Made by a program: the position numbers and the translations under genes. From a virus, in the IMG/VR virus record IMGVR_UViG_3300025282_000046, positions 1 through 52,044 of that record: a stretch of 52,044 bases of DNA; one strand, 5' to 3'. The notes under the pieces were generated by a model. That model did not search any database, had not been told where the DNA came from, and worked only from the letters and a program-made list of their open reading frames with translations. Positions 1 to 52,044 of this stretch are shown piece after piece (position 1 is the stretch's first letter; each line of letters begins with the position of its first letter).

Positions 1-1
1 A

Positions 2-130
2 GTAATTAGATGGGATTTACCCCCTGATTTTAATAAAACTAAACACCAAGAAATAACCCCCACTCATACTAAGGTCTTTACGCCTACAGATGAAGATCTA
101 GACGAGGTATTATTTGACAACGAAACATAG
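2..130 (+). CDS. C-terminal end of an unknown protein (partial)
   Basis: An open frame enters from the left edge and runs 42 codons to a TAG at 128-130, just before the Shine-Dalgarno sequence of the next gene. The visible tail is acidic (…TDEDLDEVLFDNET), as is common in phage DNA-metabolism proteins. It precedes the Sak4-like ATPase on the same strand and is probably in the same operon. One copy of the CCCCCACTC motif lies inside it. Family unknown; the start is outside the window. Confidence 0.6.
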   Translation, partial: VIRWDLPPDFNKTKHQEITPTHTKVFTPTDEDLDEVLFDNET

Positions 131-139
131 GAGAAACAC

Positions 140-1036
140 ATGACTCAAACACAGGATATAGCGGTAGGAAAAACAGGAGCCCAAAAGTTTAGTGGTTTAG
201 GTTTTTCAGGACAAAAGATGGTGCATCCACCGGGACAACTACTAGGATTACTAGTAGGAATGCCGGGGACAGGTAAATCATCTTTCTTACAATCAAACCC
301 CGATGCATTCATCATTAACACCGATGGAACATCTACAACAAACCCTAACCCACAAGCCTGTATATGGCCCGGAGTTACAGCATTTGGTGAACCAATGGAT
401 GTGGGTGGTGCTTCAATGGTTCTTACATGGGATGAGGTTCTCAAAAAGAAAGAACAACTAATTAAAATGGTAGGTTCTAATACACAGAGACCACAAACTA
501 TTGTACTTGATAGTCTTGGACCTTCAATTCAACTCATGAAAGACTATGTTACCAAGAAAGCAGGACGAGAGAACTGGAAAGATCTCGATGGTCGAAGAGC
601 ATGGGATGATGTCTATGATGGACTACTCCGATTTTCATTAGACCTCCGCAGACACGGCTATGGATTCTTCTATGTATGCCATCTCGTAAATGCAAAGATT
701 CCACTAGGTGATGACCGATATACTATCAGACCCGAACTCACAATAACCGATTCGTTCTATAAAAGACTGTTCCCGATGTTCGAACTCGTTGCAGCATTTG
801 AATCCGATTGGGTATCCGAATCAAAACAAATACAAATGAAAGGCATCGGAGGAAAACCCGGACCAAAGAAAACCGAAACCGTAAAAACACAAAAATATTA
901 TATGACAATTAACGATGAGGCCCTTGCGGGAATCACTAAATGTCGTGTACAATTACCCGACCGTATTGAACTTCCACAGGAGTCTGCGTGGACTTCATTC
1001 GAAGAACAATACTTAACCGCTCAAAAGAAGGATTAG
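140..1036 (+). CDS. Sak4-like / AAA_24 RecA-type recombination ATPase
   Basis: The protein has 298 residues. A Walker A motif GMPGTGKSS is seen at residues 40-48, and a Walker B-like strand (TIVLDSLG) lies about 75 residues later. This compact single-domain P-loop layout is typical of phage Sak4-like ATPases (AAA_24), RecA/RadA relatives thought to help single-strand annealing recombination with a phage SSB. The next gene downstream is an SSB-like DUF669 candidate, the usual partner. The start is supported by AGGAG eight bases upstream of the ATG. The family is inferred from the motif, size and neighbour; another phage P-loop ATPase is the main alternative. Confidence 0.72.
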   Translation: MTQTQDIAVGKTGAQKFSGLGFSGQKMVHPPGQLLGLLVGMPGTGKSSFLQSNPDAFIINTDGTSTTNPNPQACIWPGVTAFGEPMDVGGASMVLTWDEVLKKKEQLIKMVGSNTQRPQTIVLDSLGPSIQLMKDYVTKKAGRENWKDLDGRRAWDDVYDGLLRFSLDLRRHGYGFFYVCHLVNAKIPLGDDRYTIRPELTITDSFYKRLFPMFELVAAFESDWVSESKQIQMKGIGGKPGPKKTETVKTQKYYMTINDEALAGITKCRVQLPDRIELPQESAWTSFEEQYLTAQKKD

Positions 1037-1041
1037 CATCT

Positions 1042-1566
1042 ATGAGTATCAGTAACGAAACGAAGGCAGTCTTCGCACAAATTCAAAACGATTTCGAAGC
1101 CGCAAGCGCAGATCAAGGAATGGGATCATTAGGAGAATGGCCACCTAAAGGTGAACATGCTTGTTACGTTCTCGGAGTCAACGTACAAAATGGAACCTTC
1201 CGACAAACAGACGACAAGCAAGAATTTCCAGCGGTAACCGTACAATTCCATTATCAACTCTGTGAAGACCCAGACCGCACAGAACCATTGATCTGGAATG
1301 GTGCACCAATGACAATTCCTAACGATGCTTCGGTACTAACACACGAAGGTTCTCAAATCCGTGCCAAAATCGAACTAGGTAGATTAAAAGGACACCTCAA
1401 AACCATACTTGGTTATGAGCCAACAGACCTAGGTTCAGCATTTGAAGAAGTAGAAACCAAACTAAATGGTGACTCTACTATTGCATGTATGATTCGATGT
1501 AACTATACTGAACGAGGCACAACCACTTACAAAAGTGAGTACCTCCAAACACTACTTGGTGGTTAA
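1042..1566 (+). CDS. DUF669-like single-stranded DNA-binding protein candidate
   Basis: The protein has 174 residues from the ATG at 1042, which has AAGGA upstream. A GTG 54 bases earlier would put the start inside the ATPase gene and is less likely. The body is beta-rich, with an N-terminal acidic stretch, a central GEHACYVLGVNVQ strand and a C-terminal TTTYKSEYLQTLLGG, a pattern like DUF669-type proteins that sit beside Sak4-like ATPases and are believed to coat single-stranded DNA. It starts six bases after the ATPase stop, so co-translation is likely. The family assignment rests on size, position and general pattern, not on a diagnostic motif. Confidence 0.55.
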   Translation: MSISNETKAVFAQIQNDFEAASADQGMGSLGEWPPKGEHACYVLGVNVQNGTFRQTDDKQEFPAVTVQFHYQLCEDPDRTEPLIWNGAPMTIPNDASVLTHEGSQIRAKIELGRLKGHLKTILGYEPTDLGSAFEEVETKLNGDSTIACMIRCNYTERGTTTYKSEYLQTLLGG

Positions 1567-2163
1567 TAAATAGAACCCCCACTCTTAGGGCTCCCCGATT
1601 CTTCCCGATGACGGGAGCCCCATTTAGTAGGTACCTTCTGTAAGGTCATGTGCCTTTAGGCTGGGCTGAACTAATATAGACATTGTGCAGCCTACTCCAT
1701 CACTCCTTTGTTGCTCTTAGTTCATTCAATAGGTGTGACTCGACTAGTTATCGTCACCTATTGCAGAGGGTATCTACTAATTGAGGGGCATTTAATAGAT
1801 ACCTTATACGGCACCTATTAAGACGGTAGGTTAGGCGTTGCTTCCTAACTGAGAATCTTATTAACCCACAAAGGGGTGCCACAATCTAAGGGGAGTAGTA
1901 ATTTGAGCTGGAACTAGTGAAGCCTAATAAAACAGCCAGCATAGGCACGTTGCTACTCCCCACCAATCCACGCTTTAATAGCGGATCAAGAGCCTAGCGA
2001 GGTTGAATCTCCAATGAGGGGAAGGCTCTCCGCACCAATCTAATACCTGTGTCCCGTACCTAGGGACTGCAAAATGAACGCTCTGATGAATGACACCCCG
2101 CTGGATACAAGGGTGATTGGTAATCCAGGTTTAATTACCGGGAGGGTCAATGCCTAATAACAA

Positions 2164-2191
2164 TTCACTTCTTGTTCATCGCAGGTATAAT
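2164..2191 (+). promoter_or_regulatory. Candidate promoter inside the large RNA region
   Basis: TTCACT at 2164-2169 is followed after 16 bases by a perfect TATAAT at 2186-2191. It lies just before the GC-rich hairpin at 2198-2251 and would give a separate RNA of about 155 nt ending at the terminator at 2351. The similar pair TTCACA-16-TATAAT occurs at 50198-50225. The -35 box is weak, so this is tentative. Confidence 0.3.
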
Positions 2192-2318
2192 ATAATAGGG
2201 GTGGGCAGCTGGAGCATGCAGTTAAATAACTATAAACAGCTACCCCACCCCATAATTTATGTGTAACCACGGCTAGACGGGTTCACGGAGATAATCTTGG
2301 CATCTCCGGCACATATAG

Positions 2319-2351
2319 CCCTCACTAGTAGAGATATTAGTGGGGGTTTTT
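2319..2351 (+). terminator. Intrinsic terminator ending the large RNA
   Basis: CCCTCACTA (2319-2327) pairs with TAGTGGGGG (2338-2346, one wobble) around a 10-base loop and is followed by five T residues. It separates the RNA region from the SLOG-fusion gene at 2393. Its 3' arm contains one copy of the genome-wide AGTGGGGG motif and is also complementary to AACCCCCACT at 1574-1583. Confidence 0.8.
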
Positions 2352-2392
2352 GAGATAGTAGTATTAAACAATTCGTGTAGAATGGAGGAATC

Positions 2393-3808
2393 ATGTCAAG
2401 ATATAGAGCCACTAAAGCAATGATCGAATCTCTTAAAGGATTAGATACATCTATCGCGGCACAGAGAGCCCGTGTCCATGCCGCTATGACATTTGAACCT
2501 AAATTACTCTACACGGCAGGGACAAACTTAAAGGGAATACACGGTAAAGGAGGGGCTTTATTTGCGAGGGAATCTTTTGGATTACCCTTAGGTAAATTTG
2601 AGGGTATCCACGGTAGAACCATAGCGGTACCCACAAGAACAGGACCTCCCATAACTACTTTACCAGCAGAAGAAATTAGACAATGGCTCTTAAAATATAG
2701 AAATACTATGCAATCAAACCCTGACAAGATTGCGTTGTTACCTCCTATTGGAATGGGTAATGCAGGTATAAAATCCGATGTAATGTTAGGAATGATGGAC
2801 GATGCGGGGCTAATGCAAATGGGAAAACAAATAGTACCCACAGCCGAGATGGTAGGCAAAGGATTCCCGGAAACCGCAGCACGTTTACGTCTAATTGAAG
2901 GAATGAAAAAAGCACAAGGAGGCACTATGCCTAAAGTTACTACATCGTTTGTGGGGCCTATGAGCTTCCCTATCATGGGAGCAAGAACCGTCAAATCAAG
3001 AACTACCTTTAATGCCATTACAGCAGGTGAACGAACCATGACAACACGCAAACTTGGACAAGGATGGGAGGATCTTAAAGTAGGAGATGTATTTCCTATT
3101 ACAGGTAAGGAGGGTCAAACCCAACTAATAAAAATTACACACGAACCTGTAATACATACTGTTACAGGTAAAGAATCACAGGCGTTTCTAAATAGATGGT
3201 CTCAACTTGAAGGTCATGGACCAGAACAATTCAATAGGATTTTTAAACCAGGACAAAAAATAACAATGGTTAAATATAAATTTGGAGGTAAATCAGTAAT
3301 ACATTCTGGGGGTGCAGATGGAGCAGATACTGTGTTCCAAAATGCTGCGTTAAAAAAAGGACATGAGGTACAAGCCCACTCTTTTGCAGGACATGCAAGA
3401 GGAAACAGTGCAAGAGTAGAACATTCTCTTGCAGAATTAAAAGAAGCAGATGTCTACCTTCACAAGGCCAATCAAACTCTTAAAAGAAGATTCCCGGCTA
3501 GTAATGAATATGTAAATAATCTTCTAAGAAGAAACCTATATCAAGTTAAAGATTCAGATCAAGTGATTGCAGCAGCACCTATTAAATATGGTCAGGTACA
3601 AGGAGGTACTGCATGGGCTACTCAAATGGGAATTGATATGGGTAAACCAGTATTCGTCTTTGATTTAAAAACAAACCAATGGATGAAGTGGGTAGGTAAT
3701 GCTTATGTTCCATCCTCAGCACCTTCTTTATCCGCAAGTTTCGCAGGTATAGGCTCTCGTAAAATAACAAAGGTGGGGGAAAAAGCTATAGAAGATCTAT
3801 TCACTTAA
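2393..3808 (+). CDS. Three-domain fusion: A1S_2505-like + ASCH-like + SLOG, with a broken second SLOG
   Basis: The protein has 471 residues, with GGAGG before the ATG. Residues 40-130 (GTNLKGIHGKGGALFARE, then IAVPTR and PPIGMGNAGI) resemble the small phage Rossmann-like A1S_2505 family. Residues about 201-290 (ITAGERTMTTRKLG, then LKVGDVF) look like an ASCH-type RNA/nucleotide-binding domain. Residues 300-432 begin VIHSGGADGADTVF and contain a QGGTAWATQMGIDMGKPVFVF segment, typical of the SLOG/DUF2493 (DprA-like) ligand-binding fold. After a linker the tail SFAGIGSRKIT (449-459) is the N-terminal strand and loop of another SLOG domain, cut off by a stop at 471. SLOG domains bind nucleotide-derived ligands. 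A role in nucleotide sensing or counter-defence is inference only. It directly follows the large RNA. Confidence 0.65.
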   Translation: MSRYRATKAMIESLKGLDTSIAAQRARVHAAMTFEPKLLYTAGTNLKGIHGKGGALFARESFGLPLGKFEGIHGRTIAVPTRTGPPITTLPAEEIRQWLLKYRNTMQSNPDKIALLPPIGMGNAGIKSDVMLGMMDDAGLMQMGKQIVPTAEMVGKGFPETAARLRLIEGMKKAQGGTMPKVTTSFVGPMSFPIMGARTVKSRTTFNAITAGERTMTTRKLGQGWEDLKVGDVFPITGKEGQTQLIKITHEPVIHTVTGKESQAFLNRWSQLEGHGPEQFNRIFKPGQKITMVKYKFGGKSVIHSGGADGADTVFQNAALKKGHEVQAHSFAGHARGNSARVEHSLAELKEADVYLHKANQTLKRRFPASNEYVNNLLRRNLYQVKDSDQVIAAAPIKYGQVQGGTAWATQMGIDMGKPVFVFDLKTNQWMKWVGNAYVPSSAPSLSASFAGIGSRKITKVGEKAIEDLFT

Positions 3809-3824
3809 CATAAGGAGAACAACA

Positions 3825-4325
3825 ATGCATAGACCATGTGATAAATGTACGGAAATGTGTGATCTTAGTACAGGATTAACTAGGTTTGACGATTATGTTT
3901 ACTGTAGTAAGTGTTGTAAAGAATTAGAAATCTGTACAGAATGCAGCGATACATTAGGAGACGGTTCGTGTTCAGAGTGTCTAGAAATACAACGAACTAA
4001 AGGTAGGTACGAAAAACCCCAGGGGAAGGAAGAAAATAAAATGAAACATAAAATCGTAACTGTATGTGACGGTGAAACGTGGGGAGATCTACACCACGCC
4101 ACCGTTATTGTATTCCCAGCAGAACAACTACCCATGCTTGATTGGGCTGATAAACTCCCACGAGGTGAGTATGAAGGCGAAGAACTTTGGGACTATAAAG
4201 AGTATGACCTTGACGAGTATATCCATATGCAAGTCATGGAGAGTTTAATCCAGCACGGAATAAAGAACGAAGAAACAAGAAAGCATATTGAAATTCACGG
4301 GAGCCCCTTCGATGAGACAAAGTAA
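3825..4325 (+). CDS. Zinc-ribbon-like hypothetical protein, possibly two translation products
   Basis: The protein has 166 residues, with AAGGAG eight bases before the ATG. The first 55 residues hold six to eight cysteines in CxxC-type pairs (CDKC, CSKCC, CTEC, CSECL), consistent with a double zinc-binding knuckle. A basic linker (KPQGKEENK) follows, then a second part beginning at an internal ATG (4041) that has its own AAGGAAG sequence nine bases upstream, so a shorter 94-residue form may also be made. The second part is acidic and aromatic with no family I recognise. It overlaps the next gene by 14 bases. Confidence 0.6.
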   Translation: MHRPCDKCTEMCDLSTGLTRFDDYVYCSKCCKELEICTECSDTLGDGSCSECLEIQRTKGRYEKPQGKEENKMKHKIVTVCDGETWGDLHHATVIVFPAEQLPMLDWADKLPRGEYEGEELWDYKEYDLDEYIHMQVMESLIQHGIKNEETRKHIEIHGSPFDETK

Positions 4326-4623
4326 ATTTCATAGGGACATAGATCCCCTTTATGATCTATGGAAGATATCTAAAAGAAACCCTAACTATTGGGTACTAAA
4401 ACATATAAATGAATCAGAACATGAAGTACTGCATTTGGTATACACTAAAACAGATGTCGAAGAAAATTCAGGAAGAAATTCACCCCGTAAATTCACCGAC
4501 AAAGAATGGGATAATATCGTGGGGGAATTTAATAGTGTGGAGTTTGATCATGTCTGGGAGATAATAGAAGACTGTGCATCAGAAGTAAAACGCAAAGGAG
4601 AATCAAATGACAAAGACACTTAA
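4312..4623 (+). CDS. Hypothetical protein
   Basis: The protein has 103 residues from the ATG at 4312, inside the end of the preceding gene. A TTG at 4288 is possible but lacks support. It is charged, mixed alpha/beta and has no motif I recognise (MRQSKFHRDIDPLYDLWKIS… start). It overlaps both neighbours by 14-17 bases, so it is part of the small-gene operon. Confidence 0.5.
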   Translation: MRQSKFHRDIDPLYDLWKISKRNPNYWVLKHINESEHEVLHLVYTKTDVEENSGRNSPRKFTDKEWDNIVGEFNSVEFDHVWEIIEDCASEVKRKGESNDKDT

Positions 4624-4780
4624 AAAGTGGGGGATTAGAGTTCGAGGTAAGTGGTGGGTACAATCAGCAGATCAAGATGCTACCTACTATATGAAACGTG
4701 AAGCCCAAAAAGATGCCGACGATTTCAACAACCTCCGATTAGATAAAGAAAAAGTCTACACGGTAGAAGAATATAAGTAG
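4607..4780 (+). CDS. Short basic hypothetical protein
   Basis: The protein has 57 residues, with AAAGGAG seven bases before the ATG, and overlaps the end of the previous gene by 17 bases. It is rich in Lys, Asp and aromatic residues (RGKWWVQSADQDATYYMKRE). It looks like the short 'tyrosine/aspartate' phage orphans that follow zinc-ribbon genes; function unknown. Codons 7-9 (AAG TGG GGG) carry a copy of the AGTGGGGG motif. Confidence 0.6.
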   Translation: MTKTLKKWGIRVRGKWWVQSADQDATYYMKREAQKDADDFNNLRLDKEKVYTVEEYK

Positions 4781-4803
4781 TTATTACTGTATACTTTAAG
4801 TAC

Positions 4804-4893
4804 ATGAACAACCCTGAGCGAGATAGAATGCCTATGAGAATTGCTCTCTTAGGAATCATTCTAGCCTTGTTCTTGGTAAGATTCTTCCAATGA
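4804..4893 (+). CDS. 29-residue single-pass membrane peptide
   Basis: The ATG at 4804 opens a 29-codon frame: a short charged head (NNPERDRMPMR), then a clear membrane segment (IALLGIILALFLVRFF), ending in Gln. Its TGA overlaps the ATG of the next gene as ATGA, so the two are probably translationally coupled. No strong Shine-Dalgarno sequence is visible; a TATACT box lies at 4790-4795. Too short to call a holin, though small phage membrane peptides often help lysis or exclude other phages. Confidence 0.4.
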   Translation: MNNPERDRMPMRIALLGIILALFLVRFFQ

Positions 4894-5309
4894 AATACAC
4901 AGAGGTCCCTGTATTCCCCCTTATTACTAGTGGGAAGGTTGATTCTCCTACAGATCCAAAGGCGAGATGGAAACTAATCGTCTCTGTGCCGACCCGCACA
5001 TTAGCCACCCCCACTTCTCAACAGAGTCATGCGAGACTCTTTGGAGTGGGGGATTGGTTAGTGGTTGTATGGGCTAAAAAGGAAGGCATCTCTAGGAAGG
5101 CCGAGATTACCCTGTACGAGGCTTCTAAGGGAGACATACCTCCGAGGGTAGATGTCTTTGGAAACGTTCGTATACGAACCCTCAGTAAGCAAGATTGGGT
5201 CTCTCTAATAGAAGTTCAATTACCTGCCGGACAAACTAGAAATTGTAGATACTCTGGGGCTATTGTGGAGGGTGCAGCATCTATCCAAATATGGACAAAA
5301 GTGCAATAG
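4890..5309 (+). CDS. Hypothetical beta-rich protein
   Basis: The protein has 139 residues and starts in the ATGA overlap with the membrane peptide. It is predicted mainly beta from alternating hydrophobics (WKLIVSV, DWLVVVWAKK, SLIEVQL, ASIQIWTKV). No family recognised. It is the last plus-strand gene before the convergent virion operon, which ends 50 bases away. It contains an inverted pair of the CCCCCACT motif (5008-5015 and 5045-5052). Confidence 0.6.
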   Translation: MKYTEVPVFPLITSGKVDSPTDPKARWKLIVSVPTRTLATPTSQQSHARLFGVGDWLVVVWAKKEGISRKAEITLYEASKGDIPPRVDVFGNVRIRTLSKQDWVSLIEVQLPAGQTRNCRYSGAIVEGAASIQIWTKVQ

Positions 5310-5359
5310 CCACAGGTGCTGGTCTACAAATCACAATATATCTAGGCCAAAACAACATT

Positions 5360-6580
5360 TTATTTTTGAGCTCCAAGTAGCGGAAGCATTAAGGATAAGA
5401 GGAGCAAGGGGAAAGTTAACTTCCTCACAGAACCCACTCTAAATTGTTTAGCTTCAGGAGATTTTTTTACTATTTCCCTATAAAAATCTGCATATCTATT
5501 TTTACCTCCCGGTCCACTGCTTAAATTAGTAAGTAAATCATCAAGATGTTCTGCTTGTTTTATACCATACCCCTTTAAATATTTAGGAGGTATAGCTTTT
5601 CCAGCTTGAATTTCACCGAGTATAGCTCTTTCAGGGATAAGAGTTCTAGCTATTTCAGGAGATGTTATATATCCTTTCTTAATTAATGTAGGAAGATCTG
5701 CTTCAACTAAAAAAGGAGCCTTTTTATAACCAGGTAATCTAGATGCATCAGGACGACCTATATTAAAAAAAGCACCTCTTGCAGAATTAGGTTCATCCTT
5801 CATAAACCTAGCCACCTGTATTAAATTCATATCTTGATGCCCAGGCCCTCCCATTTTTAATCCTTCCTTCATTACGCCTTTTAAATTACCAGTGTAATGA
5901 TACCCTTTAGTACCGGGTAACATACCAGCACGATCTACATTAGGATTCGAGATGGACTTAGCTACAGACATTATATATTTTTCTCGTTCATGCTCTCTTA
6001 AAGCCCAATCAGCAGCCAATCTCATCATTCCTAAATTACGCTTCTTACCCTTCCAAATAGGATCTATTATATTTCCTAATGCAGGATTTACCTTTCTTCC
6101 TTTCATCCGTAGAATATCTCTATTTCTAAGTTGTTCTAAATACTCCCTTCCTAATGTAGATTTGGCTGCTTCTCTAAATGTTTTACCTCTAAGAGAAGTA
6201 AACGGGCGGGAAGGATTTTTAATTTTAAATGCTTCAGCAACTTTATAATTAATACGCCCTACTCCAGGCATTCTTCTTTGATAGGGAAGTCCTGTTTTAG
6301 GATCTACTAATTGATTCCAAGTTCCCATTTGAGCAGGAATCTCTATGCCACCGCCCCTACCTCTTGCCCCAAGTGCAAAATCAGATCCTTTAAATAATCC
6401 AACATCCCTTTGAGTTGCAGGAGAAGGTAAAGGAAAACCTTTCTGTAATAATCTAGACCTGTTTGAAGAGGCTTCTCTTGCCATAGTAGACCATTGTTCA
6501 GGAAACCACCCACTAGAATATTTATAAAGATCTTCAAGGATCTTTTCTACTATTTTTTCATGAGGAGTTATTTTAGCCAT
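5360..6580 (-). CDS. Virion-module protein with ADP-ribosyltransferase-like domain and hydrophobic C-tail
   Basis: The protein has 406 residues. Residues 225-245 (GYHYTGNLKGVMKEGLKMGG) match the opening of many ADP-ribosyltransferase folds (H-x-T, then I/V-x-x-x-G-L). They are followed by a RGAFFNIGRPD strand (268-278) and PERAILGEIQ (316-325), where a catalytic Glu would be expected. The N-terminal 200 residues are basic and of unknown fold. The last 20 residues (LTFPLLLLSLMLPLLG) form a membrane-like tail also seen in two other proteins of this module. It is the most distal gene of the virion operon and overlaps the phosphoesterase gene by 8 bases. By analogy with the packaged T4 Alt enzyme it could be injected. 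The ART call is from pattern only. Confidence 0.45.
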   Translation of the reverse strand: MAKITPHEKIVEKILEDLYKYSSGWFPEQWSTMAREASSNRSRLLQKGFPLPSPATQRDVGLFKGSDFALGARGRGGGIEIPAQMGTWNQLVDPKTGLPYQRRMPGVGRINYKVAEAFKIKNPSRPFTSLRGKTFREAAKSTLGREYLEQLRNRDILRMKGRKVNPALGNIIDPIWKGKKRNLGMMRLAADWALREHEREKYIMSVAKSISNPNVDRAGMLPGTKGYHYTGNLKGVMKEGLKMGGPGHQDMNLIQVARFMKDEPNSARGAFFNIGRPDASRLPGYKKAPFLVEADLPTLIKKGYITSPEIARTLIPERAILGEIQAGKAIPPKYLKGYGIKQAEHLDDLLTNLSSGPGGKNRYADFYREIVKKSPEAKQFRVGSVRKLTFPLLLLSLMLPLLGAQK

Positions 6581-7349
6581 CGAACAATTCTACGTGAGCA
6601 TCCCAATCTGAAGTAGAGGGTCTACGAGGTTCCGACAAGGAAGCCTCACCTCTAACAATAGCAGCACCCCACCCCGAAGAATCCTTACGATTCATATAGT
6701 CAGGATTGAGGGGTCCCATCGTACCCGCATTAGCGTAGTACCACGGCAGCTTTATTTTAAGGGTTCTCTTGCATTGTTCAACCCCCACTGTAGGTCTATG
6801 GGTATGACCCCTTATAAATAATCTATGGGCGTGACCGCCCGCCATCTGTGCCATTTGTATGGTTTCTAATTCATCGCTATTAATTCCCGAATCAAAGCCA
6901 TGATAAAAATGAACCTGCCCTAATTTATACATACCCTTTTTAGATTTTGTATAGGGTATCTGCTTCCACTTCGTAAAAAGTTCACCAAATTCATAATGCT
7001 TATTCCACGACAACAAGGAACGCAAACCCCGAGGAGAACGCCTCGGATCTTTGGCTAAAATATTATCGTCATGATTCCCATGAATCCAAATTAACTCAAC
7101 TTCCGGGGGCAATACAGCCATAATATCTGAGAGGTACCGATGACCCCGCTCGTACTCGTCCTCGAGAGCATGCTCGAACTCGTGAGGGTGAACCGAGACC
7201 GAACTCGCATCGAAGAGGTCACCAAGCATTATAAAATGAGTGGGGGAAGAGTCCGAGAGAGATGCAAGCATCCACTCCTTAGCCTCAAGATTTTCAAATG
7301 GTGTGTGTATACATGATATCGCTGCGAAAGTTGCTTTTATTGGTTCCAT
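6573..7349 (-). CDS. Calcineurin-like metallophosphoesterase
   Basis: The protein has 258 residues. The binuclear metallophosphoesterase motifs are visible: GDLFD (43-47), GNHDD (near 95), a His in FYHGFDSG, and GHTHR (near 180), then NAGTMGP. The usual first motif DxH is SCIH (12-15) here, with Cys in place of the metal-binding Asp. The family cleaves phosphomono- or diesters, including nucleic acids and cyclic nucleotides; the substrate is unknown. It overlaps the 1356-residue gene upstream by 13 bases and the ART-like gene downstream by 8, so it is co-expressed with virion genes, an unusual position for a phage phosphoesterase. Confidence 0.85.
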   Translation of the reverse strand: MEPIKATFAAISCIHTPFENLEAKEWMLASLSDSSPTHFIMLGDLFDASSVSVHPHEFEHALEDEYERGHRYLSDIMAVLPPEVELIWIHGNHDDNILAKDPRRSPRGLRSLLSWNKHYEFGELFTKWKQIPYTKSKKGMYKLGQVHFYHGFDSGINSDELETIQMAQMAGGHAHRLFIRGHTHRPTVGVEQCKRTLKIKLPWYYANAGTMGPLNPDYMNRKDSSGWGAAIVRGEASLSEPRRPSTSDWDAHVELFDG

Positions 7350-10300
7350 GTTTGAAACGGATTAAAACCCTGCTCCTCTATTGGTAGTTCCTGTTGTTCC
7401 TGTTTTTTCAAGTGTTTCTTAATCTCTTCGATAGTAGCAGGATCTAATTTAACAGGTGAAACCCTAGAGGCTCCTGCTTTAGTTCGTTGACCAGAAGTTT
7501 GACCCGCCAATACTTGCTCTTCGGTTTCTATACCTAGTCGTTTGTGTTCTTCAGCAAGAGTGCTTTGATATAGATGTTTGTATTCGGAAGGAATAGTATT
7601 GGCTATACGTTCTAACCGTGCAGTCTCAAGGTTACGCATCCTGCTACGCCATTGGGACTTAGAAATTTTCAGTGGAACATTAAACTTCTTCTTGAAGTCT
7701 GTCTCTATGCTTCGTGCTTTAGATATATTATTAGCAATCAAAGCATTCATATAATCACTTTCCATCTGTATAATTATCTCTCTTTGCTTTGCTAAGTAAC
7801 CATCTACCTCTCCCGCTTTAGGGTGGTTCTCTAAATCAATACCTAAACCCCTCATGACAATAGCAAAAGGTTTCTCGTAATTGACTAGTCTACCGTCTCC
7901 CGTAAACACAGGATGATGACCGTCAGGAGTAGTAGTGCTCCAATCAACATGAGTCTTTTGCATCTTACTAGCAAGGTCTGGTAAGAAAGGCGAATCTCCT
8001 AATTGAGGTAGCATACCCATTGCCCTTGTAAATGCTATCCCCCCCGGTACAAGACCAGGAATAGAAGACTTAGCAAATTCCATATCTCCCATGCCAACCT
8101 TTACCATATCTAAAGGAATCGCCACTACAGGTGGTACCCATCCACCCCCCATTACCTCAAAGATAGGATTAACCCCCACTCCCCTAGAAACATCCTTGTG
8201 TCCCATCTCTTTAAATACTTCGTATGCAAGTGATCCTGTGCCCATTACCCTCAAGAGGTCTGCTGTGTAGTGACCACCCCAAATTCTTTTTCCTCCTAAA
8301 AAGGGTACTCCCTCTTTGAAGTATCTATCAGGAGAAATTTGTTTACCTGTCCTAGCATAAGAAGTAAAAGATCTAGCCAAGAAACTTAGAAACTGACGAC
8401 CTAAAGCATTACCTACAAGACCACCGACGGGACCCTTACCTAAGAATGCAGAAGGCATGTTCATAGGTGTGCCACCAAACTGTGCTTCCTGTACAAATCT
8501 ACGGGTGTCTGTTAACCAATTAAAGAAGTTCATCTCGTCTTTGTCCCACACACCACGAGGACGCTTCATTATATTAACACCTGCTTTTCTATAAATTCTA
8601 TCTACAGTATGAGCAGACACGAGACGGTTCATAAGTTCAGCTTTCTCGAAGAGCTTCATGGGAAGGGTCATAGATAAGAAGTGACCCATCCCCTCCTTCT
8701 CTAAAGATTGAACACCTGCATAGGTAGCACCGTCAATGTTTGCAAATACATTTGGTTGTACCCCGAGAAGATCACCAAAATCATCAACGTGTTTGAAGTG
8801 TTTCTTCATTAACTCAGCACGTTTAGCATCAGAAATTCTCAAGCCTAATGGATATCTTTCTTTTGCATACGACATTATTTCTTTGAATGCTGATTTGTAA
8901 GCGGGGAGTACATTATTAAGACCACCCCACATGGCAGCATGCAATAAAGGTTGCATCATGTTGAGCATAACACTCATCATATTTGCACCAAGGAAACCCA
9001 CATAAAGACCCTTAGCCATTGAACCACTAAGACTCTCGTAAGTAGACATGTTCCTAAGATTACTAATAAACTCTTTACCGTGAGAACCCCAACCCTCAAT
9101 TGTTTTTCCTATTCTTCCGTTAGCAAAAGCATTAACCGTCTCATGAGTTCTAATTTGTAGGCCCCTCATTACACCATGTTCAGGAATTCTACGACTAGAA
9201 ATATGTGGAAGAATGGTTTCCTTAAATAAATCGGCACTGTATCTATTATTCATCGCGGCATATTGGTGGGTCATTACATCTCCCAATGTAACACCTCCCG
9301 ATGGTCCTGGTGCTTTACCTCTAACTATGTCCTCAAGAGTAGTAGACATATCCACACGTTGAAATTCTTTTACAGTAGCTTGAGGTGCACTTGATGATTT
9401 TGTTAGAATGTTACTATCTCTCATACTAGTATTCATATTAAAGATATCGTCCATAGTAGAACCGCCACCCGCAGGTAATCCACCCTTACGGATACGATGA
9501 TCCGCTGCAACAATCTCCATCCAAATCTTAGGGTCAGCAACCATCCCATTACCTGCTGGATTTCTAACAGCCTCAACATCATCGTATATTTTGTGAGGAA
9601 TATTACGGCTATAAATTTCAGAGGTATCCTTCATATACCTACCGTGACTTGTTACACCATCAAGCGTATACGAATAAGTAGCGACCCCACTATCGGAGTT
9701 CCTTACAATCTTTTTCTTAGCACTACGAAGACCCGACCTTAAAAGATTAGCGGTTTCACCAGAACCACCATGTAGATTGTTCATTTCCATTAACCACTCG
9801 TAATCTTCAGGGTGATAATTTCTAGATGCAGATGCTCTAGGTGCAAGTCTATTTAAACTCGAAAGGTTCTCAGCACCCGCTATACCTTGAGACCTCATCA
9901 CACCCATGTCTCTACCACCATAATGTATACCTGTATACGGGCTTATCATTGCGGTATCTTTAAAGGTATTACGAGGAGCATAAGTACCGTTCTTGTAATA
10001 AGAATTAACTGTTCCCCTAATCATCTCCTTGAACAATTCTTTCTTCCTACCTACTGACAAACCAACAGTTGAAGAAGCAAACTCGTCCATGGGAAGAAGA
10101 GTTCTAAGGAAGTCCATACCTTCAGCAGATTCCCATAATTGAGCGGCTTTACCCTTACTAGGATCTACCGCTGAAATAATTGTTTCGAGTTTGTCATCAT
10201 CAAATATAAATTGTCTTTCACCTTTTGCATTCCGGAAGCCACCAGAACTGTAAGCAAGATCATCCCCAAAAAGCATAACCGCCCTATGATTATATGATGC

Positions 10301-11407
10301 CCTATAAGCATCACGGATAGGTTCTATATGAAACAACTCTCGTACCTTATCTGCAACACCCGGTTCCATAAGACGAGCCTCTTCTCTGATAGCCCACTCT
10401 AACTCTGCTGTTCCTTCCGTTGCTCTACCACTCCAAGGCTGTACTTTCTTATCAGCAAAAGCAATCTTATTTTGTACTTCAAGAACCTCCCAAGTATCCC
10501 GTTCTACTTTTGCATGAGCCTCTTTCCCACCCCATTTTATATCTTTATATTCTTTACCCCCTAATATCTTTTTCCCACCCCTATCAAATGCAAGACCTTT
10601 TCTAATAGTATTCAAAGTGTTTACCTGAGATTGGCTAGTAAGAAGTACTTTTATTTCGGGAGTGAAACGAGGAATAAGATGTTCAACAGTTCCGTATCCC
10701 TTCTTTAAATCCAAATCTAAAAACTTTTTAATCGTTCTAGCAAACGCCTCATGTTCTCCCGTGTAATTAGGATTAAAAATCTTACTTGTAAGTTTGTCTG
10801 GTCTTTCAACCCCCACTTTCTTACCCACCGCTTGTAACCACTGATCCATATTCTTCGGGGCTTCCTTCAAACCAAGAGAGGTTAGAGAGTGGGGGTTAGC
10901 CTTGTAGTATTTAGCAAGAGAAGCAGAGATAATCTTCTCGTCTACGAGGTAAGCGTGACCACGACGGAGTACGTCTGCTTCCATAAGAACAGGTAAAAGA
11001 GTACCGTCTAGTGCTTGGTTCGCAGATAAAGCATGCAAGTCCTGTAGAAGACCACCCTTACGTTCATAACCCAAACCAGCAGCAACATTTCGACCCGCTC
11101 CGAAGATAACACCAGAACGCCTCATGGCTTCCACAGCAGGAGGGGAAACCGCAGCACCCAACCAAATCCAAGGGTTCGTGGCGATACCTAACATGGTACG
11201 AAGGATACGATTGTCTCCACCATATTTGTCTTTAATTTTTTCTGTTAGGGAAGCCTGTTGTTCTGGGCTAAGATAATTTCGCCTACTCGGTAAAATCAAA
11301 TCCCGTATAGAACCGAAGGTCATCTCGTTGCTAAGTATTTGCTGTAAAGCAACACTTAGCATATCGAAGGATCTAATCGGTGAGAATGGGGTGGATTGGT
11401 ATTCCAT
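7337..11407 (-). CDS. Very large internal/ejection virion protein candidate
   Basis: The protein has 1356 residues. There is no signal peptide. Several Gly/Ala-rich hydrophobic stretches lie near residues 70-110 and 790-850, with more in the last third (for example around WVPPVVAIPLDMVKVGMG), and a charged coiled C-terminus ends in a Q/E-rich tail. The size and its place after the nozzle and Q-rich proteins fit a podoviral internal core protein that is injected with DNA (T7 gp16-like role). I do not see a lytic transglycosylase signature, and the assignment is positional. A TATAAT on this strand at 11420-11415 sits directly before the ATG; no Shine-Dalgarno is seen. Contains three copies of the CCCCCACT motif. 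Confidence 0.6.
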   Translation of the reverse strand: MEYQSTPFSPIRSFDMLSVALQQILSNEMTFGSIRDLILPSRRNYLSPEQQASLTEKIKDKYGGDNRILRTMLGIATNPWIWLGAAVSPPAVEAMRRSGVIFGAGRNVAAGLGYERKGGLLQDLHALSANQALDGTLLPVLMEADVLRRGHAYLVDEKIISASLAKYYKANPHSLTSLGLKEAPKNMDQWLQAVGKKVGVERPDKLTSKIFNPNYTGEHEAFARTIKKFLDLDLKKGYGTVEHLIPRFTPEIKVLLTSQSQVNTLNTIRKGLAFDRGGKKILGGKEYKDIKWGGKEAHAKVERDTWEVLEVQNKIAFADKKVQPWSGRATEGTAELEWAIREEARLMEPGVADKVRELFHIEPIRDAYRASYNHRAVMLFGDDLAYSSGGFRNAKGERQFIFDDDKLETIISAVDPSKGKAAQLWESAEGMDFLRTLLPMDEFASSTVGLSVGRKKELFKEMIRGTVNSYYKNGTYAPRNTFKDTAMISPYTGIHYGGRDMGVMRSQGIAGAENLSSLNRLAPRASASRNYHPEDYEWLMEMNNLHGGSGETANLLRSGLRSAKKKIVRNSDSGVATYSYTLDGVTSHGRYMKDTSEIYSRNIPHKIYDDVEAVRNPAGNGMVADPKIWMEIVAADHRIRKGGLPAGGGSTMDDIFNMNTSMRDSNILTKSSSAPQATVKEFQRVDMSTTLEDIVRGKAPGPSGGVTLGDVMTHQYAAMNNRYSADLFKETILPHISSRRIPEHGVMRGLQIRTHETVNAFANGRIGKTIEGWGSHGKEFISNLRNMSTYESLSGSMAKGLYVGFLGANMMSVMLNMMQPLLHAAMWGGLNNVLPAYKSAFKEIMSYAKERYPLGLRISDAKRAELMKKHFKHVDDFGDLLGVQPNVFANIDGATYAGVQSLEKEGMGHFLSMTLPMKLFEKAELMNRLVSAHTVDRIYRKAGVNIMKRPRGVWDKDEMNFFNWLTDTRRFVQEAQFGGTPMNMPSAFLGKGPVGGLVGNALGRQFLSFLARSFTSYARTGKQISPDRYFKEGVPFLGGKRIWGGHYTADLLRVMGTGSLAYEVFKEMGHKDVSRGVGVNPIFEVMGGGWVPPVVAIPLDMVKVGMGDMEFAKSSIPGLVPGGIAFTRAMGMLPQLGDSPFLPDLASKMQKTHVDWSTTTPDGHHPVFTGDGRLVNYEKPFAIVMRGLGIDLENHPKAGEVDGYLAKQREIIIQMESDYMNALIANNISKARSIETDFKKKFNVPLKISKSQWRSRMRNLETARLERIANTIPSEYKHLYQSTLAEEHKRLGIETEEQVLAGQTSGQRTKAGASRVSPVKLDPATIEEIKKHLKKQEQQELPIEEQGFNPFQTWNQ

Positions 11408-11414
11408 CTACTTG

Positions 11415-11420
11415 ATTATA
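11415..11420 (-). promoter_or_regulatory. TATAAT box abutting the start of the 1356-residue gene
   Basis: A perfect TATAAT on the minus strand ends eight bases before the ATG at 11407. If used, transcription would begin at or next to the start codon, giving a leaderless message, which agrees with the absence of a Shine-Dalgarno sequence. No good -35 box is seen 16-18 bases upstream; that position is occupied by a hairpin. Confidence 0.3.
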
Positions 11421-11425
11421 CGAGA

Positions 11426-11472
11426 AACCGGACAGAGCGGAGGGCGTTTACATGCATGCCGTCTGCCCGGTT
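11426..11472. other. Intergenic hairpin
   Basis: AACCGG (11426-11431), CAGA (11433-11436) and CGG (11438-11440) pair with CCG (11459-11461), TCTG (11462-11465) and CCGGTT (11467-11472), giving 13 bp with small defects around an 18-base loop that contains the palindrome ATGCAT. There is no T-run on either strand, so it is not a simple terminator. It may be an RNA processing or attenuation element between two virion genes. Confidence 0.5.
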
Positions 11473-11494
11473 CGTATCCTTGACTCAGAAAGGA

Positions 11495-11893
11495 TTAGCG
11501 TATTTTTTGTCGGATACGAAGTTGTATCACCATCTCGGACGCAGTACTAGTACCTGTAATCTCCATACCTACCCAACTTCCCGAAGGAATTAGGTTAGCA
11601 GTTTCAGTAATTGTAAACTCCACAGGTGTACCTGCGGTTCCTGAAATTGCCAAAGCAGATGTAAGATCTGTACCAGATGCGATTGCACCCGATGCTGCCG
11701 TCGTTAATTTGAGAGTAGCATCGGCATCATTAACACCGAAGATACACCAAGCAGCATCAATAACCGTATCCTTCTCTGCGTAGAAAAGGAACTGGTCGTC
11801 CACAACAACGCCACCTGTTGAACCACAAGGCACAACAATAGTCGATAATAGGTCGGGGGATTCTTGAATTGGGAGGACTGATTCACCAGCCAT
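11495..11893 (-). CDS. Small beta-sandwich virion protein candidate
   Basis: The protein has 132 residues, with TAGGAG upstream of the ATG. It is rich in Thr, Ser, Ala and Gly with regular beta alternation (LKLTTAASGAIASGTDL, AGTPVEFTITETANL), and ends in basic QLRIRQKIR. Such proteins often decorate heads or tails. No specific family seen; position in the virion operon supports a structural role. Confidence 0.55.
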   Translation of the reverse strand: MAGESVLPIQESPDLLSTIVVPCGSTGGVVVDDQFLFYAEKDTVIDAAWCIFGVNDADATLKLTTAASGAIASGTDLTSALAISGTAGTPVEFTITETANLIPSGSWVGMEITGTSTASEMVIQLRIRQKIR

Positions 11894-11895
11894 AG

Positions 11896-12405
11896 TTAAA
11901 CTCCTAAACTTTGCATTAGCTCATCTTGAGCCGATTTGGGTTTCTCGAACTGCCCTTGAGCCATACCCATAGCGAGTTCTTCCATTAAATCTGTACGAGG
12001 CTGACCACCAAAGACAACAGCGTCTTTAGGTAGGGTCCGTCCCGCCATCACTTCATTGTACAAATGAGGATCGATTGCCGCAAGCCTCATAGCCGATCGG
12101 GCTATTTTTCTTTGTAGCCCTTCTATCTCTACTCGTGTTCTAATTGCCCGTTGTTGCTGCTCATTCTGTATTCGGGCATCTTGGATCATGTTGTTATAAT
12201 GATCATCTTTATCGACAATAGAATCATACATGGGCTTAACTGCCATGTCATAACCTATATGCTTACCCCCGAACCATACCGCGGGAGAAGCCGTTACCAT
12301 CTTCTCCATGGTGCTCATGTCTTTAAAGGGAATACCCGTAAAGATGGACTGAGTTTTATCGAAGGCTCTACCCGCCCCTTTTAAAGCACCAGTAATCAAT
12401 CCCAT
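11896..12405 (-). CDS. Virion-associated hypothetical protein
   Basis: The protein has 169 residues, and its ATG follows the stop of the upstream gene directly, with GGAGGA seven bases before it. It begins with a Gly-rich amphipathic stretch (MGLITGALKGAGRAFDK), followed by a central helix rich in Arg and Gln (QNEQQQRAIRTRVEIEGLQRKIARSAM). It may be a minor internal protein. No family recognised. Confidence 0.55.
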   Translation of the reverse strand: MGLITGALKGAGRAFDKTQSIFTGIPFKDMSTMEKMVTASPAVWFGGKHIGYDMAVKPMYDSIVDKDDHYNNMIQDARIQNEQQQRAIRTRVEIEGLQRKIARSAMRLAAIDPHLYNEVMAGRTLPKDAVVFGGQPRTDLMEELAMGMAQGQFEKPKSAQDELMQSLGV

Positions 12406-12789
12406 TTACATTCCTCCAGCAGCTGCGAAATTCATCATCATACTTTGTATGTCAGGAGGTGCCATAGAAGCCCTCGCTATACTCTCGTGTGTTTTACCGC
12501 CCAGTAAACTAGCAAGGTCTTCACTCATACTCCGTTGAAATTCTTGCCTACCATAGTTGGTAGCCTTAGCAAGCTTCTCCATATTAGATAGATCCCGAGC
12601 AAAGTGCCTTTGGCTTACCAATTCATCAGCGGCTTGAGCAGTAGGGTATGTTGCCGCTTGCATTGCTTGCCACCCGGCTTGACCCGCCTTATCAGTATCA
12701 CTTGTACCTCCCAGTAAACCAGAGTGGTACATTATATCATAAAGCGTGTAACCTCCTAAACCGAGACCTAGTAGTGGACCTATAGCCAT
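12406..12789 (-). CDS. Small virion-module protein with N-terminal membrane-like segment
   Basis: The protein has 127 residues from the ATG at 12789; a GTG at 12801 in the same frame lies inside a GAGTGGGGG motif. The first 20 residues (MAIGPLLGLGLGGYTLYDIM) are hydrophobic and Gly-rich, like a short membrane insertion or hairpin. The rest is helical with many Ala, Gln and Met. The only Shine-Dalgarno-like sequence is the GGGGG of the repeat motif. Function unknown; stop and next start are adjacent. Confidence 0.55.
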   Translation of the reverse strand: MAIGPLLGLGLGGYTLYDIMYHSGLLGGTSDTDKAGQAGWQAMQAATYPTAQAADELVSQRHFARDLSNMEKLAKATNYGRQEFQRSMSEDLASLLGGKTHESIARASMAPPDIQSMMMNFAAAGGM

Positions 12790-12810
12790 GACAACCCCCA
12801 CTCTATTTTA

Positions 12811-15072
12811 TTAAGCAGCATTTCGTTCATTACCCATAATAGTACCAAAAACACCCGCTAATAACAAAGCAGGCAACAACATTTTTAAACTCTTTCCTCT
12901 TACCTTAGATAAAGCATCGTCAAATAGTTTCTCACTTTGGAATAAACCCTTTAGAGTCACAGGTGAAGTTCCTGTTGCCCGTTTCTCGGCTAGTGCTTTG
13001 AAGTATCGGGTCCGTTCTCTTGAATCAGCGGCCATTCTTTCTATCTGGGAGAGACCCTTATCTTCTTGAGGTATCGAGAACTGAAGCTTGTTTCGGAACC
13101 AACCACCTATGGTATCGATCCTGCCCCTCTTCGCTTTTATCTTTTGTTTAGGCGTAGAGATAGTTTCTTCTACTATTGGTGTTTCAGGGAGAACATTAGC
13201 AGGATGGATTCTAACTGTCGTCGGTTTACTAGTTCCTAATCGTTCACCAGTAGAAACCTCAGTCGTTGTTCCATATAATCTAGGGTCTTTATCTATCATT
13301 CGCCAAGAGTAAGGATCATCTATAGATGTGGCAGCACCTTTTGCTTCTGATAAAGATGAGGCTCTACTTACACCCCCATGTAGAACCTGTACTTGTTTAG
13401 GTACAGGATCAGCCGCTCTTACTATACGATCAGTCGCTCCTACTTCGACGGCTCGTTCTTTAAACTTTCCCGGAATAGCACCGAACTGAGCCCAAAAGGT
13501 AGGATGGTCTTTGAGCATCGCATTACCAATGGTCCATATTTTAGTTTTACGATTATACTGGGCACCGTAATGTTCTAAATATTTTCTTAGCTCTGGATTT
13601 TCGTAGGTAGTTAACCCTACTTTTTTAAGGTTTAACACAACTCTATTTCGAACTAATCGACTTAGGGTTACTTTACCTTTAGCATCTACCTTACCTTTTA
13701 TAGGAGTTTCTCTTACTTGAAATTGTCCTTTTTTCTTTCCTCTCAAAGGATACTTACCAGTTCGAGAGGCTTCGAATTCCCCTTCTTTTAATTGGTTAAT
13801 TAACCGGGAGGCTTCTCTTCTTGTAAGGATTACATCAGTATTAACGACTCCTAATTTCTTAAGGATATCGAGTTGCTTGCTAGTAGGACCTGGAAGATCG
13901 ACATTAACCGCTGCACTTACTGTCCCCGCTGGTCGGGTCACCCCAACAATACTTCTACCCCCACCCGCTTTACCTGTTAGTTGAGATTCTGGAGTTGCGG
14001 AAGTAACGATGGGATTATCTGCACCACGAACACCTATTATCCTCTTTGCTTTCCCCTTTCCTTCTGTCATCATCGAAGGTTTTTCTTCTATGTATTTTGA
14101 GAATTCGTCCATGCCTTCTAGAAGACCTAGTTTTTCTATCCCTGCAGGAAGTCTAACCTGCTTAGTTGCTTTCGCTGCTTTCGCTGCAATCCGTTCTGCT
14201 TGTTCTATACCTGCAAACTTACCTGCTTGTGTACCTACCCTTTCAAATCCATATCTCTTACTTTGTTTTGATAAGTCTCTGAAGTAGTCAACTCTCGGAC
14301 GCAACTTTTTCGTCTTAGGATCAAGAGTCTCATAATGAAACTTGGTGTTCTTCGCAAATACTGCTTTCTGCGTTCTCTTTTCTGCGGAGGTAAGAAGTTC
14401 ACCATTAGGATGTTTATCTGGAAGATGAGAATTCTCAGGTCTTATTAGTAAATCGAGGTTGGTTTTTGTATTTTCATACTGAGAAGTTAACCCTAAAAAT
14501 TCATATAAAGGAATCTCTTTAACCGCTCCTGCACCTATACCATACTTCGGTACAACTTGAGAAATTTTAATAGGCTTACCTGTTACGGGATGAACCGCCA
14601 CATTTAATTTGTTGAGTCCCTTCTGAAGTTCTGTTACGAGTTCTTCCCAAACAGGAGTTAGCCTTAAACCCCTACCCTGACCCTTGTAACGATTCTCTAC
14701 GAGTATTTTTTTCCCCCCCGCTATATTCTTATCGACAAATTCCCCCATATGATAGAGTACAAGACCTGAAGGATCTCCCGCTCTACCTCTAAGAGCCTTA
14801 GTCATTAGAGAGAGATCATCCACCACACTCTCTCCTCTAGGTAGAGAGAGTATCTTAATCATGTCCTTTAGGGATATAGATTTCCCGTAACGTTTTACCG
14901 GGCCGCTACGTAGTTCTACACCACTACGACCTTGGTTAATAAAACCCCAATCGCCCGACAACTTTTCGGAGCCAGTAAGTTGTGCTGCAACATTAGTTTG
15001 TGCTGTTGCATACAAAGTCCTCAACTTTGCCGGTGACTGCTTACTCCAAACCTGTTTGACTTTTTCAGCCAC
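12811..15072 (-). CDS. Large basic virion-module protein with hydrophobic C-tail
   Basis: The protein has 753 residues with a GTG start that shares one base with the upstream TAG (TAGTG). It is strongly basic, with little low complexity. Residues about 395-430 (TSKQLDILKKLGVV, then LTRREASRLINQLKEG) form a helix-turn unit resembling DUF3072-type modules of phage and plasmid proteins. Near the C-terminus, GKSLKMLLPALLLAGVFGTIMG is a membrane-like tail shared in style with the 406- and 167-residue proteins. Probably a virion protein that contacts DNA or membrane; inferred from charge and position. Confidence 0.55.
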   Translation of the reverse strand: MAEKVKQVWSKQSPAKLRTLYATAQTNVAAQLTGSEKLSGDWGFINQGRSGVELRSGPVKRYGKSISLKDMIKILSLPRGESVVDDLSLMTKALRGRAGDPSGLVLYHMGEFVDKNIAGGKKILVENRYKGQGRGLRLTPVWEELVTELQKGLNKLNVAVHPVTGKPIKISQVVPKYGIGAGAVKEIPLYEFLGLTSQYENTKTNLDLLIRPENSHLPDKHPNGELLTSAEKRTQKAVFAKNTKFHYETLDPKTKKLRPRVDYFRDLSKQSKRYGFERVGTQAGKFAGIEQAERIAAKAAKATKQVRLPAGIEKLGLLEGMDEFSKYIEEKPSMMTEGKGKAKRIIGVRGADNPIVTSATPESQLTGKAGGGRSIVGVTRPAGTVSAAVNVDLPGPTSKQLDILKKLGVVNTDVILTRREASRLINQLKEGEFEASRTGKYPLRGKKKGQFQVRETPIKGKVDAKGKVTLSRLVRNRVVLNLKKVGLTTYENPELRKYLEHYGAQYNRKTKIWTIGNAMLKDHPTFWAQFGAIPGKFKERAVEVGATDRIVRAADPVPKQVQVLHGGVSRASSLSEAKGAATSIDDPYSWRMIDKDPRLYGTTTEVSTGERLGTSKPTTVRIHPANVLPETPIVEETISTPKQKIKAKRGRIDTIGGWFRNKLQFSIPQEDKGLSQIERMAADSRERTRYFKALAEKRATGTSPVTLKGLFQSEKLFDDALSKVRGKSLKMLLPALLLAGVFGTIMGNERNAA

Positions 15073-15386
15073 TACTCACCCCGCATTCGAGATGCTACTT
15101 TGGATGAAGTTAATGCCCCCACTCCAACATAGGATTTATCTTCGTCCTCTATATAAGCAGACCAGATAACCGCTTTCTTTCTTTGGAGTGCTCGCTTCTT
15201 TCGGTTCTCCCACAAAAACTTCCTCACCTTCTTAGCGGAGAGTTCTCTACCTTCGATCTCTAAACAAAAATCATCGTCCGACAGATTCACTACCTCTCCT
15301 ATAGAGTGGGGGGTTAATCGGACAATAGCAGCCTCCTTCTCTTCGTGTAGGCTAACTAGTTTACGAGATATTTCTTTCCAATTCAC
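15072..15386 (-). CDS. Hypothetical small basic protein
   Basis: The protein has 104 residues, with a GTG start overlapping the upstream stop as GTGA. It has a beta-rich middle (AAIVRLTPHSIGEVVNLSDD, DFCLEIEGREL) and a basic helix (FLWENRKKRALQRKKA). No family recognised. Overlaps with both neighbours show it belongs to the operon. It carries two oppositely oriented copies of the CCCCCACT motif (15116 and 15304). Confidence 0.55.
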   Translation of the reverse strand: MNWKEISRKLVSLHEEKEAAIVRLTPHSIGEVVNLSDDDFCLEIEGRELSAKKVRKFLWENRKKRALQRKKAVIWSAYIEDEDKSYVGVGALTSSKVASRMRGE

Positions 15387-17623
15387 GGTTTCTTTTTAGA
15401 CTTAGGTTTAGGTTTACCTCGTCTAGTAATAATATCTAGACCTTGATTATACATGGCTTGGTCGGCCGTCTCTTCTGCAGCCATGAAAGCATCGAATCTA
15501 TCTGTGTATTGTTGTTGACCTAATGCTCTTTGGGTATCTCGTGTGTTTACTATAGTTTCATCAAAGTACAAATCTGATTCGTCCCTTGCGGTTTCCCATT
15601 CCAACTTCGCAGCTTCTGCTTCAGCGGATTCTTTTTCTAAACCCGCAGTTTGGGCTGATTCGAACATCGCTCTAAGATGTATGTCTCTAACTTCAGGGGT
15701 CATATTTTTCCCCCACTGGCTTTGGTCCACCATAGCCTTCATATTACCCATCCATTCAGGATCGAGGTCTCTATAGGGTACACCGTTAATAACGGTAGTC
15801 CCTCCCGTATAAGGATTAGTATTTCCAAGTGCACTTTGAAGTTGACCTTGTAATATAATGGGATCTTTAGGTCCACCCTTACCAGCAGAGAGTAGATCGT
15901 TTGCGAGACCACCTAATTGAGCCATTGCTATACGCGAGGTCTTCATTCCATCTTGCATCTTTTCAATATCTTCTTCCCGTACACCCGATGCTACTAGGGC
16001 ATCTCGTGTAGATTGACTGTAAACTTCAGCATCTATAGAACCTTTTTTTCCCATCTCAAGAAACTTATCCATCATTCCCATAAGTGCTGTGTATCCTGTT
16101 CCTTTACTTTCGGAAAGGATAGCAACGAGTTTATCTGTTGCTTCTTTTCTTGCTTTTTCATCTCCCATCATTCCGGAATGAAGATGCTCGATAAGGATGG
16201 GAGTCATTTTATCTAAAACGTCTGCTTGTTCTTTGTAACCTTGACTTCTTAAATTATTCGACATGGCTTTCGTAATATTAATTTGCATGTTCGTTTTAGA
16301 TGTGGGTTTATATGCCATAACCTCTTCATTACCATAACCACCCTGCCCTAATAAATTAGGGTTTCCTTGTGCTGTACTAAAGGCTTGACGCATCCCCGCT
16401 AATTTGTCCATGTCTATATCGTCACCATATCCCATTTCTTCCGCTATATCCATAGCCATAAACGAATTAAACTGGTCACCCGTTTCGGCTCTATCCGCAT
16501 TAGTTTCTCCAATAGATAACATGGGTTGACCCATTTCATTTTGGTATTTTTCTTGAAAAAGTTTATATCCCTTCTCAAATTCTTTGTCGGATAAACCATA
16601 TCCTCGAGCCATACTATGAGCGGCAGCATATGCTTTTTCTCTATCTACTTCTATTGCCTCGATTAAAGCTTTATCGTCTTCCCATATATCGTGGTAGGCG
16701 TAAGTACCCGTGCTTGTACCGGGAACCGTATCAACATGTCCACCCATAATGTTGAAACCAGCAAATTTGTTAAGAGCACGGGTCCAATCTGCCATGCCTG
16801 GTCGGTTTTCAGGATCTACTTCGAATATGAGTCTACCTAATTGACCACCCGGATGATAAACATCTGCATAACCTGACGCTTGTAACGCTCTAATAGTGTT
16901 CCGTTCTTCTTGTAAGGCAACCTGATTAGATACGAGACTACCTATATATTGATTTACTGCTTGTTGACGATCTTTAAATTCTGCCCCCATATCCATCAGC
17001 ATTTGATATTCGATGTCTTGTTTTTTACCAAGTTCTAATCGCTGTCCGTCGTTGATTTTTTTGTGTTCGCTCCATTGTTCTGGAGTGAAATGTAAACCGG
17101 GAGCCCCACCAGGATTATACTGGAACCTACCACTAGGGGCTCCTGCTTGAGACTGATATCTTTGAGGGGCGTAATTTATAGTTCCACCTTGTTGGCTACC
17201 CATATTGTTGTATCCACTATTTGTGTATACTTGCCCTGCATATTCCATCATTCTTCGTCGACGTTCATTGTCTGCTTGCTGTAGAACCAATGCCATTTCT
17301 TGTTGTTGAGCATTTTGATCCCCCTGCCATTGGTTTTGTTTTTCTTGTTGTAAAGCAACAGCATCTCTACCCTTTTGAGCATCCGCTAATCGTTGAGATT
17401 GCATATTCTCATTTGAAGTAATCATCTGTTGTTGCATACCAGATGAATGGTCGAGAGACATCTTTAATTTAGCCCCCGCATCTTTACGAGCAATCTCTGC
17501 TTCATTAGCGGCATCCTTACGAGCAATTTCTGCATCTTGAAGTTTATCTTGACTTATTTGGCCTAGAGCGGCAGACGCTAGAGCTTGCTGTGCTTGTTGA
17601 GATATTCCAGGGGTTATACCCAT
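15383..17623 (-). CDS. Large Gln/Met/Ala-rich internal virion protein candidate
   Basis: The protein has 746 residues, with TAGGAT before the ATG. The N-terminal 130 residues are coiled-coil-like and very rich in Gln and Ala (QAQQALASAALGQISQDKLQ, then two IARKDA units). The rest is acidic, Gly- and Met-rich with few charged clusters, ending in a short basic tail (GKPKPKSKKKP). Composition and place next to another Q-rich protein and the nozzle resemble podoviral internal core proteins, which are ejected to form a channel. No enzymatic motif seen. Confidence 0.55.
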   Translation of the reverse strand: MGITPGISQQAQQALASAALGQISQDKLQDAEIARKDAANEAEIARKDAGAKLKMSLDHSSGMQQQMITSNENMQSQRLADAQKGRDAVALQQEKQNQWQGDQNAQQQEMALVLQQADNERRRRMMEYAGQVYTNSGYNNMGSQQGGTINYAPQRYQSQAGAPSGRFQYNPGGAPGLHFTPEQWSEHKKINDGQRLELGKKQDIEYQMLMDMGAEFKDRQQAVNQYIGSLVSNQVALQEERNTIRALQASGYADVYHPGGQLGRLIFEVDPENRPGMADWTRALNKFAGFNIMGGHVDTVPGTSTGTYAYHDIWEDDKALIEAIEVDREKAYAAAHSMARGYGLSDKEFEKGYKLFQEKYQNEMGQPMLSIGETNADRAETGDQFNSFMAMDIAEEMGYGDDIDMDKLAGMRQAFSTAQGNPNLLGQGGYGNEEVMAYKPTSKTNMQINITKAMSNNLRSQGYKEQADVLDKMTPILIEHLHSGMMGDEKARKEATDKLVAILSESKGTGYTALMGMMDKFLEMGKKGSIDAEVYSQSTRDALVASGVREEDIEKMQDGMKTSRIAMAQLGGLANDLLSAGKGGPKDPIILQGQLQSALGNTNPYTGGTTVINGVPYRDLDPEWMGNMKAMVDQSQWGKNMTPEVRDIHLRAMFESAQTAGLEKESAEAEAAKLEWETARDESDLYFDETIVNTRDTQRALGQQQYTDRFDAFMAAEETADQAMYNQGLDIITRRGKPKPKSKKKP

Positions 17624-17635
17624 AATATTTTTATC

Positions 17636-18784
17636 CTAAATTTGCGAGAACCACTCAGGGCCACGCCTTTGTATATAGTTGGGGTTTCTTACTCGGGATC
17701 TATTTCCAGGAACAGTAACCGCTGATAGTCTATTTGCTGCCCATTGAGAACTAGAGTAAAGACTAGCAAGCCCCGATAAACCGTCAAGTAACGAGACGGG
17801 ATTAGTTGCTATTGCTTCTGCAAGTGAGGCTTCACCTGAAGCAATTAATTGTTCTACTTGTAAATCTCGTTGGGCATATTGTTGGTGACTCTGTTGTTCC
17901 ATCCCCGTCATAAACTTTCTGAATTCCGTTCGGGACGCACCAAGTTGGGAATCTAACTGTGCCTTCTTAGTCCAAAAATCACCTTCTGCTTGGGCTCCTT
18001 GAGCAAGTCCACTGGCTTCCATTTGTGCCATGGTTCCTTCAATTTGACCTCTTTGCATAAGACCCCCCGCTAGTGATTGATTTAACGCTATGCTTGTTTG
18101 TTGGGATTGATTCTGAAGTTCGGTTTGACGGGTAAAAAGATCCTGATCAAACTGTCTTTGATTTAAATCCCTCATTGACTGTTTTACATTCTCAGGCATA
18201 TTAGAGGAATCTAATTGCATATTCCTAGCCTGTAGTGCTGCGGCTCCACCTCTTGCTGCGGCTGAAGCCCGTTGTGTAGAGAAATCTTCAAAGTCGGCTT
18301 TTGATTGTTCCATTGCCCCAATCGCTTTATCCCCCCACTCTCCCATGGCCTGAGCACCTCGTTGGGTTACATCTTGAATCTTACTCATATAACCACCCTC
18401 ACCCATTAAACTATCGTAATAAGCATTCATGTTTTCGTCTTGACGAGTTTGGGTATCTTGTAAGGATTGCTCTGTAAGAGATTCTTTTTCTGCAATTTGA
18501 GACTGTTGCCGAGCGAAGTTTTGATCCGATCTATCTCTGTAGTCATACATACCTTGAAGGTTCTGCCGTTTTTGACTCAATGCCGCGTTATTAGCTTGTT
18601 GGGATCTCATCCAATCACTAATTACACTACGACCAAGAGCCTTATTCAAACCACCCTGTTGCGTGTAGATATTTTTTACAGTTGAACTTGGATCACTACC
18701 CATACTGGCATTGTCTAACCAATTCCAATCGTAATCTTGCCATTGGTATTTATCAGTTGTATTAGTAGGTGTTTCAAAGCCCAT
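17636..18784 (-). CDS. Gln-rich internal virion protein candidate
   Basis: The protein has 382 residues, and its ATG shares a base with the nozzle-gene stop (TAATG). It is dominated by Gln, Ala, Ser and Met in long helices (RQQSQIAEKESLTEQSLQDT, ATNPVSLLDGLSGLASLY near the end). This is the composition of gp14-like podoviral internal proteins. Position between nozzle and large core proteins supports this. No sequence signature is decisive. Confidence 0.55.
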   Translation of the reverse strand: MGFETPTNTTDKYQWQDYDWNWLDNASMGSDPSSTVKNIYTQQGGLNKALGRSVISDWMRSQQANNAALSQKRQNLQGMYDYRDRSDQNFARQQSQIAEKESLTEQSLQDTQTRQDENMNAYYDSLMGEGGYMSKIQDVTQRGAQAMGEWGDKAIGAMEQSKADFEDFSTQRASAAARGGAAALQARNMQLDSSNMPENVKQSMRDLNQRQFDQDLFTRQTELQNQSQQTSIALNQSLAGGLMQRGQIEGTMAQMEASGLAQGAQAEGDFWTKKAQLDSQLGASRTEFRKFMTGMEQQSHQQYAQRDLQVEQLIASGEASLAEAIATNPVSLLDGLSGLASLYSSSQWAANRLSAVTVPGNRSRVRNPNYIQRRGPEWFSQI

Positions 18785-21700
18785 TATGTAGGTCGCTCCG
18801 TTCTAAAGGTAGGTACAATCTTACCTTCAATAATAGCCGACAACAATCTAAAATCAAGGTCGGGACAAAAAACTTCTATTCCGGGAGATGTAGCCATTCC
18901 CCTGAACCCGTGAGTCTCAATACCCGCCCAATATGTAGACTCGCCCTCCTCGATAGATCTTATATGAGCACCACTCAAATCCACAGGTATAGCAGAAGCC
19001 GATTCCGTCTCGGAGTCCCCCTCAAACACCAACCCTCGATAGAAGCAATCCTTAGTATCTACAGAATCAGTAAATGCTGTACCACCCACCGTGCTAAAAT
19101 AAGTACCTATAGAGTCTATAGTTCTAGCAATGTGTAAACCTGTTGGAGCGGGGGATTGGGGGTCTACGGGGTCATTGTATCCTAGGAGGGAACCATTCCA
19201 TTTCATATAAACAGGAGAGATTCCAATCCTATCACCCGCGGATAAAGTAAATCCCGAAGATGCATTTATGTAAGTAATAATCGCCCCACTTATAGATTTA
19301 ATTTGTACCTTCTCTCCAATGCGAGATTCATTAGCAACATCTGCAACACCTATAATATAAACATAAGCACCCACCCAATTAGCATTCGTAGTCCGAAGCA
19401 AGGGAACAACACCTTGATGACCTGTAGTAACAGTATCAACAGTTATTGTTTTAGCACCCCCATCAAAAGCTGAAACTCTAAACCTAGTATCCGCGGCTCC
19501 GTCTAATAATGTAATTCTTTGTTGTCCATTAAAATCTGAAGACCCGGAGCTGGAAATAAGATTCTCGCGTTTGGTATCCATTACCCAAAGTTTAGGGCTA
19601 AAGTCAGAGTTGGTAGATCCAAGGGTCGGTTGATTTTGTACAAAGAAAGCCCTCTCAGTTAAATCACTATCGGCATCTGATAAATCACTTGGCCAAGGTC
19701 CAGTTACCACTTCATCAAAAGGCATATCATAAAGTTCGGAAGCAGAAGCGGTATTCATCCACATTAGAGCAGCCTCTTTCTTAGCCTTATTCATGATGAA
19801 AAGAACTGATCCTTGAGAATCATAACCCATACTAAGAGAAGCAAAATTACTTCTCCAGTCTTCAATAATACCATCAAGAGCGTGGAGACTATCTAACCTG
19901 GCTTGGGCATCAACACTCTTTACACCCTTATCATTTATATAATAAGTAAATGGTCCAACGGTTTGGATCGCTTTACGATTTACAATTCCAAATCCTTCGT
20001 GTATAGGTAAAACTTTCATATAAGAATTTACACCCGTAAACTCTCTAGAAATATGCATTATGACATTCTGTGCAAAACCCAGTACTACACCCCCACTCCT
20101 GACAAACCTTATTACTTGGTTAGCGATTTTAGAAGGTACATGATAATTCTCTGGAGGGAAAAGTTCCGCACTGGCTTCAGCCATAGACGACCATCGGAAT
20201 TCTCCTAGACCCCTATATATATCGAATGAACCTTCTTCGCCTTCTGCACCCTTAGTAGGACCACCCTCGATATCGGAAGAAAGCAAGATACCATCGAATT
20301 CTATACCCGTACCCGCATAAGGCATGTCCTCATCAAAGATTGAACGATCTATGTAAGGGTCTTGATAAATCAATGCTAAGTCTTCAAGACGGAAATAATA
20401 GATTGCTCTCTTATGATCACCCGTTAAACCTGTTTGATCTGTAGTGACATAATCAAGAAGAGTAATAATCTTATCTAACTGTACAATAGATGCCGAGTAA
20501 GAACCACCCGCACCTTCTGTTCGAACAGATCTATAAATACGTGCCCTACTAAATTTAGAACTGTCATAAATAATTTCAATTCCTACATTTCCCGGATCAA
20601 AATTACCTGCACCAGACATACCCGTTGCGACAATATCAGTATCCGTAGTAACAACAACAATATCTACATTGCCCTCAGTTGTACCCCTAGTGTGAATAAG
20701 ATCGCAAGTCGCACTAGAAGAGTTAGAAGAGGTAATATCTAAATCCTCATTCGTATTTGCCAAGTTAACCGTGGCGTGGAATAACGCAGCAATCCCCTCA
20801 GTAGTTGTTTCCCCGTCAATGTACACCGTGTAGTTTGTACTATCTACTTTTACACCCACCCCTGATGTGGTTTCATCTATAGAAAATTTAACCGCGTTCG
20901 TCCCATCACTTATAGTTACATAATCACCCGTATAATCTTCATGAGTACCATTATTAAATGTAACAGTACCCTCTGCTTTGGTTACAAGGTGCTCTGTTTT
21001 AACTTGTGCAAGTTTTGATAGACTTGTTTTCCTACCCGTATCGGGGTCTGTCAGCACATAACCAACCGCGTAGTTTCCCGCTTTTAAGTTTGCTACATCA
21101 TCCATGTCTGTTGGTGTAGAATCCCAATGAGTACCCACCGAAGATCCAGTAAACACTTGAGCGAAACCGGGTACGCCCGTAGCAGGATCACCCAGACTAC
21201 CTATTGTTGTTGAACCCACCCCATTAGGAGCAATAATTTCGCATTGTTTACCGGGTCCAGTGTCTGTTTCAAGAACAGCCTTATAAGTAAGCCCTATAAC
21301 ACCCGTACCTCCTGAGAAGTTAGATTTAGTAAATGCTACAGTTGCATCAGTTTCAGTTAGAGTTGTAATCGTGTTACCCGCAGAACCTACAATCGCTTGA
21401 GTAATTGTAGTTTTATGTGCATTCGGGCCCGTCCCGACTGCTGCTATAAGAAAACTAGATGCGTCTACACAAGTAGCAAAGTTAGACGCTGTTGTATCAT
21501 TATTTGTTTCGACTTTAAAGGTTCCAAAATTACCTGCGGGTGTAAAGTTTACCCCTGTACCACCAAACGCATATGCGGTATATGTAAGACCCGCAGTTGA
21601 GATCATTTTAAATTTATCACCCGTTACTCCCGATGCTAATGCCGTAACGGTCATACCTATATTACTATCATTATCCGTATAAACAGGAGTAACATTTCCA

Positions 21701-22551
21701 TCTGCACCGGGAACATCTTGTGTAATACTAACGTTTGCGGTTGAGGATGTAGATGTTAATTCCGGGTGTGAGTCTAACAAAGTAGCCAAGTTAGTAGCCG
21801 TGTTATCATTAGAACCTGTATCTACAGCAAAGGTTCCCACATTTGAAGACGCTAAACTTGAGGTGGTAGAAGCATGAGCAGTACAAAAAATCGTTGTGCC
21901 CTGAGTAGTTACGATACTAACTGTATCCGGAGTGACCAATAAAAGATTAGTCCCGTTAGTAATAGTTACAGCACTTGAGTGGGTGGCCTGAACCCCCACT
22001 GTCGAATTAGAATAATCACTAACGGTAAATTGGCAAGTGGCAGCCGCTGTTGCCGAGTAATTTACATAGAACAAGATGGGTTGTTCACCTTTTACAAAAA
22101 TATAAATATACCTGCCGAATACGGTTACATCCATAGGCTTGGATGCAGTCCCCGTTGTCGCATTCCATATGTTGTATCCATATGTCCAACCCTCCCCCTC
22201 GATATAATAATCTAAGAAGATGTCCCCTTTAGTGGTATCCCCCCCAGCACCTGAATCTTGTTTGGCTCTATAAACGAACCCATACCCATAAAATTCAGTC
22301 CCAATCCTGAAAGAAACAGGAAACACGTCTATAACCTCAGAAGCATCCCCATGATCAGTTTCACTGGAAAGGGTCGCAAAAGTATGCACATTAGTAAATC
22401 CCGGAAAGGGTCTCAATCCACCCTTCACAGAGAAGTCAACCCCCACTGTTTCAAAGGAGAACTCTTTAGGGGTAAATGTCTTCTTACCCTGCTTGTTCTC
22501 GGAGGTAGAGAGGAGAGGGTAGTTCCAGACCATATTTCGTTCGTTTGCCAT
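18784..22551 (-). CDS. Nozzle-like tail protein with inserted beta-repeat domains
   Basis: The protein has 1255 residues, with TAGGATACAATTAA before the ATG. The N-terminus (MVWNYPLLSTSENK, GLRPFPGFTNV) and the later part (GVVLGFAQNVIMHISREFTG, GPFTYYINDKGVKSVDAQ, DSLHALDGIIEDW) have the look of podoviral nozzle proteins (T7 gp12 / P22 gp10 role) with repeated beta blades. Two adjacent units of about 108 residues at 200-308 and 309-417 (TFAVDTGSNDNTATNLATLL…ITQ…GN versus TFKVETNNDTTASNFATCVD…ITQ…GN), plus a divergent third at about 525-650, are inserted into the scaffold. These extra beta domains are probably surface-exposed and may bind host polysaccharide. Nozzle role is inferred. Confidence 0.6.
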   Translation of the reverse strand: MANERNMVWNYPLLSTSENKQGKKTFTPKEFSFETVGVDFSVKGGLRPFPGFTNVHTFATLSSETDHGDASEVIDVFPVSFRIGTEFYGYGFVYRAKQDSGAGGDTTKGDIFLDYYIEGEGWTYGYNIWNATTGTASKPMDVTVFGRYIYIFVKGEQPILFYVNYSATAAATCQFTVSDYSNSTVGVQATHSSAVTITNGTNLLLVTPDTVSIVTTQGTTIFCTAHASTTSSLASSNVGTFAVDTGSNDNTATNLATLLDSHPELTSTSSTANVSITQDVPGADGNVTPVYTDNDSNIGMTVTALASGVTGDKFKMISTAGLTYTAYAFGGTGVNFTPAGNFGTFKVETNNDTTASNFATCVDASSFLIAAVGTGPNAHKTTITQAIVGSAGNTITTLTETDATVAFTKSNFSGGTGVIGLTYKAVLETDTGPGKQCEIIAPNGVGSTTIGSLGDPATGVPGFAQVFTGSSVGTHWDSTPTDMDDVANLKAGNYAVGYVLTDPDTGRKTSLSKLAQVKTEHLVTKAEGTVTFNNGTHEDYTGDYVTISDGTNAVKFSIDETTSGVGVKVDSTNYTVYIDGETTTEGIAALFHATVNLANTNEDLDITSSNSSSATCDLIHTRGTTEGNVDIVVVTTDTDIVATGMSGAGNFDPGNVGIEIIYDSSKFSRARIYRSVRTEGAGGSYSASIVQLDKIITLLDYVTTDQTGLTGDHKRAIYYFRLEDLALIYQDPYIDRSIFDEDMPYAGTGIEFDGILLSSDIEGGPTKGAEGEEGSFDIYRGLGEFRWSSMAEASAELFPPENYHVPSKIANQVIRFVRSGGVVLGFAQNVIMHISREFTGVNSYMKVLPIHEGFGIVNRKAIQTVGPFTYYINDKGVKSVDAQARLDSLHALDGIIEDWRSNFASLSMGYDSQGSVLFIMNKAKKEAALMWMNTASASELYDMPFDEVVTGPWPSDLSDADSDLTERAFFVQNQPTLGSTNSDFSPKLWVMDTKRENLISSSGSSDFNGQQRITLLDGAADTRFRVSAFDGGAKTITVDTVTTGHQGVVPLLRTTNANWVGAYVYIIGVADVANESRIGEKVQIKSISGAIITYINASSGFTLSAGDRIGISPVYMKWNGSLLGYNDPVDPQSPAPTGLHIARTIDSIGTYFSTVGGTAFTDSVDTKDCFYRGLVFEGDSETESASAIPVDLSGAHIRSIEEGESTYWAGIETHGFRGMATSPGIEVFCPDLDFRLLSAIIEGKIVPTFRTERPT

Positions 22552-22568
22552 TTAATTGTATCCTAACT

Positions 22569-23342
22569 TCAAATTATACACTTAGAAACCATTACTTCCA
22601 ATCCTCTACGGATAGGTTCTACATTAATATAAGGGGCATTATCAAGCATGAAATCTTTAATGTTGGATATATCCTCTTTTAAATTGTTAGATAAACCGTA
22701 ATCTTGTAGTATCCCTTCAATCTTATGACTATTAGACTTCAAAGCCACAAATGGTTTTTTGAGCATCATAGAGAATACCACCCCATGATATCTACCCGTA
22801 ACCACAAAAGAAGCCCGTGAGAAAATATCAAATATTTCTCTCGAATGGTAATCTGTCAATTTGATATACTTCTTGGGGCCGTTATAAGAATTGTAGGATT
22901 CTATTACCTGTTTATCTTTATTCCTCATAACACTATCTACAAACAACACATATTCACTTATAGGGGCAGATCGAACATCCACATAAAAGCAAGGATCATG
23001 TACAAAAGGATACTTCCCGCCCCCACTCATACTCTCTCTACTAGAAATATAGTCAAATACAGAGAGGTCAAAAGAAACACTATCAATAACTGAGTTTATT
23101 AAACAGACCCTTTTACCTGCCCGTTTAGATTTTAAGGCGGTTTCATATAATGCCTTACTGGCTTTAGTATCGTGGTGGAATGTACCCTCTCCATTTATAA
23201 CTATCAAGTCATGTTTCTCGGGATTTCCATATCTAGAAGTCCACACCTTCCCGTGCCTAGAGAATAATTTCTTCAAAACTTGAGTGGTTAATCTACTTCC
23301 TATATGGTAACTAGAGCAATCATTTGAAATTAAAATACTCAT
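22569..23342 (-). CDS. Polysaccharide pyruvyl transferase-like protein
   Basis: The protein has 257 residues, and the ATG overlaps the upstream stop as ATGA. Residues near the start (GSRLTTQVLKKLF, LIVINGEGTFHHD) and the C-terminal segment FVVTGRYHGVVFSMMLKKPF, followed by SNSHKIEGIL, match the polysaccharide pyruvyl transferase family (PF04230), which adds ketal pyruvate to sugars using phosphoenolpyruvate. It is shorter than usual (about 300-380). It sits with a DUF115-like protein between fibre and nozzle genes, suggesting modification of cell-surface or virion glycans. No virion signal is seen. Confidence 0.75.
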   Translation of the reverse strand: MSILISNDCSSYHIGSRLTTQVLKKLFSRHGKVWTSRYGNPEKHDLIVINGEGTFHHDTKASKALYETALKSKRAGKRVCLINSVIDSVSFDLSVFDYISSRESMSGGGKYPFVHDPCFYVDVRSAPISEYVLFVDSVMRNKDKQVIESYNSYNGPKKYIKLTDYHSREIFDIFSRASFVVTGRYHGVVFSMMLKKPFVALKSNSHKIEGILQDYGLSNNLKEDISNIKDFMLDNAPYINVEPIRRGLEVMVSKCII

Positions 23343-24394
23343 TTTTTTTCTTTAGGATAATTCGAAGAATTAGATTCGTACCAACCCCTAGTATTTTCTA
23401 CCTCGGGAATAGTGCTTCTCCGTACAGCCTGTTCGTAGGACATATAAGGATACAATTCTAGTTTAGAGTGGGGGTTGCAATTGTAAATCTTGAATCCCGC
23501 TTTATCGAAACCGGGTTGTAATTGTTTTAAAGCCGAGGTCATCCACCCGTACATTTTATTGTTCATTTCTCTATATTTCAGAGAACGGTTTTCTTCCCAC
23601 GCATATGCCTCTTCTTCCATAGGCATCTCCCAATCACACCCTAAGAGATAGACCTCTTGGAACCCCAAATAATACAGGAGTCGTAAAGCCCCAAACATGG
23701 TAACCTTATAACCCTTTTCGGTTTCCCCTTCTATCTTGCCACCCCAATTCACAGAGTTTTCGGTGAACCACGTTTCAGGGTCAAATTTTGTATTGTTAGA
23801 GACATACCAACAGTTAGGGGCCTCTGTCGTATTAAACCTTAAGTCTTTAATCTCATCCCCCACTCTATGATTTAGATTCTGGTCTTTGTTTTGCCACGGT
23901 ACAAATTTGATGATTGAAGGATCCATCCACCCGTAGTTATAGAACCTTCCGGGGGAATCAAACCCCACCCAAAAATCAGGCTTGACTAATCCCCACGAAT
24001 TATTAATACACATGCTCATGACACCCCTGTTATCCATGAGCGATAGATTAGCGTCTTTGAGCGATAGACCGCCACACACAAGAAAAATCCTAGCACCCTT
24101 ATACCTATTTTCCCACGAAAAACCTTTCTCGTTTACATCCCACATGAGCATCTCAGACTTGTCGGGATTCCAACTAGAAGAAACAATACTTGGAGTGGGG
24201 GTCGATAGACTCTCGATGTGTGTTGCAAGAGCCAAAAGAGTACCATTAATTTCTCTCATGCCCTCTTCGAATTTTAATTCTAAATCTATGACCCTTTGAA
24301 TCGCTGCGGTTTCATATGGATTCTGTGGGGGGGGTGGAAGAGAAGGGTCTCTTTTTACAGGGAATTCGTTCTTCTGTGCTTGATGTATCGGCAT
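23339..24394 (-). CDS. DUF115 / MptE-like putative glycan enzyme
   Basis: The protein has 351 residues, with AAGGA before the ATG. After an N-terminal 90-residue helical region, IFLVCGGLSLKDANLSLMDN (about 104-123), then MCINNSWGLVKPDFWVGFD and GALRLLYYLGFQEVYLLGCD, follow the pattern of DUF115 (6-hydroxymethylpterin diphosphokinase MptE-like) and related sugar-transfer proteins such as motility accessory factors. Overlap with the pyruvyl transferase gene (ATGA) implies they act together, probably on polysaccharide or glycoprotein. Substrate unknown. Confidence 0.6.
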   Translation of the reverse strand: MPIHQAQKNEFPVKRDPSLPPPPQNPYETAAIQRVIDLELKFEEGMREINGTLLALATHIESLSTPTPSIVSSSWNPDKSEMLMWDVNEKGFSWENRYKGARIFLVCGGLSLKDANLSLMDNRGVMSMCINNSWGLVKPDFWVGFDSPGRFYNYGWMDPSIIKFVPWQNKDQNLNHRVGDEIKDLRFNTTEAPNCWYVSNNTKFDPETWFTENSVNWGGKIEGETEKGYKVTMFGALRLLYYLGFQEVYLLGCDWEMPMEEEAYAWEENRSLKYREMNNKMYGWMTSALKQLQPGFDKAGFKIYNCNPHSKLELYPYMSYEQAVRRSTIPEVENTRGWYESNSSNYPKEKK

Positions 24395-24403
24395 ACTTTT
24401 TCC

Positions 24404-26830
24404 TTATTCTATGCAACATGAATCTATAGTGTAGTCTGTAACAGTAACATATTGATGGCTTGAACTTACGTTTGAATCAAAATCCCAAACTTGGGAGGCA
24501 TCATTTGGCCCTTTATACCCCTCGAAATAATTTTCAAATACATCTTCCATACGAGAGGAACAAAATATACCCGGTACGTTTGTTCCGTCATCTGTAGCAC
24601 CATAACAATTCCACGGAACCCAATCTCCTGTACCAACAGGAGATGTCGAGTTTGTTCCGTCTAACCAATGATAAAGATTAAATATTTCGGTTTCACCTAC
24701 GCCTTGATCACCACCTGCAGTAGCATTCCAAGGTGCAGAGTTATAACCCGCATCATCCTCCGACATGTCTACTTTCATTTGTAATTGAGTATTAACATGT
24801 TCTTGTCTGGTATGCCATGCTGCATCATTTCCCCCATTAACACCTAATCCCTCAGTTTCCCAACCATCGGGTACTTCCCACCAACCTCCCTCGCTAATAG
24901 GTTTAATAACATTCCACATATTTAATATCATCACCTTAATTTCTGTATCTATTGGGGGAGTAATTCCTAACACGGCCAATTCGTCTTTTGCGGCTTTACA
25001 AATTTTATTGCCGTTCATAACCAGATGAGGAAAGGGTTTACTGCTTGTTCCTGCAACAGCATCTCGTGATGTGTTTGGACATCCTGCACCTCCCCATTGT
25101 AATTCTGGAGCAACATATACCTCCCCCACTCCATAATCCTCTGATGTGTATTCCCCTGATGTTAGCACACCTAATATGTCATAGTCAGTTCTTTTCAACC
25201 AACCAACACCAACAGGAAGTACAATTGATGGATCGAAAAACTCTTGGTCTAAAACGTCCATATATCTATAGTTTAGGGATTCCCAATACCCTTCATTCTT
25301 AGCATCCGATCTACGCTTCCCCTCGCTGTAACACCAAGAGGCATCACAACCACAAAAAGAACTATTTGGTCTTACCATTACCGTACCGTCTTTTTCTAGA
25401 CCAGCACCACCACGCATCAATATGGGCCATACGTGATTCCCGAGTTCGTCATCACAACAACCACCATAACAACTGGGACAATCAAAGTTTGACGAGTCTA
25501 TATTGTCAAATTGAGAATCACAGTTCCAATTGGAACAATTAAGATTAGGAAATCTAGTTTCTCCTTCATATGGAACGGATACCGTTCCGTCGTGACAAGT
25601 TCCGTCACCTAATAAAGAGATCATTAAATCTTCCGGCATGCAATTGCAATCGCAATCTCTTTCCATATTATTTCCAAATTCATCATTACCACACGTTGCT
25701 TGACCGGGACAATCATGGGTACAACCATAATCATTACATTCATCGCAACTGCAATAGTTAGTGTATCCGTCTGCGTCCCATCCCGCCCAACCTCTTGATT
25801 CCCCAACTATAAATATACCCTGAGAATTTACTTTCTTAAGAGTTGCTTGATGAGCTTGTGGGTGATCTGTAACATTTAAAAGTGCATGTGCTGCTATCCT
25901 ATTATTATCACATGCGGTGCAACCACAAATCCCATTCCCATCTAATCGATTTGTAGTGAGACCCCAATTACCGATTCCCTTTTTGTAAGCACCCATTGAC
26001 TCACACTCTGCCACAGTAAAATCTGTTGCTACATTACTTGCTAACATACCACCACCACTTCCACTATCAGGAATATAACCACCGTCTAGATAATAATTTT
26101 TTCCGTCCGTGTGTGTGTAATAAATCATGTAACCCCAACTTTTACCTGATACATGAAATCCGGTTGCTGTTGGATATGTAGGGTCTGGGAAAGAAATCCA
26201 CGCATCCGATCCGGGTGTAGCACTGGCCTCTATACAACAATTACATGGGCCCATACCCGAACCCGAGGGTCCCGTATCTCCAATTGGTCCAGTTTCGGTA
26301 CCTGTATCACCCCGCTCACCTTGTGGACCCTGAGGTCCAGTTTTGGTACCTGTATCCCCCACAGTACCCTTTGGACCAGTACAACCTATTTTGTCACAAT
26401 CTTCACCTGTTAAACCATCTATACCTTTTGGTCCCGGGGGTCCTATTACTAAAGAAGTGGGTCCGGTATCACCTTGCTCACCTTTCGGTCCCTGGGGTCC
26501 AGTAAATCCCGGACCCGAACTAAGACCTGTATCACCCTGTGGTCCTATTTCTCCCAAGGGTCCCGTTACACCTTGGGGTCCCGTAATGGCTTCTTCATCT
26601 GGTATACCAATGACTTCAACCGTATCTTCTCCTATAGTATGTTCTATTACAGTATTAGCAAAAGTAACGGCTTGAGGGGGCAATTGTTGGTACCTTTGAA
26701 AAGGTAAACCATACCAACCTCTCAAAGGAGATTCTTCTAACCTACGAATAGCAAATCCGTGTTGTAATTCTTGGAGCGGATTACTCGACCAACTATGGTC
26801 AATCATCAATCGTTCAAGAAAATTACTCAT
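24404..26830 (-). CDS. Collagen-like tail fibre with Cys-rich C-terminal region
   Basis: The protein has 808 residues from the ATG in the ATGA overlap with the preceding gene. Residues 1-75 form a probable attachment domain, then interrupted Gly-X-Y repeats ([42 protein letters not shown]) run to about residue 195. The rest is globular, with about 35 Cys in Cys-x-Cys and Cys-x-x-Cys clusters ([21 protein letters not shown]), which is unusual for a phage fibre and suggests metal sites or disulfides. Collagen-like triple helices are common shafts of phage fibres. The role as receptor-binding fibre is inferred. Confidence 0.7.
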
Positions 26831-27441
26831 GAAATTATACCCGTGCAATATGGAATAACTCCCCCTACTGGTCCTACAGGTCCTTCAGGTCCCTTGGGTC
26901 CCGGAGGTCCTAGATCACCTTGGTCCCCTTTCTCGCCTTCCGGTCCCGGAGGTCCATCATTCCCTTGGGGACCCTGGTCTCCTTGTGCACCCTGGTCTCC
27001 TTGATTACCTTGATCACCTGGGGGTCCCATAGGACCATCATCACCAACAGGTCCTATAGGACCCTGTTCACCTTGATCACCCTCGGGCCCAACTGTTCCT
27101 ATGTCCCCGTCTATTCCCGTTAAACCTATCGGGCCCGAAGGACCAATAGCACCGGGGAGTCCGGGAGCATTAGGTAAATAAGTTTCCGAAGTGAATGAGC
27201 CCATGGTGTGCATAGTTACAGGAGTCATCAGCACCGTTCGGTTTGTAGCGGGGGAAGGAAATTGTAACCCCTCCGCTATACCCTCATTAACTAGAGGGAA
27301 GCCCCCCCACTCATTAGTGGTGGCGAATCCTTTATTAAGTCTCTTTAATTCTTCGTCGGTCCAAACGGGATTGATACCTAAATCACTAATGAATTTGGCT
27401 AATTGTTGTCCTGCGGACGGACTAGGACTACCTAATGCCAT
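26827..27441 (-). CDS. Short collagen-like fibre or adaptor
   Basis: The protein has 204 residues from the ATG at 27441 (a GTG nine bases earlier is possible). It has an N-terminal domain of about 95 residues, then roughly 33 uninterrupted Gly-X-Y triplets (for example [19 protein letters not shown]), ending in a short CTGIIS tail. The N-terminal domain shares a spaced pattern (…L..GFA…G..PF…LQ.P…) with the first 75 residues of the next gene, so the two look like paralogues attaching to the same site. Starts inside the adaptor gene's end. Confidence 0.7.
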
Positions 27442-30064
27442 AGAGACCACCGTAACGGTTTCTATTGTCTACAGTATCGCGTTCGTATTTCTTAGGTGAA
27501 CGATTTTGCATAAAGGTAAAGTGATCCATCGCAGTCTTCATTGCAGACTTGAAGTTGATCATTAACATGGCATGTTGTGCCTTAGTAACACGACGGGCAC
27601 CTACAAGAAGATTCATTGATGCACCTTGAGCAACCGCTTCAGATACCGCATTAAAATGAGCAGGTACAATCTCATAGGTAACAGCAGTAGCTGTGTCAAC
27701 CGATTCATCATCATTAAATTGTAAACCCATCGTTACAGTTCCGTCTTCTGCATTATGCGCGGAAATAACTCGTTCTTCTATAATGCCCGTAGTTTCTAAA
27801 ATCCTAAAGGTAGAACCTATATAGATTTGATCTCTTCTATCTATGTCCCCTAAAATTTGTGAAGCCCAACCCTCAGCAGACAGCGTAAATGTTTTACCAG
27901 TTCCATCTGAGACACCGTCTTCTGCGTAGTGAGGTTTTGCGTCATTAGTAGGGATGAACCATACCTCTACATCTTCTGCTATTTGAGGGTAGGGTCTAAT
28001 AGAAAGCATATTACCCTCAAGTGCCCAGTTGGGACCCCTTGTACTATATTGATTTCTAGGAATTATTTCGGTTCTAATCCTACCATCATCGTACATAGTT
28101 ACGATTCTCATAACCTCCCCAATGCATGCAGGAAGAGTGTAGTATTGTTGGTCTACAACTAAAGAAATTGTTGTCTTTTCTATTACATAATCAGATGAGG
28201 AGTTTTGAATCCGAGACATGACCCTGCTATACTCAGGTACGATACCGTGTCTAAAGATATAGTCGTCAGAGTAATCAAGTTCCTTCGCAATCTCACCGAT
28301 GATGTTTTTAGTTTTCTCAAGAATCATGTGCAAACAAGAATCCTTATTAGGAACAATTTCCTGAGCGTTCTTTTCTCTAACCGTTATCATCGCAGAAGTA
28401 ATCGCAGACTTCGCAGACTCCGAAAGTATCGCCATATCTGTTTCGGGCAGTTGTCCCTTGAGTGTCATCAATTCCAATATAGATCTCGAAACAACTGCAG
28501 ATATTACAGTGTTCATCCAAGGGGTCACAATCTCATACGCAACCGTTCCTGTTGCCGTAGTAAATGCTTCAGTAACAGTTACCGTTCCTGATGCAGCACT
28601 ATGAGCAGTTATAGTTCTTTCAGATATCGAACCATCAGCTTCAAAAACTCTAAGTGTTGCTCCCACGTAAGCATTGTCTCTTTTGTCTACCACACCTAAT
28701 TGTCTAGAGAACAACCCCCCACTCGTTAGGGTTAATACTGTTCCTGATGTAGCAAGTGAACCGTCCTTAGCATAGTGAGGCATAAAGTCACCACTGGGAA
28801 CATACCACAGTGAATAACCTGTAAGTTTTTCTGCTATGGGATTAGGACGAATAGAAATTCTTGTGCCTTCTATAGCCCAACCATTTCCTTTAGGATCGTT
28901 ATCATCCCTCTGCCTTACTTCTTTCTCTATAGTTCCACCCGCAGCAAGTTGTGTTAACCTTAGAGCTTTATAGATACAAGAAGGGACAGCATAATACTCC
29001 TGATTATTAACAAAAGTCATGCTGAGTCTTGAGACTATTTGAGAATCACTTCGAGCGTTCATCATCATCATTACTTCTGCGAGTTTGGGTTGAATCACCG
29101 CTCGCATAATGTAATCGTTAGACATCTCTTTCTCTACTTGTTCAGGAAGTCCCCATCGAACTCTCTGCAACATTGTGTAAAGTACTGAATTTTCAGGGGC
29201 AACACTTTTACCACTTATCTTATTAGAAGTAAGAGATATTGCAGTTTGTAGTGCTAACCCAAACTGCTCCTTAAGGTAAGCCATATGTTTTTCATTGATG
29301 TTCCTAGCAACCCCCAAATTCATAGAAGATGCTAAGGCAACCGCTTGCCAAATATGTCCCATAAACTCGGGGACAACTTCATATCTAACTGCACCGTTAG
29401 TTAGATCAGCAGAGAAATCTGTTCTAACCCCCACTGTTCCAGCACTAACATCGTAAGAAGTTATTACTCTTTCTTCCACAATAGAGTTGTCGGAACTCCA
29501 TACCCTAAGCACACCACCAATATAAGAACTCTGTCTTTTATCTATACCCCCAACATCGGGTGTGGTGTCAACCGTTACAGTGTTAAGTGTCCCTAGTGTT
29601 CCACCTGCTGCAGAGTAGTGGGGGTTGAAATCTCCAGAGGGTGTATACCAAACTTCGTATCCCGCAGTATCGGGAGTCCAATCAGGACGGAAATATAAAT
29701 CTCTACCGTCAAAACTCCAACCGGGTCCACGAGGATCCGTTTCATCTCTCTTTGCTATATCATCCAATACATCCCCCGCAGCATTTAACGAGGTAATCCT
29801 ATGAATGATTCCTACATTTGGAGGAAGTTCTATATGAGTATCGGTGATAGTCTCTGTGCCTGTAGTTAAAGCATCTAATGAAAATTTACAGAGGATAGGC
29901 TCATCTCTCTGTTGATTGATAGCAGTTATTACATTAACCATCTCTGGCTCAATAACTTGCCTTACTAGAAAATCATTATCATATTTAGCGTCAAGAGAGG
30001 GGTCGTCCAAATAGGTACGAATCCTCTCGATAGTCGTCATTAATATAGAACCACTACTATGCAT
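27428..30064 (-). CDS. Triplicated adaptor-like (head-tail connector) protein
   Basis: The protein has 878 residues, with a TAATG overlap with the upstream gene. Three consecutive units of about 285 residues (about 10-285, 293-565, 575-855) repeat the same landmarks: N-terminal helix; [11 protein letters not shown] (106), [11 protein letters not shown] (386), [11 protein letters not shown] (670); [11 protein letters not shown] (140), [11 protein letters not shown] (421), [11 protein letters not shown] (703); [14 protein letters not shown] (176), [14 protein letters not shown] (461), [14 protein letters not shown] (743); C-terminal helix. Each unit has the layout of podoviral adaptor proteins (DUF6682 / gp11-type), which usually form a 12-mer of single-unit chains. 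Position after portal and capsid fits. Confidence 0.65.
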
Positions 30065-30567
30065 TACCCGAGCATCCCATCTAAATCTTCATTACCCGCC
30101 ATCCCCATACCACCCGCAAGCAAAGCAAGCAACAACAAAGGCAGTAACGCCTTCATCCCACCTTTAGGTATCTGAGGGAGTCTAATATTCCCACCACCCT
30201 TCAATAGTTTATTAGCCATTCGTCCTCTTGTTCCCTTTGTCGCTGCTGACAATCTTTGCTTCGGAGTAAAATCATCCCAAGGTGCATCGACTGGACCTCT
30301 GCGGTATCCTTGCATATACTTATCTGGAAATTTCCTCTCAACAGTATCTCTTACCCAAGGCTCTAACGTTCCTGCTGATGCTTTGTCTAATTGAGCAAGG
30401 GACATACCACGACCACCCGATTTTCGAGCGGCGGCTCGTCTTTTAGATTTACGATTACCCTGCCAGCCCGAACCGTAATTTAGCTCCGATTGGGTAAGAC
30501 CACCAGAAAGACTAGCCCTTGCTTTTTTTCTTTCTAGAGCCCAATTAAATGATGGATCTTTAGCCAT
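30064..30567 (-). CDS. Virion-module protein with hydrophobic C-tail
   Basis: The protein has 167 residues and is highly basic for 130 residues (RKSKRRAAARKSGGRG, KGTRGRMANKLLKGGG), followed by the membrane-like tail MKALLPLLLLALLAGGMGMA and an acidic end. This basic body plus Leu/Gly tail matches the style of the 753- and 406-residue proteins. It overlaps the neighbouring genes by 1 and 8 bases. Possibly an injected or membrane-interacting virion component; inferred. Confidence 0.55.
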   Translation of the reverse strand: MAKDPSFNWALERKKARASLSGGLTQSELNYGSGWQGNRKSKRRAAARKSGGRGMSLAQLDKASAGTLEPWVRDTVERKFPDKYMQGYRRGPVDAPWDDFTPKQRLSAATKGTRGRMANKLLKGGGNIRLPQIPKGGMKALLPLLLLALLAGGMGMAGNEDLDGMLG

Positions 30568-31099
30568 GAGTAATTATCCTATTTTTAGAGAGGTTACGAA
30601 GGGTTTCTTTCATTTCAGAATCCTCATCGTTATAGTGTACATTGGCATGCTCCAGATTTCTAGCCTCCTCATATTTTCCTTTCCTTTTAAGAGAAGCCAC
30701 TGACTTTTCTCGCCTTCTTAGGTTCTCTTCTCGCTCTCTGCGTTTCTCGTCGTTACGCTCCCTCAGTTGCTTCTCAATCATTTTCTGCTCAGGGTCAATC
30801 GCTCTACATCGGAATTTTACTTCCATAGTAGGTATCCAACCACCACGGTCTGGAGCCTTATCCATCGTGTCTAATTCTAGACATATAGGTTTATCAACTT
30901 CCCAAGGAGGGTATATCCAATGAGCAAGAACAAACTTCTCCGTATATGCGTGACGATATACAAACAAGTCCTTCCTCCCCGTCTCTCTCTTAATGTGGGC
31001 TAACCACATACTTTCAGGGAGAACCTTGTGTTCCTCTCCTAGTTGAAGACCCGTATTTAGTGCTTCCTCGTAAGGACTGTAAATTACTTCTATATCCAT
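30560..31099 (-). CDS. Hypothetical charged protein
   Basis: The protein has 179 residues from the ATG at 31099; an upstream ATG at 31159 is excluded because it would lie across the capsid-gene terminator. The N-terminal half is mixed alpha/beta (IEVIYSPYEEALNTGLQLGE, FVLAHWIYPPWEVDKP) and resembles small phage proteins placed after the capsid gene. The C-terminal half is a long charged helix (REREENLRRREKSVASLKRK). Function unknown. Confidence 0.55.
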   Translation of the reverse strand: MDIEVIYSPYEEALNTGLQLGEEHKVLPESMWLAHIKRETGRKDLFVYRHAYTEKFVLAHWIYPPWEVDKPICLELDTMDKAPDRGGWIPTMEVKFRCRAIDPEQKMIEKQLRERNDEKRREREENLRRREKSVASLKRKGKYEEARNLEHANVHYNDEDSEMKETLRNLSKNRIITHG

Positions 31100-31113
31100 C
31101 CCACAAGTATACC

Positions 31114-31151
31114 AAAAGAAAGAGGGCCTACCATACTCGGCAGACCCTCTT
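31114..31151 (-). terminator. Intrinsic terminator after the capsid gene
   Basis: On the minus strand a 13-bp stem with two wobbles (31151-31139 with 31132-31120) and a 6-base loop is followed by TTTTCTTTT-type U-rich sequence (31119-31111). It lies just after the capsid stop, so capsid messages can be cut here and made in excess over the tail genes. Confidence 0.8.
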
Positions 31152-31178
31152 CCCAACACAGGAGGATATGTTTACGGA

Positions 31179-32777
31179 TTAATTAGCACTATAGATCTTG
31201 TCATAACTGACACCTGTTAGCTTCATGCCAGCAGGTTGATCTGGAACTAATTGCATGCGCATTTGACCGGGCATTTGAACGCCTTCTGTAACTCGCGTGA
31301 TACCGCCATCGCTGCCATCTGTATTATAGATAGGCAATTTGTTAGTACCAGTACCGGTGAGAGCACCAGCAATGAATTCAAAAGGAGCACCATCTGCTTT
31401 TGCAAATTTGCTTGTTCCGGCTACGGCTGGAGGAATATACTTCTTCCAGTTATTTCCACCTTTTCGGATTCCATATACTGAACCATCTTCAACATAAGTT
31501 GAAGTGTAGCCCGTATAGGAGCGACCATCAAAGGTGAATTTGAAGCCTTCACTTGAACCTTCGCTAGTCACGCTTGAAAGGCGACCAGTTCGATCCAAGA
31601 TTTCACGACCAATTTTCGTTGATTCGTAGTTCAACCAAACACCATCACTGGCAATCAAGCAGTCAATATATTGACCGTACTTGTTTTTGGCTGCGTGGAA
31701 TCGACGCAAGTATTGACGAAGTTTGTGTTCAGTAAGAGTACCGACACTACCTTTCGTGAATGATTTAAACTCTGGGTGTGCCGTAACATCGATTTGGTTA
31801 TTAGCCGAACCGTCTTTATCAGCACCTAGTAGGAAGTTATTATCACCACCCGAACCAGATTTTAACCAACTGTTAACACCAGCAAAACCACTAGAAGTAT
31901 TTGCAGTTTCATCAACTGAACCCGCATAGAGAATCCAATCATCATTTGCTGTTGCTACTGGGGCTGAACCCGCTGCTGTAAATGCATCAACTGCTGAAAC
32001 AAGACGTACTTCGCCTTTAAGTTCATCAACATAGTCAACGAATACTTTCAAGCGACCCGTAGTTGCACCATCAGTTGAGTTTTTCAACCCGTCAGCGGTG
32101 TCATCAATGTCGGGAGCACTAGTATCATCATCCCAAATATCGACTCGTTGACCAACATAGAATCGATCAACTGCACCGTTACTTGGAGTGAATGTCAAAT
32201 AGTAAGGAGCCGCACCGCCAGTATCTGAAGCGGTTAGGCTGTTAATTTGACAAATTGCGTAATCTTCGTTTTGGTTTAAGTACCAATAATTACAAAGAGT
32301 GTGAGCTATATTACGACCAAAACCTTCTAGTTTAGGAGCAATGATTTCACCAATAAAGGCGGAAGTTGCTTCTGCTTGCATTTCACCAAGCGTAAACATG
32401 ATGTTGGACATCATTGAACGCATACCAATACCTAAACGGTATGGTGCGGCGTTTGGACCTTCGGTAGGATCAGGCCAAACTTGTTTGAGATTTTGAGTAT
32501 ATAGACGACTACCGTGTGTATCTGTATCGTCACCATAAAGAGTGAGATCTCCCCTCGGAGCACCTTGCTCGAGTACACCAGCCATTGAACCCATAAACAC
32601 TTTAAGTATTTTTAGGTCACGACCGAGTGCATCGGCAGGACCTACACCCTGACTTGTAGAGATAAGATCTCTCCAAATCGGATCTAGTCCGGGAAGGAAA
32701 ATTTCAACGTTCTTATTGATGACTTCTTCGATACGGTCTTCATGTAGGTTGAAGAGCGAACCTGCTACTGCTGCCAT
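31179..32777 (-). CDS. Major capsid protein candidate
   Basis: The protein has 532 residues, with AAGGAATAATAAG before the ATG. It directly follows the scaffold candidate and is followed by its own terminator, as expected for a highly expressed capsid gene. It has an N-terminal helix with acidic residues (LHEDRIEEVINKNVEIFLPG), a long beta-rich body with T/A/S/G-rich loops, and the sequence KYGQYIDCLIASDGVWLNYE near residue 365. Codon use and composition look optimised compared with neighbours. There are no CCCCCACT motifs inside it, unlike most large genes here. The HK97 fold is assumed from context. Confidence 0.75.
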   Translation of the reverse strand: MAAVAGSLFNLHEDRIEEVINKNVEIFLPGLDPIWRDLISTSQGVGPADALGRDLKILKVFMGSMAGVLEQGAPRGDLTLYGDDTDTHGSRLYTQNLKQVWPDPTEGPNAAPYRLGIGMRSMMSNIMFTLGEMQAEATSAFIGEIIAPKLEGFGRNIAHTLCNYWYLNQNEDYAICQINSLTASDTGGAAPYYLTFTPSNGAVDRFYVGQRVDIWDDDTSAPDIDDTADGLKNSTDGATTGRLKVFVDYVDELKGEVRLVSAVDAFTAAGSAPVATANDDWILYAGSVDETANTSSGFAGVNSWLKSGSGGDNNFLLGADKDGSANNQIDVTAHPEFKSFTKGSVGTLTEHKLRQYLRRFHAAKNKYGQYIDCLIASDGVWLNYESTKIGREILDRTGRLSSVTSEGSSEGFKFTFDGRSYTGYTSTYVEDGSVYGIRKGGNNWKKYIPPAVAGTSKFAKADGAPFEFIAGALTGTGTNKLPIYNTDGSDGGITRVTEGVQMPGQMRMQLVPDQPAGMKLTGVSYDKIYSAN

Positions 32778-32797
32778 CTTATTATTCCTTAATTAAA

Positions 32798-33757
32798 TTA
32801 AGCTTTCGATTCTCCCCCAGCCGCGCCATCTCTGGCACCCCTTAATAATGTATCGAGTGTCCACTCACGGGTTTTGACATTAATGTCACCCATGCTGTCA
32901 CCCTTCTCATATTTAGGAGGATCAACTGGAGGTTTATTAAACAAACTATCACTGTCTGTTGCTGTTTCCGGTGACCTCTGAATCTTATCAGGATCTCCGA
33001 TTACCGAACGAAATTTATCATACACTGTTTTGGCTGCTTTACCAGCCTCTTCAGTAAACCAATTAGGATTAAAATTTTCACCTGCTGCACGACGATTTCT
33101 AAGACTATCTAACATAGCAGCCTCTACCTCATGCCTCAACACATCTTGTCGATTTTCACCCCCACTCTCCATAGCCATAAGTTTCTTGATTTCCTCGCTA
33201 TTACTCATGGCACCGTTGAGGGCGTTATTGAGTTCTTTCTTCATCATTTCGGCACCAAGGCGTTGTTGACGATCCTCAATTTGATTCATTCTTTGTTGGT
33301 CTTGTTCGTGCATTAATTGCTCCTGTTGCAGTCTATACTGCTCTTCTTGTTGCTGTTGCTGTAAAAGTTCTTCGGGATCGTAAATTTCAGGGTCATAATT
33401 TTCACCTTCGAGTTCTTGGTGTTCTGGGGTTGCTGCAACTTCCGGTTGTTCTTGATTCGTCCATTGAATATATTCTTCAATATCTTGAGGGGTATACCCT
33501 TCCTTACTCATAAGGAAACGAACTGCACCCTCTCTACTAGCATCATCGCTTCCTGTAGGAGAGATAAGAACTTTAGCGTGATCATTATACTCTTTAAGTT
33601 GTGAGATTTCATCTCTAGCAGAAATTAAATCCCTAACGGAAATTTCTTCACCGTCTACCTTAACCGTAGAATCTAAATCTATAGAGGGAGAAGTAGTTTC
33701 AACTGCCTCGTTTGTTTCGGTTGTTTCAGTTGTTTCATTTACTTGTTCTTCAGACAT
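32798..33757 (-). CDS. Scaffolding protein candidate
   Basis: The protein has 319 residues, with AGGAGCC before the ATG that follows the portal stop directly. It is very acidic and Glu/Gln/Thr-rich at the start (NETTETTETNEAVETT), with a Gln-rich coiled coil in the middle (QQQQQEEQYRLQQEQLMHEQ) and a basic C-terminus. Position between portal and capsid and this composition are classic for phage scaffolds. Confidence 0.75.
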   Translation of the reverse strand: MSEEQVNETTETTETNEAVETTSPSIDLDSTVKVDGEEISVRDLISARDEISQLKEYNDHAKVLISPTGSDDASREGAVRFLMSKEGYTPQDIEEYIQWTNQEQPEVAATPEHQELEGENYDPEIYDPEELLQQQQQEEQYRLQQEQLMHEQDQQRMNQIEDRQQRLGAEMMKKELNNALNGAMSNSEEIKKLMAMESGGENRQDVLRHEVEAAMLDSLRNRRAAGENFNPNWFTEEAGKAAKTVYDKFRSVIGDPDKIQRSPETATDSDSLFNKPPVDPPKYEKGDSMGDINVKTREWTLDTLLRGARDGAAGGESKA

Positions 33758-35761
33758 TTACATGGCTCCTTGTTGTGGGAACGGCATCGGGCCACCTTGA
33801 CCCATATCCATTCCCTCTTGTGGTTGTTGCATCATTGCTGCCTCCATTGGTGACGGAACACCTTCTGGCATCATAGCACCTGTAGATTCTAACAGAAATT
33901 GTTTGAAGTCGATGAATTCATTCTGAACTTCTGTAGAAGCAATACTCATAATAGGTCCACTCATAAACGCTACAAGAACTCTAAGTTGAAATTCTGGTCT
34001 AGCATTATGAGGTGTTAATATAATTTGTCCCGGATCTTGACCATCACCATAAAGAACCAAACAGTTCCTTACAATCATATCGTATGCTGCTTTTTCTTCG
34101 TCCAACCAAACAGCAAAGTCTAATCCTTCCTTAAGTGCTAACATCTTAAAGGAGTCAGGATCAGCAATACCCGCATTGAGCATCTCAAGTGCTTCTTGCT
34201 TACGAGCCACCATTGAACGGGGGCTCACCTCTTTAATGGAGATAGATATATTCTTAAGTGAGGGTAATGGGTTTTGTCCTTGGAATTGGATTTCACTTTT
34301 CTCTGGGTCAATAATGGCCCCCGCCATTTCAAGATTCAAATCAGATACGGGAATACCTACTGGATTATCCATAAGTACTCTAACCGCAGAAGCCAATACA
34401 GATTTATAACAACCAGAGAATGCTTGTTCAATACCTCTACTTGGGTTAGTCATTGCCTTGTTAATCTGTTCATCAAGGAACGAAAGCCCAACCGCAGAAT
34501 CCACACGACCCTTCTCACGAATAAGGTCTTGTACAGGATTCATCTTATCAATAAGGTCTTTAGCGAACGCTGCTGTCTTACCGGGAATATCCCCCGCGTT
34601 GTGGGGCGTAATATTGAAAGGTCGAAATGTTTCTACTACGGGATCGGGTTCAAATGGAAGAACCCTCAATCCCGAACCCACATCCCGTAGCATTGCTCTA
34701 TCATTAAACTGACCTTGGGGCATAACAAGTACCCCATACCTATCGGTGTCTCTAACATTATTAAAGAGCGACTTAAGTAACCGTTCCATCTCTCTACTTA
34801 AAGAAAAGAGAAGATCAAAAAGCCCTGCACCATGGAATGTTCCGTTCTCGATAAACCTCGCAAAACCAATTGGGCAATAGACTTCTTGATCTTCAAAAGA
34901 CTCGTCGTGTAATACGTGTTCACCACTTGTAACCACATATCTGTTTACTGTTTCCCCCACTCCAAACGTCCATAGTTCTCTAATCTTTACAATTGCTGCT
35001 TGGTCTTTATGAGGACTAACACTGGACTGACTCGTATCGCTATGGTATTTAACGTCCTTACCCTGTTGACCCCCACTCCCTTCAGAATCCTCCTCGACCT
35101 CTCCGATGTTGGATTCCCACCACTCCATCTTTTTGAGGTTTCTACCTAACTTTTTACTAAACATTTCTTCTAGGAAAGTTAGAGGGACAGTTCGTTGTCT
35201 CATCATCCCACGAGTTTTGGTGTAGTCTGCCCCTAATGACGGGAATGGGAAGAGTTCTCTAGGATGTATAACCTCAAGATCTGCAACTAGACCAATAGTT
35301 TTACCGTTGGTCATGTGACCCGCTATACCACAAGAACCCAAAGATGTGAAGATGTGGGCAAATTGAGTTTTAATTTTATCTAGTTGGTCGTTAGAAACAA
35401 CATGATCCATTAGGATCTGACTTAAAGCTCTTTCTCTAATACTATTAAGAGAGATACCTTTACGCACAACTTTAGGTCTAAGGTCTAATGAAGCCAACCT
35501 ACCCGAAACCTTGTCGATAGCCGACAACATTTCTTGAGACTGAAACTCCATGTTCCCTTCCTCATCTAAGTAGTGGGGGGATAATGCTCCTGTTGAAGGG
35601 TCAAACACATCAAATCTACGGGCCCCCGCAAGATAATGCCAAGCGAGAAGCCACATGATTTTCCTATACGAAAGACGAGCTTCTTCTCTATCAGCATGCT
35701 CATCTATTATTCTTGCTAGGTCAATCTTGTTTTTCGGTAGTTTTATGGTGTCTAGTGCCAT
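33758..35761 (-). CDS. Portal protein
   Basis: The protein has 667 residues. It lies between the large terminase and scaffold genes. Features typical of podoviral portals include an N-terminal helical part (DEHADREEARLSYRKIMWLL), a central LFSLSREMERLLKSLFNNVRDTD stem-like helix around 325-345, and a C-terminal Met/Gln/Pro-rich tail (MMQQPQEGMDMGQGGPMPFP). It forms the DNA gate at one vertex. Start overlaps the 98-residue gene. It holds three CCCCCACT motifs. Confidence 0.75.
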   Translation of the reverse strand: MALDTIKLPKNKIDLARIIDEHADREEARLSYRKIMWLLAWHYLAGARRFDVFDPSTGALSPHYLDEEGNMEFQSQEMLSAIDKVSGRLASLDLRPKVVRKGISLNSIRERALSQILMDHVVSNDQLDKIKTQFAHIFTSLGSCGIAGHMTNGKTIGLVADLEVIHPRELFPFPSLGADYTKTRGMMRQRTVPLTFLEEMFSKKLGRNLKKMEWWESNIGEVEEDSEGSGGQQGKDVKYHSDTSQSSVSPHKDQAAIVKIRELWTFGVGETVNRYVVTSGEHVLHDESFEDQEVYCPIGFARFIENGTFHGAGLFDLLFSLSREMERLLKSLFNNVRDTDRYGVLVMPQGQFNDRAMLRDVGSGLRVLPFEPDPVVETFRPFNITPHNAGDIPGKTAAFAKDLIDKMNPVQDLIREKGRVDSAVGLSFLDEQINKAMTNPSRGIEQAFSGCYKSVLASAVRVLMDNPVGIPVSDLNLEMAGAIIDPEKSEIQFQGQNPLPSLKNISISIKEVSPRSMVARKQEALEMLNAGIADPDSFKMLALKEGLDFAVWLDEEKAAYDMIVRNCLVLYGDGQDPGQIILTPHNARPEFQLRVLVAFMSGPIMSIASTEVQNEFIDFKQFLLESTGAMMPEGVPSPMEAAMMQQPQEGMDMGQGGPMPFPQQGAM

Positions 35762-36017
35762 CTTTTGCCTTTAGTTTTTCTGCTGCAATACCCCTAGGTT
35801 TATAACCACGAGGAGTTTCTGTTTCTATTGTAATATCTTTTAGTTTAGAAATCTCAGGTATAACCTCGGTAGTTCTATTTTCGGGTACAAGTTGATATTC
35901 TGGGTCCCCATCACGAGGCCCAGTACCGTAGTAGCATCTCATTAGTTTATCGAAAAATGCTAAGGGTACAACTACGCAGTTCTTTTGTTCATACTCTTGT
36001 GGTGTTGTCGGTATCAT
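35721..36017 (-). CDS. Small overlapping hypothetical protein in packaging region
   Basis: The protein has 98 residues, with 29 bases of overlap with the terminase end and 41 with the portal start. Charged, Pro- and Lys/Glu-rich (EISKLKDITIETETPRGYKP) with an early hydrophobic part (NCVVVPLAFFDKLMRCYYG). Position suggests a role in head assembly, but there is no family evidence. Confidence 0.5.
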   Translation of the reverse strand: MIPTTPQEYEQKNCVVVPLAFFDKLMRCYYGTGPRDGDPEYQLVPENRTTEVIPEISKLKDITIETETPRGYKPRGIAAEKLKAKDGTRHHKTTEKQD

Positions 36018-37929
36018 CCGTAATGTTCCTATCTAAAATATCTTGTATTTCACCAGCCCCCACTCTACTCCAATCGATGCCATGAGCAATGGGAGTACCC
36101 AAATCTTTATCTATAACTTCCCCGTCCCTGAGCCTTTCAAGTGCGTTTTTGTGCTCTAGTTGTAGTTTTCTTACCTGAGAAAGTCTACCCTTAATAACAA
36201 ATTGGCTCATGCATACACAATCCAACTCGTCATCGTGCTGTAATCCACCATCTTTAGCATCCGGATTGAACTGCTCTATCTGGTCTTTTAACCTTCTAGA
36301 GGGAGCATCTGATTTCCACAAAGGTAATTTTATCTTGTCAAATTCGAATCTAAGTGATAGAGATGCAATCTTAGTGGTCTTCTCTATCATGCCGGGGTTC
36401 AACTTCTTAACGGCTGGTAGGTGACTTACCCCCATCATCTCTTTAGCACGAGTCCTAACCAAAGAATCCAGTGTGTTGTAGATTCCTAATCCCTGCTTAA
36501 TCGCTTCCACATGTATAGTGGGGGTTCTCCAATGATCCCCCAACCTCATAACTTCTTTCAATAAGAGATCTTCTCGACATTGAGCACTCCACACATCCAA
36601 CACGAAGAGTTCATTTTCTGAGTTTATGCACATAACGCATGCAACTTTAAAGTCGGAGTCTGCGGTTGCTGTGAATGAAGTATCTACTGTTAAGAATAAA
36701 CGGTTCATCTTTAAGAAGTTACACATGGGCTTCTTAACTATTTCTTCACCGGAGTAATAACAAATTAAAGTGTTGCTTACGTAAGGGTCGATATCTAGAG
36801 CGGGATCTACTTGCTCGTACCACCAACCGTGACGTTCCTTAGTGAGGTGGGGGAAGTATGTACCTTCCCCCTCACCGGGTCTTGCCATATATTCAGCCAA
36901 GAAGTTGGGAGTACCGATGATCTCACGTATTTCTTCTAAGGAAACTCTGTCCTTAAGCCTAGGATCTTCTTCTTTAATCTTACGGGTGGATGGCCACATG
37001 TCGGGCCAACACGAAATAACGGTTCCGTCTTCTTCTTCGTATGCAGCTCTTACAATCATCCTCGACCAAAGATTGAATCGGGGGTCTGCCGCAATTTGTT
37101 CACCTGCTTTGTTCTGTTGGGTTTGAAGAGCATGCCAAGCATAGTGACGACGAGATACGAAAGTAGCCAACCAATCCACACCACAACCTGCACGCATAAC
37201 CATAGGTAGAACCACTTTGAAAAGAAGATCATCCATATACTGTCGGATGAGTGACATTGATGTCGATGCTTTTGGGTCATACTCTGGGTCATCCAATACG
37301 TAGCGTCTAGGTCGTCCACCACGTTGTCTTGATTCTGCGGAGATAGCCCTTAACCAAGAACCGTTTCTTAGTTGCATCATTTCTGTTCCAAAAGGTGCTT
37401 CACCTCTTTTAGGAACAAGACGATTATCCGGGAACTCCGGATTCCAATCATCATGCAATCGTTGGTTATGTTGGAACTGATCTTTAAGTGCTTGACCCGT
37501 ACCTCTTGCATTATCATTCGTAGATGTTGCATAAAGAATCGTATACATGGGACGAGTCAACATTCTTAATAAACAAGCCTTCCTTACAAGATAAGACTTA
37601 GCAGAACCTCGTGGTGCGATACAAATATTACGGGGTGAGGATGCCCACTGTTTTAAAATGTCATAATGGAAAGTAGGAGTCTCTAAAGGATCATCATCAT
37701 AGAAGAGAGGATTAAAATCTACAGTCTCGTCCGCATGAAGATAATAAAGATCGAAAAACCTTAGACTCGCAGCGAACGCCTCAGCTAACTGAGTGGGGGT
37801 TTTATCTTTTGCGGTCCACAAACGACAAGCGTTTACTCTGGCTTTACGTTGTCCTTCCGGAGATAGTTCCGGGTAATCAACGGGTAAGGGGTAAAAGGGG
37901 TTATCTGTTTGAGGCACCCACAACGTCAT
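35989..37929 (-). CDS. terL: Terminase large subunit
   Basis: The protein has 646 residues. The ATPase domain has Walker A APRGSAKS (105-112), an ATTS-type coupling loop YATSTND, and Walker B VLDDPE (211-216). The nuclease part is visible as FLTVDTSFTATADSD (about 425-440) with catalytic Asp, and a later DELDCV segment. It packages DNA into the head with a small subunit, cutting the concatemer. The ATG overlaps the upstream stop as TAATG. Confidence 0.9.
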   Translation of the reverse strand: MTLWVPQTDNPFYPLPVDYPELSPEGQRKARVNACRLWTAKDKTPTQLAEAFAASLRFFDLYYLHADETVDFNPLFYDDDPLETPTFHYDILKQWASSPRNICIAPRGSAKSYLVRKACLLRMLTRPMYTILYATSTNDNARGTGQALKDQFQHNQRLHDDWNPEFPDNRLVPKRGEAPFGTEMMQLRNGSWLRAISAESRQRGGRPRRYVLDDPEYDPKASTSMSLIRQYMDDLLFKVVLPMVMRAGCGVDWLATFVSRRHYAWHALQTQQNKAGEQIAADPRFNLWSRMIVRAAYEEEDGTVISCWPDMWPSTRKIKEEDPRLKDRVSLEEIREIIGTPNFLAEYMARPGEGEGTYFPHLTKERHGWWYEQVDPALDIDPYVSNTLICYYSGEEIVKKPMCNFLKMNRLFLTVDTSFTATADSDFKVACVMCINSENELFVLDVWSAQCREDLLLKEVMRLGDHWRTPTIHVEAIKQGLGIYNTLDSLVRTRAKEMMGVSHLPAVKKLNPGMIEKTTKIASLSLRFEFDKIKLPLWKSDAPSRRLKDQIEQFNPDAKDGGLQHDDELDCVCMSQFVIKGRLSQVRKLQLEHKNALERLRDGEVIDKDLGTPIAHGIDWSRVGAGEIQDILDRNITDDTDNTTRV

Positions 37930-38351
37930 TACGTGTTACGCTCTGTTGCTACCGCAGTAAATGTTAGGGTGAATGCTATTCTTCCTAATGCAGCCGCTAA
38001 CATTTGAGGGTCTGCTCCACAAGAAGAATTAGTTCTTAATTCTTTAAGGATAGGATAAAACTGATCCCTTAAGTTTCGGTCGCTGTCGAAAAGGTTATTG
38101 AATGTTATCTTGTAAAGATTCTCGAACCCCCCACTCCATTCTTCCACATCGTAGACTCCGAGGTCACGGATGGCGGTTGCACCGAATTGTAGGAACTCCA
38201 TCACAGGTAAGGTTTGAAGTAGGGAGACTGCTTGTTTGGACAAATTGTCTAACTTAGGCGTTGTCTTTTTCGTTACTTTTTTTGCTGTTTTCTTTGGGGC
38301 AGATGATTTCGTGCTTTTGCTCAATTTCTTTTTGGTTGCTGATTTCGCCAT
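37929..38351 (-). CDS. Hypothetical protein with Lys-rich N-terminus
   Basis: The protein has 140 residues, with GAGGAA before the ATG. The first 35 residues are almost all Lys, Ser and Thr (SKSTKSSAPKKTAKKVTKKT), like a DNA-binding or histone-like tail; the rest is hydrophobic helical. It lies just before TerL and overlaps the upstream gene by 98 bases out of frame. Confidence 0.55.
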   Translation of the reverse strand: MAKSATKKKLSKSTKSSAPKKTAKKVTKKTTPKLDNLSKQAVSLLQTLPVMEFLQFGATAIRDLGVYDVEEWSGGFENLYKITFNNLFDSDRNLRDQFYPILKELRTNSSCGADPQMLAAALGRIAFTLTFTAVATERNT

Positions 38352-38691
38352 TTTGATTCCTCAGGTTGGTTAGGAGTGTTGACGAAGACATAGTACGACT
38401 AGTGTTCTCGTCAATCATTTCTGTTTGTTGGATAGTAGCAAACATGCCGTTGTTGTTGGTGATTTCTTTCATAACAGAACGGAATTGTTTTAATGCCGCG
38501 AGACTTACCTTTGGGTCTGGGTCTCGTGAATGTTGAATGATGGTGCTCATTTCCTCCATTAGATCAAAGTTGGATGCTTGAAGGGCTGACGCTGCACCAT
38601 CTAATCCGTAGAAGGATGTTATAACATCTTCAGGAGTCGTCTTTTGGATCGTCCCCTGTGTCGGGTTCTTCATTAAGTTCTTCTTGTCCAT
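38254..38691 (-). CDS. Terminase small subunit candidate
   Basis: The protein has 145 residues. The segment RDPDPKVSLAALKQFRSVM is typical of phage small terminase cores, and the position two genes before TerL fits. The last 33 codons overlap the next gene in another frame. The start lies within the end of the upstream gene (62 bases of overlap). The identification is tentative. Confidence 0.4.
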   Translation of the reverse strand: MDKKNLMKNPTQGTIQKTTPEDVITSFYGLDGAASALQASNFDLMEEMSTIIQHSRDPDPKVSLAALKQFRSVMKEITNNNGMFATIQQTEMIDENTSRTMSSSTLLTNLRNQNGEISNQKEIEQKHEIICPKENSKKSNEKDNA

Positions 38692-39205
38692 ATAAATCTA
38701 GTATACTCCCTGGACGCTTGGTTATGTCACCAAACACCCTAATTGATTTCTTAGTATAGGTGTTTTGGTATTCTTCGGGTAGTTCTGCCAAACCCGCTCT
38801 TGCCATTCTATATGCAGCTTTTTGTGCTGCCTTCTTAACATCTGTTGTCATATTAAGACCCCCCATAGTTTTACACGCTAGAAGTTCGCACAGTAGAGGT
38901 TCTAAATTCTTTGCTACATATTGAGGATCGAGTTTAGAGGGCTTCTGTTTTCCTGTCGCTATCGATTGGCATCCTGACACGAAGAAGTCTGGTTCCCCCA
39001 CTCTAGTGATGGCTTTAAGTGCGAGTTGGAAAGAATTCATTTCAACGTAAGTTGTTTTGCCCATTTCAATTAGAGGCACACCCAACGCACGACAGAAAGA
39101 TCGGAACGCTTTCTTTGTGATGTTGGTTCCAAACTCTTTGATGTACCAATCTTCCGATAGAAGTTTAATACCCGTACCGAACCCTATGTAGAACTGTTCA
39201 CTCAT
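38630..39205 (-). CDS. Hypothetical protein
   Basis: The protein has 191 residues from the ATG at 39205, one base after the upstream stop. Residues 20-75 (EFGTNITKKAFRSFCRALGV, TYVEMNSFQLALKAITRVG) look like a DNA-binding helix-turn-helix region, and the C-terminus is acidic (EELNEEPDTGDDPKDDS). It may act as a DNA-recognition factor for packaging, competing with the next gene for the small terminase label. Confidence 0.5.
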   Translation of the reverse strand: MSEQFYIGFGTGIKLLSEDWYIKEFGTNITKKAFRSFCRALGVPLIEMGKTTYVEMNSFQLALKAITRVGEPDFFVSGCQSIATGKQKPSKLDPQYVAKNLEPLLCELLACKTMGGLNMTTDVKKAAQKAAYRMARAGLAELPEEYQNTYTKKSIRVFGDITKRPGSILDLYGQEELNEEPDTGDDPKDDS

Positions 39206-39206
39206 A

Positions 39207-41546
39207 TTATCGTGCCATTGGTGGTGCGTATCCTCCACCCGGTGTAGGAGGTCTAAAATTAATAAGGCCATCTACAAAGTCGTTAAGTGATTCTTTGGCA
39301 GGAGCACCAATTGCTCCTGCTATTGTTCCTAAATCTTCAGGGACCCCTCTCCACTGATCCGCTAGACCGCCCCAACTTCCACCTCGAGCAGAACCGGGAA
39401 TATCAGGAATCATATCTGAGAAGATAGAAGGATGAGTAGCACCTTCTAATTGTTCAGGTAGTCCAAATGTAGGCACCCCCCAACCCATTGGAGTTCGGAA
39501 CCGATTCGCTAACTTAACGGCTCCACCTATAGTTGGGTTGTACCAGTTTGCACCAAGTCCTGTATTAAATTCTAGACCTCCACCTTGAGCGGGTCTTGCG
39601 ACATCTCCGAGTGATACAAGAAAGTCTCCTATTCCAGCAATAGTTCCCGGCACAGCCGATGCTGCGTCATATGAGGTAGCACCGGGAGAACCGATTGCTT
39701 CATCAAGTGCTGCGTCCCTAGGATCTATAAGGTGTTCTTGTACGGTATCAATGGTTTGGTTTATCATCTCAGGAGCCATCGCTAGCGTAAAACCTCTACC
39801 CATAGTAGGTCTCACGCCACCTTTTGTAAGTGCTTGTAGGTTTGCTTTGGGATTTAAAAATTGTCCTTGACCTAAACCAAACGCACTTGGATTTACCATT
39901 CCTCGTCTAGCACCGGGGGCGGCGGCGGCGCGGGGGAAGCCTGGTCTTGTACCGGATGGTTTCTTTGGTTCTGGTTCCATGCGAATTTGTTCACCTACAG
40001 ATTTCCTTTCTAGTTCCAGACCTATCTCCCTGAGTTCCGCTTGGGTAAAGGGTTGTCCGGTTCTAGGGTTAAGAGTGTTAGCCATATGATGTGCAGCGGC
40101 CGCAGTCCAACCTTGTTTCTTGGCTATCTTGTTAAGTTCATTCTCCATTGCTTTATCTATTGTCTTGGGGTTAACCTGATGCCATTGTTGGGTTCTAGCC
40201 GCTCTACGTTCAGCAATCTCTGCTTCAGTTAAGGTTTTTCCTCCCCGTTTAGCTTGCTCCACCGACTCGTTTACATATGCATCAATTTGGTTTTTAATCC
40301 AAGCATCTTTCGGGTTCATTGATTTATCATAAATAGGTTTGGGTGCAACTTCGGGACCCATATCAAATAATTCACCTTGACCCCCAGACGACCTGAAACG
40401 TGGTTCACCTTGCACTCTAATAGGTTCTCCCCCCGCAGGTTCAACTTTTGGTGCTTTAGATTCTACAGGTTTAACTTTTTCAATAGGTGCTTCCGCTTCA
40501 ACTGCCGCTTTTGCTTCTGCTGTCGCTGCTGCTTCCGGTGTCATTTCTATAATAGTTGTAGGGAAGAGTCCCTTTTGTCTAATATTGGATATTGCCGCAT
40601 CACTATTTACTGCTCGAATTTGACCCTTAGTTTTTTTACCTTCACTATCAATTGCTTCATAATCATAAGATTTCAATCCGTCTTCGGCTGTCGCTTTTGC
40701 GGCTTTTGCTTCTGCTCTTTTACTTGCTCCGGGAATTACCTTACCTACCCCCTTAACTACTGACCCCCCTATTTTTGTTGCTTTTTTCCAATTATCTTTA
40801 ATGGGACCCTCACTTTGTGAAGCCTTCCAGTTTCTTGCTAATTCTATAGCTTCTCCACGGGTTATGGGTTTTCCTTCTGGATTCGTAAATTCCCATGTAG
40901 GTCTTCTTTTCTTTTTGCCAGTGTCCAGTAAAGGTACTGCTTCTGGGATGTATCTTCTTGGATTGACGCGGGATCGGGTAGTTACGTCTGTGGAGGGTTT
41001 TGACATTTGAAAAGGAGCATCGGGCATTCCCGCTACTTCTTTTAGTTGTGCGTTTAGGGTGTTTCTATTATAAGTTCTTACTCCTTCTGTTGCGAGTGCA
41101 GCAGAACCACCTAGGAAACCCAGCATTTTTAATGTGTTCCAGTAATCGGTACCCGTCATTGGTTGTTCGAGTCTTGACCAACGTGGAATATTAGAGGTGA
41201 CTACATCTTCTATTGGTTTTCCTGCGCCTATAGCAATTCTACTACTTGTGTAATCACCCAAAGAAGACCGCCCACCTATACCTTGGAACCCTAAGGGGAG
41301 TCGTCGTGTCATGTTTCGGAGTTGAGACATTTGGTAGGTGTTCTTTGCCGAAGCAACCATCTCGTCCATGCGAGCATCATTACTTAGTTGATTAAGTGAT
41401 CTTTGTTGGTTTGAAACCTGCGGGCGAGGCAAAATTGTGGTAGGATTGTTTTGTCGAGCATCGTCAACGAAACCGCTAATCGTACTCGTATCCCTTTCAC
41501 TTCCATATATATCCTGAAGTTCATTCTTCTTTTTTCTACGTGCCAT
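39207..41546 (-). CDS. Large virion-module protein with GspF/PilC-like module
   Basis: The protein has 779 residues from the ATG at 41546, which opens MARRKKKNELQDIY. A helical basic body is followed at about 290-335 by YDYEAIDSEGKKTKGQIRAV and then NIRQKGLFPTTI, the characteristic start of the type II secretion / type IV pilus inner-membrane proteins GspF and PilC. Next come Ala/Glu/Pro-rich stretches, a GC-rich AAAA tract near 535, and a Gly/Pro-rich tail with repeated hydrophobic segments. The role is unknown; its divergent partner is the helicase. It is the first gene of the virion operon. Confidence 0.55.
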   Translation of the reverse strand: MARRKKKNELQDIYGSERDTSTISGFVDDARQNNPTTILPRPQVSNQQRSLNQLSNDARMDEMVASAKNTYQMSQLRNMTRRLPLGFQGIGGRSSLGDYTSSRIAIGAGKPIEDVVTSNIPRWSRLEQPMTGTDYWNTLKMLGFLGGSAALATEGVRTYNRNTLNAQLKEVAGMPDAPFQMSKPSTDVTTRSRVNPRRYIPEAVPLLDTGKKKRRPTWEFTNPEGKPITRGEAIELARNWKASQSEGPIKDNWKKATKIGGSVVKGVGKVIPGASKRAEAKAAKATAEDGLKSYDYEAIDSEGKKTKGQIRAVNSDAAISNIRQKGLFPTTIIEMTPEAAATAEAKAAVEAEAPIEKVKPVESKAPKVEPAGGEPIRVQGEPRFRSSGGQGELFDMGPEVAPKPIYDKSMNPKDAWIKNQIDAYVNESVEQAKRGGKTLTEAEIAERRAARTQQWHQVNPKTIDKAMENELNKIAKKQGWTAAAAHHMANTLNPRTGQPFTQAELREIGLELERKSVGEQIRMEPEPKKPSGTRPGFPRAAAAPGARRGMVNPSAFGLGQGQFLNPKANLQALTKGGVRPTMGRGFTLAMAPEMINQTIDTVQEHLIDPRDAALDEAIGSPGATSYDAASAVPGTIAGIGDFLVSLGDVARPAQGGGLEFNTGLGANWYNPTIGGAVKLANRFRTPMGWGVPTFGLPEQLEGATHPSIFSDMIPDIPGSARGGSWGGLADQWRGVPEDLGTIAGAIGAPAKESLNDFVDGLINFRPPTPGGGYAPPMAR

Positions 41547-41563
41547 AATATAAGGATACAACA

Positions 41564-42970
41564 ATGACGGTTGGAACACAAGACAGACCACTCACTTCTG
41601 CAGAACCTATGAAGGTTGCAGATGCACTTATAAGGGGAATCTTTCGGACCCCAAGTGGGAAGGGTGGGTTGTGGGCATTTAGGGGAGACTTCTATCAATG
41701 GTATGGGGATAGGTGGGAGAGACGAGAACAAGAGTGGGTCGAAGATTTATGTTGGAAAGAGTTGGAGGATGCCTACTACGAAGAAATAATGGCAGACGGA
41801 ACCGTAAGAGTCCGTAGAATTGCACCCAATAGACAGAAGATAGATAACATTGTTAGGGGGTTAGCAGCGAGAGTGAGAATCCCCCACTCTAATATACCTG
41901 TATGGTTGGATGATCCGGGTCGGGATGCGGGTAGTGTTATAGCGTTTCAGGATCAGTTGGTGGATGCGAAGACGGGTGAGGTTGTGGAGAGGACTGAAGA
42001 TTGGTTTGATCCGGTGATATTGCCTGTGAACTATAATCCGGGTGCCGAGTGTCCTAGGTGGATGAGGTGCTTGGAAGAGTGGGGGAATAATGATCCGGAG
42101 TGGAGCATGTTGCTGATGAGATGGATGGGGTACTGTCTCATGAACCACAGGAGACACGCTAGGTGGTTATTGATGTACGGGAAGGTTAGGAGCGGGAAGG
42201 GGACGATAGGCAAGGTGTTGCAGAAGTTGTTGGGGCAAGATGGGTTTATGAATACGAGTCTTGATGATCTGAGTGGAGACTTCGGGTTGGATGGGTTAGA
42301 GCATTCTAGGGTGCTATGTGTTAGTGAGGTGAGTGAGTTAGACGGGAGGGAGGGAGAGAGAGCCACTAGGGTATTGAAGAATATTATTGGTCAAGATCCG
42401 ATTACCGTGAATGTGAAATATAAGAGGCAGATGAGGAATGTTGTGGTTAATGCTGCACCTATTGTTCAAGCGAATGAGATTCCCCAGTTGCCTAATAAGG
42501 GTAGAGGGTTGTCTTCCAAGATGCTGGTGCTTCCTTTTGATGTAAGTTTTGAGGGGAAAGAAGATCCTTATTTGATTGACAAGTTATCGGGTGAGTTGGA
42601 GGGTATTGCATCGTGGGCGGTGGAGGGTGCTATTGATTTAGAGAGTGGGTTGGGGGGTAGATTCCCGTTACCTAGTAGGGCGAGTGATACGATACAGATG
42701 TACCATCTTCAGAATAACCCGTTTGATTATTTCTTAGAGGAGAGGTTCTTCAGGAGTGAGGGCGGGTTCGTTGCTACGGACTTGTTGTGGATGCAATGGA
42801 AAGATTGGTTGAAATCGAATTCGATAAAGAACCTTCATGTAGCAAGGAATCAGTTGTCGATAAAGATAGAGATGCAAAGTAGTTGGTCGGTTCATAGACA
42901 TCGACCACATGGGGGCAAGAGAGGCTTGAAGGGTTTGAGCCTTAGAAAAAGTTTTGATGACTTGTGCTAG
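41564..42970 (+). CDS. D5-type SF3 helicase / primase C-terminal protein
   Basis: The protein has 468 residues, with AAGGA nine bases before the ATG. An SF3 helicase core is seen: Walker A GKVRSGKGT (206-214), Walker B around VLCVSEVSEL (250-259), and APIVQANEIPQLPNKGRGLS (about 300-320) matching motif C / arginine-finger region. This D5-N-type helicase usually carries primase activity upstream; that part is not recognised here (residues 1-160 are of unknown fold). It unwinds DNA at the phage fork. The plus strand is extremely G-rich through this gene. Confidence 0.8.
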   Translation: MTVGTQDRPLTSAEPMKVADALIRGIFRTPSGKGGLWAFRGDFYQWYGDRWERREQEWVEDLCWKELEDAYYEEIMADGTVRVRRIAPNRQKIDNIVRGLAARVRIPHSNIPVWLDDPGRDAGSVIAFQDQLVDAKTGEVVERTEDWFDPVILPVNYNPGAECPRWMRCLEEWGNNDPEWSMLLMRWMGYCLMNHRRHARWLLMYGKVRSGKGTIGKVLQKLLGQDGFMNTSLDDLSGDFGLDGLEHSRVLCVSEVSELDGREGERATRVLKNIIGQDPITVNVKYKRQMRNVVVNAAPIVQANEIPQLPNKGRGLSSKMLVLPFDVSFEGKEDPYLIDKLSGELEGIASWAVEGAIDLESGLGGRFPLPSRASDTIQMYHLQNNPFDYFLEERFFRSEGGFVATDLLWMQWKDWLKSNSIKNLHVARNQLSIKIEMQSSWSVHRHRPHGGKRGLKGLSLRKSFDDLC

Positions 42971-42988
42971 ACACAGAAAGGAACAATA

Positions 42989-43267
42989 ATGGAAGAATAC
43001 ATTATGAGTAAAGAGGCTATTGAAGGTGCATGTATATGTATATTGAATAGGATTATTATGAACAAAGATGTTGGATCACCCAAGAATGCTGACCCAGAAG
43101 ATCTATGGGCTCATTTAAAGATAAAATACAAAGATGGGGATGAGATTATCGATGAGGATAGTCTTATTTGGGACGTGTGGAGGGTAGGGAACGGGTATGT
43201 GCTTTATTGTTCGGAAACAAAAGAGACTATTGAGGTGCCGAGACCCGAGAGATTGGGTGGAGAGTGA
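42989..43267 (+). CDS. Hypothetical protein
   Basis: The protein has 92 residues, with AAAGGAACAATA before the ATG. Acidic, with no motif recognised (GACICILNRIIMNKDVGSPK). It follows the helicase by 18 bases in the same operon and ends just before the GTAC repeat cluster. Confidence 0.55.
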   Translation: MEEYIMSKEAIEGACICILNRIIMNKDVGSPKNADPEDLWAHLKIKYKDGDEIIDEDSLIWDVWRVGNGYVLYCSETKETIEVPRPERLGGE

Positions 43268-43277
43268 ACCGGATGGC

Positions 43278-43490
43278 GTACCAGTTGCGTACCGGATGGA
43301 AAGTGCGTTTTTAGAGTGGAAATAAGGTTTGATCCGGGTGTACCGCATGTACCGGGTGTGTCTGTACTCTTTTACTAATCTATATATGGTCACGCAATGG
43401 TTACAAAATACCTGGTACACCCGGTACAAACCGAAAAATCGAGCTTGTAGGGGCCTAGAGTGGGGCTTTTTGAACCAGCTCATGCGGTAC
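43278..43490. repeat. GTAC-centred repeat cluster, possible replication origin
   Basis: Eight GTAC tetramers occur in 213 bases (43278, 43289, 43340, 43349, 43364, 43415, 43424, 43487), where less than one is expected. Two GCGTACC units are spaced exactly 11 bases. GTACCGGGTGT (43349-43359) is inverted as ACACCCGGTAC (43417-43427). GATCCGGGTGTACCGCATG (43331-43349) is repeated inverted at about 43481-43501 with a two-base insertion. The cluster follows the helicase gene, in a gene-free zone, which suggests an iteron-like origin or operator. Function is inferred. Confidence 0.5.
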
Positions 43491-43850
43491 ATACCCGGAT
43501 CGGAAGTGGATCGCCCCTATTTTTAGCCTAAAAAGGGACATGAAAAAAATGAGATTTTGAAGATTCGAAGGGTTGTGTTAATTTGGGGGGTTTACGGTTG
43601 GGTGAGGTGAGGAAAATTGTATATAGGGTGAGGAATTCCTAGACAGGATCGGTGTTTCGTAATGACCACAGGCAAACACCTAGGGGGCTTCGGGGGTACC
43701 CAAGTTTACGTCGGGAAGGGGACACGGAAGGAACGCTACGCTGTGGACTCACGTATTTCGTCACTGAAGTGACGAGGAACGGGAACTCGGGAACCACAAA
43801 CCACAACTAACTACACACGGAGTCAGACTATTACCTTGTTTTAAGAAGGA
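43491..43850. other. Gene-free stretch with hairpins
   Basis: I find no gene in this stretch. It is G-rich until about 43740 and C/A-rich after it. Local hairpins: GGTGTTT (43651-43657) with AAACACC (43674-43680), and CGTCAC (43759-43764) with GTGACG (43769-43774) around TGAA. A run of GGTGAGG units occurs near 43600-43632. It may be part of an origin or a transcript leader. Confidence 0.4.
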
Positions 43851-43852
43851 CA

Positions 43853-43936
43853 TTTCGCATCACCATACTTGCTCCTTCATCGGGGCAAGCCCTCTTCGGA
43901 GCGGTGATGCAACAGTCGGGTTCGGGTATATTTTTT
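43853..43936 (+). ncRNA. Structured RNA motif, copy 1
   Basis: TTTCG is followed by stem P1 GCATCACC (43857-43864) with GGTGATGC (43903-43910), an ATACT internal segment, a hairpin CTTGCTCC/GGGGCAAG (43868-43875/43882-43889), a UUCG hairpin CTC-TTCG-GAG (43892-43901), then the conserved tail AACAGTCG and a T-run at 43931-43936. Two other copies keep the flanks while P1 changes with compensation. Function unknown; likely cis-regulatory or a processing signal. Confidence 0.6.
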
Positions 43937-43944
43937 GATTTTAC

Positions 43945-44047
43945 AGTCCAAATCTGCTAGTAAGACCACAATCTACACGCTCTTGATTGAGAGTAGATGC
44001 GAACATTCACTAATTCGTTAGAGTGGCAAAGATTTAGACTTTTATTT
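43945..44047 (+). ncRNA. Candidate three-way-junction RNA
   Basis: AGTCCAAATCT (43945-43955) pairs with AGATTTAGACT (44030-44040) with one mismatch, and is followed by TTTTATTT. It encloses two hairpins: ATCTAC…CTCT/AGAG…TAGAT (43971-43997) and CTAA-TTCG-TTAG (44010-44021). No tRNA fold fits. It lies between motif copy 1 and the terminator at 44124-44199. Confidence 0.4.
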
Positions 44048-44123
44048 ACGCATGACATATGCATGCACCAAACTGACCTAAACACGTCAGTAGTTGAGTA
44101 ACCAGTCTCATCAAACTGTTTTT

Positions 44124-44199
44124 AAGGGGTAGATACAACAAGGTGAAAAACAACACATTTTAAGTGATTACAGCACTCTTCGTATCTACCCTTTTTTTT
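44124..44199 (+). terminator. Strong terminator-like hairpin
   Basis: GGGTAGATAC (44127-44136) pairs with GTATCTACCC (44182-44191), extendable to 13 bp, followed by eight T residues. The 45-base loop is long. It ends any transcript from the region of motif copy 1 and isolates motif copy 2, whose P1 begins 11 bases after it. Confidence 0.7.
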
Positions 44200-44206
44200 A
44201 TAATGA

Positions 44207-44297
44207 TTTCGCACAACCATACAGGTCTCGACTGCGGGTAAGACCTTGTCTTCGACGGTTGTGCAACAGTTGTTATTGGGTGAATTTTTTGTTTTTT
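44207..44297 (+). ncRNA. Structured RNA motif, copy 2, leader of the 80-residue gene
   Basis: P1 GCACAACC (44211-44218) pairs with GGTTGTGC (44257-44264); then ATACA, a hairpin AGGTCT/AGACCT (44223-44228/44241-44246), a GTC-TTC-GAC mini-hairpin (44248-44256), the tail AACAGTTG (44265-44272), and two T-runs at 44285-44298. The sequence keeps the flank TTTCG and tail AACAGT of copy 1. It sits in the leader, about 60 bases before the ATG at 44328. Confidence 0.65.
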
Positions 44298-44327
44298 TAT
44301 CATAATCTAATCTAAAGGAGTATTATT

Positions 44328-44570
44328 ATGAATTATTATGATTTAATCGGGTTGTGTCCAGACAAAGAACTTGATAATTTGTCTCACCTAATAATTGAAG
44401 GTTTTATTTCAGACCTCAAAGATTTAAAGATTTCGGATGATAATCTTAAAATGCTTATAGAACACCTAGAAGACACGGTAAAAGCATTAAAAGGCTCAAA
44501 TGCACTTTATCAAGGCGAGCAACGAATTCAGTATGTTCCTACGACACCTGAGATTCTACAGGTAAATTAA
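44328..44570 (+). CDS. Hypothetical protein
   Basis: The protein has 80 residues, with AAAGGAG nine bases before the ATG. Acidic helical start (YDLIGLCPDKELDNLSHLII), no family recognised. It is directly downstream of RNA motif copy 2, so its expression may be controlled by that RNA. Followed by the 104-residue gene in the same unit. Confidence 0.55.
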   Translation: MNYYDLIGLCPDKELDNLSHLIIEGFISDLKDLKISDDNLKMLIEHLEDTVKALKGSNALYQGEQRIQYVPTTPEILQVN

Positions 44571-44588
44571 ACTAAAAGGAGATTTATT

Positions 44589-44903
44589 ATGCCAGTTATA
44601 CAAATAAGTAGAAAGTTTTTCAAGAACGAGTACGGGATGTCCGTCATCACAGGCGGTTACGGATGGAATACACCCGATACACCCTTTGAAGTAGCAGTAC
44701 TCAAAGGCACAGAAGACAATTGGGTAATCTGCTACGACACTCCCATCACAAATGATGTCATCGGATACTTATCATCTGATGAAGTAGACGCTCTTGAAGC
44801 AAAAATAAGAGAACTACCTTGGCATGGAACTTCTATGGGTAATCCTGCGGTAGGGTTTATGATTCATGAAATGAACGCTTCCGATATGAACGGTGGAAAT
44901 TGA
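44589..44903 (+). CDS. Hypothetical protein
   Basis: The protein has 104 residues, with AAAGGAG nine bases before the ATG. Mixed alpha/beta (IQISRKFFKNEYGMSVITGG, WVICYDTPITNDVIGYLS). No family recognised. Its stop is only a few bases before RNA motif copy 3. Confidence 0.55.
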   Translation: MPVIQISRKFFKNEYGMSVITGGYGWNTPDTPFEVAVLKGTEDNWVICYDTPITNDVIGYLSSDEVDALEAKIRELPWHGTSMGNPAVGFMIHEMNASDMNGGN

Positions 44904-44905
44904 TA

Positions 44906-44980
44906 TTTCGCACGACCATACAGCACTTCAGGCTCGGGCGTAGCCGAGCCTTAGTGCGGTCGTGCAACAGTCGAGTTTTT
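44906..44980 (+). ncRNA. Structured RNA motif, copy 3
   Basis: P1 GCACGACC (44910-44917) pairs with GGTCGTGC (44958-44965); ATACA follows; GCACT (44923-44927) with AGTGC (44953-44957) encloses GGCTCGG/CCGAGCC (44931-44937/44944-44950); then tail AACAGTCG and a T-run (44976-44980). P1 positions 4 and 5 differ from copies 1 and 2 with compensating changes on the other strand. Lies in the gap before the 139-residue gene. Confidence 0.65.
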
Positions 44981-45020
44981 ATGTAATTTTTGTTGTCTTT
45001 AACACAAGGAGAAATGTACA

Positions 45021-45440
45021 ATGACATACAATTATAGCGTCCAAACAGGACAAACAGTCACAATGAAAGGTGGCGAAAAAGGAGAATATGGTCTCCAAAT
45101 TGATTTCGGATTTGATAAACTTACCATTCCATGGGAATCTGTACAAATATGGGATTTTGGCACTGGAGCAGATGCAATGAATCCATGCCAACTTTACAAC
45201 GGTGAAATCCAATATGTACTAGCATATTCTGCAAAAGACATAAAAGGTGATAACATCCGAGCATTCGGAAGTAATGCACGCTTTATGTGGAACGTACCCA
45301 AAGAAGTATTCTACGATGTAGCAAAACTTCAAGGTAAAGAAGATAAGATTGCAACTTGGGAAAGCACAGCGAAACCATACGTTGCACCAACATCTGCACC
45401 TGCTAACACAACCGTAGCAGAAGCAGAAATCCCAGTTTAA
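45021..45440 (+). CDS. Hypothetical protein
   Basis: The protein has 139 residues, with AAGGAG eight bases before the ATG. Beta-rich (YSVQTGQTVTMKGGEKGEYG, FDKLTIPWESVQIWDFG), with a Pro/Ala/Thr-rich disordered tail (APTSAPANTTVAEAE). Possibly a small abundant phage protein, as the start region and codon use are clean. Follows RNA motif copy 3. Confidence 0.6.
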   Translation: MTYNYSVQTGQTVTMKGGEKGEYGLQIDFGFDKLTIPWESVQIWDFGTGADAMNPCQLYNGEIQYVLAYSAKDIKGDNIRAFGSNARFMWNVPKEVFYDVAKLQGKEDKIATWESTAKPYVAPTSAPANTTVAEAEIPV

Positions 45441-45959
45441 CCCCTAAACACACCTCGGCAAGTGTCTAAACTGCCCTTTGGGGAAGGTAAAACAAATAAC
45501 TAGAATTTTATATTCTTAACAAATAAAGGCTGACGAGCCTGTGGGTGGCTGAATAATCACTTGGAAAGGTGATAAAGCACACATTAGTCTGTAGTAGACT
45601 GTCCAACGACCAAGTGGTAAAGGACATACTCCTAACCGAGTTTGATGTGATATTCTGGCGATAATACAAATAGTATTTCCCTCTGGAATTGCAGGTAAAC
45701 TTTATCCTGCCCCACACCATATTTGACCTGAACAAGTCTCTAAACTATTCACTTTTGGCGTGTGAAATGAACGCTCGAAGACTCGCTATCATCTTTCACT
45801 CGCGGACTCGGACAACACCGAACTCACATCCAAACAAACGGGTAACACTCCGTAAACCAGAAATTGTTATCTACATCAATTCATAACGATCCAAACCCAA
45901 CTACCCTCGAAAACACAAAGTCCAAATCAACCCCAAACCAAGTTCAAAGGAGAACAACA
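45441..45959 (+). other. Gene-free stretch with likely RNA structure
   Basis: I find no convincing gene in these 519 bases. A 14-base element CAAGTGTCTAAACT (45459) recurs with one change at 45733. Local pairings: GGCT/AGCC (45529-45538), ATCAC/GTGAT (45557-45575), AGTCT/AGACT (45586-45600), and CACTTGG (45559-45565) with CCAAGTG (45611-45618), which encloses the previous stem; GCAGG/CCTGC near 45690-45710. This suggests a folded RNA. Not identified. Confidence 0.4.
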
Positions 45960-46325
45960 ATGAAAAACTTTTTCGATAAAGCATGTAATATAGCATTCAC
46001 ATGTGAAGGACTAAAACTTTTACACCAAACCTTATCCGAACACTCTAATGAAATAATAAGGCAACAAGAGTGTGAAGAACATAATGAACCGGAAGGAACA
46101 ACATTAGGAAGAGAAGTACTAAAGGCTCTAAGAGATTGTTCTAATGTTGATGATGATGAATTATTAAAGAAAATGCCAAATCTTATATTCACATTAATTA
46201 CTGAAAGACAAATTAAAGAATCATTATACAATCTTCGAGATCTAATACTCGAAGATTTAAAAGATGAAATGGAACCTTTAGAATCAACATTCCATGAATT
46301 AACATCATCCCCAGACCAAGAATAA
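45960..46325 (+). CDS. Hypothetical protein
   Basis: The protein has 121 residues, with AAAGGAG nine bases before the ATG. Acidic and helical (KMPNLIFTLITERQIKESLY, then EDLKDEMEPLESTFHEL). No family recognised. First gene after a 519-base leader-like gap. Confidence 0.55.
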   Translation: MKNFFDKACNIAFTCEGLKLLHQTLSEHSNEIIRQQECEEHNEPEGTTLGREVLKALRDCSNVDDDELLKKMPNLIFTLITERQIKESLYNLRDLILEDLKDEMEPLESTFHELTSSPDQE

Positions 46326-46341
46326 ACAAAGGAGCAACAAA

Positions 46342-46878
46342 ATGATTAAAGCAATCAAAGCGTTGTGGGCTACACTCAAAGATCCACATTTACTATCATC
46401 AAAACCTCATCATGACACACTAGTCACCATTGCAGTAAAGAAGTTCACCATAAAGAATGGGTATTTAAGAGAGTTCAACGGTGACACCCTACATTGTAAA
46501 ACCTCTGTAGAAGACATGGATAAGGTAATACGAGAAATGCAAAAGTGGGATTCTTTTCTCACCAAAGACCTATATCCAAGTGGAGTGCAGCAATCAAGGA
46601 TATCCTCTGTCATTCGTTACTTACAGTTTGTAAACCTTCTTCCTCCTAAAAGGAATAAAGATAGGACTATAACCGTAAGCAACAAGCCATTGAACACCCA
46701 ACTCGAAGAAGATACTGGATGGACGTGTTCACAGTGTCAAATACGACACACATCAGATATGAAGATAGGACACAGAGAATGGGATTTCTTAAGTGAAGAA
46801 ATACTACTCTGTGTACAGTGTTGTGATGACCTAAATTATCAAGGGGCATCAGAAGCAGAAAAAGATGCTCCCTTCTAA
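46342..46878 (+). CDS. Zinc-ribbon-like hypothetical protein
   Basis: The protein has 178 residues, with AAAGGAG upstream. The N-terminal 120 residues are mixed helix/strand, basic (IKALWATLKDPHLLSSKPHH). The C-terminal part has CSQC (130s) and CVQCC, a CxxC…CxxC pair that probably binds zinc. Could be a small regulatory or DNA-binding protein. Confidence 0.55.
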   Translation: MIKAIKALWATLKDPHLLSSKPHHDTLVTIAVKKFTIKNGYLREFNGDTLHCKTSVEDMDKVIREMQKWDSFLTKDLYPSGVQQSRISSVIRYLQFVNLLPPKRNKDRTITVSNKPLNTQLEEDTGWTCSQCQIRHTSDMKIGHREWDFLSEEILLCVQCCDDLNYQGASEAEKDAPF

Positions 46879-46916
46879 ACTCGTAAGTGGGCAGTCATTT
46901 CTTCAGTAAAATAATA

Positions 46917-47007
46917 TACAGTCAAATACCTAGATTTGGACTGTAATCACTAGGTACGTCTAAACCCCTATATACAAAGTAATATCGTTACTCACTGTAT
47001 ATAGGGG
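46917..47007 (+). promoter_or_regulatory. Hairpin-loop pseudoknot and long hairpin in a gene leader
   Basis: ACAGTC plus AAAT (46918-46927) pair with ATTT and GACTGT (46934-46937, 46939-46944) around the loop ACCTAG (46928-46933). That loop is fully complementary to CTAGGT at 46950-46955, giving an H-type pseudoknot. Ten bases later a 12-bp stem CCCCTATATACA/TGTATATAGGGG (46965-46976/46996-47007) encloses AGTAA/TTACT. Both lie between a stop at 46878 and the ATG at 47039, so they may control it. Confidence 0.6.
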
Positions 47008-47038
47008 CGAAGACACTAAGAACAAAGGAGAATTAATT

Positions 47039-47356
47039 ATGGAATACAATTTCCCAGAAAGTTTTGGAGATTATCTAAAAAGATCTTTAATATATTGGAT
47101 TGACGATGCAGTGTATCCCGGTCATTTTGTAAAAGCAGTTCTTACAAATGACTTATTTGAAGCAATTGCTCGTGCAGATGGTGAGAATGCTAGGATACTC
47201 CCAGATATCGTGAGGTGGGTTTATTCAAACGCACCCCGAAATTGTTGGGGTAGTAATGAAGAAATGAAGACTTGGAAATCTTCTGGTGGATTGAGAGGAA
47301 TCAAAAATGCTGAAGCCACAGAAGCCACAGAAACCACAGAAACCAAACACATATGA
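47039..47356 (+). CDS. Hypothetical protein with variable repeat tail
   Basis: The protein has 105 residues, with AAAGGAG eight bases before the ATG. Mixed composition (FGDYLKRSLIYWIDDAVYPG). The C-terminus is encoded by a 9-base tandem repeat and reads EATEATETTETK. No family recognised. Preceded by the pseudoknot leader. Confidence 0.6.
   Translation: MEYNFPESFGDYLKRSLIYWIDDAVYPGHFVKAVLTNDLFEAIARADGENARILPDIVRWVYSNAPRNCWGSNEEMKTWKSSGGLRGIKNAEATEATETTETKHI
47312..47347 (+). repeat. In-frame 9-base tandem repeat
   Basis: Four units of GAAGCCACA (the last two with one or two changes) sit at 47312-47320, 47321-47329, 47330-47338 and 47339-47347, encoding the acidic EAT/ETT tail of the 105-residue protein. 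A run like this can gain or lose units in frame. Confidence 0.75.
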
Positions 47357-47383
47357 AAACAATTCAATCGAGAATATCGTTTC

Positions 47384-47415
47384 GATACCCGCCCGCTCTC
47401 GCGAGGGCGGGTATC
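47384..47415 (+). terminator. GC-rich hairpin, possible terminator
   Basis: GATACCCGCCC (47384-47394) pairs perfectly with GGGCGGGTATC (47405-47415) around a 10-base loop. It lies between the 105-residue gene and the next ATG at 47448. No clear T-run follows, so termination, attenuation or an mRNA-stabilising 3' end are all possible. Confidence 0.5.
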
Positions 47416-47447
47416 TTCACTTTAAACAAGAAACAAAGGAAACAATC

Positions 47448-47822
47448 ATGTCAACAGAAATATCAGGAAGCGTATCAATAACTAGCAATGGTGACATTTT
47501 TATCCATTCATCTATAGAAAATTATGACCTCTTATTTAAATTAGATGCAATGAAAACACGCTACAAAATCAACCTCGTAGCAATAAACTCCGGTGATGAG
47601 AAATTAGTAAAGCCAGATATCAAAGGGTTAACCATTAAAAATCTTAAAGCGGCAAAAAAGAAAATACCAAATTGGTTAACAAAGAAGGTCAAACTTAACT
47701 TGCAAGAAGACACCTTACATTCAATCAAACTTGCCATCGAATGTTCTTGGAAAACACCCAAAGCATCATTCGAATCACTAAGCCAACTAGTAAACGAAGC
47801 AAACGAAGCAGTAACCACTTAA
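47448..47822 (+). CDS. Hypothetical protein
   Basis: The protein has 124 residues from the ATG with AAAGGA upstream; a frame-extending ATG at 47307 would cover the hairpin and is unlikely. Beta-strands first (SGSVSITSNGDIFIHS), then a Lys-rich basic helix region (KGLTIKNLKAAKKKIPNWLT). No family recognised. Confidence 0.55.
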   Translation: MSTEISGSVSITSNGDIFIHSSIENYDLLFKLDAMKTRYKINLVAINSGDEKLVKPDIKGLTIKNLKAAKKKIPNWLTKKVKLNLQEDTLHSIKLAIECSWKTPKASFESLSQLVNEANEAVTT

Positions 47823-47841
47823 AGGAAAAGGAGGCTCAAGG

Positions 47842-48336
47842 ATGAGCAAAACAGGAAAATGGAGTTGTGTATCACAATCAGATAGTAATCAATTTGGAAA
47901 TTGTCCTTTACAATGGGACAATGAATTTCATTGGGAACACGATCAAAACCCACAAGCATTTCGAAGGAAAGACCACTGGGAATGGGTAGGAGCAGGACAT
48001 ATACCCAATGAAAAAGAAATAGAATCATTCTATCGTGATTTAGATACAGACACAGTGGATGATTTCTATGTAACAAAAGAAATAATACTTGGTGCTGTAA
48101 TAGGAAAGAGTGCTCCTAATCATTCAGAATGGAGCATAGTAGTAAGAACAGTGATACGTTGGGAAGAAAGAAGAATGCGAAAGAACATAATAGTACGAAA
48201 TGTAAGAGCACCAAAACATCAAAACCATAAACCTTCAGATATCGAAAGATGGGAACAAACACATGATCGAAATATCAGAAACAACCGAAATAATGCTCGA
48301 AGAAGTAGAAACACTAATAGAAGAAGGACTCACTAA
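47842..48336 (+). CDS. Hypothetical protein with basic tail
   Basis: The protein has 164 residues, with AAGGAGG 11 bases before the ATG. The middle is mixed (NEFHWEHDQNPQAFRRKDHW) and the last 40 residues are strongly Arg/Asn/His-rich (RNIRNNRNNARRSRNTNRRR), consistent with nucleic-acid binding. The next gene starts inside this tail (74-base overlap). Confidence 0.55.
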   Translation: MSKTGKWSCVSQSDSNQFGNCPLQWDNEFHWEHDQNPQAFRRKDHWEWVGAGHIPNEKEIESFYRDLDTDTVDDFYVTKEIILGAVIGKSAPNHSEWSIVVRTVIRWEERRMRKNIIVRNVRAPKHQNHKPSDIERWEQTHDRNIRNNRNNARRSRNTNRRRTH

Positions 48337-48559
48337 ACAACAAGTATGGGAGCAACTACAGTCCTCTAATCTAACCGACACCGAACTCGACCAACTCGTT
48401 TCACTACTAGAAGACAAAGGAAACAAACAACTAGCAGAAGAAATAGCCCTAGGAATCCACACACCCACTCTACAAGGTGACATATTACGTAATGCACCTT
48501 GGTATAATAACGACTACTGCAATAACGCAGATCATCAACAACTAAGGAGGAACAAATGA
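48263..48559 (+). CDS. Hypothetical acidic protein
   Basis: The protein has 98 residues, largely Glu/Leu/Thr helix (EEVETLIEEGLTKQQVWEQL). It starts inside the Arg-rich end of the previous gene and ends in an ATGA overlap with the next. The overlap of an Arg-rich and a Glu-rich frame is an example of composition sharing. No family recognised. Confidence 0.55.
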   Translation: MIEISETTEIMLEEVETLIEEGLTKQQVWEQLQSSNLTDTELDQLVSLLEDKGNKQLAEEIALGIHTPTLQGDILRNAPWYNNDYCNNADHQQLRRNK

Positions 48560-48732
48560 CAGATAAAGAAATTAAATGTCCACACTGTGAAGATACTGGT
48601 AGAGAGCCTAACTATCCTAATGAACCTTGTCACAGGTGTAGACCTGTACCAAGACATTTAGATGGGTTCCCAATGGGTGAAGTTAGTAATGAATATGCTA
48701 GTGAATGGTTGAGCGAATTTGATGATAGATGA
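48556..48732 (+). CDS. Small zinc-knuckle protein
   Basis: The protein has 58 residues, with AAGGAGGA upstream and an ATGA overlap with the preceding stop. CPHCEDTGREP and CHRCRP form a CxxC…CxxC pair resembling a DnaJ-type or rubredoxin-like zinc knuckle. Too short for most annotation cut-offs. Function unknown. Confidence 0.6.
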   Translation: MTDKEIKCPHCEDTGREPNYPNEPCHRCRPVPRHLDGFPMGEVSNEYASEWLSEFDDR

Positions 48733-48744
48733 AAGGATTAAACT

Positions 48745-48975
48745 ATGACAAAGGAACAAAAATATCAATTGTGTAAATTGATAAAAAACTTACAAGGTAA
48801 CCTTATAAAGTTACATGCAAACGGAACAACCGGAACTATTATGGATGAGTCTTTAGATATACTCAACCAATTAGTAGGTTGGCTCGTAATCTCAGGCATC
48901 GAGAAAGAATACAATGAAAAACTCGATGAACAAGCAGCAATATCAGAACACGAAAATTGGAGACAGAACTCATGA
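48745..48975 (+). CDS. Hypothetical small protein
   Basis: The protein has 76 residues, with AAAGGA before the ATG. Helical (CKLIKNLQGNLIKLHANGTT). Stop overlaps the start of the DUF932-like gene (ATGA), so coupled. No family recognised. Confidence 0.55.
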   Translation: MTKEQKYQLCKLIKNLQGNLIKLHANGTTGTIMDESLDILNQLVGWLVISGIEKEYNEKLDEQAAISEHENWRQNS

Positions 48976-49790
48976 AACGTCACAACTGTAATGAATACGT
49001 AGAGTATGAAGACCTCGCAACCATACCTCTACCACCAGCAAGAGATAGATTCGTGCCTATGGCACATCAAGACCTATTCGATAGAACAGTAAAGAACCTA
49101 TCAACACTAAACTACGAACCCGTAAAACCTAGGTTCTTACTTGACCACACAAAACAAAAGTTTATAGCCACATTTGGTATTAAACAAAGTGCAAAGGCAT
49201 TTAGTAGTGGATCTGTAGATCAATTTGCAAACAATGACTATCAATTTGAAGTAGGTCTAATAAATAGTAATGATGGCAGCATGGCAGCCAAACTATTCAC
49301 AGGTACCCGTGTATTCGTGTGTGCCAACGGTCAATGGTCGGGTGAAGTAGTTCTCTCCCGTAAACACACTCGTAACGCAGGTTACGACATCAACCGCGGA
49401 CTCCGAGACTTCGTATTCGAACTCGAAGACACTCGCAAAGAAACCTTTGCAAACTTTGATAGACTTAAAGAATATGACTTTGGTAGTAAATCAGAAGTTC
49501 ATGATTTTATAGTTGAAACTTGCAATCGAAATATCCTTCCTTGGCAACACGCACCTAAAGTACTTGAACACTGGAATAATCCAGAACATGACGAATTTAA
49601 AGACCGCAATGGATATTGTTTATTCAACGCATATACATCACATTGGAGAGATGCTAATCAATTCTCTCTATCAGACAAAACAAAAAGATTAAGGAGTTAC
49701 ATCGATGAGTTCAAACAACCACAATACGTTGGATCAGCTGAACAAAGATTTGAAGAATCACCAAGATCAAATGGAATATCACCGTGGTGA
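48972..49790 (+). CDS. DUF932-like phage protein
   Basis: The protein has 272 residues from the ATG in the ATGA overlap. The middle GLINSNDGSMAAKLFTGTRV, then FVCANGQWSGEV, matches the DUF932 family (large phage and plasmid proteins, C-N-G loop), often near replication genes and believed to act in DNA metabolism. Ends inside the start of the next gene (86-base overlap). Confidence 0.65.
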   Translation: MKRHNCNEYVEYEDLATIPLPPARDRFVPMAHQDLFDRTVKNLSTLNYEPVKPRFLLDHTKQKFIATFGIKQSAKAFSSGSVDQFANNDYQFEVGLINSNDGSMAAKLFTGTRVFVCANGQWSGEVVLSRKHTRNAGYDINRGLRDFVFELEDTRKETFANFDRLKEYDFGSKSEVHDFIVETCNRNILPWQHAPKVLEHWNNPEHDEFKDRNGYCLFNAYTSHWRDANQFSLSDKTKRLRSYIDEFKQPQYVGSAEQRFEESPRSNGISPW

Positions 49791-49953
49791 AATCAAATTA
49801 TTAGAAGAAGAAAAATTAGAACTTTTAAAGTCTGATCCATTTGCTTCAGCAGAAGCCGCAGCACTACTAATAGGGACACACCCTAAATATTCACCTGATA
49901 CAACAGGTCTTGCTTCTGCAATTTTAAGGGCAACACACCCTAATAATTATTAA
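49705..49953 (+). CDS. Hypothetical coiled-coil protein
   Basis: The protein has 82 residues, with AAGGAG upstream. Coiled-coil-like start (QLNKDLKNHQDQMEYHRGEI) and an Ala-rich end. It overlaps the DUF932-like gene by 86 bases in another frame. No family recognised. Confidence 0.55.
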   Translation: MSSNNHNTLDQLNKDLKNHQDQMEYHRGEIKLLEEEKLELLKSDPFASAEAAALLIGTHPKYSPDTTGLASAILRATHPNNY

Positions 49954-50031
49954 GAACCAGTTTCCTCCTTTGACTCTGGTTTAGGAAGACTTCCTTACTT
50001 GTGGGAGTGAAGTCTATAATCTAAAGTCCCA

Positions 50032-50202
50032 CTAACGATCAGGCTCGTCCTCTGGATGGGTTTGGTCTTTTTTTAGGGGAAACATAGCATTTAATTTCTT
50101 CCTACGTTCTTCACATTTAGAACAAGTAGGGATTTTCACAGCCTTAGTGAGCCTTTGGATTATATCCCCAAGACCCTCAATTGGTTGTTTGTCACTCTTC
50201 AC
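50032..50202 (-). CDS. Small conserved phage CxxC protein, opposite strand
   Basis: The protein has 56 residues with a GTG start and AAAGGAG eight bases upstream. The sequence GLGDIIQRLTKAVKIPTC, then SKCEERRKKLNAMFP, follows a pattern seen in many short phage proteins (GD..x..tka.GI..C..C..R...LN..FP), which are predicted small zinc-type proteins of unknown role. It runs against its plus-strand neighbours, yet has a proper ribosome site. Confidence 0.75.
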   Translation of the reverse strand: MKSDKQPIEGLGDIIQRLTKAVKIPTCSKCEERRKKLNAMFPLKKDQTHPEDEPDR

Positions 50203-50231
50203 AAGGAGACTCCTTTATCTATAATAAAATA
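50198..50231. promoter_or_regulatory. Palindromic ribosome site with overlapping promoter
   Basis: AAGGAGACTCCTT (50203-50215) is a near-perfect palindrome; its minus-strand arm is the ribosome site of the 56-residue gene. TTCACA (50198-50203), 16 bases, then TATAAT (50220-50225) would start transcription near the ATG at 50232. The plus-strand AAGGAG is 23 bases from that ATG, too far to serve it well. Confidence 0.45.
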
Positions 50232-50672
50232 ATGGAACACGAATATAATAGTCACGATAGTTACGACATAGATATTAGTAATATTAGAGATTCAGATCGT
50301 ATCTGTTGGCAGTATACCACAGAACCCCCACTCAATGAGGAAGAAAGATGGTTTGAAGCTACACAAAATATGTATTGTAAATTATCTCCTATAACTGAAG
50401 CACTTGCCACATCAAGTGACTATGTACACTTAGAAAAACTTAAACCCTCAAATATACTCGAGTGGTACTACCGACTACACTCCCTATTCGATGCAGAAAT
50501 CGGATTCTTATACACAGATACACCTGAAGGCGAAGTACCAATAAAAATAACTCTAACAGACCTTAAAGATCATTTAGGTCTCCGAGTAGATACTAACAAT
50601 TGGGACACAAACAAATTTGATAGAAGTATAAGAAACATTCGTATGCAAAATCACATACGAGAATTACTATAA
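50232..50672 (+). CDS. Hypothetical protein
   Basis: The protein has 146 residues. Acidic, Asp/Tyr-rich start (NSHDSYDIDISNIRDSD) and helical rest (LKPSNILEWYYRLHSLFDAE). No family recognised. No close Shine-Dalgarno; a promoter at 50198-50225 would place the transcript start at the ATG. Contains the last CCCCCACTC motif of the window. Confidence 0.55.
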   Translation: MEHEYNSHDSYDIDISNIRDSDRICWQYTTEPPLNEEERWFEATQNMYCKLSPITEALATSSDYVHLEKLKPSNILEWYYRLHSLFDAEIGFLYTDTPEGEVPIKITLTDLKDHLGLRVDTNNWDTNKFDRSIRNIRMQNHIRELL

Positions 50673-50691
50673 CCCAATAACAGGAGGAACA

Positions 50692-51057
50692 ATGCAAAAC
50701 GAAAAAGAACTAACCTATGAAGAGTGGGAGGAGACTTATAAGCCTCTAAAACATGATGATGATGAGATTATGAAGTTTGATAGGCTAGAAGATATCTTCA
50801 AATTTCTAGGTAAGAATCCCCCACCAACAGATCAAGATACATGGGATGATGTACAGAGAAAGATTTGGACTGAAACTGCTGGTGACGGCTGGTACTACAT
50901 AAGTACAGGCTTCCACATAGTAGACCGTATGCACCACTTCATATGTGAAGTACCTTGGAAAGAGGAGAACGAAGCCGCAGTCTACGAAGACCTAGGTACA
51001 TGGTGCGATGATTGCGATGACTACACTAAAAAATGTAAACATAAGGAAACAGAATAA
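50692..51057 (+). CDS. Small conserved phage protein (TYEEWEETY type)
   Basis: The protein has 121 residues, with AGGAGG upstream. The start LTYEEWEETYKPL is a common opening of small phage proteins of unknown function. A short Cys/Asp-rich end (WCDDCDDYTKKCKHK) may bind metal. Stop overlaps the next ATG (TAATG). Confidence 0.6.
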   Translation: MQNEKELTYEEWEETYKPLKHDDDEIMKFDRLEDIFKFLGKNPPPTDQDTWDDVQRKIWTETAGDGWYYISTGFHIVDRMHHFICEVPWKEENEAAVYEDLGTWCDDCDDYTKKCKHKETE

Positions 51058-51278
51058 TGGGAACACCAACGCCAACACCAATAGAATTTCTAAACTCTAT
51101 GCGAGGTAGATATATTGTGGCACAAGCACTACATTACGGTATAAAGTCATTAGAATCTGTCGAAGGAGTAATGCAGGAAAAATCAAACATATCTGATATG
51201 AAATTCTTGCAAGAAGAACTATTCAATTTCCCCAAGGAGGTATTTGAAAATGGGAACACCAATAACATGCAAAGTTGA
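51057..51278 (+). CDS. Hypothetical protein
   Basis: The protein has 73 residues, starting in the TAATG overlap. Starts MGTPTPTPIEFLNSMRG. Mixed helical. The next gene also starts with ATGGGAACACC, hinting at a duplicated start region. No family recognised. Confidence 0.5.
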   Translation: MGTPTPTPIEFLNSMRGRYIVAQALHYGIKSLESVEGVMQEKSNISDMKFLQEELFNFPKEVFENGNTNNMQS

Positions 51279-51603
51279 TTATGGAAAACCAGCCGAAGGA
51301 GAACCCAACATAACAGGTTCTCTTGAAGTAGTATGGAACCACAGAACCGGAGAACCTACAGATGTAGCAGGATTCGAAATATTTGTAGAACATAATGGAG
51401 ATACCATATGCTTTCAATCAGCGGAACAACACACTGGAAGCAGCGAAATAGTAGAAATACTAGAAGAAATATTAGGGGAATCTCTAGTAAATGCAGCAAG
51501 GAATCATTGTGATCATGAACCACCAACAGACGGAACTTTTCAAGAACAAAAAGACTACGACGAATGCCTCAACGATTTCTATCCCCCTATGCCCAAAGGA
51601 TAA
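51250..51603 (+). CDS. Hypothetical protein
   Basis: The protein has 117 residues from the ATG with AAGGAGG eleven bases upstream. Starts MGTPITCKVDYGKPAEGEPN. Beta-rich then helical. It overlaps the previous gene by 29 bases and the uracil-DNA glycosylase gene by 89. No family recognised. Confidence 0.55.
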   Translation: MGTPITCKVDYGKPAEGEPNITGSLEVVWNHRTGEPTDVAGFEIFVEHNGDTICFQSAEQHTGSSEIVEILEEILGESLVNAARNHCDHEPPTDGTFQEQKDYDECLNDFYPPMPKG

Positions 51604-52044
51604 ACCTAATTGCACCCGTTGCGAACTTCATGAGCAAGCAACAAGTGTGGGCATAAAAACTCATCTTTATTCTTCTGCTTTTGAAGGATATGTAATCTTA
51701 ATCATAGGACAAAACCCCGGATTTCATGAAGATAGAACTAACAAACCCTTTGTAGGTAGAAGTGGAGACATCTTAAAGAAATCATTCATAGGAGGTATAG
51801 GACTTGAACAAAGAACAACAATCTACCTTGGTAACGGAGTGAAGTGCCACACAACAAACAACCAAGCACCAAAACCCCGACACTACTTAGAATGTAATCA
51901 ACACTTAATCGAAGATCTACAAATCATCCAACCCGACATTGTTCTAACGCTCGGAGCACCAGCAACAACCTCTTTCTATAAAAACATACTCGGAATCGTA
52001 AAAGTCTCACTTACTAAATCTTTCACGATGAATGGAAATCTCTA
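51515..52044 (+). CDS. Uracil-DNA glycosylase, family 4-like (partial at right edge)
   Basis: The open frame starts within the end of the previous gene (ATG 51515; the true start is uncertain) and continues beyond the window. CPKDKPNCTRCELHEQA has the Cys pair of the iron-sulfur cluster in family 4/5 enzymes. IGQNPGFHEDRTNKPFVGRSG matches the catalytic motif A (usually GEAPG-x-x-ED), with Gln-Asn in place of Glu-Ala. LGNGVKCHTT corresponds to the following TN-x-VKC strand, and LTLGAPATTSFY follows. It would remove uracil from phage DNA. The C-terminal HP motif is not in the window. Confidence 0.8.
   Translation, partial: MNHQQTELFKNKKTTTNASTISIPLCPKDKPNCTRCELHEQATSVGIKTHLYSSAFEGYVILIIGQNPGFHEDRTNKPFVGRSGDILKKSFIGGIGLEQRTTIYLGNGVKCHTTNNQAPKPRHYLECNQHLIEDLQIIQPDIVLTLGAPATTSFYKNILGIVKVSLTKSFTMNGNL

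What the first reader, a model, noticed from the sequence alone, without database searches (positions are those of the whole stretch)
1574..2351. 765-nt gene-free, highly structured RNA ending in a terminator
The stretch has at least 12 clear stems (up to 12 bp), nested junctions, an H-type pseudoknot and a strong terminator, but no open gene. Size, density and phage location recall the giant RNAs GOLLD and ROOL, which form cage-like multimers, yet no tRNA is present and I cannot align either class. It sits directly before a SLOG-fusion gene. It may be a new class.
Basis: partly seen in the sequence, partly recalled or inferred. Interest (0 to 1): 0.9.

Follow-up and report, generated by a model that had tools for sequence, protein, structure and literature searches.

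The report
Shuffled RNA domain array in phages
Next to a phage gene lies a roughly 770-letter non-coding RNA built from separate folded domains strung on a short repeated linker, and the same domains recur, reordered and nested, in phages that share almost no genes with this one, so these viruses appear to mix and match RNA parts for a still unknown purpose.

Summary
Window 1574-2351 is gene-free (19-29 stops per frame), folds better than shuffles (z about -4), ends in a terminator-like hairpin, and has no Rfam, tRNA or GenBank-phage match. Relatives show it is not one giant fold but a mosaic array. Structured domains (about 30 recurring types; the window has a 5' hairpin and at least seven domains) are separated by a single-stranded linker, ACAATCTA (48 copies on the RNA strand of 14.3 kb of arrays, none on the other strand). 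The same domains occur in different orders and numbers, nested in different stems, in 28 arrays from the window's phage lineage and from a second lineage with a T7-like RNA polymerase and almost no shared proteins; 378 nt are 93% identical between the two. A domain plus exactly one linker is gained or lost (L054 vs L065). Outer helices covary, and G-U exceeds A-C 18:3, indicating RNA on the + strand. GOLLD/ROOL membership is not supported. Best guess (inferred): a trans-acting phage RNA whose interchangeable domains each bind a host or phage target, exchanged between co-infecting phages. That it is a modular ncRNA is about 90% likely; the effector/decoy role about 35%.

The parts
1574..1583 (+). 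5' strand AACCCCCACT of a possible closing helix with 2339-2348; also conserved in a relative (L018) that lacks the array
   Evidence: sequence
1588..1621 (+). conserved 5' hairpin GGGCTCCC..GGGAGCCC that starts nearly every array of the window's lineage
1622..1784 (+). M1 domain: stem TTTAGTAGGTACC / GGTATCTACTAA whose inner insert is exchanged between relatives (here insert w, shared with L012 and L022; L016 has domain a, L017 has u, L047 has t in the same stem)
1810..1880 (+). domain l, outer helix GGCACC/GGTGCC; GACACC/GGTGTC in lineage B (L028)
1881..1888 (+). linker ACAATCTA
   Evidence: predicted unpaired probability 0.9
1890..1961 (+). domain g: outer helix GGGGAGTAGTAA/TTGCTACTCCCC enclosing an H-type pseudoknot; same domain in lineage B contig L079
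1962..1968 (+). linker variant ACCAATC
1969..2033 (+). domain f (AATAGCGGATCAAGAGCC..GGCTCTCCGC), shared with L011, L022, L030, L053, L055, L061, L079
2034..2043 (+). linker variant ACCAATCTAA
2044..2187 (+). domain x, outer helix TACCTG/CAGGTA; in L079 an inner stem CACCC/GGGTG is CACTC/GAGTG with a replaced loop
2188..2197 (+). linker variant (TAATATAATA)
2198..2251 (+). domain a (GGGGTGGG outer helix around GCTGGAGCATGCAGTTAAATA..); its core sits inside the M1 stem in L016 and lies at or near the 3' end of several lineage-B arrays
2258..2315 (+). domain c, covariance model R1 (77.7 bits); outer helix with 5 of 6 pairs changed on both sides among 7 distinct copies
2317..2351 (+). terminator-like hairpin plus TTTTT
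   Evidence: not listed by the scan

Best explanation
Shown by sequence analysis: the region encodes a long non-coding RNA, read on the + strand, made of autonomous structured domains (hairpins, junctions, pseudoknots) like beads on a string, joined by an unpaired ACAAUCUA linker. Domains come from a shared library; they are gained, lost, reordered and nested inside one another's stems, and are exchanged between phage lineages with unrelated core genes. Inferred: the RNA is made in the early/replication part of infection, acts in trans, and its domains bind different host or phage molecules (decoys or inhibitors of host factors or defences), so that recombination at linker repeats and stem boundaries lets co-infecting phages recombine their set of RNA effectors. 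Confidence: modular, selected ncRNA about 0.9; exchange between phages with recombination favoured at linkers about 0.8; trans-acting effector/decoy function about 0.35. The number below is for the statement as a whole.
For: Relatives found by the neighbouring Sak4-like protein carry gene-free gaps in the same place with pieces of the window RNA in other orders. The same modules occur in phages without the window's terminase (no match in nine lineage-B or unplaced records) and with almost no shared proteins (module finds). Window versus lineage-B L079: 93.4% over 378 nt, covering the run g-f-x-a. L054 versus L065: at least 99% identical on both sides of exactly one missing domain h plus one linker, the flanking matches overlapping in the 9-nt linker. 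Linker: 48 on the + strand, 0 on the -, against 0.25 expected; predicted unpaired 0.77 versus 0.42 overall. Segments between linkers start and end with a helix of at least 6 bp in 56% versus 7.5% at random places. Match breakpoints fall within 8 nt of a linker in 28.5% versus 9.1%. Covariation: domain c score 0.337 versus 0.169, 0/500; domain h 0.137 versus 0.083, 0/500, all 260 cells paired; pseudoknot domain b arms pair 4/4 within copies versus 2.3 across copies. G-U:A-C 18:3 under symmetric scoring. In lineage B the array lies just upstream of a T7-like RNA polymerase operon (PF00940); from general knowledge of T7, that is the early region where host-takeover and anti-restriction genes sit.
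Against: No expression data and no bound partner. Effector/decoy is an inference from exchange pattern and location only; nothing links any module to a known target. Few distinct copies per domain (7-10), so covariation is significant but not deep, and related sequences inflate the shuffle control. The global folding z-score of most other arrays is only about -1 to -2. In some lineage-B arrays the next gene follows with only a ribosome-binding site, so a cis role there is possible.
Confidence: 0.4

Rival explanations
1. Architectural RNA: the array is an RNA-only (or RNA-protein) scaffold or particle of the GOLLD/ROOL sort, and the modules are exchangeable peripheral domains of it.
For: Size, ornate folds, phage location; GOLLD and ROOL form homo-oligomeric nanocages and contain variable linkers (PMC12286853). 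A closing helix AACCCCCACT/AGTGGGGGTT is possible in the window and about four relatives.
Against: No core fold common to all arrays: the most frequent element (i) is missing from the window; length runs from under 300 to over 900 nt and domain number and order change, which does not suit a closed symmetric particle; no GOLLD/ROOL match.
Confidence: 0.2
2. Processed array: the linkers are cut by a host RNase and the modules are released as separate small RNAs, each acting on its own.
For: Linkers are short, recurrent and predicted single-stranded; most segments have their own closing helix.
Against: Nested modules cannot be freed by linker cleavage; the linker is not a clear match to the RNase E consensus (from memory, not tested).
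Confidence: 0.15
3. Cis-regulatory leader: tandem aptamers or attenuators that control the next gene.
For: In L054, L057, L066, L067 the array runs up to the ribosome-binding site of the next ORF; the window array ends in a terminator-like hairpin before the SLOG gene.
Against: In L026, L028, L053, L055, L061, L079 a near-consensus TTGACA..TATAAT promoter lies between array and next gene (read from sequence); downstream genes differ while modules stay the same; no riboswitch match in Rfam.
Confidence: 0.1
4. DNA-level element: modules are mobile DNA cassettes (attC-like hairpins or MITE-like repeats) and the structure serves single-stranded DNA recombination.
For: Precise cassette gain and loss at a repeated linker; breakpoints near linkers.
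Against: G-U pairs are favoured over A-C 18:3, expected for RNA but not for DNA hairpins; fixed orientation relative to genes; inner cores conserved with covarying stems; no recombinase among the window proteins scanned.
Confidence: 0.08
5. Chance structure in a junk intergenic region.
For: Some arrays fold only slightly better than random sequence of the same dinucleotide content.
Against: Covariation, linker statistics and 93% identity between lineages without shared core proteins.
Confidence: 0.02

Closest known systems
GOLLD RNA
   Same: Large ornate non-coding RNA of phages and prophages with pseudoknots; one part less conserved than the rest; tRNAs can sit in its variable linker (PMC12286853)
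   Different: No Rfam match; no universally conserved 3' region (array 3' ends differ); no tRNA beside the window array; domains reorder and nest, separated by ACAATCTA
ROOL RNA
   Same: About 660 nt, dense structure, phage/prophage location, unknown function (PMC12286853)
   Different: No Rfam match; no single conserved fold; variable domain composition
Tandem riboswitch / aptamer leaders
   Same: Independent structured domains in series joined by linkers
   Different: Many unrelated domain types, nested exchange, no match to known aptamers, in part separated from the next gene by its own promoter
Integron cassette arrays (attC) and repeat-bounded cassettes
   Same: Series of exchangeable units bounded by a repeated short sequence; precise unit gain and loss
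   Different: Units are non-coding RNA domains about 50-180 nt long, with RNA-type covariation, no integrase seen; from general knowledge the attC core sites differ from ACAATCTA (not tested)

Membership tests
GOLLD | Match to the Rfam covariance model | tested here: not met
   cmscan of all Rfam 15 models: nothing in 1500-2450 except a snoRNA chance hit at E=3; nothing relevant in 57.6 kb of related loci
GOLLD | Conserved 3' region with variable 5' region | tested here: not met
   Arrays of the window's lineage share the 5' end, not the 3' end
GOLLD | Often near or containing tRNAs | tested here: not met
   ARAGORN finds none in the window or in 24 related loci; only L030 has a tmRNA-type tRNA-like domain next to its array
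GOLLD | Forms a homo-oligomeric RNA cage | not testable with these tools
   needs cryo-EM or mass photometry
ROOL | Match to the Rfam covariance model | tested here: not met
ROOL | Single conserved complex fold | tested here: not met
   Domain content and order differ among the arrays
Known riboswitch or ribozyme class (any in Rfam 15) | Covariance model match of any module | tested here: not met
   the search works, since it finds a manA RNA elsewhere in the window
Protein-coding gene | Conserved open frame | tested here: not met
   module-scale rearrangement without frame
Modular phage RNA array (defined here) | Two or more covarying domains separated by ACAATCTA-type linkers | tested here: met
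Modular phage RNA array (defined here) | Transcribed as one RNA | not testable with these tools
   no transcriptome available

The most novel reading that the evidence does not exclude
Phages of different lineages share a combinatorial library of autonomous RNA effector domains, assembled into long non-coding RNAs by recombination at linkers and stems, each domain binding or inhibiting a different host or defence target: an RNA counterpart of protein anti-defence islands.
Probability: 0.3. Interest if true: 0.95.

Novelty: categorically new. Interest (0 to 1): 0.82.

Why it matters
Large structured phage RNAs are known as families with one conserved architecture. Here structured RNA evolves the way modular proteins or cassette arrays do: domains are swapped whole, inserted into each other's stems and passed between phages that share almost no proteins. 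If each domain is functional, this is a ready-made parts list of some 30 unknown natural RNA motifs, several with strong sequence conservation, and a direct way to ask which host molecules phages attack with RNA. It also gives a test case for how new large RNAs arise.

Tried and rejected
GenBank phages: no blastn match for the window array (only 31-nt chance hits, E=3) or for two lineage-B arrays. GTDB genomes: two exact-pattern scans (core i plus linker, core h) found nothing, so no host is identified. Search with the SLOG protein gave only near-identical contigs. The 15-base pattern CATTTAGTAGGTACC also hit unrelated coding sequences in about ten contigs, which were discarded after reading. 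L082 in the last scan is a chance coding hit. A CsrA-sponge reading (GGA motifs such as AAGCAGGAT in domain b) was dropped because the motif varies with its pseudoknot partner (AAGCGGGAT in L022). DUF932 as RNA partner: it is present in the window, in three further lineage-A records and in six lineage-B records, but also in L018, which has no array; the AlphaFold model was poor (pLDDT 44), no PDB relative, no paper found linking DUF932 to RNA; left open. A first shuffling script timed out. MAFFT misaligned domain b and most of domain x, so domain b was counted by hand-placed arms. Caution: row 2 of alignment A8 was given a linker tail that its source (L012) does not have; the counted pairs lie outside it.

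Full report
What was checked. The window is a 52,044-base IMG/VR virus record with a Sak4-like annealing protein, a D5-type primase and a TerL. Between the gene ending at 1566 and the SLOG/DprA-like gene starting at 2393 there is no ORF of 60 aa or more; all three + frames are full of stops. The stretch folds better than shuffles on either strand (z about -4), has no Rfam match, no tRNA and no relative in 50,697 GenBank phage records.

What relatives show. A search with the Sak4-like protein gave 19 loci, 76-100% identical in protein. Most complete ones have a gene-free gap after the same gene (the one at window 988-1566), 400-770 nt long; two more distant ones (L018, L019) have only 79 nt, which still keeps the 5' GACCCCCACTC..hairpin. 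The gaps are not simply homologous end to end: they share a 5' hairpin and an M1 stem (TTTAGTAGGTACC/GGTATCTACTAA), then pieces in different order. The insert of the M1 stem differs: w in the window, L012 and L022; a in L016; u in L017; t in L047. The core of domain a, inside M1 in L016, is a free-standing domain near the 3' end of the window array.

A second, unrelated home for the modules. Exact searches with module cores (c, h, l, i, a) found the same domains in a second phage lineage, where the array lies directly after a DUF932 gene and before a small ORF and an 813-831-aa T7-like RNA polymerase (PF00940 and PF06067 tested on L067; DUF932 confirmed in six such records; in the others the polymerase is recognised by ORF length and place only). 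The window TerL has no match in nine lineage-B or unplaced records (two lineage-A records match at 80-82%, a third is a fragment), and comparison of all window ORFs with two long lineage-B records finds one 57-aa protein at 55% and one weak 163-residue match. Yet window array positions 326-694 (about 1892-2260 in the window) are 93.4% identical over 378 aligned nt to lineage-B contig L079, covering domains g-f-x-a in the same order. A further array (L068) belongs to the window's lineage by TerL but sits at a different genomic site; L025 is not placed.

Grammar of the arrays. A linker, ACAATCTA with variants (ACAATTTA, ACAATATA, ACCAATC), separates domains: 48 exact copies on the RNA strand and none on the other in 14,275 nt, 0.25 expected after shuffling, 9 in 259 kb outside arrays on the same contigs. 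It is predicted single-stranded (0.77 against 0.42 for all positions). Segments cut out between linkers begin and end with a helix of 6 bp or more in 56% against 7.5% for random placement. Ends of local matches between arrays fall within 8 nt of a linker in 28.5% of 397 clustered cases against 9.1% (maximum of 1000 random sets 13.9%). The cleanest event is L054 against L065: at least 99% identical on both flanks, differing by exactly domain h plus one linker, the two flanking matches overlapping by the 9-nt linker. Domains also nest: p sits in the loop of r in L067, in the leader of i in L028, L047 and L057, and free in L068. With a hand-made set of 30 core patterns most arrays give different strings; the window reads 5-M1-l-linker-g-f-linker-x-a-c, followed by the terminator (some linker variants and degenerate cores are below the patterns' tolerance).

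RNA, and which strand. Domain c: 7 distinct copies, outer helix with 5 of 6 pairs changed on both sides, 98% of cells paired, covariation 0.337 against 0.169 shuffled (0/500), slid structures at most 54% paired. Domain h: 10 distinct copies, 26 pairs including a 6-bp pseudoknot, 100% paired, covariation 0.137 against 0.083 (0/500), three pairs changed on both sides. Anchor hairpin of domain i: all pairs kept, two double changes. Domain b: H-type pseudoknot with varying first stem, 4/4 pairs within copies against 2.3 of 4 across copies. Under a scoring that treats G-U and A-C alike, outer helices hold 18 G-U and 3 A-C (p = 0.0015). This favours RNA read in the direction of the neighbouring genes and speaks against a DNA hairpin function.

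How it may work. Shown: an array of selected, structured, exchangeable RNA domains. Inferred: it is transcribed with the surrounding early/replication genes and, in the window, ended by the hairpin at 2317-2351. Inferred: the domains act independently, because they survive in new contexts with only their outer stems adapted. Inferred: since the next gene differs between arrays, and in several lineage-B contigs a near-consensus promoter follows the array (read), the RNA more likely acts in trans. In lineage B the array lies just ahead of the RNA polymerase gene, the early region of T7-like phages (general knowledge), where takeover and anti-restriction functions lie. Together with transfer between phages that share little else, this makes an effector or decoy role the leading guess, at about one in three. 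An RNA particle, processed small RNAs, and a leader role remain open.

Comparison with the known. GOLLD and ROOL are the obvious neighbours (PMC12286853). Their Rfam models do not match; GOLLD's conserved 3' region and tRNA neighbourhood are absent; cage formation could not be tested. I found no paper describing such arrays in the held library, which lacks most subscription journals and preprints. I call the arrangement categorically new because no RNA class known to me is built from reordered and nested domains on a repeated linker; a cautious reader may call it a new kind of large ornate phage RNA.

Limits. Copies per domain are few, contigs are metagenomic, hosts are unknown (no hit in GTDB genomes), module definitions are by eye and regular expression, and covariance-model E-values are rough. 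No expression evidence exists here.

Noticed in passing
window 43527-44327: A second gene-free, structured region: two related hairpins (CGCATCACC..GGTGATGCAACAG and CGCACAACC..GGTTGTGCAACAG, stems differing compensatorily) and a terminator-like GGGGTAGATAC..GTATCTACCCTTTTTTTT. No Rfam match. Different from the array.
   Followed up: partly
window 45528-45720: A manA RNA (RF01745, 73.8 bits, above its gathering score), about 1 kb from that second region.
   Followed up: no
L030 2221-2302 (- strand): Directly 3' of the array a tmRNA match (RF00023, 51.8 bits) that holds only the tRNA-like domain, no tag region; the acceptor stem reads GGGGCCG/CGGCTCC with a G3-U pair as in alanine tRNA-like domains.
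   Followed up: partly
window 48957-49790; also in G001-G006, G008-G010: A DUF932 protein is present in the window and in nine of twelve array-bearing records tested, directly upstream of the array in lineage B; in array-less L018 a DUF932 gene takes the array's place.
   Followed up: partly
L068 about 6950-7480 (reverse orientation): An array in the window's phage lineage at a different genomic site, between homologues of other genes.
   Followed up: partly
window 2393-3808; L013 7950-9164: SLOG-type protein with an N-terminal phrog_2072-like part; L013 has a related protein (72% over residues 3-173) whose C-terminal part matches cpYpsA, also directly after its array.
   Followed up: no
L047 40-760: Two M1 stems in tandem with different inserts, the only such duplication seen.
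   Followed up: no
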